Source: Candidatus Methylomicrobium oryzae
GTDB lineage: Bacteria > Pseudomonadota > Gammaproteobacteria > Methylococcales > Methylomonadaceae
Length of the DNA: 64,000 nucleotides
NCBI RefSeq assembly: GCF_016745425.1
Contig: NZ_JAERVK010000012.1
Location: 62,001 to 126,000 of the forward strand
Reading direction: 5' to 3'
The notes beneath the pieces were generated by a model, which ran no database searches, was not told the DNA's origin, and was given only the letters and a program-made list of their open reading frames with translations. Shown here one piece after another: positions 1-64,000 of the stretch (position 1 is the stretch's first letter; each line of letters opens with the position of its first letter). Position numbers and translations under genes: made by a program.

Positions 1-214
1 CCTGCGCGCCGAACTGGTTGCAGGGAAATCCCAATACCACCAGTCCCCGGTTGCGGTAGCGCCGATATAGATCTTCCAACCCCTGGTATTGGGGCGTAAA
101 GCCGCAGCGGCTGGCCGTATTGACGATCAGCAACACCTTGCCGCGGTATCGGTCGAGAGAGACCTCGGCGCCGTCCGGCGAAATTACCTTAAAATCATAA
201 ATGGAAGTTGTCAT
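1..214 (-). CDS. Glutathione peroxidase, 5' part (cut by window edge)
   Basis: N-terminal about 71 residues of a glutathione peroxidase/thiol peroxidase, which reduces peroxides with glutathione or thioredoxin in the cytoplasm. The start reads [10 protein letters not shown] and is followed by the family signatures NTASRCGFT, which holds the peroxidatic cysteine (Cys form, not selenocysteine), and [10 protein letters not shown]. The gene runs leftwards out of the window, so the Trp and Gln of the catalytic tetrad further on cannot be checked. Family assignment is firm; the electron donor is unknown. Confidence 0.9.
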
Positions 215-895
215 CGCTGTCCGCCTCAAAATTGTAAACGCATTATCGGGAAATCGGATTGTCGTGCCGGCGCGCACCGTTTTTGCGGCTGGTCGATATT
301 GTTCCGCTCTGTTCGTTACCCGGCTCTTTCGCGGACCAGAAACGACGGAAAGCGGTTCGAAGGTCGCAGGCATCCAATATTTGCCCGAGAGATTCCTTGA
401 TCAGCAATTCCGCCGCAGCAATATCGCATAGTGGATAGTTCCACCACTGCAGACAATTCATAAACTCCTGCACCAGGCCGCTTTTTGCCTACCCCAGTTT
501 TTTTTCTTCATTCGACAGGTCGGATTTTCCATGGCTTCTCACGAGGGGTCTGAACATTCTCATGCCTCAAACCTTCCATACCCGCCAGGATAACATTTGA
601 CCGAACAGGTACGTACATGTCCTTCACGATGATGTCTTCTTCGGAAACCTGCTTATATTGCACCGGGTCGGTAACAAAAGCTCCTGCTCGTAGCATAGCT
701 CCTGTAATAACAGATTTTCCGCGTCATATTCCGGCAAACCGTCTTGTACCATTTGCCGGCAATCCGGTTGGCGCTGTTATTTTTCATGGCGCGGTATCGG
801 TTTTCGTCTATATCCGAATGGCGAAAGCCGGCAAATCTTCTGCGTTTCACGGGTAACGCCTGAATGAGGCGGAACCCGTGTACAGGGTTTGCCTA
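215..895. other. Intergenic stretch with no supported gene
   Basis: About 680 bases between the divergently placed peroxidase start and the 3' end of the membrane hydrolase gene. Short open frames exist (for example 243-473 and 508-696 on the minus strand), but they lack a good ribosome binding site and I recognise no family. The minus frame at 243-473 has a faint likeness to the C-terminal end of inositol-monophosphatase-type proteins (a [17 protein letters not shown] stretch), which could be a decayed remnant; I do not call it. Confidence 0.4.
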
Positions 896-1492
896 TCAGG
901 TTTTAAACTGCCGAATGAACTGTCTGGGTGTCACTTTAGTGACCGCATCGTCTGAAAAATTTTTCAATTGACTCTGACACAAGGCGATCAGCTTCGTCGT
1001 GTGGACGCCATTGAACAGCAGGCCGTCGGCCACTCCGGCGCACAAGCTCCAGGATAACACGATTACCACGAATTCAAGGTTGCCGCTGCGCCACATGGAC
1101 AGCGAATGGCGCCGAAAAATCCACGGTACGCCCATGGGATTGGGCCAATCGGTAAGCAGGTGCATGAGCCCGCCCGCAGCAAATCCGAAGGCGACGGGCG
1201 CCCACCCTGCCGAATTGAGACTGACGTACGAGTACCACAACAGCGTTACCCAGGGAATGCCCCAGTGGGTCAAGGTGCGATGCGTAATCCATAAACGGCG
1301 TTTTCCGCGATGCTTCTTTCGCCACCACGCGATTTCCAGCCAGTCCGGAGCCGTTCCTCCCCACGCGCCTGCCACCAATGCCAGCATCGCCAGCAATTGA
1401 AATGGCCCTCCTGCTCCTTGATGTACGACAATCACAGCCGCAAGTATGCCGGCAGCAATACCGGAGGCTTGATGAGCTTTTTTCGACGCCAT
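896..1492 (-). CDS. YdjM-like membrane-bound metal-dependent hydrolase (DUF457)
   Basis: 198-residue inner-membrane protein with four to five hydrophobic segments. It carries the family's metal-binding pattern: TAPDWLE around D50, THRTLTHW with H71 and H76, and HLLTDWPNPMG with H111 and D115. This is the layout of the YdjM/DUF457 group of predicted membrane-embedded metal hydrolases; in E. coli ydjM is LexA-controlled, but I see no clear SOS box here. The substrate of the family is not known. It is a single gene, separated on its left from the peroxidase by an empty stretch and followed upstream by a palindromic repeat array. Confidence 0.8.
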   Translation of the reverse strand: MASKKAHQASGIAAGILAAVIVVHQGAGGPFQLLAMLALVAGAWGGTAPDWLEIAWWRKKHRGKRRLWITHRTLTHWGIPWVTLLWYSYVSLNSAGWAPVAFGFAAGGLMHLLTDWPNPMGVPWIFRRHSLSMWRSGNLEFVVIVLSWSLCAGVADGLLFNGVHTTKLIALCQSQLKNFSDDAVTKVTPRQFIRQFKT

Positions 1493-1640
1493 GGATTCCT
1501 TTATCCAAAACTGATCATTTTACAAAATAACCCGCATGAGATGAAACCGGCTGACCGGTTTTTCACGGTTGGAAGGGCCGAGCCGTTCGGGTTTGGACGC
1601 ATACTTGGCTCGGTTCGCGATCGGTGCGCCTCCTAACGTC

Positions 1641-1808
1641 GGCAACTGCTCCTGCGTTGCCCTCGATCGCTTGTTCCCGACGCGATCTACCTCGCCCATC
1701 CGTGGGGTCGTCGATCGCTTGTTCCCGACGCGATCTACCTCGCCCTTCCGTGGGGTCGTCGATCGCTTGTTCCCGACGCGATCTACCTCGCCCTTCCTTG
1801 GGCTCGTA
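1641..1808. repeat. 48-bp palindromic tandem repeat array, locus A (three units)
   Basis: A head hairpin GGCAAC-N9-GTTGCC (1641-1661) is followed by three head-to-tail 48-bp units at 1665-1712, 1713-1760 and 1761-1808. Each unit opens with the inverted repeat GATCGC...GCGATC around a GTTCCCG centre and continues with CTACCTCGCCC(A/T)TCCGTGGGGTCGT; the third unit is the most diverged. Since 48 is a multiple of three, all six frames stay open and give spurious peptides with 16-residue repeats. The same head plus two units occur at 24055-24175. I take it as an extragenic palindromic repeat family, not coding. Confidence 0.85.
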
Positions 1809-1990
1809 CCTCTCTCTGTCCATAGACCACCCTTTAGTGGTGGCATCCTTGCAGTCGCCGGCACATCCTACGCATTTTCAGCTGCCGGGGCGATGAAAGC
1901 GGCTTCATGTCTGTTAAGTCAAGATATTGCGTAGGCCGGTAACTTAACGGCACCGGGAATAGCCGGACATATCGACCGATTCAGAAGGCA
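1809..1990. other. Non-coding tail of repeat locus A
   Basis: Contains GGCATCCTTGCAGTCG and CATCCTACGC stretches that resemble the tail of the second repeat locus (24157-24285), so the repeat cassette probably extends to about 1872. No gene is visible in the remainder. Confidence 0.5.
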
Positions 1991-2029
1991 TAAAAAAACG
2001 CCGGAGGATGCAATGATCCATCGGCGTTG
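1991..2029 (-). terminator. Rho-independent terminator of the min operon
   Basis: On the minus strand a hairpin AACGCCG...CGGCGTT with an inner GGAT/ATCC pairing is followed by a run of seven T. It lies 60 bases after the stop of the last gene of the minCDE cluster and reads in the right direction. Confidence 0.8.
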
Positions 2030-2090
2030 TCAGTTTTACGGCAGGTTCGGAATCGATCGGAGCCTGCCGGAAAGAATTAGACGCTTGTGC

Positions 2091-2288
2091 TTATTTCAAC
2101 GACAAAGTTTCCGCGCGGCCTACCATTTCGATATTCAGCTTGTCTTCTTTCAAAAGCCAGCCGATCGCGCGCTGGATGTCGTTTTTGTTTTCACCGGTTT
2201 CGACGGTGATTTTGTTAACGCTGGACGGTCCGTTCAGATTCAGATAATTCCAAATCTTGCCAGCCACTTCGCCTATGCTATCAGCCAT
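2091..2288 (-). CDS. Small winged helix-turn-helix protein (DUF2582-like)
   Basis: 65-residue protein starting MADSIGEVAGKIW. The start at 2288 is chosen over an upstream ATG at 2306 because AGGAGGC sits four bases before it. It has the compact winged-helix pattern (IWNYLNLNGPSSVNKITVETG...IQRAIGWLLKEDKL) of the DUF2582 family, so DNA or partner binding is likely, but the target is unknown. It follows minE in the same direction with a 30-base gap and shares the downstream terminator, so it is probably cotranscribed with the min operon. Confidence 0.75.
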   Translation of the reverse strand: MADSIGEVAGKIWNYLNLNGPSSVNKITVETGENKNDIQRAIGWLLKEDKLNIEMVGRAETLSLK

Positions 2289-2318
2289 AAAAGCCTCCTG
2301 TTGCACTGATTGAGAAAA

Positions 2319-2588
2319 CTAAGATTTTTTAGGGGGTTGATCCGGCAGCACGATATTCAGCTCAAGCGTTTCCTGATTGCCGTCCTGCTCGAAATTGAAC
2401 GAGATCGCATCCTGATTGACGTTCACGTGCTTGCGGATCACCTCCAGCAATTCTTTCTGCAATTGCGGAAGATAGGAAGGCTGGTTGCGCGAAACTCTTT
2501 CGTGCGCCACCAGAATTTGCAGCCTTTCTTTAGCCACGGATGCAGAACTAGGCCGCGAAGTTCTAAAGTAATCCAGCAAGCTCATCAT
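2319..2588 (-). CDS. minE: Cell division topological specificity factor MinE
   Basis: 89 residues starting MMSLLDYFRTS, with the N-terminal MinD-activating helix region (AKERLQILVAHERV) and the C-terminal topological specificity domain (HVNVNQDAISFNFEQDG...LELNIVLP). MinE drives pole-to-pole oscillation of MinCD, keeping division at midcell. The minD stop TGA lies inside the ATGATG at the minE start, so the two are translationally coupled. Either of the two adjacent ATG codons could be used. Confidence 0.97.
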   Translation of the reverse strand: MMSLLDYFRTSRPSSASVAKERLQILVAHERVSRNQPSYLPQLQKELLEVIRKHVNVNQDAISFNFEQDGNQETLELNIVLPDQPPKKS

Positions 2589-3394
2589 CCCCTCCCGAAG
2601 AGTTTCCCGAAGAGTCCTTTCTTCTCATCAATGAATCGGTGGGGCCGGTCTTCCCCCAAATAACGGGCAACGATATCGGCATAAGCCTGACCGGCATCGC
2701 TTTTTTCGTCCAGGATCACCGGAACCCCCGAGTTCGAAGCATTCAATACCGATTTCGATTCCGGAATCACGCCGAGCAGATGCAGCGACAGGATTTCCTG
2801 CACATCGTCGACGCTGAGCATTTCGCCCAGTTTCACCCGCTCGGGCGAATAACGGGTCAACAGCAGGTATTCCTTGATCGGCTCCTGGTTCTGCTCGGCG
2901 CGGCGCGACTTGCTGGCCAGGATGCCTAACATGCGGTCGGAGTCACGCACCGAAGACACCTCCGGATTGGTGACCACGAAAGCATCGTCGGCGAAATACA
3001 TCGCCAGATGCGCACCCTTTTCGATACCTGCCGGCGAGTCGCAGACGATGTATTTGAAATCTTTAGACAATTCGTCCAGAATTTTGCCGATGCCTTCCTG
3101 GGTCAGAGAATCTTTATCGCGTGTTTGAGAGGCCGGTAAAATGTACAGATTGTTGCAATGCTTGTCCTTGATCAACGCCTGATTCAGCGACGCCTCGCCG
3201 CTGATCACGTTGATCAGGTCGTAAACGACCCGGCGCTCGCAGCCCATCACCAAGTCCAGGTTGCGCAAGCCGACATCGAAATCGATGACGGCAGTTTTAT
3301 GGCCTCGTTTCGCAAGTCCCATCGAAATAGCGGCGCTGGTGGTGGTTTTGCCGACTCCGCCTTTACCTGATGTAACGACAATGATTCTGGCCAA
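2585..3394 (-). CDS. minD: Septum site-determining ATPase MinD
   Basis: Membrane-cycling ParA-type ATPase that recruits MinC and is released by MinE. The deviant Walker A GKGGVGKTT lies at about residues 10-18, and the C-terminus is the amphipathic membrane-targeting helix KKGLFGKLFGRG. I choose the TTG at 3394 as start: it gives MARIIVVTSGKGG and 269 residues, close to the 270 of E. coli MinD, and GGAGG lies eight bases upstream. The ATG at 3409 overlaps that ribosome binding site and would add five atypical residues. Confidence 0.95.
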   Translation of the reverse strand: MARIIVVTSGKGGVGKTTTSAAISMGLAKRGHKTAVIDFDVGLRNLDLVMGCERRVVYDLINVISGEASLNQALIKDKHCNNLYILPASQTRDKDSLTQEGIGKILDELSKDFKYIVCDSPAGIEKGAHLAMYFADDAFVVTNPEVSSVRDSDRMLGILASKSRRAEQNQEPIKEYLLLTRYSPERVKLGEMLSVDDVQEILSLHLLGVIPESKSVLNASNSGVPVILDEKSDAGQAYADIVARYLGEDRPHRFIDEKKGLFGKLFGRG

Positions 3395-3423
3395 TGGTGT
3401 TTCCTCCAAATAGAGCGTATGAG

Positions 3424-4161
3424 TTAAATTTCTTTGATGATAAGCGAATGATCCTGAAGATAAATCTGTACCGGCTTATGCCGGAACTCCTTGGACAGGT
3501 CTTCGCTGACTTTGTAAATGCCTGCGATCGAAATCAGTTCCGCCTGAAGATCGGAACAGAAAATCCGCGCTTTTTCGTTGCCCTGTACTCCGGCCAGCGC
3601 CCGGCCGCGCAAAGAACCGTAGACGTGAATATTGCCCTCGGCCATGATCTCCGTGCCGGAACTGACCGTCGCCAGCACGATCAGATCGCCGTGCGAATAA
3701 ACGCGCTGGCCCGACCGCACCGGCTGGGTGATCAACATCGTGGAAGCGCCCTCGTTCGGGGCCGGCTGTTCGGGTGTGGCCGCAATCGTTTTGGTTTTCG
3801 CGTTTTCCTGAGACGACCCGCCGCCATGCAAGGCATGAACCGGAATGCTCAACGCCAGGGCCTGCTGGTTTTGTTCCGCATTGCCGCCGCGCAGGCCGAT
3901 CGGCAATAAATTCAGTTCCCTGATTGCCTTGACCAGATCCCCCACAGGGATGTCCAGATTGCGCTTATTCAATTCCTGCAGATCCAATAGGATCGGAGAA
4001 TGTTTGAAAAAATCCGGCGCCAGGCCGATCTTTTCTTGGAGTTGTTGTTCGATGTGCTGGAGGCTGTTGTTGAATAAGACCAAAACGGGTACTGAAAAAG
4101 TACTGCTTTTAAATTCCAGCACCTGGGGGCTGGAAGACGTTTTTTTGGGGTCTGTCGACAT
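3424..4161 (-). CDS. minC: Septum site-determining inhibitor MinC
   Basis: 245 residues, first gene of the min operon. The N-terminal domain (about 1-105) is the FtsZ-inhibiting part; a Pro/Ala-rich linker follows; the C-terminal beta-helix domain (about 145-245) shows VRSGQRVYSHGDLIVLATVSSG and the conserved GNIHVYGSLRGRALAG MinD/septum-binding stretch. It lies 29 bases upstream of minD in the same direction. Confidence 0.96.
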   Translation of the reverse strand: MSTDPKKTSSSPQVLEFKSSTFSVPVLVLFNNSLQHIEQQLQEKIGLAPDFFKHSPILLDLQELNKRNLDIPVGDLVKAIRELNLLPIGLRGGNAEQNQQALALSIPVHALHGGGSSQENAKTKTIAATPEQPAPNEGASTMLITQPVRSGQRVYSHGDLIVLATVSSGTEIMAEGNIHVYGSLRGRALAGVQGNEKARIFCSDLQAELISIAGIYKVSEDLSKEFRHKPVQIYLQDHSLIIKEI

Positions 4162-4517
4162 CCGTCAATCTGCTGAATTCAGTTGTGGCTCTGATTTTAT
4201 CATTAACTATGTTAAAAAGCATACATTATCAGCGCATTATCGCCGAACAGGCCGGATTGGCGCGCAGTTCGCGCGGAACGCGGACGCTGCGGCCGTCGGC
4301 TTCGCGGAATGCTTTTCGGATTAAGAAAAGCGTGAGTCAAAAAGCGCCGGATAAATCGTTCCCGCCCGGCAAAGCACTGCAGGCTGCCACCTGAATCCAG
4401 CCACATCGGCTGACTAACATTAAACAATTGCCGTTTCTCGGCCTTTCTCTCCAATCGGCGGGATCACGGCCCGAAATTCGGGCCCTCTCTCATTTTGATC
4501 ATGAGAGGCATTTAAAA
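4162..4517. other. Intergenic region upstream of minC
   Basis: 356 bases with no supported gene. The only structure I see is an imperfect inverted repeat CTCTCATTTTGATCATGAGAG near 4474-4504, close to the 3' end of the DUF504 gene on its right; there is no T run of terminator type. Promoters of the min operon must lie here, but I cannot point to one. Confidence 0.4.
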
Positions 4518-4775
4518 TTATTCGGCTTCACGCGCCCAGATCAACCGGCCGCTCCGGTAAATTACCCGGACGCGGTGATAAGGTATGGAATACGCTTCGC
4601 CCGACTGACCAACCAGTTCAAATGAAAAATGATCGTCTTGCGGAAAGCGGATGTCCTTGAAAGCAACAATCACGATCCGCCGCTCGACCCGGTCGTAATA
4701 TCCTATCGTGAATTCATCGTTTGCCCAATCCGGATCCCAGCGGATACGGCTCAGCATCTCCTGAACGGGCTTCAT
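4518..4775 (-). CDS. DUF504 (UPF0248/MJ1316-like) small protein
   Basis: 85 residues starting MKPVQEMLSRIRWDP. The start at 4775 is preferred to one 15 codons upstream because AAGGGA lies eight bases before it and the family begins here. The sequence matches the DUF504 pattern: IRWDPxWANDEFTIGYYDR, DIRFPQDDHFSFE and IPYHRVRVIYRSGRLIW. The related MJ1316 domain is thought to recognise RNA ends; no function is proved for the free-standing bacterial form. It lies 53 bases downstream of the lipoprotein gene in the same direction and may share its transcript. Confidence 0.8.
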   Translation of the reverse strand: MKPVQEMLSRIRWDPDWANDEFTIGYYDRVERRIVIVAFKDIRFPQDDHFSFELVGQSGEAYSIPYHRVRVIYRSGRLIWAREAE

Positions 4776-4828
4776 CGTATTATCCCTTAATCGCGGCTTG
4801 AGCCCCCCCAAAAAAGCCAATTCCCTGC

Positions 4829-5404
4829 TTAATGCATGACCAACGCCGATTGCAGCAAATTTGCAGTCGTCGGGCCGCTAGTGGTTCTCACATAATCGAC
4901 GACGACCGGAATAAATTGATTGACCATGCTCTGGGGCATGTTCAGATGCTGGAACGAAGCGGCAAGCGACGTCATCGTATCGATCGAACCACCCACGTCC
5001 CCCACCGCCGGCATGGTTTTGGACAGAGGCGGGCCGACTTGCGGAGCGGCCGCCAGCATGTCCGACATGTCGGGAATCGATTGAGACAAATTATTGAAAG
5101 CTTGCGGCGCCATTTTGGCTTTGGCGGCCTGAAATATGGCCCCCGCGCCACCGAGGGCCTGTTGCCGGGAAACGCCGAGCTGATTGACCAGGACATCGGT
5201 TAAAACCGCCTGCTGGGCCGGCACGCCGGTCGCGGCGGTTCGTCCGGCCTGCATAACCGCTCTTCCCGTATCCGCAGTTCGCCCGACAGTTTCCAAACCT
5301 TGGTCAACGGTGCCGAAAACCCGCTCACCGCCATTACTCGCACAACCGGCAAGAGTAATAGAAATGAATAACAGCGTTATTTTTATACGGTCCGAATTTT
5401 TCAT
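4829..5404 (-). CDS. DUF2780-family lipoprotein
   Basis: 191 residues with a lipoprotein signal (LLFISITLAGC, lipidated Cys at about residue 21). The mature part is Ala/Gln-rich and helical, and its second half carries the DUF2780 pattern: a VLVNQLGVSRQQALGGAGAIF stretch, a SIPDM motif and LNMPQSMVNQFIPVVVDYV near the C-terminus. GAGGAGG nine bases upstream fixes the ATG start. The role of the family is unknown; it is an envelope lipoprotein. Confidence 0.8.
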   Translation of the reverse strand: MKNSDRIKITLLFISITLAGCASNGGERVFGTVDQGLETVGRTADTGRAVMQAGRTAATGVPAQQAVLTDVLVNQLGVSRQQALGGAGAIFQAAKAKMAPQAFNNLSQSIPDMSDMLAAAPQVGPPLSKTMPAVGDVGGSIDTMTSLAASFQHLNMPQSMVNQFIPVVVDYVRTTSGPTTANLLQSALVMH

Positions 5405-5652
5405 GGCAATGCCTCCTCAAAGACCCTTTCAACCTGTTCAGACCGGCATGGAATACCGTTAGCTCAAAAATGTTTTAAGCCGCCAAATTGTGGCTGGCTT
5501 TTAAAAACCAAATGGAGTCTTTAAAATCTAATTTTTCAGTATCCTGCATTCATTGCAGGCCACCCGAAAAAATCCCAAGCCTAGACGGCAAAATTCGCGC
5601 GCACTATTGCAGGTAGTGCAAATCTTAACGATCTGAATCAAGGAGAACCGAC

Positions 5653-6156
5653 ATGGCAACAAAATCCGATTTTTCTTCTGCCGAATGGGAGGTATTGAGA
5701 GATACGCCCCATCTTGTGATTTTTGCGGTCACCGTAGCCGGTGCCAGCGGTTTCTTCGGCAGCATTGCGGAAGCATTGGCTCCATCCAGTATCATTAATG
5801 AAGCCTTGCAAGGCAGTAATCAATTATTGCGGGAAGTATGCGAGCGGGAAGAAATAAAATCGTCGATCGACGCGATCAAAGAACGCGCACGGGCCAGCGG
5901 CGACTTTGCCGACATTCAGGCTGTTTTGCGCCAGGAAGCCATAAATAAATCGCGGACCGCGATCGAGATTTTGCGGCAGAAAGGATCCTCCGATGACATC
6001 TCCGCCTATAGGGATTTTCTACTCCACCTCGGCGACAAAGTCGCCAATGCCGCGACGGAAGGCGGATTTCTCGGCTTCGGCGGTGAGCGGGTCAGTGAAC
6101 ACGAGCGGACCTTGCTGGCCGAATTGGCCGAAGCCGTGGGCATGCTGCAGGCTTGA
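5653..6156 (+). CDS. Conserved-looking hypothetical protein, 167 aa
   Basis: Starts MATKSDFSSAEWEVL with AAGGAGA eight bases upstream, so translation is well supported. It is an acidic, mostly helical, probably cytoplasmic protein. Residues 20-45 form a small hydrophobic Gly/Ala/Ser-rich stretch (HLVIFAVTVAGASGFFG), and the C-terminal part is Glu/Ala-rich (EHERTLLAELAEAVGMLQA). It resembles a group of uncharacterised bacterial proteins beginning with an FTPEEW-like motif, but I know no function for it. It stands alone between two long intergenic stretches and is divergent from the DUF2780 gene. Confidence 0.7.
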   Translation: MATKSDFSSAEWEVLRDTPHLVIFAVTVAGASGFFGSIAEALAPSSIINEALQGSNQLLREVCEREEIKSSIDAIKERARASGDFADIQAVLRQEAINKSRTAIEILRQKGSSDDISAYRDFLLHLGDKVANAATEGGFLGFGGERVSEHERTLLAELAEAVGMLQA

Positions 6157-6749
6157 CGCTCGCTCTAAAGCCGTTGACCTCTGGCCGTTGCACTCCCAGC
6201 ACTTTCAAGTCATGCAGGGGCTCATTGGAAAGGAAAATTTATCGTGTTGACGCAAGATCGGCAGGATCTGTAAATTGCAGCATCGAGAGGACCAATACCG
6301 GCTTATCGATAGAATTTCCTGCCGATGCAGCTAAAAACTCCGCGATACTCCGAGCCCCTGCGTTGCCATCGGGAATCAGATTAGGTCTCATCCCCCGATT
6401 GAAACTTCTATCAGGGGTATGGGGGTATCCTTCCGAGAGCCTGTGATTCGATTCGAGATCGCTTAAAACGCCTCTTGACGTTAGCCTGAATATCGAAAGA
6501 GAAGTATTGCCGAAGGCTGTTATCCCCGAAAACGAAAAATAAGCCCTAAATCGACCGCTTACTCTATATTGAACAAAAAAACATACTTATTGTCCAATAT
6601 TAAGTTTTTCATTGTTTCTTAAGATACCTCTTATTAAAAACGCGATCACCCCTATAGCATTCCTATGCTCTTTTAAAACGATATTCCTAATTCATTCTAT
6701 AAAAATGCAAAATTAAAGCGATTTAATTAATTCAGTCAAGGAGGAACTC
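6157..6749. other. Long AT-rich intergenic region upstream of the MBL-Rieske gene
   Basis: About 590 bases. The right part (about 6540-6740) is clearly more AT-rich than the surroundings, with runs such as ATTAAGTTTTTCATTGTTTC and AAAATGCAAAATTAAAG. No open frame with a ribosome binding site and no recognisable RNA structure is visible. It probably holds the promoter of the following gene; the base composition suggests acquired DNA. Confidence 0.45.
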
Positions 6750-8297
6750 ATGCTGACAATAGAGTTTTTAGGTCAAGCCTGTACTTCACTACGATGCCAT
6801 CGAACAGGCATCGAAATCGTATCCGACCCCTGGTTTTCAGGCCCAGCACACTTGAATTCGTGGCACGCCTTTCCGGAATGGACCACCGAAGAAATGGAGC
6901 AGCTCAGGGATCGAATCGATGGAGCCACTCATATTTACCTGTCCCACGAACATGCGGATCACTTCGACCCGCAGTTTCTGCGAACCCTCAACCGCAAAAC
7001 AATTCTGGTCGGAGACTTTCAAAATGAGCGTTTTCGAAAAGAGTTGCAGAATCTCGCTTCAATTCACGAAATCAGATATTGCCGACATGGCGAAATTCTC
7101 CAGCTCGGCGATTTCGTATCGGCTCAGCTTTTTATGCAACAGCCGGCATTCCGCACAGATTCTATCCTGCTCGTTCAAACAGCGGATGGCTGTGTGTTGA
7201 ACGCCAATGATTGCGGCCTGAATACTTCGGTGCTACGGCGTATTGCGCGAAACCACCAAGTAACTCTGTTCCTGTTTACTCTCAACTATATGGCCAACGG
7301 CTATCCGATCTCCTATTTGTTCAGTGGAGATCCCGATTTTGACTCCCGAATGCAGGCTGTGCGGGATCAGACGTTAGATACTTTCCGCCTTGCCATACAG
7401 ACTCTCAATCCAGCACTTTCGGTAGCATTCGCCGGTCCCGTCACCTTCGGCGATCCGATCAACGAGCACCTGAACCGACATCCTGAAGCGTGCAACTGGT
7501 CGGATATGGTGGCCGAGTTGCAGCGGGAAGGGCCGGTAGTATGGCCAGCACCATTCTCAGCGATCGAATGTATGGAGGGTAAAGTAGCCCGATCGAATAT
7601 TCTTGACTGGGAAGGGTTCCGCGCCCGGCCCATTCACTATAGCGAACCGTTAGCAGAGCCACTTCCATCCCTGGAACAAATCCTGCAAGCGGCGGAACAC
7701 TTTGTGGATAGGCTTTCGGGAGTGCTGCACAAGACCGGCCAGCGAGTGGATACCCCGTTAATCTTGTCCGGAGTTGCCTCAATAGATCAGATCGAATCAA
7801 ATGCAGCGGATTGGTCTCTTGAAATCGATTTCGATCGTCAGCATGTCCGTTTTCTGCAACAGCCTTCCTTGCTGCCTCCTTACCTGCAAATTCTGGCGCC
7901 GGCACAAATCCTGTACGAACTCTTAACTTTCCAGGCAAATGTGGATGACCTCCTCCTATCGGCACGAGGCCGGTTTAGAAGAAACCCGGACACATTCAAT
8001 CCGATACTGCATGACCTCTTACGTTACGGAGGCGATAACCTTTCCTCACAGGCATTGATTAACTGGTCAGTACGCCGGGCGAAATGCGGCGAGTCGATTA
8101 CCATAGAAGTAGACGGCGAGCCACGCTGTATTCCTAAATTATGCCCCCATGAGGGCGAGAGCCTGGAAACGGCCGGAATCGTCAATGGCCATCTCGTATG
8201 TCCCAGGCACCGCTGGAAGTTCGATCTCAATACGGGGCAATGCGTGGCCGGCGACAGAACGGTGAACCTTTTCAGCCTCGTGGAACAACAAGGATAA
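6750..8297 (+). CDS. Metallo-beta-lactamase-fold hydrolase fused to C-terminal Rieske domain
   Basis: 515 residues, start set by AAGGAGGAACTC just upstream. The N-terminal UlaG/CMP-Neu5Ac-hydroxylase-like MBL fold has the metal motif LSHEHADHFD (H66, H68, D70, H71) and further MBL motifs. Residues about 440-515 are a Rieske [2Fe-2S] domain with CPHEG (C465, H467) and CPRHRW (C484, H487), both pairs complete. In vertebrate CMP-Neu5Ac hydroxylase the Rieske domain is N-terminal; here the order is reversed. A redox enzyme needing electrons from a ferredoxin-type partner is likely, but no reductase lies nearby and the substrate is unknown. The flanking DNA is AT-rich, suggesting transfer. Confidence 0.85.
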   Translation: MLTIEFLGQACTSLRCHRTGIEIVSDPWFSGPAHLNSWHAFPEWTTEEMEQLRDRIDGATHIYLSHEHADHFDPQFLRTLNRKTILVGDFQNERFRKELQNLASIHEIRYCRHGEILQLGDFVSAQLFMQQPAFRTDSILLVQTADGCVLNANDCGLNTSVLRRIARNHQVTLFLFTLNYMANGYPISYLFSGDPDFDSRMQAVRDQTLDTFRLAIQTLNPALSVAFAGPVTFGDPINEHLNRHPEACNWSDMVAELQREGPVVWPAPFSAIECMEGKVARSNILDWEGFRARPIHYSEPLAEPLPSLEQILQAAEHFVDRLSGVLHKTGQRVDTPLILSGVASIDQIESNAADWSLEIDFDRQHVRFLQQPSLLPPYLQILAPAQILYELLTFQANVDDLLLSARGRFRRNPDTFNPILHDLLRYGGDNLSSQALINWSVRRAKCGESITIEVDGEPRCIPKLCPHEGESLETAGIVNGHLVCPRHRWKFDLNTGQCVAGDRTVNLFSLVEQQG

Positions 8298-8351
8298 GAA
8301 TGCAACCCAGGGTAAACATGCGTTGCGTAAATGCCTGACCGTAATGAATCG

Positions 8352-8381
8352 GGATGCGGTTAACCATGGAAAACCGCATCC
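8352..8381. other. Hairpin after the MBL-Rieske gene
   Basis: Perfect 10-bp arms GGATGCGGTT and AACCGCATCC around a 10-base loop, 54 bases after the stop codon. There is no T run, so it is not a standard terminator; it may still end or stabilise the transcript. Confidence 0.6.
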
Positions 8382-8396
8382 TCCGTACCCAGTACG

Positions 8397-8665
8397 TTAA
8401 CCGGCTCCTTCACCGTCGCATTTTCGAGGCGCCCCCCAACATTTAGCCTCACGCCCTATTGGACACTCCATCCATCGGCTTTGAATTATCGATGCCTCTA
8501 CACCGCAGCATCGCTCGGCCTTCGGTTCGATACGAGATAGTTCATCGCGGCTGCCGGCCGTCAACCTGAACGCGGGAGCGATGTCCATGCCACGCCTTAG
8601 CGGTCCGCTTGTAGCTTCGGATTGACGAAAAGCGAGCCTTCAATCTGCGCTGCCAACAAGGAGAG
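8397..8665 (-). pseudogene. Decayed 3' fragment of a DUF2459-family gene
   Basis: On the minus strand the frame reads MDIAPAFRLTAGS, closely matching GMGISPTFRLTAGS near the C-terminus of the intact DUF2459 lipoprotein encoded at 11293-12054. Just upstream a different frame reads KRTAKAW, matching NKWTAKAL of the same protein, so a frameshift separates the two parts. The nucleotide match (CTGCCGGCCGTCAACCTGAA is shared exactly) confirms a common origin. Only the last third or so is left and no start is present. Best read as the relic of a second copy about 3 kb from the intact one. Confidence 0.7.
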
Positions 8666-8802
8666 CGATTCGGTTTATCGCACCGAACCGAGCGAAGCCA
8701 ATCGGCATTCGGGCCGTTCTCGGCGGCGAAAGCCGGTAGCAGATTACGGCTTATGAAAATTAATGGAGTGTTTCAGGCCAGATACAGAAAGATAAACTGA
8801 TG

Positions 8803-8838
8803 CAAAAAAAGCCCATCTTTTGAGAGATGAGCTTTTCT
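8803..8838 (-). terminator. Terminator downstream of the 131-aa exported protein
   Basis: Minus-strand hairpin AGCTCATCT...AGATGGGCT (one G-U pair) followed by seven T. It lies about 107 bases after the stop of the 8945-9340 gene in its direction. Confidence 0.7.
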
Positions 8839-8944
8839 CGACGACCTGTAGGGCTGACACCGTTTTTCTTTTAATTCCTGATGGGGATTAATTTGTCCGA
8901 ACACTTCGGAATACGGTGTCAAAGCCAGCATCACCGCAGGTTTT

Positions 8945-9340
8945 TTAGTGAGTCTTGTCGTAGACTGCTTTCATTTCTTTGAAAGAGGCCAGTGCTTCTC
9001 TCAAATTTTGTTCCGCCGGCTGCATGTTGCCGCTCTTCAAATCGGCTTGCGCTTTGACCATGGTGTTAACCGCTCTTTGGCGTTGACGTTCGGTTACCTC
9101 GAAGCGAAATTCCTTTTGCTGTTGACGGGCCGCACCGATAGCTTTGCTGACCGCCGCGTTGTCTTCGCCTTTCTCCAGCATGCTTACAGCCTGTTCAAGG
9201 CTGGCAATCGCGCTTTCAACGGCAGTTCTTACCGCTTCTTCGCCGGCGGGCTTGGAAAATGCAGCCGTTGAAGCGGTAGAAAGGGCTGCCGCCATCGTTA
9301 AGGAAACCAATACATTTTTAAAAGAATTCATGACGATCAT
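8945..9340 (-). CDS. Small exported helical protein of unknown function
   Basis: 131 residues with a clear Sec signal (VLVSLTMAAALSTASTAAFS). The mature part is a charged, all-helical sequence with a repeated feel: AVRTAVESAIASLEQAVSMLEKGE, then AVSKAIGAARQQQKEF, then AQADLKSGNMQPAEQNLREALASFKEM. It is likely periplasmic, perhaps TPR-like or a metal/redox-stress-type small protein; I do not recognise a named family. The start could be the ATG at 9340 or, in the same frame, the ATG at 9331; neither has a strong ribosome binding site. A palindrome at 9423-9445 lies in its promoter region. Confidence 0.7.
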   Translation of the reverse strand: MIVMNSFKNVLVSLTMAAALSTASTAAFSKPAGEEAVRTAVESAIASLEQAVSMLEKGEDNAAVSKAIGAARQQQKEFRFEVTERQRQRAVNTMVKAQADLKSGNMQPAEQNLREALASFKEMKAVYDKTH

Positions 9341-9422
9341 TAAACCTAAAAATTGATAATATTGTTGTTTTTATGTAGTCATCAACATGACGCTCCATGC
9401 AAAAAATCGCACAAATTCAAAT

Positions 9423-9445
9423 TAACTGACTAAATAAGTCAGTTA
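9423..9445. promoter_or_regulatory. Operator-like palindrome between divergent genes
   Basis: TAACTGAC-N7-GTCAGTTA, perfect 8-bp arms around TAAATAA, placed 83 bases upstream of the 131-aa exported protein and about 207 bases upstream of ybiT. Size and symmetry fit a dimeric regulator site; the regulator is unknown. It could equally form a small hairpin. Confidence 0.4.
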
Positions 9446-9651
9446 TTCTAGCACATAAATTTTGAACTTCGCTTCGGCAAGCTCCGCGTGAACGGGACGC
9501 GTTCCGCTTAGGCAGCTTCTCACACAATCGGCACGACGGTTGTTTTTCCCGATGCCTCTAAAGCCATTACGGTAAAATAGTGGAGCGCAGGCCCGAAACC
9601 GCTTGCGCCCTTGCTCCCTAAATCTTTTATTTATCCTTTCGGAACAACACT

Positions 9652-11244
<1,593 letters not shown>

Positions 11245-11267
11245 CGCTTCGGTTTGAATTCATGCGC

Positions 11268-11306
11268 GTAGGTTGGGTTAACCGCTTTATCGTTAACCCA
11301 ACTTAC
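11268..11306. repeat. REP-type palindrome overlapping the DUF2459 gene end
   Basis: GTAGGTTGGGTTAAC...GTTAACCCAACTTAC, 15-bp arms with one mismatch and a 9-base loop. It is of the GTAGGTTGGG class also seen at 12569-12597 and 15443-15524. It lies between convergent ybiT and the DUF2459 gene and overlaps the last 14 bases of the latter, supplying its stop codon. Confidence 0.85.
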
Positions 11307-12054
11307 GATGAATTTGTCCTGTCGTCTCAAATAAAATCGCGCCTCCATTTCGGGGCTTCAATGTCTGCATGGCAGGCGCCGCACCGCACGGCCGCCGGTT
11401 CGATTCGAGATAGCGCATAACGCTGCCGGCCGTCAACCTGAAGGTAGGAGAAATGCCCATGCCGGCGCTCTTGAGCGCCTTCGCGGTCCATTTGTTGCTG
11501 GTATTCATCAGATGATAGCGACCTTCGCCAAGGTAGAACTGACTATTCCGATAAATCCCTCGCGAGAGCGGGATCAGCCGATCGGCCGAGTCCCGGCTAA
11601 AGCTCCCGGCCAGGAACGCCTTCAGCGATTTCAGCCCGGATTCCGAGACGCAAGTTTCCAACACCTCACTCCCTGAAAAATAATCCCGCGGATCGCCCGC
11701 TATCGCAACGACATGCAGGACGGCGCCTTCCGATCCGAATATCGCCTGCAACGCCAGACCCGTTGTGCCTTCGCGGGCCTGATAGAACGCTTTGTCGCCC
11801 CAACCGATTTCATAATAATGCACCGGCCCGAAACGGCCTTCGAGTTCCGGAGCGACCTCATTCAGGTTGCGGGCAGGCACAATGAGTCCCGTATGCCAGC
11901 CGTGACTGGCGACGAACAGGCGGTTCGGGTAAAAGAAAGCGGCATTATTTTCCGGCTCGACGACGTAGGGTTTGCCCGAGCATGCAATCAGCGCCAGCGC
12001 AAACAGCACGATGCAATTCCGGATAAGGCTTTTATCGGCATTGCATCCCGTCAT
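11293..12054 (-). CDS. DUF2459 (TIGR02117-type) lipoprotein
   Basis: 253 residues from the ATG at 12054, giving a lipoprotein signal (IVLFALALIACSG). Longer frames upstream of this start do not fit the family. The mature part shows the DUF2459 pattern: LFVASHGWHTGLIVPARNLNEV, HYYEIGWGDKAFYQ, and a C-terminal NTSNKWTAKALKSAGMGIS and FRLTAGSV block. The family is predicted to be periplasmic; its activity is unproved, but the conserved His/Cys-free hydrolase-like pattern suggests an enzyme. The last codons (HRKLG-stop) are read from a REP palindrome, so the native C-terminus has probably been replaced. A decayed second copy is at 8397-8665. Confidence 0.82.
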   Translation of the reverse strand: MTGCNADKSLIRNCIVLFALALIACSGKPYVVEPENNAAFFYPNRLFVASHGWHTGLIVPARNLNEVAPELEGRFGPVHYYEIGWGDKAFYQAREGTTGLALQAIFGSEGAVLHVVAIAGDPRDYFSGSEVLETCVSESGLKSLKAFLAGSFSRDSADRLIPLSRGIYRNSQFYLGEGRYHLMNTSNKWTAKALKSAGMGISPTFRLTAGSVMRYLESNRRPCGAAPAMQTLKPRNGGAILFETTGQIHRKLG

Positions 12055-12131
12055 TTCGGAGAAAGAACTCGTTTTAGCCGACTGCCGAAAACGGAGCCGC
12101 CCTGACTGAATACCGTGATGAGTGAAATCGT

Positions 12132-12482
12132 TCAATATCGAGATTTCCGGCGGAAGCGGATAAATAGAAGAGCCAACCCCACACCCAGCACAAAACCGAC
12201 GCCTCCCGCACCTCCAACCCACGAGAGCGGCACGCTCCCTCCGGAGCCCGGCAGCAGGCCGAGAGACCGCGCTACACTCGTCCATTCGGCTGCCGTAATC
12301 TGGGTCATGTCCGGCGCCTGGTTTAGGCCATAAACACAGATTTCCCCGCCCGGCAGTTTGCAGAAGTTTCGGGCAGGGCATGCAGTCAATATTTCTTGAC
12401 GGGTGCCCTCTCCGCATTGGGCACCAGCACTCTTGAGAACTTCCAGGGTCACGTCGGGATACTTGCTGAGCTGTTCGGGCAT
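12132..12482 (-). CDS. Small hypothetical protein with C-terminal membrane anchor
   Basis: 116 residues, start supported by GAGGAGG four bases before ATG. Residues 1-75 are soluble and hold four cysteines (AGAQCGEG, TACPARNFCKLPGGEICVYG), which could form disulfides or bind a metal. Residues about 84-110 are a Gly-rich transmembrane segment (GGAGGVGFVLGVGLALLFIRF) followed by a basic tail RRKSRY, so the N-terminal part should be on the outer face of the inner membrane if the positive-inside rule holds. No signal peptide. I do not recognise a named family. Confidence 0.7.
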   Translation of the reverse strand: MPEQLSKYPDVTLEVLKSAGAQCGEGTRQEILTACPARNFCKLPGGEICVYGLNQAPDMTQITAAEWTSVARSLGLLPGSGGSVPLSWVGGAGGVGFVLGVGLALLFIRFRRKSRY

Positions 12483-12568
12483 GGGGCCTCCTCGGGAATG
12501 TCAAGCGGGTTCAAGAGTTATGATCTTTCCAATGCCGTAACCGTTCGCACGATTTAACGCAAAGTATC

Positions 12569-12597
12569 GTAGGTTGGGTTACGCTAGCCCAACCTAC
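12569..12597. repeat. REP-type palindrome
   Basis: GTAGGTTGGG...CCCAACCTAC, perfect 10-bp arms with a 9-base loop, between the 12132-12482 gene start and the secreted repeat-protein gene. Same class as the element at 11268-11306. Confidence 0.85.
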
Positions 12598-12703
12598 TTG
12601 GCCCCCCGCAAGTTCACCGAAATGAGGCAAAACCAAAAAGATAAACCACAGCCGAAATAATTCGAGTGAAATCTGGCTTAGTTGGCACCAATGAGGGTGG
12701 ATT

Positions 12704-12751
12704 GCCTGACGGCGAATCTACCCTGCGATTGATCCCGCCGTCAGGCCGTTT
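12704..12751 (+). terminator. Hairpin with T run next to the InlB-repeat protein gene
   Basis: Perfect 11-bp arms GCCTGACGGCG and CGCCGTCAGGC with a 21-base loop, then GTTTTTA. The T run follows on the plus strand, so as a terminator it would act on plus transcripts; for the minus-strand gene ending at 12752 it would be only a 3' hairpin. Confidence 0.55.
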
Positions 12752-14899
12752 TTAGTTGAACACTGCGGCAACACCTTGATTCCGGGTCATCGGCACACTA
12801 CAGGTGGCCGAAGTGGAGCCATTGCATACACTGCCCGACCAGTTTTTGAACGTATGCCTTCTGGCCGGCTTGGCGGTCAGAGTCACGGCTGTGCCTGCTT
12901 TGAAAGACGTGCTGCAGGTACCGCTGCTGCAACTGATGCCTTTGGGGCTGCTGGCCACGCTGCCCGCACCGCTGATAGTTACCGACAGGGTATAGGCGCT
13001 TGGCGCAGGTGCAAACGTTGCGGTAACGTTTTTGACGCTATCCATCGTCATAATGCAAGTGCCTGTTCCCGAGCAGGCGCCGCTCCACCCGCTGAAAACA
13101 TAGCCTGCCGCCGGGGTTGCGGTCAGCGTTACCTGGGTATTGTAATTCAGGTTTGCCATGCAGGTCGCCAAGCCGAGCGCACAGCTTGCCGTGCCGCCGA
13201 TACTGCCGCCATTGGCTGTTTTATTGATAGTCAGCGCCAACTGTTGCAAACTGAAGTTGGCACTGACATTTTTAATGCCATCCATCGTGGTCTCACATAA
13301 GCCTGTACCTGTGCAGTCGCCGCTCCAGCCATTGAACACACTGCCCGCATCCGCGGTGGCCGTCAATACTACCGGCGTTCCGACAGCCAGTTCCACCGAG
13401 CAGGTTGGCCCGCAGGCGATGCCGTTGCCTGCCACGGTACCGGAGCCATTCCCCTGTTTGGCAACCGACAGTGTATAGCTTTGCGGCAGAGGATTGTTGG
13501 GATCGACCACATTCAGTACAAAGGCCTTGTTGACCATCGCATTGGCCGCATCGGTAACGGCTACGGTAAAGGCAAAACTGCCCGCCGCCGTCGGCGTCCC
13601 GGCCAATACCCCGGTGGGCTTGCCGTTGGTATCCTGTTCAAAATCCATGCCCGCTGGCAATGCCCCAGCATTCACATTGATGGTGTACGGCGAATTACCA
13701 CCCACAACTACAGTCCGCTGTGGGTAAGGTTGATGGATTTCGCCATCCTGAAGGTTATCGATGACTCCCAGGCCCGCTTCGGCATCGAAACCGGCCATTT
13801 GCGCGCCGATATAATCGCCGACTACGATTTCTTGCGAGCAGTCGACTTGGACAGTAGTTACCTCGCCGGGGCGCGCCGGATCCGGGCGGGTCACCCCGAC
13901 GGTGCCCTCACCGTGAAGGCCGTCGGCGCCGACCTTGTCGCACATGGCTTCCCCGGTTTCGACATCGATGCTGGCGGCGCTGCCGGCATATTTAAAAAAT
14001 TCATAACGCCGGGTAATCTTTTCGTCGCCGGCCGGGAGGTCTTCCGCGGCGGCAACCAATTGCCCGTTCGCGCCGCCGGGATTATTGGGGTCGTTCAGTT
14101 TGGCGAATTCGGTCTGCATCATCCGCCATTCGACTTCCATCTCTGCTACGACATCAATGCCATCGCCTGCTTTATCGTTCAGCCAGTTCTTTTCATCGGG
14201 ACTGTTCGGATCATCGGAAACCAAGTCCTTCAGTTCGACGGCTTGGTTGTTTTTCGAAGACGTTTTGATTTCTTTGGCAAAAACCGCCTCGCCGAACTTC
14301 GCCAGAACAGCCGGCGCGACTTCCGGGGCGGGCGGTGGGGGGGCCTGAATCGCGGCAACGACCTGCGCAGGCTGGGCATTGACCGGCGGATTGTAGACCC
14401 AGCTTGGCGTGGCCACATTGACCGCAGGGCCATGAACCAATGATCCCGGGTTTGTCGGGTCCTCGATCAGCCAGTTATAGCGTACCGTAGTCGGTATGCC
14501 GTAATAGCCCACTCCAAAATGCTCGCAGCCTTCGTTTACGGCAAGATTGGTACACATATGGCCGTCGGTTGGCGCCAAAGGCGCGGCGGGAACGGCGGTA
14601 TAGGCAAGAAAGGCGCCGTTCGCGTCCTTTTTGCTCTCGTAACGCACAAACACCCGCGGATTGCCGTTGGCGTCGACATCCTCGCGAATCACCGGCGCGC
14701 CGTAATGATTCCAATCAAAGGTATAGGTGATATCCCTACTATGGACACCGTCCAGCTCAATTTCAAAACCGTGGCAAGGCTGGTTGGTATCGTTGACCAC
14801 ATCGAAATTATTCAGGTCGCCATAAGCCGTGGAAGCCATGACGGAATGGCCGGCCATAGCCATAGTTGCCATCGCCAATGACAAAAATTGTCTCTTCAT
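12752..14899 (-). CDS. Secreted protein with putative Ig domain and three InlB-type repeats
   Basis: 715 residues with a Sec signal (FLSLAMATMAMAGHSVMA). Residues about 22-200 are a unique domain rich in Asp/Asn with several Cys; a Pro/Ala-rich linker (APPPPAPEVAPAVL) follows. Residues about 395-475 form a putative Ig domain of He_PIG type (SPYTINVNAGALPAGMDF, GVLAGTPTAAGSFAFTVAVTDAAN). Then come three divergent InlB B-repeat-like units of about 75-80 residues, each with YTLSV or ALTIN, a Cys pair, a T-x-T-A block and GWSGDCTG, GWSGACSG or NWSGSVCN. Paired cysteines suggest disulfides. Likely an extracellular or surface adhesive protein; no sorting signal or beta-barrel is seen. It stands alone. 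Confidence 0.8.
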   Translation of the reverse strand: MKRQFLSLAMATMAMAGHSVMASTAYGDLNNFDVVNDTNQPCHGFEIELDGVHSRDITYTFDWNHYGAPVIREDVDANGNPRVFVRYESKKDANGAFLAYTAVPAAPLAPTDGHMCTNLAVNEGCEHFGVGYYGIPTTVRYNWLIEDPTNPGSLVHGPAVNVATPSWVYNPPVNAQPAQVVAAIQAPPPPAPEVAPAVLAKFGEAVFAKEIKTSSKNNQAVELKDLVSDDPNSPDEKNWLNDKAGDGIDVVAEMEVEWRMMQTEFAKLNDPNNPGGANGQLVAAAEDLPAGDEKITRRYEFFKYAGSAASIDVETGEAMCDKVGADGLHGEGTVGVTRPDPARPGEVTTVQVDCSQEIVVGDYIGAQMAGFDAEAGLGVIDNLQDGEIHQPYPQRTVVVGGNSPYTINVNAGALPAGMDFEQDTNGKPTGVLAGTPTAAGSFAFTVAVTDAANAMVNKAFVLNVVDPNNPLPQSYTLSVAKQGNGSGTVAGNGIACGPTCSVELAVGTPVVLTATADAGSVFNGWSGDCTGTGLCETTMDGIKNVSANFSLQQLALTINKTANGGSIGGTASCALGLATCMANLNYNTQVTLTATPAAGYVFSGWSGACSGTGTCIMTMDSVKNVTATFAPAPSAYTLSVTISGAGSVASSPKGISCSSGTCSTSFKAGTAVTLTAKPARRHTFKNWSGSVCNGSTSATCSVPMTRNQGVAAVFN

Positions 14900-15215
14900 A
14901 TGCTACGTCTCGCGGGTGAATTGTAGGATTGGGGAGAGATGATGGGAATAAAGCCGGCGCTATTGCATCCCCTTGATGGCGTCATCTTCAGCGAATCGGA
15001 AACTGCCAATCTTCCTGGGTATCGGGCGGTTTGGTTAACCTGAGGCACCTGTCATTCAGCCATCAACATCCACGGCGAGAGTAACAAGGAAAGATAAATT
15101 CAAACTTAATAATTTAATAATGCAGCCCTGGGCTTTGAAGTTCGGCATAAACCGGGTTACGTAGCTGTTTATTTCATGCGCTGGCGCAGCATTAAACGAT
15201 CGTTTACTGCCGCTA
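14900..15215. other. Intergenic region upstream of the secreted protein
   Basis: About 316 bases without a supported gene. The ATG at 14899 has no strong ribosome binding site in front of it. The right end runs into transposase debris. Confidence 0.4.
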
Positions 15216-15422
15216 TTGGACTATCAACTCCCAGAGTTTTTGCCAGTAGACAACGTAAAAGGAATAGTGATTTGCCAGCTTCGGTTTTGGGAGCATCGCA
15301 TCCGGGACCGGCATGTCGACTATATTCATTACAATCCGGTCAAACATAGGTATGTAAGCCACCCCAGCGATTGGCCGTACAGCAGCATCCATCGTTATAT
15401 TCGCCAGGGAATTTACGAATAG
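15216..15422 (+). pseudogene. C-terminal remnant of a REP-associated tyrosine transposase (RAYT)
   Basis: From about 15279 the frame reads LRFWEHRIRD, then RHVDYIHYNPVKHRYVS and WPYSSIHRYIRQGIYE before the stop. This is the typical C-terminal block of IS200-like Y1 transposases of the RAYT group. The catalytic HUH motif and the tyrosine lie further N-terminal and are missing, so the gene is dead. It is surrounded by GTAGGTTGGG-type REP palindromes, the usual substrates of RAYTs. Confidence 0.8.
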
Positions 15423-15442
15423 AAGGAGGGCCAGATTTATTT

Positions 15443-15524
15443 GTAGGTTAGGTTGGCGAAGACAACCCAACACAACGGCCGTAGGAAATGTGGGATTGCC
15501 AAAAAGCAGGCAACCCAACCTTGT
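15443..15524. repeat. Degenerate REP pair
   Basis: GTAGGTTAGGTTGGCG ... CAACCCAAC, then TGTGGGATTGCC ... GGCAACCCAACCTT. Two imperfect inverted repeats of the same class as the other REP elements, immediately downstream of the RAYT remnant. Confidence 0.6.
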
Positions 15525-15559
15525 ATGATCAAATCTAATAAAAAATCTTGCCAAGGAAA

Positions 15560-15773
15560 TCAGGTAAGCTGTAATAGTTCATTGGGAGGCCGTCCCAGCC
15601 TGAGGACTGGTTGTTAACCAGAGCCTGTCGTGTAGATTGGCCCCCGCCCTATTCACCCATACCGTGGAGTATCCGAGGCTTAGAGCCTGCATACACAAGG
15701 AAGGTAGGTGCATGCGCAGGGTCGGGAACCAGCGAACAGTTTACTGTCTTTAACCCACTCCTGCCAAATCACT
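15560..15773 (+). ncRNA. Leader of a truncated IS110 element, possible bridge RNA
   Basis: About 210 non-coding bases directly upstream of an IS110-type transposase start. In IS110 elements of the IS110 group this end carries the bridge RNA. Stem-loops are visible, e.g. CTGGTTGTTAACCAG near 15607-15622, and the stretch has no coding features. The assignment rests on position; I have not shown loops that match donor or target sites, and the left end of the element is not defined. Confidence 0.35.
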
Positions 15774-15851
15774 ATGACGCCCCATCCCCTCATAAAAGCA
15801 GTCCCTGAATCTCAGCCAGCGTTGTTTGCAGGCATTGATGTCGGCGCCGAG
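15774..15851 (+). pseudogene. IS110-family transposase, first 26 codons only
   Basis: Reads MTPHPLIKAVPESQPALFAG then IDVGAE, the RuvC-like N-terminus of IS110 transposases with the first catalytic Asp in GIDV. After GAE the frame passes straight into a REP element (GRRAVGWADEG), so the rest of the gene is gone. The element is dead. Confidence 0.65.
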
Positions 15852-15863
15852 GGCCGTAGGGCC

Positions 15864-15931
15864 GTAGGATGGGCTGACGAAGGAAGCCCATCGTTCGCGT
15901 TTGATGGGCTTCGTACCTCAGCACATCCTAC
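15864..15931. repeat. REP element overlapping the fhcC stop codon
   Basis: GTAGGATG ... CATCCTAC outer arms with an inner GATGGGCT / AAGCCCATC pairing. The element truncates the IS110 remnant on its left, and its right end contains the TAG stop codon of fhcC (15928-15930). Confidence 0.8.
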
Positions 15932-16740
15932 AATTTGACTAACACTTCGCCGCGTCCCGCCTCCGCCATATCCCCCGCATAACGCCGCACGCGGTTAAAC
16001 CCAACCGCCGCATCCGCAAAGCGCGAGTTCAGGCTCTTGAACGAAGCGAACAGCATCGGCAAGAATCCCAACGTATGCGCGCCGCAGTCGTTGAAGCTGG
16101 CCGAAAGCTGCGGTTGACTCCACAGCAGCAGGGTGCCCCGGCGCATCGCGTAGCCGAGGTAGCGGCCGGTCTGGCCCATCACCGCGATGGTGCCGGCGGT
16201 CATCCGCGAGCCGCAGTAGTCGCCCGCGTTGCCTTCGATCAGGATCGTGCCGCGGCGCATGTGGTCGCCGGCGCGTTCCCCGACGTTGCCTTTGACCAGG
16301 ATCAGGCCGCCTTTCATGCCCATCTTGTTGCCGGGCAGCGCGCCGCCGAGGAAGTCGCCGGCGTCGCCGTCGATCTGGAGTGTGCCTTTTTTCATTTCGC
16401 AGGCCGCATAGAGGCCGGCATTGCCGGTGACGCGGATACTGCCCGACTTCATACCCATGCCCAGATAGGCACCGGCGTCGCCTTCGACCCGAATGCTGCC
16501 GCCGTTCAGTTTCTTACCGATGAAGTCGAGTTTGCCGAAACTGTTCTTGATTACGATGTTCTGAGCATCGCCGAAGGAAATATTAAACAATGCATCGACA
16601 CGCAGTTTCGCCTTGCCGGATTGCAGTTCGAGTGCGGCGATTTCGGCGATTTCCTTGCCTTCGAGGTTCTGGCAGACCAACGGCGACAGGTCGACGCGCT
16701 GGTCGGGCCGGTATTTCAGCGTAAAGGTGAGTGCGCTCAT
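15928..16740 (-). CDS. fhcC: Formyltransferase/hydrolase complex subunit C
   Basis: 270 residues, homologous to archaeal formylmethanofuran dehydrogenase subunit C. It forms a beta-helix of GXGXG repeats: GGSIRVEGDAG, SGSIRVTGNAG, KGTLQIDGDAG, GGLILVKGNVG, RGTILIEGNAG and AGTIAVMGQTG. In methylotrophs the FhcABCD complex transfers the formyl group from formyl-H4MPT to methanofuran and hydrolyses it to formate; subunit C is structural. It is the last gene of the operon; its ATG overlaps the fhcD stop by four bases. The stop codon lies inside a REP palindrome. Confidence 0.96.
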   Translation of the reverse strand: MSALTFTLKYRPDQRVDLSPLVCQNLEGKEIAEIAALELQSGKAKLRVDALFNISFGDAQNIVIKNSFGKLDFIGKKLNGGSIRVEGDAGAYLGMGMKSGSIRVTGNAGLYAACEMKKGTLQIDGDAGDFLGGALPGNKMGMKGGLILVKGNVGERAGDHMRRGTILIEGNAGDYCGSRMTAGTIAVMGQTGRYLGYAMRRGTLLLWSQPQLSASFNDCGAHTLGFLPMLFASFKSLNSRFADAAVGFNRVRRYAGDMAEAGRGEVLVKL

Positions 16741-17633
16741 GCCATGATCTCCTGCAGATGAAAGTGGAACGGTCCGAGTTTCCCGCCGTAGTTGCCGGCG
16801 CTGATCCGCTTGATGCCGTTTGCGGCGCCGAGGTCGCAGACAGCCTGCATGCCGACGCGCATCGCCTTGTCGATGTCTTCCTTGGTCAGGCCGTCGATCA
16901 CGATTTCCATCACCGATTCGACTTCCGAAGACAGTTCGGTCTGGGTCATGCCTTTCAGGGTCGGGCAGAACGCGTCGTTGGTGGAAGCGCCGAGCGCCTT
17001 GTATTTGGAACCGACTTTCGAGCCGGAGCGCACGACGCCGCCGGGGAACGGCATGATCACGTTAGGGACTTTGCGCATCACATCGATCGCGGCTTCGCAA
17101 GCGGCTAACGCCTGCGGCTGCGATTCGGCCAGCACCAGGAAGTTGCCGCCGCCGACCGCATCGACCTGGCCGGTCGTTGCTTCGGCAAGGAATTCGCCGT
17201 CCATCACCGGAACCCGCCAATAGCGTTTGCCGCCGATCACTTTCGAGACCTGGAAGCCGTCGCCGAAATAGCGCAGGTTCTTGCCGAGCGGAATCGGCTT
17301 GCCGCCGTCGATGCCGGCGAACAGCGCCGAAGTCGGCGAAGTCAGCACGCACTGGCCGGCGCGGGTTTCGAGCTGTTTCGCCAGGCCCTTGCCGCCCATC
17401 GCGAAGATCATGATCGAGACGCCGGGACGACCGTCCGGAGTTTCGGACGGATCGAGTACCCGCTCGATGCCGGCCTCGCAGCCGCAGGCGATCACCGAGG
17501 TCGCGAAACCGGTCATCGCCTGCGCGGAGATCATCGCCCATTTTTCGTTCTGCGCGGTGATGATCGCGCGCGTCGCCTTCATCGGAAACGCTTCCGCGAA
17601 GGTTGCGTCTATCGTTACGCCGTTAATTATCAT
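16737..17633 (-). CDS. fhcD: Formylmethanofuran:H4MPT formyltransferase subunit D
   Basis: 298 residues, homologous to Ftr. Starts MIINGVTIDATFAEAFPMKATR, the family N-terminus, and carries MIFAMGGKGLAKQLETRAGQC, VMPFPGGVVRSGSKVGS and NDAFCPTLKG. It catalyses formyl exchange between tetrahydromethanopterin and methanofuran in the formaldehyde oxidation branch. Its 3' end overlaps fhcC by four bases. Upstream, where fhcA would normally adjoin, a DUF2442 gene ends only 25 bases before the start. Confidence 0.97.
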   Translation of the reverse strand: MIINGVTIDATFAEAFPMKATRAIITAQNEKWAMISAQAMTGFATSVIACGCEAGIERVLDPSETPDGRPGVSIMIFAMGGKGLAKQLETRAGQCVLTSPTSALFAGIDGGKPIPLGKNLRYFGDGFQVSKVIGGKRYWRVPVMDGEFLAEATTGQVDAVGGGNFLVLAESQPQALAACEAAIDVMRKVPNVIMPFPGGVVRSGSKVGSKYKALGASTNDAFCPTLKGMTQTELSSEVESVMEIVIDGLTKEDIDKAMRVGMQAVCDLGAANGIKRISAGNYGGKLGPFHFHLQEIMA

Positions 17634-17658
17634 GCTTGATACTCATTGTTCTTGTCAT

Positions 17659-17919
17659 TTATTGAATCCAGTCGACGCGCTTTCCAGTCGCTCTTTCGTA
17701 AAGCGTTTCAGGCGATACGTCAAAACCGCAATCCCAAACCACGGTCGCCCATTCATCCAATTTAAAGGCTTTGAAATTATTTATATCCCGTAACGGCAAG
17801 GCGGCAGTGTACTTAAAAACGAGATCCCGTAAGTCGACATCACCGGATTCGCCTGTGTCAAAAACCAGGTTCAACCGGTACGCATCCAGATATTTTGCTG
17901 ATTTTACGCTAACAATCAT
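17659..17919 (-). CDS. DUF2442 protein, putative antitoxin-like partner
   Basis: 86 residues matching DUF2442: MIVSVKSAKYLDAYRLNLVFDTGESGDVDLRDLV... with the C-terminal TVVWDCGFDVSPETLYERATG. The family is usually found as the second gene after a DUF4160 gene and has been suspected to form a toxin-antitoxin-like module; biochemical proof is lacking. Here it follows a frameshifted DUF4160 gene by four bases, and the pair lies inside the fhc operon between fhcA and fhcD, so it is probably transcribed with the C1 genes. Confidence 0.85.
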   Translation of the reverse strand: MIVSVKSAKYLDAYRLNLVFDTGESGDVDLRDLVFKYTAALPLRDINNFKAFKLDEWATVVWDCGFDVSPETLYERATGKRVDWIQ

Positions 17920-17923
17920 ATCG

Positions 17924-18171
17924 CTATACCAAGGGTTTAACTTTGTGAAAATCCTTTGTGTTCCACATTTCCAGTAGCTCCTGTTGGTGCAGCTCAGCCC
18001 ATTCCTCCACCAAACCGCGCACTTTGCCGGGAAGATGCCCCGTCAGGGTATTTAGCGATTCGATTGCCACCACAGCCTTGTATTCATGTATTTGACATGA
18101 AAATGCGGCGGGTTATGATCGTCAAAATACATGAAGATGACGATGCCTAAGAATCGGCTTATTTCAGGCAT
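17924..18171 (-). pseudogene. DUF4160 gene with a frameshift
   Basis: Begins MPEISRFLGIVIFMYFDDHN then PPHFHVKY, the DUF4160 N-terminus. At about 18090 the frame is lost and soon reaches a stop; in another frame the protein continues HEYKAVVAIESLNTLTG ... VRGLVEEWAELHQQELLEMW ... FHKVKPLV and stops at 17924. One lost base in the TACATGAATAC region explains it (a second pyrimidine-CATGAA would restore the frame). So either a real pseudogene or a sequencing error. The start is eight bases after the fhcA stop and the end four bases before DUF2442. Confidence 0.85.
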
Positions 18172-18179
18172 CTAAATCC

Positions 18180-19844
18180 CTAAGCAAGCCTTTTCAAGGG
18201 ATGTGCGGTAATACTCCCGCGTCCGTCTTCGGTGATTTCGTCGTCGCTGATTTTAAAGTTGCCGAGCTTCATGGTCAGGTAGCGGTCGAAGTAGTCCTTC
18301 AAACCTTTTTCGACCGACGGATCGAAATCGGGCTTCACGACATGGGTCGTACCCCACTTCGTTGCAATCACCTTGCCGTCCCGGACGACCAGGTCGCCAT
18401 CCTTGAACACGTAATCGGGCTTTTCGAACATCTTTTCCCGGTCCGCATTTTCGGTGTAGACCGTAATGTCGGCCCAGTTGCCGGGGCTGAGTCCGCCGCG
18501 GTCGTGCAGACCGATCAGCTTGGCCGCGCCGGCGCGGGTCATGATCGCGATTTCGTTCAGGGTGTATTCGCGGTCGATCGAACCCAGCGTGGTCATTTTT
18601 TGCGCTTCCGGATGGATCGTCGCCAGCATGTCGTTGCGGAACGATTTGTCCATCAAGAGGCGGATCAGGTGCGGGTAGCTGGTAAACGGGGCGCCGTTCG
18701 GATGGTCGGTGGTCAGGAAAATCCGCCACGGGTCGTCGACCAGCAGGAAGGTTTCGAGGCCGATCGCCCATTGCAGCGCGTTCACGAAATTCTGGTCGCG
18801 GTATTTGAACGGCACGACGCCGCAGCCGGCGTCGCACTCGATGTCCATCGTAACCCACTTGTTCGGGCTCGCATGCTTGTGGTTCGCGTGCTGGCGCATG
18901 TTGTCGCCGGAGGCGGTCACGGTCTGACCGAACAGGATCTGGCCGACGTCGATCGTGATGTTCTTGTGCTTGTTCACCGCTTCGGCGATCTGCGCCGCGC
19001 CGGATGAGAACTTGAAATCGCCTTCGGTGCCGTAGCTGTGGAACTGGATATGCGTCAAATGCAAGGGCAGGCCGCCGATGCCTTCGATCGTGTTCAGCGT
19101 GGTTTCCATGTTGCCGGGCACGCCGAGGTTGCAGCCGTGTACGTGCAACGGATGCGAAACGCCGAGTTCCTTCACCGCGGTCGCCAGCGTCTGCAGGATC
19201 TGCCGCGGCGTGACGCCGTAATGGCTGTTCTGCTCGTCGAGATCGAGCTTGCGCTGGTTGAACTTGAACGCGTTGATACCGCCCGGATTAACCACCTTGA
19301 CGCCGATCGCTTTGGCCGCATTGATCGTCCAGGCGACGTAGTCGTTGACCGCCTTCTGGTCTTTTTTCGCGGTCAGCATGCGCAAGAGGTAATCGTCGCT
19401 GCCGAGCATCACATAGCCGCCCTTGTCCAGAATCGGAATATCGCCCATTTCCATATGCGCCTGGCGTGCATTGACCGGCAGTACCGCCGGCTCGAAGCCG
19501 GCCGTGTAGCCCATCTCCGCATAGCGGTAACCGGTCACGAACGTGCTCGGCATCGCATGGCCGCAGCCGGACCTTGTGCATTCGGTGCGCGCGACCGGGT
19601 CCTGCCGGTGGTCTTCGGGCAAGAGGGTCCGGGCGATGTTGCCCTTGCCGCCGCCGATGTGCGTGTGCATGTCGATCGCGCCCGACATCACCACTTTGCC
19701 TTTCAGGTCGTATTCCTTGTCGATCGGCACGTCCTTCGCGGGTTTCTTGACGATGCGCCCGTCCTGAATGTAAATGTCCTGTTTCTTGCCGTCGATGCCG
19801 GCGGCAGGATCGTAGACGGTCCCGCCCGTGAGTTTTATCATCAT
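18180..19844 (-). CDS. fhcA: Formyltransferase/hydrolase complex subunit A
   Basis: 554 residues, amidohydrolase-fold subunit homologous to FwdA/FmdA. The metal-binding IDMHTHIGGGKGNIAR (H60, H62) is near the N-terminus, followed by LLPEDH, HVHGCNLGVPGN, LTHIQFHSYG and LTTDHPNGAPFTSYP. In the bacterial complex this subunit hydrolyses formyl-methanofuran to formate. It starts ATGATG overlapping the fhcB stop. Length and motifs are normal. Confidence 0.97.
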   Translation of the reverse strand: MMIKLTGGTVYDPAAGIDGKKQDIYIQDGRIVKKPAKDVPIDKEYDLKGKVVMSGAIDMHTHIGGGKGNIARTLLPEDHRQDPVARTECTRSGCGHAMPSTFVTGYRYAEMGYTAGFEPAVLPVNARQAHMEMGDIPILDKGGYVMLGSDDYLLRMLTAKKDQKAVNDYVAWTINAAKAIGVKVVNPGGINAFKFNQRKLDLDEQNSHYGVTPRQILQTLATAVKELGVSHPLHVHGCNLGVPGNMETTLNTIEGIGGLPLHLTHIQFHSYGTEGDFKFSSGAAQIAEAVNKHKNITIDVGQILFGQTVTASGDNMRQHANHKHASPNKWVTMDIECDAGCGVVPFKYRDQNFVNALQWAIGLETFLLVDDPWRIFLTTDHPNGAPFTSYPHLIRLLMDKSFRNDMLATIHPEAQKMTTLGSIDREYTLNEIAIMTRAGAAKLIGLHDRGGLSPGNWADITVYTENADREKMFEKPDYVFKDGDLVVRDGKVIATKWGTTHVVKPDFDPSVEKGLKDYFDRYLTMKLGNFKISDDEITEDGRGSITAHPLKRLA

Positions 19845-21112
19845 ACAGTCATCTCGCGTAGAGCGTTTTCAATCGCATTGAGCGCGTCGGCCGTGCTCGG
19901 CAGGCCGGAATCGCGCAATTTTTTGAGCCGGATCGCGACCACGTTGTCCATCCGGTAGGCATGGCCGGCATGATCGATGCCGGGGGTGCCGACCGGAATG
20001 AACACATCGGGTTCTTTCGCAAAGGCCATCCCGGAACGGCCGATCACGATCGTCGGCATATGGTCGATCGGCGGCACCGCTTTCGCATTGAACGCATGCA
20101 CCCAGACCAAAGCGTCCGCTTCGCCGCTATCGATCAATGCATTCGCATCGTTCAGGTACGGGTCGTATTCGGGATAGCCGCGCGAGAACCGAGTCCGCGC
20201 CGGATAGCCGGTCGTCCAGCCGCAAACCTGGTTCGCGGTCTGGTCGCCTTCCCTGCCGCCGAGCGGCAGCCCGGAGCAGCGGGTAGTCGTATTGAGTTCC
20301 TTGATCATTTCGGACAGGGTCTGCACGGTCAGTTCGGCCTGGCGGAATCCCAATGCGCCGGCGGCCCAGGTCACCACGCTGTAGCGCGCCGCCTTCAACT
20401 GATCCGCGATCATCTGCAATTCCGCAACCGCAATTCCGCCGACCGAGTCGGCCTGCAGCGGACGGCCCTTGACCAGTGCCCGTAGGACTGCGATCACTTC
20501 CGGCAGTTCCGCATCGTTGCAAGTCAGAACTTTCGCGGCCCGGCCGTTCGGCGAAGTCGAGGCGGTGCCGGACGGTGCCTTGCCGAGATAGATCACCTGG
20601 CGGTTTGCGGTGTCATCGACGAACATCGCGTCCGGGTTCCAAATGTAACGTTCGAAGAAACGGGGCGCGAACGCTTCGAGGTCTGTGCCGACAACCAGCA
20701 ACAGGTCGCAGCGGTTTTTGACTTCGGCCAGCGTGGTATTCATCCAGCCCGAATCCTGCAAAGCCAATAAATTATTGCGTGCTGCCGAAAAATTCATGTT
20801 GTCGACCACCGCCCCTGACCGGTCGGCCAGCGCGAGCAGCGCGCGCATCCCGTTCACGTCGGTCGCACAGCCGCCGATCACAGGCAGCTTCGTGTCTTTG
20901 AGCAATACGGCCGCCTTTTTCGCGGCCACGTCCAGACTGACTTCCTTGCCGTCAACCCGTGGTCGAGTATCGGTGATCGCCTGCTCGAACGCGGGCGTGT
21001 TCACCGCACAACCGTTGGCCGTCACTTTCAGCGCCAGGCCGTCGACTTGAACGCTCAGGTCGTCGGTGCCGATGCCGCAAAAAGGACTCGGTACTTCAGT
21101 TATTTCAGTCAT
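19841..21112 (-). CDS. fhcB: Formyltransferase/hydrolase complex subunit B
   Basis: 423 residues from the ATG at 21112 (MTEITEVPSPFCGIGTDDLS), chosen over 21169 because AAGGA lies seven bases upstream. Homologous to FwdB/FmdB, but as in other methylotrophs it is the form thought to lack molybdenum or tungsten pterin chemistry; the N-terminal CGIGTDDL motif and GCATDVNGMRALLALADRSGA are visible. First gene of the fhc operon; overlaps fhcA by four bases. Confidence 0.95.
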   Translation of the reverse strand: MTEITEVPSPFCGIGTDDLSVQVDGLALKVTANGCAVNTPAFEQAITDTRPRVDGKEVSLDVAAKKAAVLLKDTKLPVIGGCATDVNGMRALLALADRSGAVVDNMNFSAARNNLLALQDSGWMNTTLAEVKNRCDLLLVVGTDLEAFAPRFFERYIWNPDAMFVDDTANRQVIYLGKAPSGTASTSPNGRAAKVLTCNDAELPEVIAVLRALVKGRPLQADSVGGIAVAELQMIADQLKAARYSVVTWAAGALGFRQAELTVQTLSEMIKELNTTTRCSGLPLGGREGDQTANQVCGWTTGYPARTRFSRGYPEYDPYLNDANALIDSGEADALVWVHAFNAKAVPPIDHMPTIVIGRSGMAFAKEPDVFIPVGTPGIDHAGHAYRMDNVVAIRLKKLRDSGLPSTADALNAIENALREMTV

Positions 21113-21352
21113 CAAGCTGTCCTTCAAAACTAAGAATGAGAGGATCGGACCCGATTGGAAGCCCGACACCCGGATATCCCGTCTATTTTACTCTTAATTC
21201 AGGGTTACTGTCTCACTTATGGCCGGCGAAACCTGGGTAAGTTGTTCATGTAATTGAATTTGATATGCGTTATAATTGACGGCTTTTCAATTTAGCCGCG
21301 CCGGCTTTGTCTACCGATTCCGCTGCGGACGGCCGTTTTTCCGTTTCTACCC

Positions 21353-22451
21353 ATGCAAGAAATCAATCCGATCAAGTATAAAATCGCCGACCTCAAAGAG
21401 CGCACCGAGTCGCTTAGGGGGTATCTTTGACTTCGACACCAAGAGCGAGCGCCTCGTCGAAGTCTTAAGGGAGCTCGAAAACCCGAAAATCTGGGACAAC
21501 CCGGAACTGGCCCAGGCGATTGGCAAGGAGCGCGGCCAGCTCGAAATGGTCGTAAATACGATCAACAACCTGACCTCCGGCCTGAGCGATGCCGAAGAAC
21601 TGCTCGCAATGGCGGTCGAGGAAGGCGATGCGGATACGGTCGATACGGTCGCGAGCGACCTGGAGTATCTGGAAAGCCAGGTGGCGACACTCGAATTCCG
21701 GCGGATGTTCGCCGGCGAAATGGACCCGAATAACGCGTTTCTGGACATCCAGGCCGGCTCCGGCGGCACCGAGGCGCAGGACTGGGCCTCGATGATCGAA
21801 CGGATGTATCTGCGCTGGGGCGAGAGCAAGGGCTTCAAGACCGAACTGATCGAAGAATCGCCCGGGGATGTCGCCGGCATCAAGAGCGCGACGATCAAGT
21901 TCGAGGGTGACTATGCATTCGGCTGGCTGCGCACCGAGACCGGCGTACACCGGCTTGTAAGAAAGTCGCCGTTCGATTCCGGCAACCGCCGGCATACCTC
22001 GTTCGCGTCGGTGTTCGTGTCGCCGGAAGTCGACGACAACATCGCCATCGAAATCAATCCGGCCGACTTGCGTGTCGACGTGTACCGCGCTTCGGGCGCC
22101 GGCGGACAGCACATCAACCGAACCGAGTCGGCGGTGCGGATTACGCATAACCCGTCCGGGATTGTCGTGCAATGCCAGAGCGACCGTTCTCAGCATAAAA
22201 ACCGCGACACCGCGATGAAGCAGCTGAAAGCGAAACTGTACGAACTCGAAATGATGAAGCGCAGCGCAACCCAGCAGGCACTCGAAGACAGCAAGTCGGA
22301 TATCGGCTGGGGCAGCCAGATTCGCTCTTACGTGCTCGACCAGTCGCGGATCAAGGACCTTCGCACCGGCGTCGAAACCGGCAACCCGCAGGCAGTACTG
22401 GACGGCAATCTCGACATGTTCATCGAGGCGAGCCTGAAGAGCGGTTTGTAA
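21353..22451 (+). CDS. prfB: Peptide chain release factor 2 with programmed +1 frameshift
   Basis: Translation starts at ATG 21353 ([15 protein letters not shown]), reaches an in-frame TGA at 21428-21430 after 25 codons and resumes in the +1 frame from 21429. The shift site CTTAGGGGGTATCTTTGAC has the internal Shine-Dalgarno-like AGGGGG and the CTT-TGA-C slip sequence, the known RF2 autoregulation. The joined product is 365 residues, the E. coli length. It has the stop-codon-reading SPF motif (VRKSPFDS) and the catalytic GGQ ([14 protein letters not shown]). The next gene is lysS, 33 bases on, a classic pairing. Confidence 0.97.
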
Positions 22452-22484
22452 ATTACAAATTCCAATTCTGAGAAATTAGAAAAA

Positions 22485-23984
22485 ATGTCTGAAATTGAAC
22501 AAGATGAACAGGAACTAATCCGGCTGCGCCGCGCCAAGCTGAGCGCATTGCGCGAAAACGGAATCGCGTTTCCGACCGATTTTCGGCGCAATGTGGTGGC
22601 CGGCGAAGTGCTGGCCGAATACGATGAAAAATCAAAGGAAGAACTGGAAGAGAATCCGTTGCGCGTAAAAGTCGCAGGAAGGATCATGACCCGCCGGATC
22701 ATGGGCAAGGCGAGCTTTTGCCATATCCAGGACATGTCCGGCAAGATCCAGCTGTACGTGACCCGCGACGCGCTGCCCGGCGATTTCTACAACGAACAGT
22801 TCAAGAAATGGGACATCGGCGACATCGTCGGCGCGGAAGGCGTGCTGTTCAAGACCAATGCGGGCGAACTCAGCGTGAAGGTGGACGACATTCGTCTGTT
22901 GACCAAATCGCTGCGTCCTCTGCCGGAAAAATTCCACGGCATCGCCGACCAGGAAATTAAATACCGCCAGCGCTATCTGGACCTGATCATGAGCGAATCG
23001 TCGCGCAAGACGTTCTTGCTCCGCTCACGGATCGTCGCCTACATCCGCGAATTCCTGATTAAGCGCGACTATCTCGAAGTCGAAACCCCGATGATGCAGG
23101 CAATCCCCGGCGGGGCGACCGCACGGCCGTTCATCACCCACCACAATGCGCTGGACATGCAGCTCTTCCTCAGGATCGCGCCGGAACTGTATCTAAAGCG
23201 ACTGGTCGTCGGCGGCTTCGAGCGGGTGTTCGAAATCAACCGCAATTTCCGGAACGAAGGCCTGTCGACTCGGCACAATCCGGAATTCACGATGCTCGAG
23301 TTCTACCAGGCCTATGCCGAATACGGCGACCTGATGGACCTGACCGAGGAAATGCTGCGCGGATTGGCTAAAGAAGTGGTCGGCCAGACGATGATCACCT
23401 ATCAGGGCGAAGAATACGATTTCGGCAAGCCGTTCGAACGGATGACCGTATTCGAATCGATCCTGCGCTTCAATCCGGACCTGACGGCGGACGATATCAA
23501 TAACCGCGAAGGCGCGATTGCTGTCTGCAAAAAACTGAACCTGCCGGTCAAGGACGGCTACGGCCTCGGCAAGCTGCAGATCGAAATTTTCGAAAAAACG
23601 GTCGAAAGCCGGCTGATGAACCCGACCTTCATTACCGCCTATCCGGTCGAAGTGTCGCCTTTGGCGCGCCGGAACGACCAGGATCCGTTCATTACCGACC
23701 GCTTCGAGTTTTTCGTCGGCGGCCGCGAGATCGCGAACGGCTTTACCGAGCTGAACGACGCGGAAGACCAGGCCGCACGCTTCCAGAAGCAGGTCGAGGA
23801 CAAGGAAGCCGGCGACGACGAGGCGATGCATTTCGATGCGGACTACATCGTCGCACTCGAACACGGGATGCCGCCGACCGCGGGCGAAGGAATCGGCATC
23901 GACCGGCTGGTGATGCTGTTCGCGGATGCGCCGTCGATCCGGGACGTGCTGCTGTTTCCGCACATGCGCGCGAAGAATCAATAA
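22485..23984 (+). CDS. lysS: Lysyl-tRNA synthetase, class II
   Basis: 499 residues. The N-terminal OB-fold anticodon-binding domain ([23 protein letters not shown]) is followed by the class II catalytic domain: motif 2 [21 protein letters not shown] and motif 3 [13 protein letters not shown]. It charges tRNA-Lys in the cytoplasm. Cotranscribed with prfB. Normal length. Confidence 0.98.
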
Positions 23985-24004
23985 GAGATTTGCTTCCGCC
24001 GTAG

Positions 24005-24021
24005 GGTACGCTGTGCGTACC
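24005..24021. repeat. GGTACGC palindrome
   Basis: GGTACGC-TGT-GCGTACC, a perfect 7-bp hairpin preceded by GTAG, 20 bases after the lysS stop. It is the common GTAGGGTACGC-type extragenic repeat. Confidence 0.75.
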
Positions 24022-24054
24022 TTTCCGGGATCGCAGCAAAGACGGTACGCACTC

Positions 24055-24266
24055 GGCAACTGCTCCCTGCGTTGCCCTCGATCGCGTGTTCCCGACGCGA
24101 TCTACCTCCCCCATCCGTGGGGTCGTCGATCGCGTGTTCCCGACGCGATCTACCTCCTGCATCCTTGCAGTCGTCGGCTATTGCTCCTGCATTGCTAGAC
24201 CACAAGGATGTGGCGAATGCAGAAAACGCAGGAGCGGTTTTCTGCCTACCTCCTGCATCCTTGCAG
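24055..24266. repeat. 48-bp palindromic repeat array, locus B (two units)
   Basis: Head hairpin GGCAAC-N10-GTTGCC (24055-24076), two 48-bp units at 24080-24127 and 24128-24175 with arms GATCGCGT / ACGCGATC around GTTCCCG, then two copies of CTGCATCCTTGCAG (24157-24170 and 24253-24266), each a 5-bp hairpin. Head, unit length and order are the same as at 1641-1870. The arms here are perfect 8-mers, suggesting this copy is closer to the ancestral form. Confidence 0.85.
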
Positions 24267-24300
24267 TCGAGCGTATCCTACGATTTACGGAACCACAGAC

Positions 24301-24325
24301 CTGCCAGGTTTTTAAAACCTGGCAG
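24301..24325. repeat. CCAGGTTTTAAAACCTGG-type palindrome
   Basis: CTGCCAGGTTTT / AAAACCTGGCAG, nearly perfect 12-bp arms with a single central base. A different extragenic palindrome from the flanking array. Confidence 0.75.
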
Positions 24326-24379
24326 GGCTTGATACCGACATAATATTCGAATCAATTTTACATTCGTTTTTGCAGACAT

Positions 24380-24407
24380 AAAAAAGGAGCCTTACGGCTC
24401 CTTTTTT
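24380..24407. terminator. Bidirectional terminator after clpX
   Basis: AAAAAAGGAGCC-TTAC-GGCTCCTTTTTT: 6-bp GC arms with A and T runs on either side. It ends the clpP-clpX transcript on the minus strand and can stop readthrough from lysS on the plus strand. Confidence 0.9.
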
Positions 24408-24411
24408 ATTT

Positions 24412-25686
24412 TTAGATTTCCGACGAAGCCTTCTTCAGGTCCGACTTATAGACCAGAATCGGTTCGGATTCGCCGCGGATCACATTCTCGTCGATCACGA
24501 CTTTGCAGATATCCTCTTCCGAAGGCAGATCGTACATCGTATTCAGCAACACGTTTTCGACGATGGTCCGGAGTCCGCGCGCGCCGGTTTTGCGTTCCAT
24601 GGACTTCTGCGCAATCGCGCGCAACGATTCGACACGAAATTCGAGCTCGGCCCCTTCCATTTCGAACAAGTGCTGGTACTGCTTGACCAGCGCGTTCTTC
24701 GGCTCGGTCAGAATCTGCACCAGCGCATTTTCATCGAGCTCTTCCAGCGTCGCGACGACCGGCAGACGGCCGACGAATTCCGGAATCAGGCCGTACTTGA
24801 TCAAATCCTCGGCCTCGACTTCGGAAAATACCTGACCGACGTTCTTAGTTTCTTCCTTCGATTTGACGTCAGCCGAAAATCCGATGCCGCCTTTTTCGGA
24901 ACGCGCCTTGATCACCCGGTCGAGCCCCGCGAACGCGCCGCCGACAATGAACAGGATGTTCGCGGTATTTACCTGCAAAAACTCCTGCTGCGGATGCTTG
25001 CGGCCGCCTTGCGGAGGCACCGAAGCGATCGTCCCTTCGATCAGCTTCAAAAGCGCCTGCTGCACACCTTCGCCGGAGACATCCCGGGTAATCGACGGAT
25101 TATCGGATTTGCGCGAAATCTTGTCGATCTCGTCGATATAGACGATCCCGGTTTCGGCCTTTTCGACATCGTAGTCGCATTTCTGCAGGATCTTCAGGAT
25201 GATGTTTTCGACGTCCTCGCCGACATAACCGGCTTCGGTCAAGGTCGTCGCATCCGCAATCGTAAACGGCACATCCAAAAGGCGTGCCAGCGTTTCGGCG
25301 AGCAGAGTCTTACCGGAGCCGGTCGGACCGATCAGCAGGATGTTGCTTTTACCGATCTCGATGCCGTCTTTCCGGGTTTTATTGCGAAGCCGCTTGTAGT
25401 GGTTGTAAACCGCAACCGCGAGGATTTTTTTCGCGCGCTCCTGGCCGATCACATAGGCATCGAGCTCTTTCTTGATTTCTTTCGGTTTCGGCAAATGGCC
25501 GTTTTTAAAAGAGGAAACCTCTTCCTGCAATTCGTCCTTGATGATGTCGTTGCAAAGCTCGACGCATTCGTCGCAGACATACACGGAGGGACCCGCGATC
25601 AGCTTGCGGACCTCATGCTGACTCTTCCCGCAAAAAGAACAGTACAGCAGCTTGTCTTCGTCTTTGCCCCTTTTGTCGTTACTCAT
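24412..25686 (-). CDS. clpX: ATP-dependent protease ATPase subunit ClpX
   Basis: 424 residues. N-terminal C4 zinc-binding domain (C16, C19, C38, C41) for adaptors and substrates; AAA+ core with Walker A GPTGSGKT, Walker B YIDEIDKI, sensor and pore-loop motifs (GYVGEDVE), and the C-terminal sensor II region [10 protein letters not shown]. The hexamer unfolds substrates and feeds them to ClpP. It lies 97 bases downstream of clpP in the usual tig-clpP-clpX order. Confidence 0.98.
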
Positions 25687-25783
25687 ATCAATACCCGAAA
25701 TTATCCCAAAGTCGAGGAATTACCCTTACCTTAGGCAAAGAATATCCCGAAACCTTCGGAAAACAAAGCAAATTCGTCTAGAT

Positions 25784-26416
25784 TTACAGCCGGCTTGCCA
25801 GAACCTTATCAACCAGACCGTAACTGACCGCGTCATCGGCGTTCATAAAATTGTCCCGGTCGGTGTCGACTTGAATCTTTTCGATCGGCTGGCCGGTGTG
25901 GTGCGCCATGATTTTATTCAGTTTATCGCGCACGCCCAGAATTTCCTTCGCATGAATCGCAATATCCGATGCCTGCCCCTGGAAACCGCCCAACGGTTGA
26001 TGAATCATCATCCGGGAATGCGGCAGGCAATAGCGCTTGCCTTTCGCGCCGCCGGTCAAGAGCAGCGCACCCATGCTGGCGGCCTGGCCGATGCACATCG
26101 TGCTGACGTCGGGTTTGATGAACTGCATCGTGTCGTAGATCGACATGCCGGCGGTCACCGAACCGCCCGGCGAGTTAATGTACAAATGAATATCCTTATC
26201 CGGGTTTTCCGATTCCAGAAACAAAAGCTGCGCAACGACCAGGTTGGCCATGTAGTCTTCGACCTGGCCGACCAGGAAAATCACCCGCTCTTTCAAGAGG
26301 CGCGAATAAATGTCGAAAGAACGCTCGCCGCGCGCGGTTTGCTCGACAACGATCGGCACCAAGCCGCCCGCCGCTTCGATCGTCATTGCAGGATTGATCA
26401 TCTGTGGTTTGAACAT
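25784..26416 (-). CDS. clpP: ATP-dependent Clp protease proteolytic subunit
   Basis: 210 residues of the serine peptidase ClpP. Catalytic Ser114 in GQAASMG and His139 in MMIHQPLGG are visible, as is [12 protein letters not shown]. Forms the double-ring barrel used by ClpX or ClpA. It starts seven bases after the tig stop, so likely cotranscribed. Confidence 0.98.
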
Positions 26417-26423
26417 GGGTAAA

Positions 26424-27725
26424 TTACCGTGCTTGGTTGTCCATCAAATCGTAAAAATTCAGGTTTTCGTCCTGAACCTTGGCTTTGGCGACGAGCCAGT
26501 CCACGGCCTGGTCTTCCAGCACCATATTCTTGACTTCGTCGAGCCGCTTTTCGTCCGCATAATACCAGTTGATGACATCCTGCGGTTGCTCATAGTTTTG
26601 CGCCATCTCTTCGATCGTATTGCGGACGCGGGCGTCATCCAGCTTGATTTCGCCTTTGTCGATCACTTCGGCCAGAATCAGGCCCAAGGCGACGCGGCGG
26701 CGGGCCTGCTCTTCGAACAAATCTTTCGGCAAGTCCAGCTCTTCGAACTTAACCTTTCTTTTCTTCGCGTTTTCCTTGTAAGGCGCCATCAGATTTTCGA
26801 TTTCGCCGTCGATCAGCGTATTCGGAACCGCGACCTGAACCGCGCCGTACAGCGCGTCCATCACCGAGTTTTTCAGGCGGGCCGCCAACGCTTGTGCGAG
26901 CTGGCGCTCCATCGTATTGCGGATATCTTCACGGAAGGACACCATGTCGCCGTCCTCGATGCCGTGTTTCTTGATGAAATCGGCATCGATTTCCGGCAAT
27001 ACGGATTCTTCGACCTTGACCGCTTCAACTTCGAATTCGGCTGTTTTGCCGGCCAGCGTGTCCTTGCCGTAATTTTCAGGGAACGTCGCGTTAAAGGTTT
27101 TTTGCTCGCCCCCCGACAGGCCGATCAGGCTGTCCTCGAAGCCTGGAATCATCTGGCCCGCGCCGATCTCGACCGGATAGTTCTCGACCTTGCCATCGGT
27201 AAAGTTCTCGCCGTCGACGCTGCCGGAAAAGGTGATCGTGATGCGGTCCTGCGCCTGTGACGGACGCTCGACCGTTTGCCAGGTCTTGTTCCGCACCCGC
27301 AATTTTTCGATCATTGCATCGACATCGCTTTCGGTCACTTCGGCGACCGGCCGCTTGACTTCCATACCGTTCACGCCATCGAGCGAAATTTCGGGGTACA
27401 CTTCGAATTCGGCGATGTATTGGAAACCTTCGCTCTGATCGGCCGGCTGAATGTTGGGATAACCGGCCGGTCTAAGCTGCTCTTTGGACAGCGCCTCGAA
27501 ATACGTGCTCTGGATCAGGTCGCCGGTCACTTCGCCGCGCACGCGCTCGCCGTACAATTTGTTGATGACTTGCTGGGGCGCCTTGCCGGGCCGAAATCCA
27601 TCGATTTTCACATTTTTCGACAATGACTTTAAGCGCTCCGCCACTTTCTGCTGAACGACTGCTTCAGGCACGCTTACGATCATTTTTCTGCTTAATTCTG
27701 ATGTCTTTTCGACAGAAACCTGCAT
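26424..27725 (-). CDS. tig: Trigger factor
   Basis: 433 residues: N-terminal ribosome-binding domain with the GFRPGKAP signature (residues about 43-50), central FKBP-type peptidyl-prolyl isomerase domain (about 155-245; [22 protein letters not shown]) and C-terminal chaperone arms. It meets nascent chains at the ribosome exit. The gene begins 108 bases after a tRNA-Leu gene on the same strand, a common gammaproteobacterial arrangement. Confidence 0.98.
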
Positions 27726-27833
27726 TTCTTTACCTCAAATTGTTTGGAATATGTATTTTTGGGAGCGCCTTGCGGCCAAGAACAAGGAACGGAAAGTCAA
27801 CCTGGACCGGCTGCTTCTTATTTGGAAAATAAA

Positions 27834-27917
27834 TGGTGCGAATGGAGAGACTCGAACTCTCACGGGGTTACCACTGGAACCTAAATCCAGCGCGTCTACC
27901 AGTTCCGCCACATTCGC
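27834..27917 (-). tRNA. tRNA-Leu (anticodon TAG)
   Basis: 84 bases including an encoded CCA. Acceptor stem GCGAATG/CATTCGC; D-arm GGCGGAACTGGTAGACGCG; anticodon arm CTGGATTTAGGTTCCAG with TAG; variable arm GGTAACCCCGTGA, T-arm GAGAGTTCGAGTCTCTC. The long variable arm is typical of class II tRNAs. Confidence 0.96.
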
Positions 27918-28343
27918 ACATAAAATTAACGGATGATTTTAACCGATATCGGCAAGGTTAGCCAGTTATATTCTCCACGGCGCATCGCCGAAAGTGCGGC
28001 AGCGGCTTCGATTAGAGGGCTTAAGCGCGCAGCGGCCGGCGCTAAAAATTTCTATCCTCGGCTGACAAAAGTTATTAAAGTTGGCGGGATAGAAACCCGG
28101 ATTACTCAGTCAAAGAGTTTTGTTCACCGTGGATAAACCCTAATAAAAACCAATCCCTTAAATAAATGCGCGCACCTATCTCATTGCTGCAACAGGAAAC
28201 CTGCCTCATTCGCAGCCCTCCCAATTCCTGTAAGCTACCGGTTTGCAATCCGGAACCGCTCTCCCCCGGCCCTATAAGGCTAACAGGGTTTGCTGCGGCC
28301 GCTTTCAGTTAATTTTGTGAATCTCCGGCTACCTGAAAAGATC
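27918..28343. other. Intergenic region between tRNA-Leu and the sensor kinase
   Basis: About 425 bases. I see no supported gene or repeat; short open frames lack ribosome binding sites. Confidence 0.4.
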
Positions 28344-31300
28344 ATGCAGAATTGCTCCAGCCGCTTTGTTTTTCCTTTCGCCCCGACGGCCGCTCGACTG
28401 ACTAACGGGATTGCCCTGTTCGTCATACTGATCAGTCTGCTGGTAATCATGGGCTGGATTTTCGACATCGCCGAGCTAAAAAGCATTTGGCCGAACCCGA
28501 CCACCATGAAGCCTTTGGTCGCGGTCGGACTGCTGCTTTCCGGCTCCGCGCTCTGGTTGCTGCACCGGGACGACCCGAATTCGCACCGGCAAATGCTCGG
28601 ACAAATCTTTTCCGCTTTAGTTGCAGTACTCGGCGGACTGGTCCTGCTGGAATATCTCGGCAACGTCAATTTGGACCTGGACCAGTGGCTGTTTCCAAAC
28701 GCAGTCGCGGAGGAGGATGTGCTGCATCCCGGCCGCCCCTCCCCAAGCGCCGCCTATTGCCTGTTTTTGACCGGCATGGCCCTGGTCGCGCTGGATATGG
28801 AAGCGCGCTGGATCACGCCATTTTTAGCGCTACAAATTCAGTTGTTCGCGCTTCTCGCGCTGGTAGGGCATGCCTATGACGTATCCACCCTCTATCAAAT
28901 CCGGCCGTATGTGTCGATCCCGCTTCACACGGCCGTATCCCTGTTCGTACTAGGCGTCGGGATTCTCAGCGCGCGCCCCGAACGCTACCTGGCTTGGCTG
29001 ATCAGTCCGTTTGCCGGCAGCGTCATGGCGCGAAATCTCCTGCCGGCTGCCGTTCTGCTGCCGTTTGCGATCGGCTTGATCCAACTGAAAGGCCAACGCT
29101 CCGGGTTATACAGCGCCGATTTCGGCTGGGCGCTTTTCATTATTTTTCATATCGTGGCGTTCAGCGGGATGATTTATCTGGCGGCAAAGTTGCTGAACAA
29201 GGCCGACTCCGAGCGCGAAATCGGCTTCGCCGCTTTGCAGGAAGGCGAAGAACGTTTCCGCCTGCTCTTCCAGGCATCTCCGAACGGGCTGCTGATGGCC
29301 GATCTCGAAGGAAAGGTCAGACTCGCGAATCGGCAGTCCGAAACCCTGTTCGGCTACCAGTCGGGTCATCTGCAGGGCCGTGCGCTCGAAACGTTGTTGA
29401 AAGATCCGGAGCAGAATCACCCCTATGCCTACCAGGAACCGTTCACCGTAAAGCTCCTGCTCAAAATTAAAGGCATAGGCAGCGAAATGATCGGATTAAG
29501 ACGGGACGGAACCCAATTTACGGCTCAGGTCGACGGCAGTTCGCTCGTCACCCGCCAAGGCAATATGCTGTTGGTCACCCTGGTCGATGTGACAAGGCGC
29601 AAGCTTGCCGAAGCGGAACGCGATCGTTTTGTGGCGCTTGCCGAAGGCAGCACCGAATTCATCGGCATGTGCGACCGGAACTTCAAGCCCTTCTATGTAA
29701 ACCCCGCCGGGATGCAGATGGTAGGCCTTGAAAATTTAGCCGCTGCCTGCAGCGTGCGGGTCCAGGACTATTATTTTCTCGAAGACCAGGCTTACGTCAC
29801 CGATGAGTTCTTTCCCCGCGTCATGCGGGAGGGAAACGCCGAAGTGGAAATACGCTTCCGGCATTTTCAAACCGGCAAGGCAATCTGGATGCTTTGCAAC
29901 GTCTTCAACCTCCGCGACGAAAAAGGCCGGATTTCCGGTTGGGCGACCGTCAGCCGCAACATTCATCGGCGCAAACTGACCGAAGAAGCCCTGGAACAGC
30001 AACAAATCCTGCTGCTCAGCATCATGCAGGCCACCGACGTAATGCTGGTCTACCTTGACCCCCAGTTCAACTTCATTTGGGTCAATGCATCGTATGCCGA
30101 TACTTGCGGAATGAAGCCCGAAGAACTGCTCGGAAAAAACCATTTCGATTTGTACCCGGACCCGGAAAACGAGGCGATCTTCCGCCAGGTGCGGGATACC
30201 GGCAAAGCGGTGTTTTATAAGGATAAACCGTTCGAATTTCCCGATCAGCCGGAGCGCGGGACCACTTATTGGGATTGGAGCCTGGTGCCGGCTACCGACC
30301 TGGATGAATCGGTAACCGGCCTGGTCCTTTCTCTGCGCGAGACAACGCCTTTCAAACTGGCTCAAGAGGCCCTCCGCGAAAGCGAAGAGCGCTTTCGCAA
30401 GCTGGTCGAATCTTATGCCCAGGCCGTCTGGGAAGCAGAGGCGGATGGCGTTGTGGCAGTGGACAGCCCGTCCTGGCGCGCCTATACGGGCCAGGCCTTC
30501 GAGGAATGGATCGGCTACGGCTGGCTCAATGCCGTCCATCCGGAAGATAGGGATTACGCCGCACGGCAATGGCACGAAGCGGTCGCTACCGGGCACGACA
30601 TCAACGCGGAATTCCGGATAAAATTCAGAAACGACGGCTGGCGATGGACCAATGTCCGGGCAACGCCGCTTTTGAGCGATGACGGCCAAGTCATCAAATG
30701 GGTCGGCAGCAATACCGACATTCACGACTGGAAGCAGGCCGAGGAGGCCTTGCGCGAAAGCGAAGAACGCTTGCGGCTGGCCTGGAAAGCCACCCGCGAT
30801 GTCATTTGGGACTGGGACATCATGCACGACTTGCAACGCTGGAGCGAGGCGAGCGTGGATGTCTTCGGCTGGCGGGATGCGGTCGATGCCCCCCAGACGG
30901 CCCGATGGGGACTCGAGCGGGTGCACCCCGACGATCAGCAGCGCGTTGCGGCGAGTGTGCGCGCGGTGCTTGACAATCCCGCCTTCGACCACTGGGAGGA
31001 CGAGTACCGTTTCCTGCGGAGCGACGGCAGCTATGCCAGCGTACTTGACCGCGGATTCGTACTCCGCGACAACCGGGGGAAGCCCTGCCGAATGATCGGC
31101 GCAATGCAGGACATTACCGAAAGAAAGCGCGCGGAAGAAAAAATGCAGGAGCTGAACCAGATGCTCGAACAACAAGTAAAACTTCGCACCAAAGAACTCG
31201 AAACCATCAATGCCCGCATCAAAAACGAACTGAGCGAACGCCAGCTTGCCGAGTCCCGAGCAGTCGCCTCCCTGCGGGAAAAAGAAGTACTGCTGAAAGA

Positions 31301-31904
31301 AATTCACCACCGGGTCAAAAACAATCTGCAAGTGATCGCCAGCCTGCTTCGCCTCCAGGCCGATTCCCTCACCGATCCGGCCGCCCGCAGCGCGTTCCTG
31401 GACAGCCAGCAGCGGGTCCATTCCATGGCGCTGGCGCACGAGCATTTATATCAATCCCGCAGTCTGGCCCGGATCAAAATGGCCGAATACATCACCAGCC
31501 TGGTCAACTCGCTCCGCCGCTCATACGTTCAAGCCGCCTCGTCGATCCAGCTCAAAATACAAATCGCCGATGTCGAGCTCGATGTCGAGCAGACCGTACC
31601 GATCGGATTGATCATCAGCGAATTGGTTTCCAACAGCTTTAAGTACGCCTTTACGCCGCCCACCACTTCTTCGTGGGAGCTGTGGATCAAACTGGTGAAC
31701 GACAAGCCGGACAGGCTGATGCTGGAAGTCGGCGACAACGGCCGAGGCATTCCGGACGATGTGGAAATTGCAAAACCGTTGTCCATGGGTTTACATCTGG
31801 TGCAATCTTTCGTCTTGCAGTTAAATGGGCAGTTGACGGTTCGGCGCCGGCCGGAAACCGTATTTTTCATTTCCATACCCCAAAAAAAAGGTAACCATGC
31901 TTAA
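28344..31904 (+). CDS. Membrane sensor histidine kinase with five PAS domains (HisKA_2 type)
   Basis: 1186 residues from the ATG at 28344 (MQNCSSRFV); an upstream TTG at 28290 in the same frame seems less likely. The first about 300 residues hold eight transmembrane segments. Five PAS domains follow (starting near 29270, 29636, 30010, 30400 and 30770), several with PAC tails ending in DITERK-like motifs, then a short coiled coil. The kinase core is of the HisKA_2/HWE-like class: EIHHRVKNNLQVIASLLRLQ with the phospho-accepting His, then HATPase motifs ELVSNSFKYAF, VGDNGRGIPDD and GLHLVQSFV. Its end overlaps the downstream regulator by eight bases, so the two are an evident kinase-regulator pair. 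The signal is unknown. Confidence 0.93.
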   Translation: MQNCSSRFVFPFAPTAARLTNGIALFVILISLLVIMGWIFDIAELKSIWPNPTTMKPLVAVGLLLSGSALWLLHRDDPNSHRQMLGQIFSALVAVLGGLVLLEYLGNVNLDLDQWLFPNAVAEEDVLHPGRPSPSAAYCLFLTGMALVALDMEARWITPFLALQIQLFALLALVGHAYDVSTLYQIRPYVSIPLHTAVSLFVLGVGILSARPERYLAWLISPFAGSVMARNLLPAAVLLPFAIGLIQLKGQRSGLYSADFGWALFIIFHIVAFSGMIYLAAKLLNKADSEREIGFAALQEGEERFRLLFQASPNGLLMADLEGKVRLANRQSETLFGYQSGHLQGRALETLLKDPEQNHPYAYQEPFTVKLLLKIKGIGSEMIGLRRDGTQFTAQVDGSSLVTRQGNMLLVTLVDVTRRKLAEAERDRFVALAEGSTEFIGMCDRNFKPFYVNPAGMQMVGLENLAAACSVRVQDYYFLEDQAYVTDEFFPRVMREGNAEVEIRFRHFQTGKAIWMLCNVFNLRDEKGRISGWATVSRNIHRRKLTEEALEQQQILLLSIMQATDVMLVYLDPQFNFIWVNASYADTCGMKPEELLGKNHFDLYPDPENEAIFRQVRDTGKAVFYKDKPFEFPDQPERGTTYWDWSLVPATDLDESVTGLVLSLRETTPFKLAQEALRESEERFRKLVESYAQAVWEAEADGVVAVDSPSWRAYTGQAFEEWIGYGWLNAVHPEDRDYAARQWHEAVATGHDINAEFRIKFRNDGWRWTNVRATPLLSDDGQVIKWVGSNTDIHDWKQAEEALRESEERLRLAWKATRDVIWDWDIMHDLQRWSEASVDVFGWRDAVDAPQTARWGLERVHPDDQQRVAASVRAVLDNPAFDHWEDEYRFLRSDGSYASVLDRGFVLRDNRGKPCRMIGAMQDITERKRAEEKMQELNQMLEQQVKLRTKELETINARIKNELSERQLAESRAVASLREKEVLLKEIHHRVKNNLQVIASLLRLQADSLTDPAARSAFLDSQQRVHSMALAHEHLYQSRSLARIKMAEYITSLVNSLRRSYVQAASSIQLKIQIADVELDVEQTVPIGLIISELVSNSFKYAFTPPTTSSWELWIKLVNDKPDRLMLEVGDNGRGIPDDVEIAKPLSMGLHLVQSFVLQLNGQLTVRRRPETVFFISIPQKKGNHA

Positions 31905-33990
31905 AGCACGCATGCTGGTGGTCGAGGATGAAGTCATCATCGCCCTGGACATTCAACGCACCCTGAGCAGAATGGGCTACGATGTGCCGGAGTTCGCCAC
32001 GTCGGCCGAATCCGCCCTGGAACGCATCGGCACGCTGCAGCCCGACCTGGTACTGATGGACATTCACTTGAGCGGCACAATGGACGGCATCGCCGCGGCC
32101 GACGAAATCCGCAAGCAGCATGCCCTGCCGGTCGTGTTTCTGACCGCCCACTCGGACGAAGCCACGCTGAACCGCGCGAAAATCACCGAGCCTTACGGCT
32201 ATGTGCTGAAACCTTTCGAGGAGCGCGAACTGCAGATCGCCATCGATATCGCCTTGTACCGGCACAGCGCCGAAACGAAGCTCAGGCAAATGGAACGCTG
32301 GCTGGGCACGACGCTCGAAAGCCTCGGCGACGGCGTCATTGCGACTCGCCTCGACGGCCAAATTACGCTGATGAACCGGATGGCTGAAGTGCTGACCGGC
32401 TGGCCGCAACCCGAGGCGCTCGGCCGGCCTTTCGGCGAAGTGCTGCGGCTGGTTTACCAGACGACGGGAATTCCACTCGCCAATCTGGTGGAACGCGTAC
32501 TGGAAAACGGCCTGATCATCGATCTGTCGCCCGACACAGCGCTGATCAATCGGGAAGGCATGGAGATTCCTGTCGACAAAAGCGCGGCGCCGATACGCGA
32601 TAAAAGCGGCAATGTGACCGGGATAGTGATTGTTTTTCGCGAACTGACCGCCCGCAAATACGTGGAGGAAAAATTACGCCATTTTGCCGCGCATGACGTA
32701 CTGACCGGCCTGCCCAATGAAATCTTATTGACCGACCGGTTGAGCCAAGCCTTCGAACATGCCAAGCGCTATCCCGATTATGCTTTTGCGTTGCTCGTCA
32801 TCGACCTGAACCGTTTCAGGCACATCATCGATAGCTACGGGGATGTATTCGGCGACATGGTATTGAGCGCCGTCGCCCAACGCCTGAGGGAAAACCTGCG
32901 CGCCGCGGACACCCTCGCACGGGTCGGCGGCGATGAATTTATGGTTCTGCTCACCCATATTAATGACCTGCTGGACGTAGTCCGTATCGCCCAACGCATT
33001 CTGGACAAAATAGCCGAAGCAGTCATTATCGAAGGACAGGAAGCGTTCATCTCGGCCAGTATCGGGATCGTCCTGAGCGAACCGCGTTACCAACGGACCG
33101 AAGACATATTGCACGACGCTGTTTTTGCGTTGCGCCAGGCAAAAGCCCAAGGAGACCGGCAACTGAGGGTGTTCAATACCGTTCAGGATAATTACGCCGT
33201 ACGGCTGCTGCAGTTGGAGGCCGACTTGAACTTGGCTATCGAACGCAATGAATTCCGTATTCATTACCAACCGATCATAGAACTCGCCAGCGGAACGCTG
33301 TCCGGTTTCGAGGCGTTGCTGCATTGGCAGTATTCCGAGCATGGCCTTTTGGCACCCGCCGATTTTTGGGCGCTGGCGGAAAAAATCGGCATTTTGGTCA
33401 AAATCAGCGCCTGGATGCTGCACGAATCCTGCAGGCAGCTTCGGGTCTGGCAACAATTGTGCCCTGCGAATGCCACCCTGTCGGTCGCGGTCAATTTATC
33501 GCAAACACAATTTTTGCATCCGAGTTTACGAAACCAGGTGACCCAGGCATTGGCGGCATCCGGCTTGGACGCGCGCTATTTGTGCCTGGAAATTGCGGAG
33601 GAAGTTGCCGCCGTCGACCCACTCGTTTCGTCCCATATTCTGGCCGAACTTGGCGAACTCGGTGTGCAATTGCACCTCGACGATTTCGAAGCCGGGGGTA
33701 ACGCCTCACTGAATCTGCTCCAGAATCCGTCGGTTCACACGATCAAAATCGATCGCAGCGTGGTCCGATCGGTTAGCGACACATCCGACCGCAAAAGCGC
33801 GATCGTGCGGTCGATCCTGTCGCTGGCGGGCGAATTGGGCAAGAAAGTTGCAGCCGAAGGCATCGAAACCGCAGAACAGGCCGAGCAGCTTCTATCCTGG
33901 GGATGCCAGTGCGGACAAGGCTATCACTTTGCCGATCCGCTGGCGGCAAAGGATGTCGAGCGATTTGTTCTCAGCCAGGGCAAGACCTAG
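31897..33990 (+). CDS. Response regulator REC-PAS-GGDEF-EAL
   Basis: 697 residues. REC domain (1-120) with acidic residues E10, D11, the phospho-acceptor D55 (LVLMDIHLSG) and K in VLKPFEE; a PAS domain (about 130-250); a GGDEF domain with intact GGDEF near residue 344, DLNRF metal site and an upstream RAAD inhibitory-site motif; an EAL domain with FEALLHW near 470, AVNLSQTQF, LHLDDF, IKIDRS and AAEGIETAEQ. Both catalytic motifs look intact, so it could make or degrade cyclic di-GMP under control of the upstream kinase. The EAL loop reads DDFEAGGNASLNLL instead of the usual DDFGTGYSSL, a possible change of activity. Confidence 0.93.
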   Translation: MLKARMLVVEDEVIIALDIQRTLSRMGYDVPEFATSAESALERIGTLQPDLVLMDIHLSGTMDGIAAADEIRKQHALPVVFLTAHSDEATLNRAKITEPYGYVLKPFEERELQIAIDIALYRHSAETKLRQMERWLGTTLESLGDGVIATRLDGQITLMNRMAEVLTGWPQPEALGRPFGEVLRLVYQTTGIPLANLVERVLENGLIIDLSPDTALINREGMEIPVDKSAAPIRDKSGNVTGIVIVFRELTARKYVEEKLRHFAAHDVLTGLPNEILLTDRLSQAFEHAKRYPDYAFALLVIDLNRFRHIIDSYGDVFGDMVLSAVAQRLRENLRAADTLARVGGDEFMVLLTHINDLLDVVRIAQRILDKIAEAVIIEGQEAFISASIGIVLSEPRYQRTEDILHDAVFALRQAKAQGDRQLRVFNTVQDNYAVRLLQLEADLNLAIERNEFRIHYQPIIELASGTLSGFEALLHWQYSEHGLLAPADFWALAEKIGILVKISAWMLHESCRQLRVWQQLCPANATLSVAVNLSQTQFLHPSLRNQVTQALAASGLDARYLCLEIAEEVAAVDPLVSSHILAELGELGVQLHLDDFEAGGNASLNLLQNPSVHTIKIDRSVVRSVSDTSDRKSAIVRSILSLAGELGKKVAAEGIETAEQAEQLLSWGCQCGQGYHFADPLAAKDVERFVLSQGKT

Positions 33991-34838
33991 AGGCTGATCG
34001 AAACCTCGAAACCCAACGCGCGCAGCGCCTCCGCAAACGCCCGCATGACCGGCTCCGGCATTCGGCCAAGGCGTCCCGCTTCGGGCTGCAGGGAAGGCCT
34101 GGCTATCGTATAGAGCAGGATCTCGCGTACTCCGCTGCGCTTTTTGACGGCCTGCAGCGCCTCCAGCAGCGCGGTTCTTTCCTGCTCCGCAAAGCCCTGC
34201 CTGTCGATGTCCACCAGGCAGATCTGCACTTTGGTCCGGCAGCAGCCGGACGCCAAAACCAGATTGTTCAGGCTCGCTTCGATACCTTGCCCGGCCTTGT
34301 TGATCAGTCGCCTGCCCGCTGGCGTCGCGCTGTCAAGCTTGAACCAAACTTCGCCGCCGAACCGGCTCAGCGCTTTCAGGCCTTCCTGGACTTTGGGCTG
34401 ATGCACTAAGCTGCCGTTCGTGATCAACACATAACGGCTGGCGGGGAACAGCCCGGCTTCGGTTGCAATCCTGCCGATCAGCTCGACCGCCTCGGCAAAC
34501 CGCGGCACGCTGGTCGGCTCGCCGTTTCCCGAAATGGCGATATCCTTAATCGTCCGCTGATCCTCCGGAACCTCAAAGCGGCGGAAAAACGCCCCGGACC
34601 GGACCTGTTCCAGAAAACCGCGCAGCTCGGCTTCGAGCAGCCCGAAATCGAGTTCCGGCGCGGCGCCGACCCTCAAATCCGGCACCTGGCAGTAAATGCA
34701 CTGCCAGTTGCAGGCGTTGTTCGTATTGAAATTGACGCCGATCGATATCCCGCCGGCGCGCCGGGACAAAACCGGATAGATATAGGTCAGACCGGCGCGG
34801 TCCCGGCTATGATCGGCGGCAGTGAGCTGCAAAGACAT
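33987..34838 (-). CDS. Radical SAM protein of unknown substrate
   Basis: 283 residues with the radical SAM iron-sulfur motif ACNWQCIYCQ (C43, C47, C50), a GNGEPTSVPRF stretch that binds the S-adenosylmethionine end, and TNGSLVHQPKVQEGL. No C-terminal extra cluster is visible. The family resembles wybutosine/molybdenum-cofactor-like small radical SAM enzymes, but I cannot name the reaction. The stop codon overlaps the stop of the convergent GGDEF-EAL gene by four bases, and the gene is alone on this strand. Confidence 0.85.
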   Translation of the reverse strand: MSLQLTAADHSRDRAGLTYIYPVLSRRAGGISIGVNFNTNNACNWQCIYCQVPDLRVGAAPELDFGLLEAELRGFLEQVRSGAFFRRFEVPEDQRTIKDIAISGNGEPTSVPRFAEAVELIGRIATEAGLFPASRYVLITNGSLVHQPKVQEGLKALSRFGGEVWFKLDSATPAGRRLINKAGQGIEASLNNLVLASGCCRTKVQICLVDIDRQGFAEQERTALLEALQAVKKRSGVREILLYTIARPSLQPEAGRLGRMPEPVMRAFAEALRALGFEVSISL

Positions 34839-34918
34839 CGTTCAACGCGCTTTACAGCGGATAAGGCCCGCCATGCAGATCAACTTCCCCGAAAAAGCGA
34901 AGGCCGGTTCCATTACCT

Positions 34919-36325
34919 TTATCCTTTGGCCATTCCGAACAGATTTTTGATTTTTTTCATCTGGCTTTTCGCGGAATCGGGCTCAGCGGCATCCGGAGAT
35001 ACCGGCACAGCCTGTTCAGCCGCACGGGATTCGACGGGCTCTGCTTTCGCCTCGGCGGCTTTCTGCCTGGACAATCCCAGCAGGCTCTTCATTTTACCCA
35101 ACGGCTCCTGCGCGGAGCCGGCCGAAGGCTGCGGTTGCGACTGCGGCTCGGGCCGGATTTCGGGCGGAATTTCCGCCGCGGAGTAACGGGTTGCCTCGGC
35201 TCTTTCGACGGGCGCGCCGGATTCCGATTTAGATTCCGGTTGGGACTTGCCGAACAGGCCCTTCAATTTGCCGGCGAACCCGGCTCCCTGCCCCTTGGAG
35301 GCAGCGTCTTCCGCCTTTGGCGGAACGGCTATTTCCGGCTGGTAATCCCAGTCCGGCAGCACGATCGCTTGCGGCTGATCCTGCACCCCTGCCGCCTGCT
35401 CGATCGCCGCCGGAGTCGGGATCACGGCGGCTTCGGCTGCCTTAGGCCGGGGAGCCGGGGCAAATGCCGCGGGCTCCGCAGGCGCCCGGGGAATGATCGC
35501 TTCGACCGGCGCGGGCGCAGCCGCTTGGACCGGCTCGGGATGCATTTCCGGCAGACCCGGCTCGGCTTCCGCAACGGGCTCAGGATGAATTGGCGCCGGC
35601 GCCGGTTCGGCTCCCTGGCGGGTTTCTACCGCTTTTTGCAGCCGGCCCAGTTCGGCTTCCGCCGCCGCCAGCTTTTCCGCCAGCTGTTGCCGTTGTTTTT
35701 CCGTATCGTTCCACTCCAGGCGCTGCCGTTCGAGTTCCGTGAGCCGCGCCGATTGGGCGGTATGTTTTTCGAGAATTTCGGCGACCTGCTGTTCCAGGCC
35801 GGTGATCTGAAGCGCTTTCTCGGTCAGCGTATTCTGCAGATTATCGACGGCCGCTTCTTTTTCGGCGCGCCGCTCCTTCTCGGCTTGATAGGATTGCTGC
35901 AGCTCGGCTTTGGCCTGCCGCTCGGCGCGCAAAGCGTTCGCCAGTTGGGTAACCACCCTGTCATGCTGCTGCCACAGCTCCTCGGACGCCAGATCTTCGC
36001 TGACCGCGGGCAAAGGCTGTTCGCCCACATCGAAACCGGCCGCCAGCGTCTGAACCGTGCCGGAAATCTGCTGATTGCGCAACACGAGGCGCTCCTGCAG
36101 GCCGGCGGCCTGTTGCTGCGTCATCGAAAGCTGGCCCGCCAGCTCGGCGCGCGCCTTCTCGCCGGCGGCCGCCCTTCTTTTGAGCGGCGCCCTCCTGATC
36201 ATGCCGACGATGGAGGCCAGCAGCGCGGTGGCGAGTACCAAGGCCGCGGCAAACAACGGGTTGCCGAGCGCAAGTTGTGCCCACTCCAGCAAAGTGGCTT
36301 TTACGACGGGTAAGAATTCTTGCAT
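34919..36325 (-). CDS. Membrane-anchored coiled-coil protein with Pro/Ala-rich tail
   Basis: 468 residues from the ATG at 36325, which has GAGGAAATAATT before it. N-terminal membrane segment (NPLFAAALVLATALLASIVGMI, about 18-40), then a long coiled coil rich in Ala, Glu, Gln and Lys (about 45-230), then a low-complexity Ala/Pro/Glu region with the repeated-looking modules GLFGKSQPES, KSLLGLSRQK and KNLFGMAKG. No catalytic motif. Topology is like TolA/FimV-type envelope or scaffold proteins; no specific function can be assigned. A longer frame to 36403 exists but lacks a ribosome binding site. Confidence 0.65.
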   Translation of the reverse strand: MQEFLPVVKATLLEWAQLALGNPLFAAALVLATALLASIVGMIRRAPLKRRAAAGEKARAELAGQLSMTQQQAAGLQERLVLRNQQISGTVQTLAAGFDVGEQPLPAVSEDLASEELWQQHDRVVTQLANALRAERQAKAELQQSYQAEKERRAEKEAAVDNLQNTLTEKALQITGLEQQVAEILEKHTAQSARLTELERQRLEWNDTEKQRQQLAEKLAAAEAELGRLQKAVETRQGAEPAPAPIHPEPVAEAEPGLPEMHPEPVQAAAPAPVEAIIPRAPAEPAAFAPAPRPKAAEAAVIPTPAAIEQAAGVQDQPQAIVLPDWDYQPEIAVPPKAEDAASKGQGAGFAGKLKGLFGKSQPESKSESGAPVERAEATRYSAAEIPPEIRPEPQSQPQPSAGSAQEPLGKMKSLLGLSRQKAAEAKAEPVESRAAEQAVPVSPDAAEPDSAKSQMKKIKNLFGMAKG

Positions 36326-36825
36326 AATTATTTCCTCATTCAAAAGAGTGTTCATGTGCAGCGGATTGGGGCATTTATTTTTTATTCTTGGACGCCCGCA
36401 CACGTGTAAGTATCCGTCCGGACAGACAAACTATCGAAACACCGTGCCCGCTTCCCTGCTCCCCGGATTCGCGATTCCAGCTATATTCGGCCTCAGGATT
36501 TTCAGGGCGTCCGAAGCGCACCGATCAGCAGAGTTTTTCGACAACCTTTCGTTCCGACAGTCATTTGGCGATCTCCCTTGCATTTATCGTTATTCGTCGA
36601 GATCGCGGCATTCGTATTCGTCATCATTTCATCAATAGCCCTCCCCGAACGTTGCCAGCCGCCCTGTATACCACACCTTCACGGCATGCTTCAATGATTC
36701 CGGATTTTTCTCTGCGCGGGCGGATACTGAAGGACTTGCCGAAAGCGGGCCAAATGCGCCGGCGCCGCCTGCGCCCGTTTGACAACGGCTTGCTTGTCCA
36801 GTAATTTCCCTCATTTTGTAACTTA
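36326..36825. other. Intergenic region, no gene seen
   Basis: 500 bases between divergent genes. Two overlapping open frames on the plus strand (36075-36638 and 36388-36804) look like chance; neither has a ribosome binding site or a recognisable family. Confidence 0.4.
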
Positions 36826-37575
36826 ATGAATACGATGAATCCGAAACACGCCGCAGAGCTTTTATTCGAGGGACCGCTTGCGGAAGAATACGGGATGCTG
36901 GCGGTGATTTGCCCGCCCGCGGCGGAAATAAGCCGCCGGGTAGGCGAATACGTCGGCGGCTGGGCGCCGCCTTACCCTGCGGCCTCGCTGAATCTGCTCG
37001 AAATCGGCTCGGGCACCGGCATCACTACCGCCTGCCTGCTGGCCAGCCGTCAGGATACCCTTATCGAAAGCGTCGATAATGCACCCGCGATGCAGACTCA
37101 GGCGCGGCATAACCTGACTGCGGCGCTGGCCGCAAAACGGCTGCGGCTGATCGAGCGCGATGCGCTGTCGCACTTGCGGGAAATGCCGGATGCCTCGATT
37201 GATGTCGTCGCCAGCGCATACACGCTGCACAATTTTTTGCACGGCTACCGGCAAAACGTGCTGAAAGAAATCCTGCGCGTACTGAAGCCCGGCGGCCTGT
37301 TCGTGAACGGCGACCGTTACGCGCTCGACGATGCGGCCGAGCATCTCAAAAGCACTCAGGAAGAGGTCAGGCATTATTTCCGGGTGTTTACCGAACTCAA
37401 GAGGCCGGATCTACTGGAGCAATGGGTCATCCATCTGTTCAGCGACGAGTCCGAAGAGCACATCATGCGCCTGAAGCCTGCGCTGGACATGATGGCCGAC
37501 ACCGGTTTCGCAAACACGCGCCTGCATTTTCGGAACGGCGTGAATGCGCTGGTCAGTGCGGTCAAACCGGCATGA
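36826..37575 (+). CDS. Class I SAM-dependent methyltransferase
   Basis: 249 residues. Motif I LLEIGSGTGITTACLLA (about 57-73), acidic loop ESVDNAPAMQTQARHN, motif II ASIDVVASAYTLHNF and motif III RVLKPGGLFVNGDRYALDD. The N-terminal 50 residues (AAELLFEGPLAEEYGML...) are family-specific. Substrate unknown; the layout is that of Methyltransf_11/25-type small-molecule or quinone methyltransferases. No operon partner. Confidence 0.8.
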   Translation: MNTMNPKHAAELLFEGPLAEEYGMLAVICPPAAEISRRVGEYVGGWAPPYPAASLNLLEIGSGTGITTACLLASRQDTLIESVDNAPAMQTQARHNLTAALAAKRLRLIERDALSHLREMPDASIDVVASAYTLHNFLHGYRQNVLKEILRVLKPGGLFVNGDRYALDDAAEHLKSTQEEVRHYFRVFTELKRPDLLEQWVIHLFSDESEEHIMRLKPALDMMADTGFANTRLHFRNGVNALVSAVKPA

Positions 37576-37727
37576 TCCGGCCGAGAGCCCTCTCCCGGCC
37601 AAAACGCCTTGTTTGACCGTCCCGAGAACTCGGGGCGAACGCTTTTTTGAAACAGGCGAGTTATAATCGGCGAAATTCAATACGGATTAAGAGCTAAAGG
37701 CTGTTACGCTGTGAAAGCAGCCTAATA

Positions 37728-37984
37728 AAATCCCCCCTGCCCCCCTTTTTCAAAGGGGGGGAAAGCGGCAGCATTGTCAAACGTTATTGGTTGTCGATGT
37801 GGTCAATGCTCCCCCTTTTTCAAAGGCGGAAAGCGGCATTGTCAAAGGGGCGAGGGCAGGCGTCGCTTCAACAATGGCCAAAACGGCATTCCCCCTTTGA
37901 CCAAAACGGATATCCCCTTTTTGAAAAGAGAGCGAGTACGTTGGAGACATCCCCCCCCTTTGAAAAAGGGGGCAGGGGGGATTT
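37728..37984. mobile_element. MITE-like element with C/G-rich terminal inverted repeats
   Basis: 257 bases bounded by inverted ends: left AAATCCCCCCTGCCCCCCTT followed by TTTCAAAGGGGGG, right CCCCCCCTTTGAAAAAGG followed by GGGCAGGGGGGATTT. The arms match over about 33 bases with slight length changes in the C run. The interior holds further CCCCCTTTTTCAAAGG-like bits and no gene. No clear target duplication. A related arrangement is at 60519-60650. Confidence 0.65.
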
Positions 37985-38084
37985 GCTCTGTATATAATTG
38001 ATGGGAGCTGACGCAGCGCTTAATCCGCATTTTAATGCCACGGAAGGTTTGCCTTTTTGCTCCGCTGATTGAAAGGTCCTCCGA

Positions 38085-39263
38085 ATGAAGCCTACACTGC
38101 AACGCCTGGAATCGATCGACATGATGCGCGGACTTGTGATGGTTCTGATGGCGCTGGACCATACCCGCGATTATTTCTCGAACGCGATGTTCAATCCGGT
38201 CGATCTGAGCCGGACCGATGCCGCCTATTTTTTGACGCGCTGGATCACGCATCTGTGTGCGCCCACCTTCATGCTGCTGGCCGGCGCCGGCGCGTTTTTA
38301 TCGACGTCCCGCAAAAATCTGACGCAAAGGCACCTTTCCGCTTATCTGGCCAGCCGCGGGTTATGGCTGATCGTATTGGAATTGACGCTGGTGCGTTTCG
38401 GCTGGACGTTCAACTGGGATTACAGTTACGCGCTCGGCCAGGTGATCTGGGCGCTGGGCTGGTCGATGCTGGCGCTGGCCGCGCTGGTTTTTCTGCCGCG
38501 CCGGGCCATTGCGCTGTTCGCGGTACTGCTGATCGCCGGCCATAATGCCTTCGACGGGATCCATGCCGGCAATAGCCCCCTTCCCCGCTGGCTGTGGATA
38601 CTCCTGCACGAACCGGGCACCTTCGAATTCTGGCCCGGCCGTTCCTTCGATTCGCTTTATCCGCTGATTCCCTGGATCGGCGTGATGGCGGCGGGCTATT
38701 GCCTGGGACCGCTGTTTCTCGAACCGAACAGGAAACCCGTGCTGTTCCGCCTGGGCCTTTTATGTCTCGCCTTGTTTCTATCGCTGCGCCTCGGCAACTT
38801 CTACGGCGACCCCCATGCCTGGGCGCCGCAAAAAAATGCGCTGTTTACGCTGTTTTCGATCCTCAATTTCGAAAAATACCCGCCCTCGCTGTTGTATTTA
38901 CTGGTAACGGCAGGTCTGATGTTTATCGGACTGTCGCTCTTCGAAGGGCTAAAGCTGGAACTCATCCGGCGCCCGTTGCTGACCGTCGGCAAGGCGCCGT
39001 TATTTTTTTACCTGCTGCACATCTATCTGATCCATGGCGCGGCGCTGGCCGTCACCCGCTACCGGCAACTGCCAATTAACTGGCTGATGACCGGTTCCGC
39101 CGCAACGCCGTACCCCGAGATTCCGTCCCCCGAATTCGGCTACGACTTGCCGGTGGTTTACGGGGTCTGGCTGGCAGTGCTGTTGCTGCTGTATCCCTGC
39201 TGTTATGCTTTCGTCCGAATCAAACGCCGGTACCCGCATCTTGTCTGGCTGAGCTACCTATAG
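38085..39263 (+). CDS. DUF1624-family membrane acyltransferase-like protein
   Basis: 392 residues with about ten transmembrane segments. It starts with the heparan-glucosaminide acetyltransferase-like pattern RLESIDMMRGLVMVLMALDHTRDYF, followed by APTFMLLAGAGAFL and RGLWLIVLELTLVRF. The family (COG3503) is predicted to move acyl groups across or at the membrane; no bacterial substrate is known. Monocistronic, about 100 bases after the MITE-like element. Confidence 0.85.
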   Translation: MKPTLQRLESIDMMRGLVMVLMALDHTRDYFSNAMFNPVDLSRTDAAYFLTRWITHLCAPTFMLLAGAGAFLSTSRKNLTQRHLSAYLASRGLWLIVLELTLVRFGWTFNWDYSYALGQVIWALGWSMLALAALVFLPRRAIALFAVLLIAGHNAFDGIHAGNSPLPRWLWILLHEPGTFEFWPGRSFDSLYPLIPWIGVMAAGYCLGPLFLEPNRKPVLFRLGLLCLALFLSLRLGNFYGDPHAWAPQKNALFTLFSILNFEKYPPSLLYLLVTAGLMFIGLSLFEGLKLELIRRPLLTVGKAPLFFYLLHIYLIHGAALAVTRYRQLPINWLMTGSAATPYPEIPSPEFGYDLPVVYGVWLAVLLLLYPCCYAFVRIKRRYPHLVWLSYL

Positions 39264-39679
39264 AATCGAAAACCGCCCTCTTCCTCCGGTTCATTCGAGC
39301 CGCCACACGCTATCCGGCAAACGGTGTATATCGCCCCTGCTTCCGGTTTATATAAACCGCCGCCCCATCGCCTCATCCCAAATCCCTTGCTTTTCGCAGG
39401 GAAAATAACTGTTTTAACAAAAGCTTATATTAACTCACTAACGGCCCAAAACTTGGCATTATTTTTGGATTAGTGCGAGAACCGATGGGTTTGTCGACGG
39501 AGAGGGATGGTACATCCATGTTTGGCTTACCGTCGGTGCTGCCGCGATGACGGAAGCGAAATTTCCTCGATCGGCCGGAAAGCGGTTAGCGCTCCAATGC
39601 CTTGTCGCGATTTTCCGATCCACTTCCTCATCGCTTTTATTGTTCATTGAAAAAAACATACAAAAATAATGGGGGACTT
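39264..39679. other. Upstream region of the cytochrome-porin gene
   Basis: 416 bases without a gene. At 39453-39470 it reads TTGGCATTATTTTTGGAT, which fits the sigma-54 -24 element (TGGCA) and, with one mismatch, the -12 element (TTGG for TTGC) at the right spacing. About 210 bases separate it from the start codon. The match is weak, so I call it only a candidate. Confidence 0.25.
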
Positions 39680-41074
39680 ATGGTTGAAATAACCGGATTA
39701 CCGGAGGGAAGCTTCGGTTTCGATAAAATGAAATCTCTATTTCTGACGGGATTATTTTGGACCGCACTCTCGCTCTTCATGATGGATGAAGCCGCGGCGG
39801 TGCCCAGTTTTGCGCGCCAAACCGGAATCTCGTGCTCGGGCTGTCATACCCAGTCGTTCGGCCCGAATCTGACTCCGCTGGGGCGTAGTTTCAAACTGGG
39901 CGGCTATACGATGAGTACCGGTTCGGATTCCAATGCCAAACTGCCGCCGATCAGCGCGATGATCGTCGGCTCGTTCACGCATCTCGACAACAAACTGCCC
40001 GAAGCACCGGCCCCCGGCTACAACACGAACAACAACGGGTCTTTCGACGAGGCCAGCCTGTTCTATGCGGGCAAGGTGTACTCCAAACTGGGCGCCTTCG
40101 TCCAGTTGACCTACAACGGCATCGAAGACATTCTCGAACTGGACAACACCGATATCCGGCTGGCGGACCGGACGCAATTGGGCAACCACGACTTCGTTTA
40201 CGGGGTATCGTTCAACAACAGCCCGACCGTACAGGATCTGTGGAATACCACCCCGGTGTGGGGCTATCCCTACGCTTCGTCCGAGCTGACCAATACGCCC
40301 GGCGCCTCCACCCTGATCGAAGGCGGCTTGGCGCAAAACGCGGGCGGCGCGACGGCCTATATGATGTGGAACGATTTGCTCTATCTGGAAGCGGGCGCCT
40401 ATGCTTCCTTTTCGACGCAATTTCAGCGCAATGTCGGCATTTCGGAATCCGCGACCGCGGATAAAATCGACGGCGGCGCGCCTTACTGGCGGATCGCTCT
40501 GCAGCATCAGCTTGGCGGGCATTACTTTTCCGTCGGAACCTTCGGTTTGCGCGCGAATATCGTGCCCGGACGCGACCACTCCCTGGGCCTGAACGAATAT
40601 TCGGACCTGGGCGTCGATGCGAACTATCAATTTCTGGGTTCCGCGAAACATATCTTCGAATACAAGGCCTCCTATATTCGCGAAGATCAAAAGTTCGGTT
40701 CCGGATTTTTGCTGGGCGGCAACGCCGCAAATACGAACAACCGGCTGTTTTCGCTGCATTCGAACGCTTCCTATACCTACGATCAAACCTACAGCGTCAA
40801 TTTGGGCTATTTCCGGACGACCGGCTCGTACGACCCGCTGCTTTACGCGGACAATATCGCCCGCAAACCCAACAGCGAAGGTTTCATCGCCGAATTGGAT
40901 TATGTGCCTTTCGGGAAGTCCGACTCGCCCTTGGCGCCGTGGCTGAACCTGCGTTTCGCCTTGCAGTACACCGCTTACACCAAGTTCGACGGCTCGCAGT
41001 CCAATTATGACGGCTCGACAAGAAACGCGAGCAGCAACAACACCCTGTTCCTGAACGGCTGGCTGATCTTTTAG
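39680..41074 (+). CDS. Putative outer-membrane fused cytochrome c-porin
   Basis: 464 residues from ATG 39680 (or 448 from ATG 39728, which gives a tighter signal peptide). The signal (MKSLFLTGLFWTALSLFMMDEAAA) ends before VPSFARQTGISCSGCHTQSFG, a single c-type haem site (C52, C55, H56), followed by NLTPLGRSFKLGGYTM. The rest is about 380 residues of alternating beta-strand pattern rich in Tyr, Gly and Asn and ends in Phe (GWLIF), as outer-membrane barrels do. This is the layout of Cyc2-type cytochrome-porins. I infer an electron conduit at the cell surface; the donor or acceptor is unknown. Next gene is a membrane cytochrome. Confidence 0.75.
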   Translation: MVEITGLPEGSFGFDKMKSLFLTGLFWTALSLFMMDEAAAVPSFARQTGISCSGCHTQSFGPNLTPLGRSFKLGGYTMSTGSDSNAKLPPISAMIVGSFTHLDNKLPEAPAPGYNTNNNGSFDEASLFYAGKVYSKLGAFVQLTYNGIEDILELDNTDIRLADRTQLGNHDFVYGVSFNNSPTVQDLWNTTPVWGYPYASSELTNTPGASTLIEGGLAQNAGGATAYMMWNDLLYLEAGAYASFSTQFQRNVGISESATADKIDGGAPYWRIALQHQLGGHYFSVGTFGLRANIVPGRDHSLGLNEYSDLGVDANYQFLGSAKHIFEYKASYIREDQKFGSGFLLGGNAANTNNRLFSLHSNASYTYDQTYSVNLGYFRTTGSYDPLLYADNIARKPNSEGFIAELDYVPFGKSDSPLAPWLNLRFALQYTAYTKFDGSQSNYDGSTRNASSNNTLFLNGWLIF

Positions 41075-41150
41075 AGTATTTTCGGTTCGAATGTACGGCC
41101 TTGGTAGGAGCAAATAAACTCGCCCTTACATGGGATATGAAAATACTCTA
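41072..41150. repeat. Inverted repeat between the two cytochrome genes
   Basis: TAGAGTATTTTC at 41072-41083 and GAAAATACTCTA at 41139-41150, perfect 12-bp arms 55 bases apart. The left arm includes the stop codon of the porin-cytochrome gene. The DNA to the right (41186-41245) holds further GC-rich palindromic bits (GGAGCGGAGCG, CAGCTCCG). It may be a mobile-repeat scar or a 3' stabiliser. Confidence 0.6.
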
Positions 41151-41290
41151 ATCCCGCCTCTCGCTCCCGTTCCGCCCGAATCTTTCGAGGCGGAGCGGAG
41201 CGTCTGAAAACACAGCTCCGAACGCCTCGGCCACCCCGCCCGCACACACGCAGCAATTCCACATTTTCTTTATATTTTGGAGATCCCTCA

Positions 41291-42073
41291 ATGGCAGAAT
41301 CATACCGCAACCGTTCCGAAAGCGACCGACGCTCAGGGAACTATCGCCGCTTCAGGGATATTTCGGTCAGCGAACGCATCCTGAATACCGCTTTCCTGCT
41401 GACGGTGGGAATCGGCTATCTGGTCGCGCTGGCGAACATGTATTACACCCATCAGGGACGCGACGGCAAGGCCGGCTTATCGATCGACGACGTGATGGTC
41501 GCATATCACGGATCGCACAATCAAACCCGCCTCGGCTCAGCGATCAAAGGCATCATGGAGCCGAATTTGAAATACAAGAGCGATAAGGACGTCATTCTGC
41601 AATGGATACATAACGGCGCCGAAGAACCGGAATACCAGGAACGGATCGCGCCGATCCTGAACCGCGACTGCATCACCTGCCATACGCCTGCGATCAACCC
41701 TTCCTTGCCGGATTTGACCCAATACGCGGGCGTGGCCCAGGTCGCCCATTCCGGCGGCGCGACCCTGCCGTTCCTGATCCGGGTTTCCCACATCCATTTG
41801 TTCGGGATTGCGTTCATTCTGTACTTTATCGGCAAGATTTTCCTGCTGTGCGACATGAACGTGATCGTCAAACGGATCGCGGTGGTAATTCCGTTCGCCG
41901 CGATGCTGCTCGATGTAATGTCGTGGTTCGTCACCAAATCGTTCCCGGAATTTGCTTACGTGGTTGTAGCCAGCGGCGCCTTGATGGGTGTCTCGATGGG
42001 CATGCAGATTCTGGTCAGCATTTGGCAAATGTGGTTTTATTCGACGAAAACGATCGAACCGGAAGCCACCTGA
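41291..42073 (+). CDS. Inner-membrane c-type cytochrome of unknown role
   Basis: 260 residues. N-terminal membrane segment (ILNTAFLLTVGIGYLVALANMYY), a periplasmic domain with one haem site CITCH (C127, C130, H131), then three more membrane segments (IHLFGIAFILYFIGKIFLL, VIPFAAMLLDVMSWFV, FAYVVVASGALMGVSMGMQILV). Several His and Met could be axial ligands. It lies 217 bases after the cytochrome-porin gene and in the same direction, so it could pass electrons between the inner membrane and that protein. I know no named family for it. Confidence 0.75.
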   Translation: MAESYRNRSESDRRSGNYRRFRDISVSERILNTAFLLTVGIGYLVALANMYYTHQGRDGKAGLSIDDVMVAYHGSHNQTRLGSAIKGIMEPNLKYKSDKDVILQWIHNGAEEPEYQERIAPILNRDCITCHTPAINPSLPDLTQYAGVAQVAHSGGATLPFLIRVSHIHLFGIAFILYFIGKIFLLCDMNVIVKRIAVVIPFAAMLLDVMSWFVTKSFPEFAYVVVASGALMGVSMGMQILVSIWQMWFYSTKTIEPEAT

Positions 42074-42245
42074 GACCGAAAAGCGAGTTTCGGATTTCAT
42101 TTTTGGAAAACATTTAAAAATTCGCGGTCCAACTTGTGATTTTAACGAATTTAAAATGCGGTTGGCGCCAATGCACGATTCAGGATCCGAATATCGACAT
42201 TGCACCGCGGGCGGGAACGCTTTTTTTCCGCTTGCCTTTGGGAGT

Positions 42246-43223
42246 ATGCCGGACACGGCGATGAAGGCGGAAACCGAAGCCGCTCCGCTGAACTATTTCC
42301 TGCACAGCTACGGCCCGGCTTCCCTGCCCACCATGCACCTCGGATGGGTGTTTACGGCTGTCGTTATGATAGTTTTGTTGATCATCGCGCTGCTGCTGGC
42401 GGGTGCCCTGTTTCGAAAACGCACGCCTGCGGCGGCGCAGGCGATCGGCCGCGAAAACGAGGGCATGCGCTGGATCTACATCGGCACCGGCCTGTCCACC
42501 GCGGCACTGTTCGCGCTTGCGGTGTATATGCTGATCACGCTGAATCAGGTCGCCCAACCTGCGCAACCGCCGGCATTGACAGTCACGGTTACCGCTTACG
42601 ATTGGTGGTGGAAAATCGAATACGACGATGACGACCCTGCCCGCCGTGTTGTCACCGCAAACGAAATCCATATTCCCGTCGGCCGGCCCGTACTGGTCAA
42701 GCTGCAAAGCGCCGATGTGATTCATGCGTTTTGGGCCCCGCTGCTGGCCGGCAAAACCCAAATGATTCCCGGCCTGCTCAATCGGCAATGGCTCCAGGCC
42801 GACGCCGAAGGCATCTATCGCGGGCAATGCGTGCAGTACTGCGGCCTGCAGCATGCGCATATGGGATTCGAGATCGTGGCACAACGTCCGGAGGCCTTCC
42901 GAGCATGGCAGGACGCCCAGCGCAAAGCGGCCGCACCCGCTTCAGAGCCCAATGCCGCCGCCGGGCAGAAGTTTTTCATCGAACAGTGCGCCGGCTGCCA
43001 TTCGGTGCGCGGCACTGATGCGGCGGGCAAGCATGCACCCGATTTGACGCATTTGAACTCCCGCCGAATGCTGGCGGCGGGGTTATTGACCAACACGCCC
43101 GAACACCGGATCGAATGGACTACCCGTGTCCAGGATCTCAAGCCGGGCGCCCGCATGCCCGCTTTCGCGCTGACGCCCGGCGAAACCGCCGCATTATCGG
43201 CATTTTTATCGACCCTCGATTAG
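42246..43223 (+). CDS. coxM: Alternative cytochrome c oxidase subunit II with fused cytochrome c
   Basis: About 325 residues from ATG 42246; the start is uncertain because upstream in-frame ATGs at 42156 and 42171 also lack good ribosome sites. Two membrane segments (TAVVMIVLLIIALLLAGALF and TGLSTAALFALAVYML), then the cupredoxin domain with CuA ligands: His in DVIHAFWAP, and C195, C199, H203, M206 in CVQYCGLQHAHMGFE. The C-terminal fused cytochrome c has CAGCH near residue 248 and the axial Met in KPGARMPAF. First gene of a subunit II-I-III-small-cytochrome cluster. Symbol by analogy with CoxMNOP. Confidence 0.88.
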   Translation: MPDTAMKAETEAAPLNYFLHSYGPASLPTMHLGWVFTAVVMIVLLIIALLLAGALFRKRTPAAAQAIGRENEGMRWIYIGTGLSTAALFALAVYMLITLNQVAQPAQPPALTVTVTAYDWWWKIEYDDDDPARRVVTANEIHIPVGRPVLVKLQSADVIHAFWAPLLAGKTQMIPGLLNRQWLQADAEGIYRGQCVQYCGLQHAHMGFEIVAQRPEAFRAWQDAQRKAAAPASEPNAAAGQKFFIEQCAGCHSVRGTDAAGKHAPDLTHLNSRRMLAAGLLTNTPEHRIEWTTRVQDLKPGARMPAFALTPGETAALSAFLSTLD

Positions 43224-43234
43224 GAGCGCTGTCT

Positions 43235-45229
43235 ATGAAGGATGCAGTTGAAACGCCGTCCGATCGCACACTCGCACGCATCCCCGAAGTCGGCAGTGCG
43301 CCGATCGGCTCGGACGCGGAAAGACATCTCTCCGAACTGTGGGAATCGGCGCCCGGCTGGCGCGGCTGGCTGTCGACGGTCGACCATAAAGAAATCGGCC
43401 TGCGCTACCTGGTCACTTCGTTCATTTTTTTGCTGATCGGCGGCGGCGAAGCGCTGATCATGCGCGTGCAGCTCGCAGGGCCGGACCGGCACCTGTTGAC
43501 CCCGGAGCAGTACAACCAGCTCTTCACGATGCACGGGATCACGATGATTTTCCTGTATGCGCTGCCGGTGCTGTCCGGGTTTTCCAATTACCTGTGGCCG
43601 CTGATGCTGGGCTCGCGCGACATGGCGTTTCCGCGCCTGAATGCGCTCTCCTATTGGCTGTTCCTGTTTGCCGGCCTCTTTCTCTACGCCAGCTTTCCGT
43701 TGGGCGAAGGGCCAAATTCCGGCTGGTTCAACTATGTGCCGCTGGCCGGCCTGGAATACAACACCGGCCCGAATATCGACGTGTATGCGCTCGGCATGGT
43801 ACTGCTCGGCATCTCGACGACCGTCGGCGCGGTCAATTTCATCGTCACGCTGTTCAGGATGCGGGCGCCCGGCATGTCGATCGACAAGGTGCCGATCCTG
43901 GTCTGGGGCACCCTGACGGCTTCGGTCGCCAACATATTCGCGGTGCCTTCGGTCAGCCTCGCCTTTTTCCTGTTATGGCTGGACCGGCGTAACGGCACGC
44001 ATTTCTTCGATCCATTGAACGACGGCAAGCCGATGCTCTGGCAGCACCTGTTCTGGATGTTCGGCCATCCCTGGGTCTACGTGATCGTGCTGCCGGCGAT
44101 GGGGATCGTTTCGGACGCGCTGCCGACGTTCTGCCGGCGCCCGCTGGTCGGCTATGCGGCGGTGGCGTTGTCGACGATGGCGACGATGCTGCTCGGTTTC
44201 GGTGTGTGGATCCATCACATGTTCGCGACCGGCCTGCCGGCGCTGGCGATCTCGTTTTTCGGCGCGACCAGTTTGGCGATTTCGATCCCCAGCGCGGTCG
44301 CGGTATTTGCCTGGATCGCGACGATCTGGCTCGGGCGCCCGGTATTCCAGACGCCGTTTCTGTTTTTTGCCGGATTCGTCCTCCTGTTCGTGATGGGCGG
44401 CCTTTCCGGCGTGATGACGGCGGCGGTGCCGCTGGACCTACAGTTGAACGATACCTATTTCGTGGTGGCGCATCTGCATTACGTGTTGCTCGGCATCAAC
44501 GTGTTTCCGGTGGTCGGCGGCATCTATTATTGGTTTCCGAAATTCTGCGGCCGGATGATGAACGAAACTTTGGGAAAATGGAGTTTCTGGGTCCTGTTCA
44601 TCGGCTTCAATCTCGGCTTCTTCCCGATGCACGTGGCAGGTCTTTTGGGCATGCCGCGGCGGATCTATACCTATGCCCCGAACATGGGCTGGAACTCCGT
44701 CAACCTGGTCACTTCGATCGGCTCGTTCGTGTTTGCGGCCGGCATTTTGATCTTTTTGTCCAACATCGCCTTCAGCTTGAAACGCGGCGCCTTGGCGCCG
44801 CAGAACCCGTGGGACGCGCCTACCCTGGAATGGGCTGTGCCTGCTCCGCCGCCGCCTTACAATTTTGCGGTGATTCCGTTTATCGCCAGCCGGCATCCGT
44901 TATGGGAGGACCGGCTCGATACCGCGGAAGGCCGTTCGAACCTTCAGGAAGGCTATTTATTGATGGAGGGACGGGAAACGCTCGGCACGACGGCGCTCGA
45001 CGCCGTACCGGACGTGATTCTGAAAATGCCGGACGACACCTATGCGCCGTTTTTCCTGGCGTTGTTCGGTTCTTTGGGATTTGCGGGGCTGCTGCTGGAC
45101 TGGAACCGATTTACTTTTCTGATGACGGCCGCCGCCGGCCTGTCGCTGGCCGCCTGGATGTGGCCCAGGCAAAAGCTGGTCCAACGGTTGCCGGGCGTTA
45201 ACGGGGTAACGGAGGCCGGCCGTGGCTGA
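43235..45229 (+). CDS. coxN: Alternative haem-copper oxidase subunit I (HPWVY variant)
   Basis: 664 residues; start by AGGAG eight bases before ATG 43235. Usual 12 membrane segments plus two at the C-terminus (APFFLALFGSLGFAGLLL, FTFLMTAAAGLSLAAWMW), as in caa3-type enzymes. Haem a ligand His in LFTMHGITMIF; CuB ligands in GHPWVY (H278) and WIHHMFATG; D-channel entrance DMAFPRLN. The motif reads HPWVY where most A-type oxidases have HPEVY, so the proton-shuttle Glu is replaced by Trp while the cross-linked Tyr is kept. Sequence style (VSDALPTFCRRPLVGY) resembles CoxN of the rhizobial alternative CoxMNOP oxidase. Overlaps subunit III by eight bases. Confidence 0.88.
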   Translation: MKDAVETPSDRTLARIPEVGSAPIGSDAERHLSELWESAPGWRGWLSTVDHKEIGLRYLVTSFIFLLIGGGEALIMRVQLAGPDRHLLTPEQYNQLFTMHGITMIFLYALPVLSGFSNYLWPLMLGSRDMAFPRLNALSYWLFLFAGLFLYASFPLGEGPNSGWFNYVPLAGLEYNTGPNIDVYALGMVLLGISTTVGAVNFIVTLFRMRAPGMSIDKVPILVWGTLTASVANIFAVPSVSLAFFLLWLDRRNGTHFFDPLNDGKPMLWQHLFWMFGHPWVYVIVLPAMGIVSDALPTFCRRPLVGYAAVALSTMATMLLGFGVWIHHMFATGLPALAISFFGATSLAISIPSAVAVFAWIATIWLGRPVFQTPFLFFAGFVLLFVMGGLSGVMTAAVPLDLQLNDTYFVVAHLHYVLLGINVFPVVGGIYYWFPKFCGRMMNETLGKWSFWVLFIGFNLGFFPMHVAGLLGMPRRIYTYAPNMGWNSVNLVTSIGSFVFAAGILIFLSNIAFSLKRGALAPQNPWDAPTLEWAVPAPPPPYNFAVIPFIASRHPLWEDRLDTAEGRSNLQEGYLLMEGRETLGTTALDAVPDVILKMPDDTYAPFFLALFGSLGFAGLLLDWNRFTFLMTAAAGLSLAAWMWPRQKLVQRLPGVNGVTEAGRG

Positions 45230-45824
45230 GGCGCTGGCGGCGTCGGAAAAACCGCTGCCGATCGGCAGTGCGGGTAAGCATTCGGGCGGCTGGTGGGGCG
45301 TGATGGCATTGATCGCAACCGAAGGTTCGCTGTTCGGCTATCTGCTGTTCTCTTACTTCTATCTGGCGTCTCAAGCCGAACAGCATTGGCCGCCGGAAGG
45401 TTTGCCAAGGCTCTTGATGCCGGGGATCAATACCGCCCTTTTGCTAACCAGCAGCGTCTTCGTCTGGGCGAGCGAGCGCTGTTTGCGATTCGGGCAGCCA
45501 CGCCTGAGCCTGGCGGCGATGGCCGCCGCGTCGCTGCTCGGTGCAGCCTTCGTGGCAATCCAACTGGGCGAATGGCACAGCAAACCCTACGGCCCGTCAG
45601 CGAATCTGTACGGCTCGCTGTATTTCACAATCACCGGCTTTCACCTGCTGCACGTGGTGATAGGGCTCGTTATTCTGGCGCTGCTCCTGATCTGGATCGC
45701 GCTCGGTTATTTCGATCACCGGCGCCATGCCGCGGTCACGATCGGGGGCCTGTACTGGCACTTTGTCGATGCGGTCTGGCTGTTCGTGTTTTCCGCCTTA
45801 TATCTCTTTCCGTATCTGGGTTAG
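45222..45824 (+). CDS. coxO: Alternative cytochrome c oxidase subunit III
   Basis: 200 residues with five membrane segments. GVMALIATEGSLFGYLLFSYFYL near the N-terminus and GFHLLHVVIGLVILALLLIW plus YWHFVDAVWLFVFSALYL at the end are subunit III signatures. Start overlaps the subunit I gene by eight bases, so they are translationally linked. Functions as the accessory subunit keeping the proton uptake path stable. Confidence 0.9.
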   Translation: MAEALAASEKPLPIGSAGKHSGGWWGVMALIATEGSLFGYLLFSYFYLASQAEQHWPPEGLPRLLMPGINTALLLTSSVFVWASERCLRFGQPRLSLAAMAAASLLGAAFVAIQLGEWHSKPYGPSANLYGSLYFTITGFHLLHVVIGLVILALLLIWIALGYFDHRRHAAVTIGGLYWHFVDAVWLFVFSALYLFPYLG

Positions 45825-45833
45825 TCAAAGACT

Positions 45834-46274
45834 ATGAATCCGATATCCGAATTGGAAGTTCCGGCTTGCCGGCAGAACAGATTGAGCCCAGTGCGTATCT
45901 TGCTGGGTTTGTTCGGTGCACCGGCCGCCTGGACGGCGCAGATCGGGCTGAGCGAGCCGCTGGCCGCTTATGCCTGTTACCCCTACCGGACGCCGCTGTC
46001 CGCACCGCTTTGGGAAGGGTTGCCCTGGCTGCTCGCGGCGATCAATATGGCCTGTATCGGCCTGGCGTTGTTCTCGGGAGGCATGGGCTGGAGCGCGTGG
46101 CGGCAGGCAGGCCGCCGGCCGGTCGGAGCCGGCGGACTGCCTGCCGGATCGAGTAAAGAGCGGAATCGCTTTTTGGCGATGCTCGGCCTGATGTCGAGTT
46201 TTATCTTCATCGCGGCAGTCATTTTCAATGCCTGCGCGTTATTGCTGGTGCCGCTGTGCGGCTCGCCGCCGTGA
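45834..46274 (+). CDS. Small membrane protein of the oxidase cluster
   Basis: 146 residues with three membrane segments (VRILLGLFGAPAAWTAQIGL, GLPWLLAAINMACIGLALFSG, LAMLGLMSSFIFIAAVIFNACALLLVPL) and cysteines at ACYPYRT and LCGSPP. It lies nine bases after subunit III, and its stop TGA overlaps the ATG of the next cytochrome gene, so it is part of the operon. It may correspond to CoxP of CoxMNOP clusters or be an assembly protein; sequence alone does not decide. Confidence 0.75.
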   Translation: MNPISELEVPACRQNRLSPVRILLGLFGAPAAWTAQIGLSEPLAAYACYPYRTPLSAPLWEGLPWLLAAINMACIGLALFSGGMGWSAWRQAGRRPVGAGGLPAGSSKERNRFLAMLGLMSSFIFIAAVIFNACALLLVPLCGSPP

Positions 46275-47557
46275 TGGGCCGGTTATTCGAAGCCCTCTTC
46301 GCCGCCGGCGCGGCCCTGTTCATCGGACTGGCGGCGATACCTCAAGCCGGGGCGGCGGACATGAGCCGGGGCGCCTACCTGGCCAAAGCGGGCGACTGTA
46401 TTCCCTGCCACACGGCCGGGCCGGAGGCGGTGCCGTACGCCGGCGGACTGCCGATCGAATCCCCTTTCGGGATCATTTATTCGACCAATATCACGCCGGA
46501 CCCGGTCCACGGCATCGGCCGGTACACCTTGGATGACTTCGCGCGCGCGGTACGCGACGGGATCGCCAAAGACGGCAGACGGCTCTACCCTGCGATGCCT
46601 TACGCATCGTTTACTGCGATTACCGATGAAGACATCCGTGCGCTTTACGATTATTTCATGCATGAAGTCAGCCCGGTCAGCCATGCGCCGCCGGAAACCC
46701 GGCTGCCTTTCCCGTTTAACCAGCGCGTCGGCCTGTTTTTCTGGGATTTGGCTTTCGTCGATCACGCCCGCTTCCAACCGAATGAAAAACGGAGCGCGGA
46801 GTGGAACCGCGGCGCCTATTTGGTGCAGTCGCTCGGCCATTGCGGCGCTTGCCATACGCCGCGCGGGTTCGCCTTCCAGGAAAAAGCCTATTCGGAAGCC
46901 TCGCCGCACTATTTGAGCGGCGCCGTAATCAACCACTGGTATGCGGCGAACCTGAGGGGCGATCCTGCCTCCGGGCTCGGACGCTGGCAGGCGGCGGACA
47001 TTGTGAAATTTCTTCAGGTCGGGCATGGCGGAGGCGCGATGGCGTTCGGCAGCATGACCGACGTGGTCGAAAACAGCATGCAATATCTGCGCGACGACGA
47101 CTTGAAAGCGATCGCCCTTTATTTAAAGTCGCTTCCCGCCGGCGGCGAAGACGCCTCGTTCCGGCCTGAAGGACCGGATGTCGCGGTCAAGCTCGCGGCA
47201 TTGCAAAGCGGTGAGGTCGAACAGCCGGGGGCGGGCCTTTATGCGTCATTCTGCGCCAAATGCCATCGGCTCACCGGAGAGGGAAAACCCGGCCGGTCTC
47301 CGAAACTGGCCGGAAATTCGATCGTGCTGGCCGACAATCCGACTTCGCTGATTCGGCTGCTGCTCGAAGGCGCCGCGCCGCCGAAAACCGGGGCAAATCC
47401 GAAACCGCACAAAATGCCGGGGTTCGCCGCGAAATTCACTGACAGTCAAGTTGCCGAAGTGTTGAGCTTTATCCGCAATAGTTGGGGTAATGACGCTTCT
47501 CCGGTCACGACTCGTCAGGTGGCGATGTTGCGCCGCGCGTTGCGGAAAAAGCCCTGA
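46274..47557 (+). CDS. Triheme cytochrome c (alcohol dehydrogenase cytochrome-subunit type)
   Basis: 427 residues from the ATG at 46274, which overlaps the previous stop as TGATG. Signal peptide to AGAAD (about residue 29). Three haem sites: GDCIPCH (C42), GHCGACHTP (about 189) and CAKCHRL (C327), each in a Cytochrom_C domain, as in the membrane-associated cytochrome subunit of PQQ/flavin dehydrogenases. It lacks a clear C-terminal amphipathic anchor. By position it feeds electrons to the oxidase cluster. Confidence 0.88.
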   Translation: MGRLFEALFAAGAALFIGLAAIPQAGAADMSRGAYLAKAGDCIPCHTAGPEAVPYAGGLPIESPFGIIYSTNITPDPVHGIGRYTLDDFARAVRDGIAKDGRRLYPAMPYASFTAITDEDIRALYDYFMHEVSPVSHAPPETRLPFPFNQRVGLFFWDLAFVDHARFQPNEKRSAEWNRGAYLVQSLGHCGACHTPRGFAFQEKAYSEASPHYLSGAVINHWYAANLRGDPASGLGRWQAADIVKFLQVGHGGGAMAFGSMTDVVENSMQYLRDDDLKAIALYLKSLPAGGEDASFRPEGPDVAVKLAALQSGEVEQPGAGLYASFCAKCHRLTGEGKPGRSPKLAGNSIVLADNPTSLIRLLLEGAAPPKTGANPKPHKMPGFAAKFTDSQVAEVLSFIRNSWGNDASPVTTRQVAMLRRALRKKP

Positions 47558-47577
47558 TAAGCTTTTGCGAAGCTTAT
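47557..47577. terminator. Hairpin between convergent cytochrome and pirin genes
   Basis: ATAAGCTT-TTGCG-AAGCTTAT, perfect 8-bp arms, AT-rich, right at the end of the cytochrome gene. It is likely a shared weak terminator of the convergent genes, but no long T run is present. Confidence 0.45.
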
Positions 47578-47585
47578 TATCCCGG

Positions 47586-48431
47586 TTATCGGTAATTGAA
47601 ATCCGCCATCGCCTGCCGGATTTCCTCCTGGGTATTCATTACGAACGGCCCGTAACCCGCGATCGGTTCGTCGATCGGCTCCCCGTTCATCACCAGCAGC
47701 ATCGAATCCGTAACCGCGTTCAGTTCGATACGGTCGCCCCGGCTTTCGAAAAAAGCCAATTCCGCCTCGTTCAGCATGGCGTCGCGGTTGATTTCCACCC
47801 GTCCGTGCAACGCCAGCAGTAGGGTGGTGTAATTTTCGGGCAGGCTGAGAGCGAGGTTCTGTCCGGCCGACAGTCTGATATCCCATAAATTGACCGGCGT
47901 GTAAGTATCGGCCGGGCCTTTTATGCCCTGATAGCTGCCGGCAATCACCCTGATCATGCTGCCTTTTTCGTCCAGCCTGACTTCCGGGATTTGCGCCTTC
48001 GCAATCGCCTGATAATGCGGATCTACTTGCTTGTATTTGGCGGGCAAATTCACCCAAAGCTGTATCGCTTCAAAAGTGCCCCCCTGCCGGGTAAACGCAG
48101 CCGAGTGCATTTCTTCATGCCTCAGTCCCTTTGCCGCGGTCATCCACTGCACATCTCCGGGGCCGATTAAACCGCCGTTGCCTGCGGTGTCGCGGTGTTC
48201 GACTGCGCCCTGGTACAGGATCGTGACCGTTTCGAAACCGCGATGCGGATGGAATCCCACCCCTCTGGGCCTGGACGCGGGAGGAAATTCGGCGGGACCG
48301 GCATAGTCCAGCAGCAAAAACGGGCTAACCTCGGCGTCGGGCGTCGCATAGGAAAACAAGGTGCGGACAGGGAACCCGTCGCCGACCCAATGAAATTGAC
48401 CTTCGTGTACGATTCGATATAGTGGTTTCAT
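47586..48431 (-). CDS. Pirin-family bicupin
   Basis: 281 residues. The N-terminal cupin has the metal motif HPHRGFETVTILYQGAVEHRD and GDVQWMTAAKGLRHEEM; the second cupin is the less conserved Pirin_C domain. Bacterial pirins act as quercetinase-like dioxygenases or redox-linked regulators; which one applies here is not known. The start MKPLYRIV at 48431 has only a weak ribosome site. Single gene. Confidence 0.9.
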   Translation of the reverse strand: MKPLYRIVHEGQFHWVGDGFPVRTLFSYATPDAEVSPFLLLDYAGPAEFPPASRPRGVGFHPHRGFETVTILYQGAVEHRDTAGNGGLIGPGDVQWMTAAKGLRHEEMHSAAFTRQGGTFEAIQLWVNLPAKYKQVDPHYQAIAKAQIPEVRLDEKGSMIRVIAGSYQGIKGPADTYTPVNLWDIRLSAGQNLALSLPENYTTLLLALHGRVEINRDAMLNEAELAFFESRGDRIELNAVTDSMLLVMNGEPIDEPIAGYGPFVMNTQEEIRQAMADFNYR

Positions 48432-48681
48432 CGGTTTGATCCCGGCCGGAGAAAGTCAGGGCTTAAAAGCTATCGGAATGAGCATCAATAAATTTCACGA
48501 CCTTTTATTGGATCGGCCAGCGGCTCGGTAGGTTCCGAAACGCCAATGGATGCTTTATTGAGGCCAAATTAATCGGAAAACCGGTAGTTATACGAATTGC
48601 ATGCCCAAAATAAAGCGATACAGTAACGAAATGGGATTGTTTTTTAATTACTCATAAATTCTTATGTTAGGGAGAACTCTG

Positions 48682-49857
48682 ATGAAACCTTTACTTCATT
48701 GCTTTACCCGGATAAGTCTGCTTTATCTCGCTTTTTCGGCGGCGGCCGATGCCAGGATTAATGTCATGACCCTGAACCAGTATCTGGGCGCCGACGTGAC
48801 TCCGATTGTTACACCTGCGGATCCCGTCGCTTATAATCAGGGACTGGTTGCGGTTTTGACGCAAACCGCGCAGAGTGATTTCCGTGCCCGTGTCCTTGCT
48901 CAGGCTAATGCGATCGCTAAGCGCTTGCCGGACGTACTGGCTTTACAGGAAGTATGGGAGCTGCGGTGTCAGGATTTTGATTCGGATGCTACGAAAGGAT
49001 GTGAGGACCCACAAATCGCGGGGGCTTTCACCGATCATCTGGCATTAACGTTGGCGGCGTTGAAAAAGAGAGGCGTCCAATACAAAAAGGCCGCCTTGAT
49101 CAAGAATTTCGATCTGGAAAAACTCAATTTCCCGGGGGCTCCGGTTGCGGGCATCCCGTTTGTGATCAATGGGGTGCCTGCGTTCCTGGTCGCGGTTGAC
49201 CGGGATGCAATTCTGGTTCGTAACCGTATCGAGGCTCAGGCGGTGATTTTTTCGTCTTCCTTATGCCCTAACCCTTCGGATGACGGTTGCCACTACTCCA
49301 CCGCTGCCGAAGCATTAACTCCGGCCGGGCTATTACGGGTTGAAAGAGGCTTTACAGCCGTCGATGCAACAATTGCAGGCCAGGACTACCGGATATTCAA
49401 TACCCATCTGGAAGTGAAAGGAGAGGACTTAGGTATTCCTCTATTTACTTCCTTTCAGGCGGCCCAGGCCGCCGAATTGATCCAAGTGATCGGTTTTTCA
49501 GCATCGGCGGACAGAAAAACGCTATTGCTTGGGGATATGAATTCCTCACCGGAACAGCAAAATCCGACTCCCGATATCATAACGCCTTACAATCAATTTA
49601 TTGGCGCGCAATACCTTGACATTTGGAATTTACGGCCGGGGGATGTGCCGGGTTATACCTGTTGCCAAGAAGAGAATTTGCAAAATAGGAGGCCTACCCT
49701 GTCTGAGCGTATCGATATGATTTTTTCAGTGGATGATCCTTCCAAGGCCAATAAAATCCGTGTTATCGGCGATAATGCCTCAACAAAAGCCAAATCGCAC
49801 GGCTTGCGTTTGTGGTTTTCCGATCATGCCGCTGTCGCCGCTACGTTACAGTTTTGA
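48682..49857 (+). CDS. Secreted endonuclease/exonuclease/phosphatase-family protein
   Basis: 391 residues; GGGAG eight bases before ATG 48682 fixes the start over an ATG at 48664. Signal peptide (FTRISLLYLAFSAAADA). EEP-fold motifs are present: NVMTLNQYLG, LALQEVWEL with the metal-binding Glu, FNTHLEVKG, LLGDMNSSP and the C-terminal FSDHAAVAATL. Four or more cysteines (CQDF, GCED, CPNPSDDGC) suggest disulfides outside the cell. Sphingomyelinase-, DNase- or phosphatase-like activity is possible. Its base composition is more AT-rich than neighbouring genes, suggesting transfer. Confidence 0.8.
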   Translation: MKPLLHCFTRISLLYLAFSAAADARINVMTLNQYLGADVTPIVTPADPVAYNQGLVAVLTQTAQSDFRARVLAQANAIAKRLPDVLALQEVWELRCQDFDSDATKGCEDPQIAGAFTDHLALTLAALKKRGVQYKKAALIKNFDLEKLNFPGAPVAGIPFVINGVPAFLVAVDRDAILVRNRIEAQAVIFSSSLCPNPSDDGCHYSTAAEALTPAGLLRVERGFTAVDATIAGQDYRIFNTHLEVKGEDLGIPLFTSFQAAQAAELIQVIGFSASADRKTLLLGDMNSSPEQQNPTPDIITPYNQFIGAQYLDIWNLRPGDVPGYTCCQEENLQNRRPTLSERIDMIFSVDDPSKANKIRVIGDNASTKAKSHGLRLWFSDHAAVAATLQF

Positions 49858-50034
49858 AATGAAACCTTTCCATAGACTTCATTCGAGAGACTGGAATACG
49901 ACCGGATAGAAGCATGGGGTTATGGTAGTAGGCGCCTGCCGCGGACTGTCGGAAAGATGCGGCGTATCCGTACTGTCTTGTGCTATGCTCGAATGCTGAT
50001 TCAATATAATTTCAGCAAAACTACACGAGAAAAA

Positions 50035-50463
50035 ATGGAAGCCCTAGCCAATATTCCAACCGTTGCCCATGCGATTCAGCAAGCCGTCGCCCCGGTCTTT
50101 TTGCTGACCGGCATCGGCTCGATCTTAAGCGTGCTTGCCGGGCGCCTTGGCCGCGTGGTGGATCGTTACCGTCTGCTGAATAAAATGGAAGGCGATGCGC
50201 TGCAAGCGCATCGGGTCGAAATGCGCATGCTGTCGCAGCGGGCGCGCTGGAACCACTGGGCGATCTCCTTATGCACCGTCTCGGCCTTGTGCATCTGCCT
50301 GTCGATCGCGTTGCTGTTCATCGGCGCCGAATTGCGGATGGATCTTTCCGGCGCGGTGGCGCTGCTTTTCGTCGCGGCGATGCTGACGCTGATCGGCGGC
50401 CTGTTGTGTTTTCTTCGCGAGATTGCATTGGCAACCGGGGTGATTGAGGTTCGGAAGCTTTAG
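50035..50463 (+). CDS. DUF2721 membrane protein
   Basis: 142 residues from ATG 50035 (MEALANIPTVAHAIQQAVAPVF), the usual family start, with GAGA just upstream. Three membrane segments: VAPVFLLTGIGSILSVLAGRL, WAISLCTVSALCICLSIALLFIG and GAVALLFVAAMLTLIGGLLCFL, with a basic charged loop between the first two. Function unknown. A longer frame from 49957 is not favoured. Confidence 0.8.
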   Translation: MEALANIPTVAHAIQQAVAPVFLLTGIGSILSVLAGRLGRVVDRYRLLNKMEGDALQAHRVEMRMLSQRARWNHWAISLCTVSALCICLSIALLFIGAELRMDLSGAVALLFVAAMLTLIGGLLCFLREIALATGVIEVRKL

Positions 50464-50477
50464 TTTTTTCGTTCTAA

Positions 50478-50503
50478 CCCGACGCTTCTAACGAAGCGTC
50501 GGG
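50478..50503. terminator. GC-rich hairpin between convergent genes
   Basis: CCCGACGCTTC-TAAC-GAAGCGTCGGG, perfect 11-bp arms with a 4-base loop, between the DUF2721 and CsgG-like genes. T runs are not adjacent on either 3' side, so termination is likely but not of textbook form. Confidence 0.6.
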
Positions 50504-50532
50504 AATGGCAACGCCCCCCAGGCGAACGTCTG

Positions 50533-51504
50533 TTACTTCTTCTTTCTTTTCTTCGAAACGGACCTAGGGACAACCGGATCTTCGCTAGCGGCAACATAAG
50601 CGCGCCCTTTCGCACGAAGCTGGTCGGACAGTTGCTTGAGGGTATCGTTCATCGCCGCCCGGGTGGCCTGACCCAAGGCGCTGGCCGCGAATGCGCTTTC
50701 GCCGCCGCCGACGCCGAACAGAGAGAAACCGCTGCTGGCCGATTCGGCGCTGAAACTGCCGTGGGAAACGATTGTGCCGATCATCCGACCGCTTTTGGGC
50801 TCGACCACCTGCAAGTCCATCCCGACCGCTCCGGTACGGCGGGCTTTGGTGTTCTCCCAGGTCGGGTTCGCGGCCGAAATCGCCGCGCCGGCAATGCCCG
50901 CACCGGGTGTGCCCGAAATCGCGCCGGCCACGCCCAGAACAGTACCGGCCCAGCCCAGCGAACCGCCTTGACGCTCGTTATTGGCTTCGGCCACTTCGCT
51001 GAATTCGGTGACGGTACCCTTGATCACGAACGGGCCCGCTTCGCCGGCGCGCAGCAACTTGGAGGGATTATCGGCGTTCTTCAGGTAATGATTGTAATCG
51101 ATCACGACAACATTGCCGGAATTGCCCAAGGCACTCAGCAACTGCGCGGCAATGCCTTTTCCGACTTTATCGCTCATGCCCTGCAGAGGCGCCTCATAAG
51201 CCGTGGGAGCGGGACTGCCGCCGCGCGGACCGATCCAGCCGAAAGGCCCCCAACCGTAATAATTGCCGCTCGACTGGCCGCTGCTGGGAGGAGGGCCGCC
51301 TGCGGAACCGTCGGCGCCCATCTCCAGCGGTTCGACCGTCACCACGTACATGGGCTGAGTAGGATCGAAAGGAATCCGAACGGTTTCCACCTGCATCGAA
51401 GTCGGTGCCGTCGACGTGGCTTGCACCGACGCCTTGTCTACCGTGGCGGCGCAACCGGCGACGACAGCCGCGGCCACGCCGGTCGAAAAAATGCTTAATT
51501 TCAT
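50533..51504 (-). CDS. CsgG-like outer-membrane lipoprotein
   Basis: 323 residues from ATG 51504, which has GGGGGAGA upstream. Lipoprotein signal (STGVAAAVVAGCAAT, Cys at about 18). Mature part: a Gly/Ser/Pro-rich stretch near residues 68-88, then a CsgG/HfaB-like domain (KVGKGIAAQLLSALGNSGNVVVIDYNHYLKN, FVIKGTVTEFSEVAEANNE, MDLQVVEPKSGRMIGTIVSHGSFS), with a Gly/Ala-rich segment (GAISGTPGAGIAGAAISA) where the pore hairpin would be. A lysine-rich tail KKRKKK ends it. No curli genes are nearby, so a curli role is not supported; a general envelope/secretion function is inferred. Confidence 0.75.
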   Translation of the reverse strand: MKLSIFSTGVAAAVVAGCAATVDKASVQATSTAPTSMQVETVRIPFDPTQPMYVVTVEPLEMGADGSAGGPPPSSGQSSGNYYGWGPFGWIGPRGGSPAPTAYEAPLQGMSDKVGKGIAAQLLSALGNSGNVVVIDYNHYLKNADNPSKLLRAGEAGPFVIKGTVTEFSEVAEANNERQGGSLGWAGTVLGVAGAISGTPGAGIAGAAISAANPTWENTKARRTGAVGMDLQVVEPKSGRMIGTIVSHGSFSAESASSGFSLFGVGGGESAFAASALGQATRAAMNDTLKQLSDQLRAKGRAYVAASEDPVVPRSVSKKRKKK

Positions 51505-51869
51505 AATCTCTCCCCCGTAAAACGAAAAATGCCGGATGCTCCGCAAGTTCGGAAGCCTCGAGCCGCTGATTGCTGTATCACAAGCTCCATAGATTAGCAT
51601 TGTCGATCAGGCGCGGCAATGTCGACCGCTGCGTCAGTGGATGGCTATATTTGACTCATCCCATTCGGCATCGGCTTCGCTTATACCGATACCGTTACGT
51701 TGCGTCCCGAGGCATTGCAAAGCCGGCCTTGCCACTCCGTCAAGCAAGCTGATTCCTGCTTATCCCGACGGCATTGTCGTTTATACTGGGCAGTTTTTTA
51801 CGACATCCTCCGGGTGCCACGCATGATTGCGCATTATCCGCACACTGAAACAAGGGGTTCCGGCTGACC
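51505..51869. other. Intergenic region between the CsgG-like and sugar kinase genes
   Basis: 365 bases between divergent genes with no supported open frame. I see no named repeat. Confidence 0.35.
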
Positions 51870-52817
51870 ATGGCGAAAATCGTTTCAGTTACCGCCAACA
51901 CCGCAATCGATCTACTGATCGAGGCGGATGGCCTATACCGTCTGGACAATTTAATTGCGGAATCCAGCCGCGAATTCGCCTGCGGCAAGGGCATCAATGC
52001 GGCGAAGGCGGTCGAGTCGCTCGGCCACCCGGTCATTTGCCTGGGCTTTGCGGGACGGCAATCGATCGGCCCGTTCAACGCGCTGAACTCCGGTCTGCTG
52101 CATACCGACCTGATCGCGGTCGAGGGCAAAACCCGAACCAATATCACGCTGAGCGACCGCAGCGCAGGCCGGGAAACGCATATTCGAACGCCCGGCTATC
52201 GGGTGACGCCCGAGGATTGCAGGGGTCTGGCCGAAAAAATCGAAGCTTCGGTGCTGGCCGGCGATATCGTGATCCTGAGCGGAAGCCTCCCCGCAGGCGC
52301 GCCCGACGATTTTTACCGAACGCTGATCGGCATGTGCCGCCGAAAATCCGCAGTCACCTTTCTGGACAGCAGCGGCCGGAGCCTTGCGGAAGGAATCAAG
52401 GCCGGCCCGGACCTGATCAAGCCCAATTTGCAGGAATTGGAAGAATTGGCCGGCACCGGGTTGAAAACAACTTCGGCCGTGCTGAAGGCGGCGCGCTCCC
52501 TGCTCGGCCTGGGTATCGGGCGGATTTGCGTCTCGCTGGGCGACGAAGGCGTTTTGGCGGTCGATGCCGCGAGCGCATTGGCGGGCCGGGTAAGGCCGTG
52601 TCCGATCGAAAAGGCGACCCAAGTCGGCTGCGGCGATGCGCTGGTCGCGGGGCTGGCGGTGGGACTGCTGCGCCGCCTGCCCTGGGATGATTGCGTCAGG
52701 CTGGGCATTGCCTGCGGCACAGCCAATCTGTACTCGCCCGAACCCGGCCGTTTTAACGCCGAGAGAGCCGCCGATATTCTTACGGAAGTTGAAATTACAC
52801 CGAATTTAAGCGGATAA
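51870..52817 (+). CDS. PfkB-family phosphosugar kinase (1-phosphofructokinase-like)
   Basis: 315 residues of the ribokinase fold. N-terminal signature TANTAIDLLIEADGL and CGKGINAAKAVESLG; the ATP site and catalytic base region VGCGDALVAGLAVGLL (GCGD where most have GAGD); SGSLPAGAPDDFYR and KPNLQELEEL as in FruK/LacC (1-phosphofructokinase or tagatose-6-phosphate kinase). Cytoplasmic. No PTS genes are close by, so the physiological substrate is open. The start ATG has no strong ribosome binding site (CTGACC just before it). Confidence 0.85.
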   Translation: MAKIVSVTANTAIDLLIEADGLYRLDNLIAESSREFACGKGINAAKAVESLGHPVICLGFAGRQSIGPFNALNSGLLHTDLIAVEGKTRTNITLSDRSAGRETHIRTPGYRVTPEDCRGLAEKIEASVLAGDIVILSGSLPAGAPDDFYRTLIGMCRRKSAVTFLDSSGRSLAEGIKAGPDLIKPNLQELEELAGTGLKTTSAVLKAARSLLGLGIGRICVSLGDEGVLAVDAASALAGRVRPCPIEKATQVGCGDALVAGLAVGLLRRLPWDDCVRLGIACGTANLYSPEPGRFNAERAADILTEVEITPNLSG

Positions 52818-52849
52818 ATTAACGCGAAGAAGCCAATTGCCGCAGATCC

Positions 52850-52975
52850 GACAATAGTCAGTACACTGACCAGGATCAGCACGAGCAGCGCGATATCGAA
52901 ACCTTTGCCGCCCGGCGTGCCGGACTGAAAGATGATATACAGCCAGTGCCGCCAACCTTGCAGGCGCGATTTCAT
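52850..52975 (-). pseudogene. N-terminal remnant of an ion-channel gene
   Basis: On the minus strand from ATG 52975 the frame reads MKSRLQGWRHWLYIIFQ then SGTPGGKGFDIALLVLILV and SVLT, the typical start of small voltage-gated-type potassium/ion transporters. After about 40 residues the family likeness ends and the frame runs into the antisense of the kinase gene. The sensor, pore and filter parts are missing. Best read as a deletion remnant. Confidence 0.5.
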
Positions 52976-53502
52976 GCCGATATTCCCGACCCTCTGCCTG
53001 GCTGTTTTGAGCGTTCATTATTCATGATGTCATTATCGTATTGTTCGGGTAATTTCATCCACGCGGCCCGCCACCCGCGACAGGTTCTGCGGTCAAGGAT
53101 CGGCCGGATTCGGACGTGCGTGCCGCGCCAGCCGATCGATACGCTCTGCGCCCTAAAGCCGCCGGCTCAGTTTCATTCCTCAATTTGAAACAAATTTATG
53201 TTTCACAAGAAACATTGCCGAAACAAAACATCTGCGAAAAACCCGTTGTGTGCGGAGGCGGGCGGCGGAAACCGGGATTCCGGAATTATGGCATGGTGCT
53301 TGCCATATGTCATTCCGAGAGCAAAGCCAATGCTTATCCGTTATCCTCATCCTCGCCTTTTCCGGAACGGCGCCGTCCGTGAAGGAAAAGGCCCTTTTTT
53401 GCCGGCCGCGGGCTTCCCGCCGGGGAAACGAATCTGTACTGAACGCCTCGCAGCCGATTTTGTCTTCGGTAAGTTACGCTGAAAATCCATTCGAGACCCA
53501 CT
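52976..53502. other. Upstream region of the cytochrome bd operon
   Basis: About 530 bases with open frames of low merit (53116-53382, 53198-53482, 53250-53660). None shows a family pattern. The promoter of cydPABX must lie here; I see no clear FNR or ArcA site. Confidence 0.35.
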
Positions 53503-53724
53503 ATGCCGAAACTTCAGAGGTCCTTCCGCCGCCCCAAAAAACCGGACGGCCCCGGCAATGCAAATTTGGCGCGCGATCTTACATTGGCTCTATTTATCAA
53601 ATTTTGTTTGCTAGGTATTTTATGGTGGGCTTTTTTCGCGGGGAAGAAAGTTCCGGTTGATGCGGGCAGCGTAGCGCAAGCCCTGCTGAATCCTTCAATG
53701 AACCGTTTACAGGAGAAACCCTGA
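53503..53724 (+). CDS. cydP: CydP-like small subunit of cytochrome bd
   Basis: 73 residues with one transmembrane segment (TLALFIKFCLLGILWWAFFAG) after a basic N-terminus. The position directly before cydA and the LALFIKFCLLGILWWAFF pattern fit CydP. Its stop TGA overlaps the cydA ATG (TGATG), so the two are translationally coupled. Small size makes a firm family call harder, but the context is strong. Confidence 0.75.
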   Translation: MPKLQRSFRRPKKPDGPGNANLARDLTLALFIKFCLLGILWWAFFAGKKVPVDAGSVAQALLNPSMNRLQEKP

Positions 53725-55286
53725 TGATTGTCGATGAGGTCGTCGAACTGTCGCGTCTGCAATTCGCGCTGACCGCAATGTATCATTTTTTATTCGTGCC
53801 GTTGACGCTCGGGCTGTCGTTTTTGCTGGCGATCATGGAGTCGGTCTATGTGATGACCGGCCGGCTGATTTACAAGGACATGACCCGCTTCTGGGGCAAG
53901 CTGTTCGCGATTAATTTCGCGATGGGCGTGATGACCGGCATTACGCTCGAATTTCAATTCGGCACCAACTGGGCTTATTACTCGCACTATGTCGGCGATA
54001 TTTTCGGCGTGCCGCTGGCTATCGAAGGCATGATGGCATTCTTTCTCGAATCGACCTTCGTCGGTTTGTTCTTTTTCGGCTGGGACAAGCTCAGTAAATT
54101 CCAGCATTTGTGCACGACCTGGCTGCTGGCCTTGGGTACCAGCCTGTCGGCGCTGTGGATCCTGATCGCGAACGCCTGGATGCAGCACCCGATCGGCGCC
54201 GCATTCAACTACGATAGGATGCGGATGGAGTTGACCAGTTTCGAAGATCTGTTTTTCAACCCGGTCGCGCAGGTCAAGTTCGTGCATACGGTGGCGGCGG
54301 GCTATGTGACCGGCTCGATGTTCGTGCTCGGGATCAGCGCCTATTACCTGCTGAGAGGCCGCGACAGCGCCTTTGCGCGGCGCTCGTTCCGGATCGCGGC
54401 CGGTTTCGGCCTGGCCTCGGTGCTGTCGGTGATCGTGCTCGGCGACGAAAGCGGTTATACGATCGGCGAAGTGCAAAAGGTCAAGCTCGCCGCGATCGAA
54501 GCCGAATGGGAAACCGAAAAGCCGCCGGCATCGTTCACGCTGATCGGTTTTCCGAATGAGGAAACGATGCGCACCGACTATGCGATCAAATTCCCCTGGG
54601 TAATGGGCCTGATCGCCACGCGCTCAGTCGACGAACCGGTGCTCGGACTGAAGGAGATACTGAATACGAATCGCGAGCGGATCAAGAACGGCATGATCGC
54701 CTATGAGAACCTGCAGATCATCCGCCAGGACAAAAACAACGCCGCCGCTAAAGCCGAGTTCGAGGCGCACAAGGCCGATCTCGGCTACGGACTGCTACTA
54801 AAACGCTATGCGCCGAACGTCGTGGATGCGACGCCGGAACAGATCGAAACCGCGACCCGCCATTCAGTGCCGAAAGTCTCACCGATTTTTTGGAGCTTCC
54901 GGATCATGGTGTTCTGCGGCGTCACCATGCTGTTCATCTTCGCGGCTGCATTTTATTTCAACGCCAGGCGCACCGCGCACACTAAGCGCTGGCTGCTGCG
55001 TCTGGCGTTTTACGGAATTCCGCTGCCGTGGATCGCTTCCGAACTGGGCTGGGTGGTGGCCGAATACGGCCGGCAGCCCTGGACTATCGCCGAAATTCTG
55101 CCGACTCACCTGAGCAGTTCGAGCCTCAATGTCGAGCAACTGCATCTGAGCCTGGCGGGTTTCGGGTTTTTCTATACGGTGCTGCTGGTCATCGAACTGT
55201 TCCTGATGGTCAAATACATCCGCCTGGGGCCGAGCAGCCTGCATACCGGCCGTTACCACTTTGAACAGGAGAAAGGCCATGCTTGA
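53724..55286 (+). CDS. cydA: Cytochrome bd ubiquinol oxidase subunit I
   Basis: 520 residues, about nine membrane segments. Haem ligands: the N-terminal His in ALTAMYHFLFVPLTLGLSF, plus the conserved GMMAFFLESTFVGLF block with acidic residues. The long Q-loop of E. coli type is present (about 250-390), and GWVVAEYGRQPWTIAEILPT is the C-terminal signature. It reduces oxygen with quinol at the inner membrane without pumping protons, useful at low oxygen. Overlaps cydB by eight bases. Confidence 0.97.
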   Translation: MIVDEVVELSRLQFALTAMYHFLFVPLTLGLSFLLAIMESVYVMTGRLIYKDMTRFWGKLFAINFAMGVMTGITLEFQFGTNWAYYSHYVGDIFGVPLAIEGMMAFFLESTFVGLFFFGWDKLSKFQHLCTTWLLALGTSLSALWILIANAWMQHPIGAAFNYDRMRMELTSFEDLFFNPVAQVKFVHTVAAGYVTGSMFVLGISAYYLLRGRDSAFARRSFRIAAGFGLASVLSVIVLGDESGYTIGEVQKVKLAAIEAEWETEKPPASFTLIGFPNEETMRTDYAIKFPWVMGLIATRSVDEPVLGLKEILNTNRERIKNGMIAYENLQIIRQDKNNAAAKAEFEAHKADLGYGLLLKRYAPNVVDATPEQIETATRHSVPKVSPIFWSFRIMVFCGVTMLFIFAAAFYFNARRTAHTKRWLLRLAFYGIPLPWIASELGWVVAEYGRQPWTIAEILPTHLSSSSLNVEQLHLSLAGFGFFYTVLLVIELFLMVKYIRLGPSSLHTGRYHFEQEKGHA

Positions 55287-56418
55287 TTTCGAAACCTTGC
55301 GATTGATCTGGTGGGGCATTCTGGTCTTTCTGGTGTGCGGCTTCGCGGTGCTGGACGGTTTCGATCTCGGCATCGGCATTCTGCTGCCGTTCGTCGGCAA
55401 AACCGACGACGAACGCCGGGTGATATTGAATACGGTCGGACCGACCTGGGAAGGCAGCCAGACTTGGCTGATTACGCTGGGCGGCATCAGTTTCGGCGCC
55501 TGGTCGATCGTGTACGCGGCATTTTTCTCCGGACTTTATACCGGCTTGCTGGTGCTGCTGTTCGCGTTGTTTCTGCGTCCGGTCGGTTTCGACTACCGGA
55601 GCAAGCTGCCGAATCCGCGCTGGCGCAATGCCTGGGACTGGGCTTTGTTCATCGGCGGCCTGGTACCGGCGACGGTGCTGAGCCTCGCGGCCGGCAATCT
55701 GATCATGGGCCTGCCGTTCCAGCTTACTAATGAACTGCGCTCGGTTTATTCGGGCGGCTTCTGGGATTTGTTCCACCCTTTCCCATTGCTATGCGCCGTC
55801 ACCGGCGTTGCCCTGTTCACCTTACACGGCGCAGTGTTTTTGCACTGGCGCACCGAGGGCGCATTGGCGGAGCGCGCGTTGCGGGTGATCCGCTGGAGCA
55901 GTCCGCTCTTCGCGGCCGGCTTCGTACTGGCCGGCATCTGGGTCGGACTCGACATGGACGGCTACCGGATCGTTTCGCCGATCGACACCTCCATAGCCGC
56001 AAACCCTTTGGCCAAAACAGTCATCAAGGCGCCGGGCCTGTGGCTGAATAATTACCGTCTCTTTCCCTGGCTGGCTGCGGCGCCGATAGTCGTATTGGCC
56101 GGTTCCTGGCTGGTCGTCAAGTGCAGCGGGGGAAGCCGTCATGGAGCGGCATTTGCCGTCAGCAGCCTGATGACGATCGGCGCGATCGTGACGGCGGGCG
56201 GTTCGATGTTTCCGTTCATCATGCCGTCGAGCACCCATCCGTACAGCAGCCTGACGGTTTGGGACGCAAGTTCGAGCCAATACACGCTGCAATTGCTGCT
56301 GGCCGCCACGGTAGCGCTGATGCCGATCGTGCTGGTTTATACGATCTGGGTATACCGGGTACTGCGCGGCAAGGTAACGGTGGAACACATCCGCGGCAAC
56401 GAACATACGCTTTATTAA
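55279..56418 (+). CDS. cydB: Cytochrome bd ubiquinol oxidase subunit II
   Basis: 379 residues from ATG 55279 (MLDFETLRLIWWGILVFLV), overlapping the cydA stop. Eight membrane segments; the DGFDLGIGILLPFVGKTDDERRVIL and GPTWEGSQTWLITLGG stretches are diagnostic. Structural partner of CydA. An upstream ATG in the same frame at 55261 is unlikely. Confidence 0.97.
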   Translation: MLDFETLRLIWWGILVFLVCGFAVLDGFDLGIGILLPFVGKTDDERRVILNTVGPTWEGSQTWLITLGGISFGAWSIVYAAFFSGLYTGLLVLLFALFLRPVGFDYRSKLPNPRWRNAWDWALFIGGLVPATVLSLAAGNLIMGLPFQLTNELRSVYSGGFWDLFHPFPLLCAVTGVALFTLHGAVFLHWRTEGALAERALRVIRWSSPLFAAGFVLAGIWVGLDMDGYRIVSPIDTSIAANPLAKTVIKAPGLWLNNYRLFPWLAAAPIVVLAGSWLVVKCSGGSRHGAAFAVSSLMTIGAIVTAGGSMFPFIMPSSTHPYSSLTVWDASSSQYTLQLLLAATVALMPIVLVYTIWVYRVLRGKVTVEHIRGNEHTLY

Positions 56419-56430
56419 TAGAGGTGCATC

Positions 56431-56535
56431 ATGTGGTATTTCGCTTGGATATTGGGCGTGAGTCTGGCCTGCGCGCTGGCGGTGATCAACGCCATGTGGC
56501 TGGAACTGGGCGACAACGCCGAACAGGACGAGTAA
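56431..56535 (+). CDS. cydX: CydX, small essential subunit of cytochrome bd
   Basis: 34 residues: MWYFAWILGVSLACALAVIN then AMWLELGDNAEQDE. The MWYFAWILG start and W-x-E near the end are the CydX signature. GAGG precedes the ATG; it is 12 bases after cydB. A single transmembrane peptide that stabilises the oxidase haems. Confidence 0.95.
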   Translation: MWYFAWILGVSLACALAVINAMWLELGDNAEQDE

Positions 56536-56668
56536 TTTTCAAAATTATTGCTGACATTTCGGCCTTTTACGATCAGTTAAAGCACAAATCAGCTTGAAAA
56601 CTCGTTGACAATTTAGTAGAATTCTCAGTCTTTTTTATTGTTCCTTTAAAAGCAAGACCGAACTTACG

Positions 56669-57097
56669 ATGAAAACATTTAGTGCAAAACCTGCAGAAGT
56701 TAAGCGCGATTGGTACGTGGTTGATGCGGAAGGGAAGACGCTTGGCCGTCTTGCTTCTGAGATTGCACGTCGTCTGCGCGGCAAACACAAGCCCGAATAT
56801 ACGCCCCACGTGGATACCGGGGATTACATCATTGTCGTGAATGTCGAAAAAATCGGCGTGACCGGCAACAAGGAAAAGGACAAGTTGTATCATCACCATA
56901 CCGGCTATATCGGCAATCTGAAAACCGTCAGCCTCGGCAAGTTGAGAAAGACTTACCCTGACCGCATCCTGACCACCGCCGTCAAAGGCATGCTGCCGAA
57001 CAATCCGCTCGGCCGCGCGATGTTCAAGAAGTTGAAAGTCTATTCCGGCCCGGAACACGGTCATCAGGCGCAACAGCCCAAAGTATTAGAATTTTAA
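56669..57097 (+). CDS. rplM: 50S ribosomal protein L13
   Basis: 142 residues, the standard length: [33 protein letters not shown]... with [21 protein letters not shown] and [18 protein letters not shown]. First gene of the rplM-rpsI operon. A TTGACA lies 60 bases upstream (56605-56610) as a possible -35, but no good -10 follows. Confidence 0.99.
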
Positions 57098-57108
57098 GCG
57101 AGTAATCC

Positions 57109-57501
57109 ATGGCAGCAGCTCAATATTACGGAACAGGTCGTCGTAAAAGTGCAGTAGCACGGGTATACGCCACCAAAGGCACCGGCAAAATCACCATCAA
57201 TCAAAAATCGCTCGAAGAATACTTCGGCCGCAAGACCGATCAAATGGTCTCCCGTCAACCGCTGGAATGCGTGAAGATGGAAGGCGAATTCGACGTCAAC
57301 GTGATCGTCAAAGGCGGCGGCCCATCCGGCCAAGCCGGAGCGATCCGTCACGGCCTGACCCGCGCCCTGATGGAATACGACGAAGCCTTACGCCAGACCC
57401 TGCGTAAGGCAGGCTACGTCACCCGCGATTCGCGCGTGGTCGAACGTAAGAAAGTCGGCTTGCACAAAGCCAGAAAACGCCCGCAATACTCCAAACGTTA
57501 A
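57109..57501 (+). CDS. rpsI: 30S ribosomal protein S9
   Basis: 130 residues, standard length, ending in the basic tail [16 protein letters not shown] that reaches the P site. [19 protein letters not shown] at the start is diagnostic. Eleven bases after rplM, followed by a terminator. Confidence 0.99.
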
Positions 57502-57540
57502 GCTTTCGGGCATTTTGCGAGTGGCTAGGGCCGCTCATCG

Positions 57541-57577
57541 AAAAAGGCTGCATTTTATCGGATGCAGCCTTTTTTAT
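57541..57577 (+). terminator. Terminator of the rplM-rpsI operon
   Basis: AAAAAGGCTGCAT ... ATGCAGCCTTTTTT, 8-bp arms with a T run, about 40 bases after rpsI. Confidence 0.92.
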
Positions 57578-57692
57578 TGCTCGAAATTACTGAAAAACTA
57601 AATCATTCTCAAATCCGCCCGGATTGTGGGCGGTTGTCATAATTTCGTAAAATTTACCTCGTATAGTATTCGATTCCCTGCAAAACGCCTCA

Positions 57693-58424
57693 ATGAAAAT
57701 TTCCATCGTCGTTCCCGTCCATAATGAAGCCGGCAATATTTTGCCGCTGATCGAAGAAATCGAAGCGGCCATGGCGCAAGCCGAAGCTTATGAGATCATT
57801 TACGTGAACGACGGCAGCCGCGATCGGACCGAAACCGAACTGAAAGAAGCCATGCAGCGCTGCAAGGCGTTGCGCGTGATCCGGCACCGGCAAAGCTGCG
57901 GCCAAAGCACGGCGGTCCGCAGCGGCGTAAAGGCTGCGGCTTATCCCTGGATCGCCACGCTGGACGGCGACGGACAAAACGATCCCGCCGACATTCCCCG
58001 TCTGTACGAGACATTACTTGAAAAGAACCTGAACAACGACAACTTATGGATGATTGCAGGCTGGCGTAACAAGCGCTACGATTCGAAATGGCGCCTGTTC
58101 TCGTCCAAATTCGCAAACGCAGTCAGGTCCACGCTGCTCGGGGACAATACGCCGGACACCGGCTGCGGCCTGAAAGTATTCTCCCGGGACAAATTCCTGG
58201 AACTGCCTTATTTCGACCATATGCACCGGTTTTTGCCGGCACTGGTGATTCGGGCCGGCGGCGCGGTCGTTTCCGAGCCGGTCAATCATCGGCCGCGCGG
58301 CGTCGGCGTATCCAACTACGGCACGCTCGATCGCCTGTGGGCGGGCATCACCGATCTGCTGGGCGTGATCTGGCTGCAAAAACGCGCAAAATTACCGGAG
58401 ATAAACGAAATTGAACTTGGATAA
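57693..58424 (+). CDS. Family 2 glycosyltransferase (dolichyl-phosphate mannose synthase-like)
   Basis: 243 residues, GT-A fold without membrane segments. MKISIVVPVHNEAGNILPLI, VNDGSRDRTETEL, and the donor/metal motif LDGDGQNDPADI are those of polyprenyl-phosphate glycosyltransferases (ArnC/Dpm1 group). It should load a sugar onto a lipid carrier that the GT39 enzyme downstream uses. First gene of a three-gene operon; its end overlaps the next start by 14 bases. Confidence 0.9.
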   Translation: MKISIVVPVHNEAGNILPLIEEIEAAMAQAEAYEIIYVNDGSRDRTETELKEAMQRCKALRVIRHRQSCGQSTAVRSGVKAAAYPWIATLDGDGQNDPADIPRLYETLLEKNLNNDNLWMIAGWRNKRYDSKWRLFSSKFANAVRSTLLGDNTPDTGCGLKVFSRDKFLELPYFDHMHRFLPALVIRAGGAVVSEPVNHRPRGVGVSNYGTLDRLWAGITDLLGVIWLQKRAKLPEINEIELG

Positions 58425-58692
58425 AGAAACCCTTTGGCTGGCTGTCGGCTTTCTGGGCCAGGCCCTGTTCTCCGCGCGTTTTCTGGTACAATGGATCCAG
58501 AGCGAAAAGCAGAAAAAAAGCGTGTTCCCGATCGCCTTCTGGTATTTCAGCATCGCCGGCGGCATCACTCTGCTGGCCTATGCGGTCTATCGGCAAGATC
58601 CGGTTTTCATCCTCGGCCAAGCCAGCGGACTGTTCATCTATCTCCGCAACCTTTATTTCGTAATCTACGAACGTCGGCAGCTTAACGCCTGA
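58411..58692 (+). CDS. Lipid A biosynthesis N-terminal domain (LAB_N) protein
   Basis: 93 residues with three membrane segments: LWLAVGFLGQALFSARFLVQW, VFPIAFWYFSIAGGITLLAYAVY and PVFILGQASGLFIYLRNLYFVIY. This is the LAB_N/LpxB-N-like pattern. Start is TTG at 58411 with GGAGA nine bases before it. In related clusters it sits between a GT2 and a GT39 enzyme and is thought to help lipid A or polyprenol sugar modification. Confidence 0.88.
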   Translation: MNLDKETLWLAVGFLGQALFSARFLVQWIQSEKQKKSVFPIAFWYFSIAGGITLLAYAVYRQDPVFILGQASGLFIYLRNLYFVIYERRQLNA

Positions 58693-58727
58693 GCTTCCAC
58701 CTGAATCCGCCCGGCACAGGCCACTCT

Positions 58728-60359
58728 ATGTATCATTTTCTGCCCGTCAGAAGCTGGGTATTCGTCATCTGGGCGGTACTCGTCAGCGTTGCGCTCTATG
58801 CCAGGCCTTTACTGCCGGTTGATGAAACCCGCTATGCGGCGGTGGCCTGGGAAATGTGGCTGCGCAACGATTTTCTGGTGCCGCACCTGAACGGTGAACT
58901 TTACAGCCACAAACCGCCGCTGTTGTTCTGGCTGATGCAGCTGACCTGGCTGCTATTCGGCGTCAATGACTGGTCGTTGCGGCTCGTATCGCCGCTGTTC
59001 GCGCTGGGTACCGTTTATCTGACTTCCGCCATCGCCCGGTTATTATGGCCGGAGCGCAAAACAGTCGCCGACATGGCGCCGATCATGCTGCTGGGTTCGG
59101 GCTTCTGGATCGTTTTCAGCACGTTGACCATGTTCGACATGATGCTGGCGTTTTTCGTCGCCCTCGGCATTTACAGCCTTTTGAAACTGGCCGACGCGGG
59201 ACTGACGCTGCCGCGCTGGCTGCTGCTCGGCGCCGCCGTCGGAGGAGGCGTGCTCTCCAAAGGCCCGGTGGTCCTGCTGCACTTATTGCCGGTGGCGTTG
59301 GCTGCGCCCTGGTGGCACCGCGAACTCCGGCCCGGATCCTACTGGAGGCTGTGGTATGCCGGGCTCGCCTTCAGCATTCTGCTGGGCGCCGCGATTGCGC
59401 TGTGCTGGGCGCTGCCGGCCGGCATGGCGGGCGGTGAAGTTTACCGGAATGCGATCTTCTGGGGACAAACGCAGGGGCGCCTGGTCGAGTCGTTCGCACA
59501 CCGGTTACCGTGGTGGTGGTATGCGCAATTTATGCCGGCCGTGTTATTACCCTGGCTATTGATGAAACCGATCTGGCAGGGCCTGAAAACGTTGAATCCG
59601 AAGGACGCGGGCCTGCGCTTCTGTGCGGCCTGGGGCGTGCCGCTGTTTATCGTGTTTTCGGCGATCAGCGGTAAACGTATCCACTACCTGCTGCCGATGT
59701 TTCCGTTATTGGTTCTGGTGCTGGCCAAAGCGGCGGCACAGGCCGACGAGGGACAAGCCGACTGGCGGCGCGCCCACCAATGGGTAACGGCCTTATTGGC
59801 GCTGCTCGGCGGCGTAATGGCAGCCACACCCTGGATCGACGGATTCACGGGTCGCAACCCGGAATTGTCGGCATTGTCCCCCCTATGGGGTACGGGCGTA
59901 TTGCTTGTGGCGGGATTATTATGGCGCTACCGGGCTCAAAATGCCCCGGAGTCGGTTTTTGCCGTCAGCACCGCCATTGTGATCAGCGTACTGAGTATCT
60001 CTTCGGCGGTTTTTTCCGTTATCGGCGAACGCTTCGACACGCGCCCCATCGGCACCAAAATTGCCGAAGTTTTAAATCAGGGCAAGGAAGTGGCTTATAT
60101 GGGCGCCGTCTATCACGGTGAATATATTTTTACCGGACGCTTGACGAAACCCGTTAAGGTCTTTCACGTTTTCCCCTTGCTTGATGAATGGATGCCCGAG
60201 CATCCGGATGATTATTTACTGATGCGTTTTAAAAGGGAATCCGATTTGCCGGCGCGATTCCCGTATTATCGGCATCGCTATAAGAACACCTATATGGCGG
60301 TGGTACCGATTCGGGAATTCCTGGAGCATCCCGAGCTGAAAAAGATATTGTATTATTAA
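58728..60359 (+). CDS. Family 39-type membrane glycosyltransferase (ArnT-like)
   Basis: 543 residues, about twelve membrane segments. N-terminal VDETRYAAVAWEMWLRNDFLVPHLNGE with the catalytic Asp/Glu pair and YSHKPPLLFWLMQL are the PMT/ArnT signatures. It should move a sugar from a polyprenyl-phosphate carrier (made by the upstream GT2) to lipid A or another envelope acceptor on the periplasmic side. Nothing in the sequence tells which sugar. Confidence 0.9.
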   Translation: MYHFLPVRSWVFVIWAVLVSVALYARPLLPVDETRYAAVAWEMWLRNDFLVPHLNGELYSHKPPLLFWLMQLTWLLFGVNDWSLRLVSPLFALGTVYLTSAIARLLWPERKTVADMAPIMLLGSGFWIVFSTLTMFDMMLAFFVALGIYSLLKLADAGLTLPRWLLLGAAVGGGVLSKGPVVLLHLLPVALAAPWWHRELRPGSYWRLWYAGLAFSILLGAAIALCWALPAGMAGGEVYRNAIFWGQTQGRLVESFAHRLPWWWYAQFMPAVLLPWLLMKPIWQGLKTLNPKDAGLRFCAAWGVPLFIVFSAISGKRIHYLLPMFPLLVLVLAKAAAQADEGQADWRRAHQWVTALLALLGGVMAATPWIDGFTGRNPELSALSPLWGTGVLLVAGLLWRYRAQNAPESVFAVSTAIVISVLSISSAVFSVIGERFDTRPIGTKIAEVLNQGKEVAYMGAVYHGEYIFTGRLTKPVKVFHVFPLLDEWMPEHPDDYLLMRFKRESDLPARFPYYRHRYKNTYMAVVPIREFLEHPELKKILYY

Positions 60360-60518
60360 TGCCGGACTCTGGTTTTGCCCACTGCGTCCCTCCTCCCCCC
60401 ATGTCGTTAAGATTAAGCCGGAATATCAGGCCGCTGAATGAAGCGGCAAAGCTGGCTTTGTCAACTCATTTGCAAAACCGGCTTTGCAACCCTTCGGGCT
60501 AAACTTAGGATTTCGTCA

Positions 60519-60650
60519 AAAACACCTTTCCCCTTTAAAAAGGGGAACTTCGTCAAAAACACCTCCCCCTTTGAAAAAGGGGGATCGAGGGGGATTTATT
60601 TAAAAAATCTCCCCGGCCCCTCTTTTTCAAAGAGGGGAGGTGAATAATCC
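60519..60650. repeat. CCCCTTTTTCAAAGGGG-type palindromic repeat block
   Basis: Several CCCCTTTNAAAAAGGGG-like palindromes (TTTCCCCTTTTAAAAAGGGG, CCCCCTTTGAAAAAGGGGG, CCCCTCTTTTTCAAAGAGGGG), with GTCAAAAACACCT repeated in between. At the centre GGGGGATTT and AAATCTCCCC stand back to back, the reverse of the outward order at 37728-37984, as if two element ends had joined. Confidence 0.75.
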
Positions 60651-60750
60651 GCTTTTCGAATTCCCTGTTTTTTCCTACCAGCTCCTTAACCACACCCCCC
60701 TCTAGGCGAAACAGCATTTAGCGACGACTTCTGCGGCAGGCCCATTACGC

Positions 60751-60788
60751 AAAAAGCCCGTCCTTCCGATAGAAGGACGGGCTTTTTT
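60751..60788. terminator. Bidirectional terminator between GT39 and spermidine-synthase-like genes
   Basis: AAAAAGCCCGTCCTTC-CGATA-GAAGGACGGGCTTTTTT, 11-bp GC-rich arms flanked by A and T runs. Confidence 0.93.
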
Positions 60789-60815
60789 ACTTTTTCCGAA
60801 ACTATCCCGGAGAGC

Positions 60816-63059
60816 CTATTTCCAGATCGTCACGATATTGGTGAAATCGTCGGTCCACGGCTTCAGACCGAAGGTGATCGGCAATTTCTGCCATTTACCG
60901 AGGCCGCTGGCACGCAGCGGATCCAGCGTTTCCGGCTTTTCCGCCATCACGACCCAGTCGGTGGCCGCGACCAGCGGGATTTCCTGCTGAGGGACGAATT
61001 CCTGCAGCAGCGCATCATAGTGCAACTGCTTGGCGTGGTCGGCCAGCACTTTCTTCAGTGCCAGATGCCGGTTGGTGATGTGCAGCGCCAGGATGCCGTT
61101 CGGCTTCAGTTTTTTGAAATAGAGTCGGATCGCCTCCTGGGTCAGCAAATGCGTCGGGATCGAATCGGAGCTGAATGCGTCGATGACGTACAGATCGAAT
61201 TTTTGATCCGGCTCTTTTTCGAGCGACAGGCGCGCATCGCCGACTTTCATGTTGACTTTCGGATTGCAGCGGCTGATGTAGGTGAAATATTTCGGATTGC
61301 TTGCGACATCGACGACCAGCGGATCGAGCTCGTAAAACGTCCAGTTTTGCGTGGGTTTCGCATAACAGTTCAATGTACCCGCGCCGAGGCCGACGACGCC
61401 GATTTCCCAATTTTGATCGACGTTGTCGAATACACTGAACACCTGCCCGATGGGTCCCGGCCGGCTGAAATAGGTCAACGGCGTCAAAGCCTGGTCCGAG
61501 TTGACCCGTTGCGCGCCGTGCTTGGTCGTGCCGTGGTAAAACTCGTGAAATCTTTCCGGCCGGCCTGCTTCATCGGTCAGCACGCTTTCCCGAACCGACA
61601 GTACGCCGAAGAAGGTGCGTTCCTGGTACAGCGTATTCGACAGCAGGCCGTGCAGCCCCATCGTGAAAAAAATCAGAATGCCGGTCGACAAAGCCAGCGT
61701 CAGCGGCTGACCTCTGAATGCATACAGCAAGCCGGCCAACAAAATCAGGCCGACACCGATCGTATCGAGATATTCCGGCAAATTCCCGACCCCCAGATAC
61801 ACCGCGATCCCGAATACGAGCAGCACGGCCGGGAACAGCGCCTGTTTCAGCCAGTCAAGCTTCTCCGCACCGATCGACAGTTTCAAGCCCGGACGCAACA
61901 GCAAGGCGGCCACGATCATGATCGGGTATTCGTAAACGCCGTTGAACACGAACGGCGCGACGAAGGTATTGAACATGCCTCCGAGCATGCCCGCGAACGA
62001 CATGATCAGATAATAGGTCGTCAGGTGCCGTGTATGCGGCCGGGCCTTGGCCAGTTCGCCGTGGCAGACCATCACCGCGATGAAGAACGCGGCCAGATGC
62101 AGGGCCAGATTGACCCAGTACGGAATGATCGCCGGATTGATGAACGAATAGGCGATGAACGGCAGCAAGACCATCGGCTGCAGCTTGACCATCCACGGAT
62201 GGATCGCATCGTGCCATTTCGAAAACACGATGATGAAGGTCAACAGGTAAAGCGTCAGCGGAATGATCCACAACAGCGGCACCGAAGCGATATCGGTGCT
62301 GATGAAATTGGTCAGGCCGAGCAGCAGGCTGGACGGCACGAACGCCAGGGCCAGCCAATGCAGTTGGGTATAAGGATTTAGATCGTTATCGCTCCCGCTT
62401 TCCTCCTCGACGATCGGATTCAGCCGATGCGACTTCCACAGCGCGAACGCGCAGCCGGCAATCAACAGACACAGCAGCCCGTAACCGATGCTCCAGTTGG
62501 CTCGTTGGCTGTCCAGTCCGATATTCGGCTCCAGCAAAAACGGATAACTCAGCAGCGCGATCAGGCTGCCCGCATTGCTGGCTGCATAGAGGTAATAAGG
62601 ATCATGGCTGGTATGGTGGCCGACGTTCGCAAACCATTTCTGGATCAAGGGGGCAGTCGTCGAAACCACGAAAAAAGGCAAGCCGATCGCGATGAACAGC
62701 GTCCAGAGCAGCCAGAAGGTCGGATTGCTTTCGGTCGGCGGCGCCGCGTTTTCGGGCATCGCGACCGGCAACGCCAACAGACTGACCAGAATCACCGCGC
62801 CGTGAATCAGCACCTGCCGATGCGTGTTTTGCCGCGTCGAAATCAGGTGCGCATACAGATAGCCGAGGAACAGCAACGTTTGATAGAACACCATGCAGGT
62901 ATTCCAGACCGACGGCGATCCGCCCAGCAACGGCAGCAGGATCTTGCCGAACATCGGCTGCAGCACGAACATCAACGACGCGCTGGCGAACAGGGTGACG
63001 GCAAATAAAAGGATCAGGGACAGGCGGCGGTCGTTCGAGTTTTCTAAAGACGGACTCAT
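60816..63059 (-). CDS. Membrane-fused spermidine-synthase-like protein
   Basis: 747 residues. The first about 490 residues have some twelve to fourteen membrane segments (MFS-like: LLFAVTLFASASLMFVLQPMFGK, LLPLLGGSPSVWNTCMVFYQTLLFLGY). The last about 230 are a soluble Rossmann domain of the spermidine-synthase type with VGLGAGTLNCYAKP, FYELDPLVVDVASN, VGDARLSLE and YVIDAFSSDSIPTHLLTQEA. Members of this fused family are common in proteobacteria; aminopropyl transfer is not shown and the substrate is unknown. Start ATG at 63059. Single gene. Confidence 0.88.
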   Translation of the reverse strand: MSPSLENSNDRRLSLILLFAVTLFASASLMFVLQPMFGKILLPLLGGSPSVWNTCMVFYQTLLFLGYLYAHLISTRQNTHRQVLIHGAVILVSLLALPVAMPENAAPPTESNPTFWLLWTLFIAIGLPFFVVSTTAPLIQKWFANVGHHTSHDPYYLYAASNAGSLIALLSYPFLLEPNIGLDSQRANWSIGYGLLCLLIAGCAFALWKSHRLNPIVEEESGSDNDLNPYTQLHWLALAFVPSSLLLGLTNFISTDIASVPLLWIIPLTLYLLTFIIVFSKWHDAIHPWMVKLQPMVLLPFIAYSFINPAIIPYWVNLALHLAAFFIAVMVCHGELAKARPHTRHLTTYYLIMSFAGMLGGMFNTFVAPFVFNGVYEYPIMIVAALLLRPGLKLSIGAEKLDWLKQALFPAVLLVFGIAVYLGVGNLPEYLDTIGVGLILLAGLLYAFRGQPLTLALSTGILIFFTMGLHGLLSNTLYQERTFFGVLSVRESVLTDEAGRPERFHEFYHGTTKHGAQRVNSDQALTPLTYFSRPGPIGQVFSVFDNVDQNWEIGVVGLGAGTLNCYAKPTQNWTFYELDPLVVDVASNPKYFTYISRCNPKVNMKVGDARLSLEKEPDQKFDLYVIDAFSSDSIPTHLLTQEAIRLYFKKLKPNGILALHITNRHLALKKVLADHAKQLHYDALLQEFVPQQEIPLVAATDWVVMAEKPETLDPLRASGLGKWQKLPITFGLKPWTDDFTNIVTIWK

Positions 63060-63264
63060 GGTGGATAAAGCATTCGCTGTTTAGTTATTATTCTTTGAAG
63101 GGCTTATTATTTTTTTGAGGCGCTAATGATAAAGCATTTGGTTGTCGTTGAGGCACTTTATTAGGACGGCCCTTAAACGGACGGTCACATATCCGAACAA
63201 AAATAATATTTCCGCGGTATCGGCCTGCTTTTATGCGGGCCGTATTACTCACCCGGATTCGGCA

Positions 63265-64000
63265 TCAATGCGCCTCGTCCCAGTTATCGCCGACGCCGAC
63301 ATCGACGAGCAACGGCACTTTCAAGTCGGCGGCGTAGCTCATGATCGACTCGATTTTCGCCCGGCAGTAGTCGAGCTGGTCTTCGGCGACCTCGAACACC
63401 AGCTCGTCGTGGACCTGCATGATCATTTTCGCGTCCGTCCGCTCCTCGGCCAGCCAGCGGTCGACCGCGATCATCGCCCGCTTGATGATATCCGCCGCGG
63501 TGCCCTGCATCGGCGCATTGATCGCGGTGCGCTCGGCATACTGGCGCTGCGCGGCGTTGCGCGAGTTGATATCGGGCAGGTACAGGCGGCGGCCGAACAG
63601 CGTCTCGACATAGCCCTGCTCCCGGGCCTGGGCCCGGATCGAATCCATGTAAGCCTTCACGCCGGGATAGCGCTCGAAATACAGGTCGATATACGACTGC
63701 GCCTTGCCCCGCGGCAAGCCGAGCTGTTGGGCGAGACCGAACGAGGACATCCCGTAGATCAGCCCGAAATTGATCGCCTTGGCCGAACGGCGCAAATCGT
63801 GCGTCACCCGATCCGGCGGCACCCCGAACACGTCCGCCGCGGTAGCGGTATGCACATCCACGCCGTCGCTGAACGCGCGCAGCAATCCCGCATCGTCGGA
63901 CAGATGCGCCATGATGCGCAGCTCGATCTGCGAATAGTCGGCCGCGAGAAGCTTGAAACCGCGCGGCGCGATAAATGCCTTGCGGATCTTGCGTCCTTCC
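63265..64000 (-). CDS. polA: DNA polymerase I, C-terminal part (cut by window edge)
   Basis: About 245 residues of the family A polymerase palm and fingers. Motif A ([13 protein letters not shown]) is near the right edge, motif B is [14 protein letters not shown] and motif C is [11 protein letters not shown]. The upstream 5'-nuclease and 3'-exonuclease parts lie outside the window. Normal C-terminus ending DNWDEAH. Confidence 0.97.

Follow-up and report, generated by a model that had tools for sequence, protein, structure and literature searches.

Introduction

Chromosomal toxin–antitoxin (TA) modules are often regarded as selfish passengers. The gene pair DUF4160–DUF2442 belongs to DhiTA, a type II TA family that has been validated elsewhere (PMC8198452; PMC12724237). 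In Dickeya dadantii, dhiTA is functional in vivo and has its toxin gene first, and promoters are repressed by DhiA-type antitoxins (PMC8198452). In Thermus, a plasmid tolerated loss of its DUF4160 gene but not of its DUF2442 gene, plasmid persistence was raised by the pair, and the data likewise assign the toxin to DUF4160 and the antitoxin to DUF2442 (PMC12724237). A second kind of described system is the core defence hotspot, such as cDHS1 and cDHS2 of Pseudomonas aeruginosa, with medians of 26 and 6 kb, respectively (PMC10250203).

Here, we describe a DhiTA locus that splits the fhc operon within a 64-kb stretch of DNA (the window) taken from a 4.73-Mb draft genome in 64 contigs. As at cDHS1 and cDHS2 (PMC10250203), the core genes on either side of the fhcA–fhcD junction stay fixed while the defence or TA cargo varies; unlike those far larger regions, the fhc insert consists of one or a few genes that split the tightly coupled operon of a single enzyme complex. 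A literature search for TA modules inside conserved or essential operons, and for fhc together with TA, returned nothing relevant, and the hotspot was not found described. What is new is the place: the operon of a core enzyme is split by a hotspot for cassettes. The TA nature of the pair, suspected in a sequence-only reading of the window, is correct and was already known from the Dickeya and Thermus data. We consider it probable that small TA and defence cassettes land repeatedly at the fhcA|fhcD junction in Methylomonadaceae and in some other Methylococcales.

Results

The gene order on the minus strand of the window is fhcB–fhcA–[DUF4160]–[DUF2442]–fhcD–fhcC, with the following features.

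About 19841–21112, minus strand: fhcB (formyltransferase/hydrolase complex, beta subunit), an open frame named from position and order; it aligns with the fhcB of relatives and has no Pfam match
18180–19844, minus strand: fhcA, amidohydrolase-family subunit (PF07969, E 4e-49), overlapping fhcB by 4 bases
17924–18171, minus strand: DUF4160 gene (DhiT-type toxin), a frameshifted pseudogene (PF13711, 82.6 bits across the shift)
18085–18090 (near 18087–18088), minus strand: the DUF4160 frameshift, one base short of the intact orthologue in genome G028 in an alignment of four orthologous loci
17659–17919, minus strand: DUF2442 gene (DhiA-type antitoxin), intact, 86 aa (PF10387, E 6e-14)
17634–17658, minus strand: fhcD leader, a degenerate ATGAG-N9-ATGA box with spacing N8 in the window
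16737–17633, minus strand: fhcD, formylmethanofuran:H4MPT formyltransferase (PF01913/PF02741)
15928–16740, minus strand: fhcC, GXGXG subunit (PF01493, E 6e-16), with a 4-base overlap with fhcD

These coordinates agree with the spacing described from the letters alone, namely gaps of 8, 4 and 25 bases around DUF4160 and DUF2442 between fhcA and fhcD, and 4-base overlaps at fhcB–fhcA and fhcD–fhcC. A search for terminator-like sites on the operon strand between 15900 and 21300 gave none, which makes co-transcription across fhcA–fhcD in the window plausible. Elsewhere in the window, the start of a prfB-like gene (21405–21435) contains AGGGGGTATCTTTGAC, which, by eye, takes the form known for the classical +1 frameshift site of RF2, and 12752–14899 (minus strand) encodes a 715-aa protein with InlB B-repeat-like (PF18998) and Ig-like (PF05345) domains.

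The window pair fits the DhiTA arrangement, with the DUF4160 gene followed by the DUF2442 gene on one strand. It shares with DhiTA of Dickeya dadantii and the Thermus plasmid persistence module both Pfam domains, the toxin-first order and the tandem placement; it differs from them in the frameshift of its toxin gene and in its position between two core enzyme genes. Both genes are intact at the same place in G028, and from its sequence the window copy is classed as a degenerate DhiTA locus. In searches of PDB sequences, DUF2442 had NE0471 (2auw, E 0.017) as its sole match and DUF4160 had none; AlphaFold2, run on an intact DUF4160 with a two-row alignment, gave a mean pLDDT of 45. The window's own genome contains a second DUF4160–DUF2442 pair (L002 on contig C52, 1215–1716), with both frames open, co-oriented between an inorganic pyrophosphatase gene and a PHP-domain gene resembling dnaE, which is another core-gene junction.

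The broken toxin and intact antitoxin noted in the sequence-only reading are confirmed by Pfam and by the alignment of orthologues. The first frame of the window's DUF4160 stops after 39 aa, the remainder is open in another frame (18073–17924), and PF13711 covers the whole length only when read across the frameshift. A programmed −1 frameshift was considered; by eye, there is no slippery heptamer at the lesion. The orthologous pair occupies the same place in G001 (same genus), G028 and G018, as seen in the alignment of the four loci, and DUF4160 is broken in three of the four genomes, being intact only in G028. G001 carries a 2-base insertion and a deletion of about 150 bases, and G018 a palindromic insertion of about 87 bases. 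In the alignment, at least two of the lesions in the three broken copies are independent; those of the window genome (G000) and G001 are not separable as independent, because the G001 deletion covers the place of the window lesion. DUF2442, by comparison, is intact in 4/4 genomes with dN/dS of 0.04–0.11, the value of 0.11 being that between two genomes which both lack the toxin, a pattern indicative of purifying selection. Together, these data fit the earlier suggestion that the antitoxin was kept after the toxin was lost, in what is a small sample of four genomes.

Alternatively, the frameshift could be an artefact of sequencing or assembly, in which case the window would hold an intact DhiTA module. 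The lesion is a single base in a 64-contig assembly, and the first 28 codons are still conserved with the intact orthologue (dN 0.03); against this, the orthologous DUF4160 genes of G001 and G018 are also broken, by other lesions. We regard such an error as unlikely, and real decay of DUF4160 as plausible because the orthologue in G001, of the same genus, is broken as well.

FhcD was located in 87 of the 101 genomes of the order, and the junction could be read in 68 loci in which fhcA and fhcD are adjacent. Inserts of more than 100 bp, and up to 5 kb, were present in 24 of these 68. Closed junctions were nearly all overlaps of 1–4 bases, mostly ATGA, and filled ones held 0.12–5 kb of cargo. 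The same two states were displayed by 80 further loci, many of them from named organisms and including Methylobacter, Methylomonas, Methyloprofundus, Crenothrix and Bathymodiolus symbionts; in 17 loci outside the order, no insert exceeded 184 bp. The closed ATGA overlap is the commonest state and, since distant families are mostly closed, we take it from these outgroups to be ancestral. The junction has the property expected of a hotspot: the flanking core genes stay the same, and the cargo at this one position varies across many genomes.

This survey also addresses whether the insertion is unique among Methylococcales, as the sequence-only reading had asked, or ancestral, as would follow if nearly all methanotrophs carried the pair between fhcA and fhcD. 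The junction proved variable; it is not the case that nearly all methanotrophs carry the pair, and many junctions are closed or hold other cargo. A special link of the pair to C1 flux, which had been inferred from its placement, is unsupported, because in other genomes a dozen unrelated cassettes occupy this junction; the site is therefore better described as a landing site than as a dedicated pathway regulator. The pair could nevertheless have been domesticated, such that the retained DUF2442 protein and the leader became a regulator or translational coupler of fhcD, tying the operon to stress or C1 flux. The low dN/dS and the four intact copies of DUF2442 are in keeping with this idea, as is the repression of promoters by DhiA-type antitoxins (PMC8198452). 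It is, however, distinctly improbable, given that this position is empty or holds unrelated cargo in other genomes and that the window DUF2442 protein matches the DUF2442 domain only, with no separate DNA-binding domain shown by Pfam.

Junctions of more than 200 bp were far rarer in control operons, many of them from the same genomes, with 1/751 in total (atp operon 1/280, S10-spc 0/420, pqqDE 0/20 and fhcD–fhcC 0/31, the last of these closed in 31/31 loci); the nuo operon was dropped as a control because it is patchy. Comparison of the 24/68 fhcA–fhcD junctions with the controls gives a Fisher p of 4e-27, a value that overstates precision, because some genomes are related and do not count as independent samples and because conservation is higher in the control operons. 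The thresholds differ slightly, at 100 bp for fhc and 200 bp for the controls, and one fhc insert is 124 bp long. The excess may also partly reflect tolerance, because the control operons are more essential or conserved than fhc. The fhcB–fhcA junction is usually tight, yet a few genomes have inserts there; by eye, one such gap (L056) contains Uma2-like and TA-like genes and another (L064) a Uma2-like gene and one other.

Cargo at fhcA–fhcD was identified by Pfam and PADLOC scans plus a library search. It comprises VapB–PIN (VapBC, with several PINs), Phd–ParE, RelB–YafQ, ParDE, HicAB, MNT–HepT, DUF1640, Uma2, Fic, a methyltransferase, DUF433–DUF5615 and four kinds of DUF4160/DUF2442. An AAA plus TOPRIM-like pair fills the gaps of loci L168, L182 and L202, the L202 pair matching the PADLOC candidate defence system PDC-M38. 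All 129 cargo matches have the orientation of the operon, and none is on the opposite strand. Many modules are intact, some cargo is truncated, and some loci keep only short DUF1640 remnants.

The precise location of these inserts, and the ATGA that in several loci bounds the DUF1640 insert on each side, could be taken to mean that a site-specific mobile element, integron-like or a transposon, targets the ATGA overlap. We consider this very improbable; insert ends differ between genomes, and there is no integrase, transposase or recombinase among the listed ORFs of the inserts or the Pfam matches of those scanned.

On a tree of fhcA plus fhcD from 113 loci, at least 28 changes between filled and empty and at least 17 changes in TA state are required, counts (28 and 17) that a second way of building the tree reproduced. 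An ATP synthase protein tree of 34 genomes, which is independent of fhc recombination, requires at least 10 filled/empty and at least 5 TA changes. When the DNA identity of shared cassettes was compared with that of fhcD, 39/133 pairs were more similar than fhcD, and most were about as diverged as the flanking genes, so that many cassettes have been long resident. By this test, recent transfer of cassettes is not general.

The state changes bear on the view that the window holds a neutral relic, a single ancient insertion in decay, and that the hotspot reflects mere tolerance of non-essential spacing. The broken toxin, the truncated cargo and the DUF1640 remnants are what such decay would leave behind. 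Conversely, the cassettes are unrelated, the trees require at least 10 to 28 changes of state, DUF2442 is under purifying selection and many modules are intact, all of which makes a neutral relic a poor explanation that we hold to be quite improbable. Recurrent landing of cassettes at the junction remains our preferred account, and several inserts carry possible traces of how it occurs.

In G001 (L033), a 57-base copy of the fhcD start separates a Phd–ParE pair from a second DUF4160–DUF2442 pair. Over 56 bases, this copy is 96% identical to fhcD of the window genome vs. 93% to the fhcD of G001 itself, on the basis of 2–4 base differences; this suggests that the new cassette may have come with a new fhcD start. 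The insert of G008 (L051) includes a 71-residue fhcA end whose DNA is 93% identical to the host's own, and one Methylomonas insert includes 28 residues of the fhcA end. Homology-facilitated illegitimate recombination (PMC3240628), in which one join is homologous and the other illegitimate, would yield partial fhc copies of the kind seen in these few scars, which may be its products.

A further shared feature is the sequence ATGAG-N9-ATGA, which precedes fhcD in 26/50 filled loci with unrelated cargo upstream and forms a five-codon frame (MSITI* and similar) with its stop overlapping the start of fhcD. The ends of the DUF1640 genes at this site take the same form (MSSGL*, VSAGI*), and the pattern occurs in only 3/57 closed loci, where it is the end of fhcA itself. 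The leader is probably a remnant or mimic of a DUF1640 end that keeps fhcD coupled; in the window, its spacing is N8 and the mini-frame is therefore uncoupled. When the window's own genome was searched for DUF1640 with PF07798, the control gave no match.

Discussion

We propose that donor fhc DNA would enter by homologous recombination within conserved fhcA or fhcD at one end and by an illegitimate join at the other. Partial copies of fhcD or fhcA would be left behind, and later exchanges would swap the cargo. Survivors would be same-strand inserts that leave fhcD translatable, often with a small MSITI*-like leader frame resembling the DUF1640 end. A TA pair could then stay as an addictive or defensive passenger, persisting because any deletion would have to spare both fhcA and fhcD. 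In the window, the toxin would have decayed while the antitoxin is still selected, perhaps against related toxins or within a read-through transcript.

The junction is easily scored, lies in an operon central to C1 metabolism, and has repeatedly taken up unrelated modules, all of them directed with the operon. It offers a natural experiment on the entry and persistence of TA and defence genes in core operons, and it could inform on the aftermath of toxin loss and on whether essential neighbours protect modules from deletion. It is also a practical spot to seek new defence genes in methanotrophs. More tentatively, it is nearly as likely as not that Methylomonadaceae keep a shared, locus-specific pool of TA and phage-defence cassettes in the essential fhc operon, and that recombination in fhcA and fhcD passes these cassettes from genus to genus. 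If so, defence genes would ride on, and gain protection from, central C1 metabolism.
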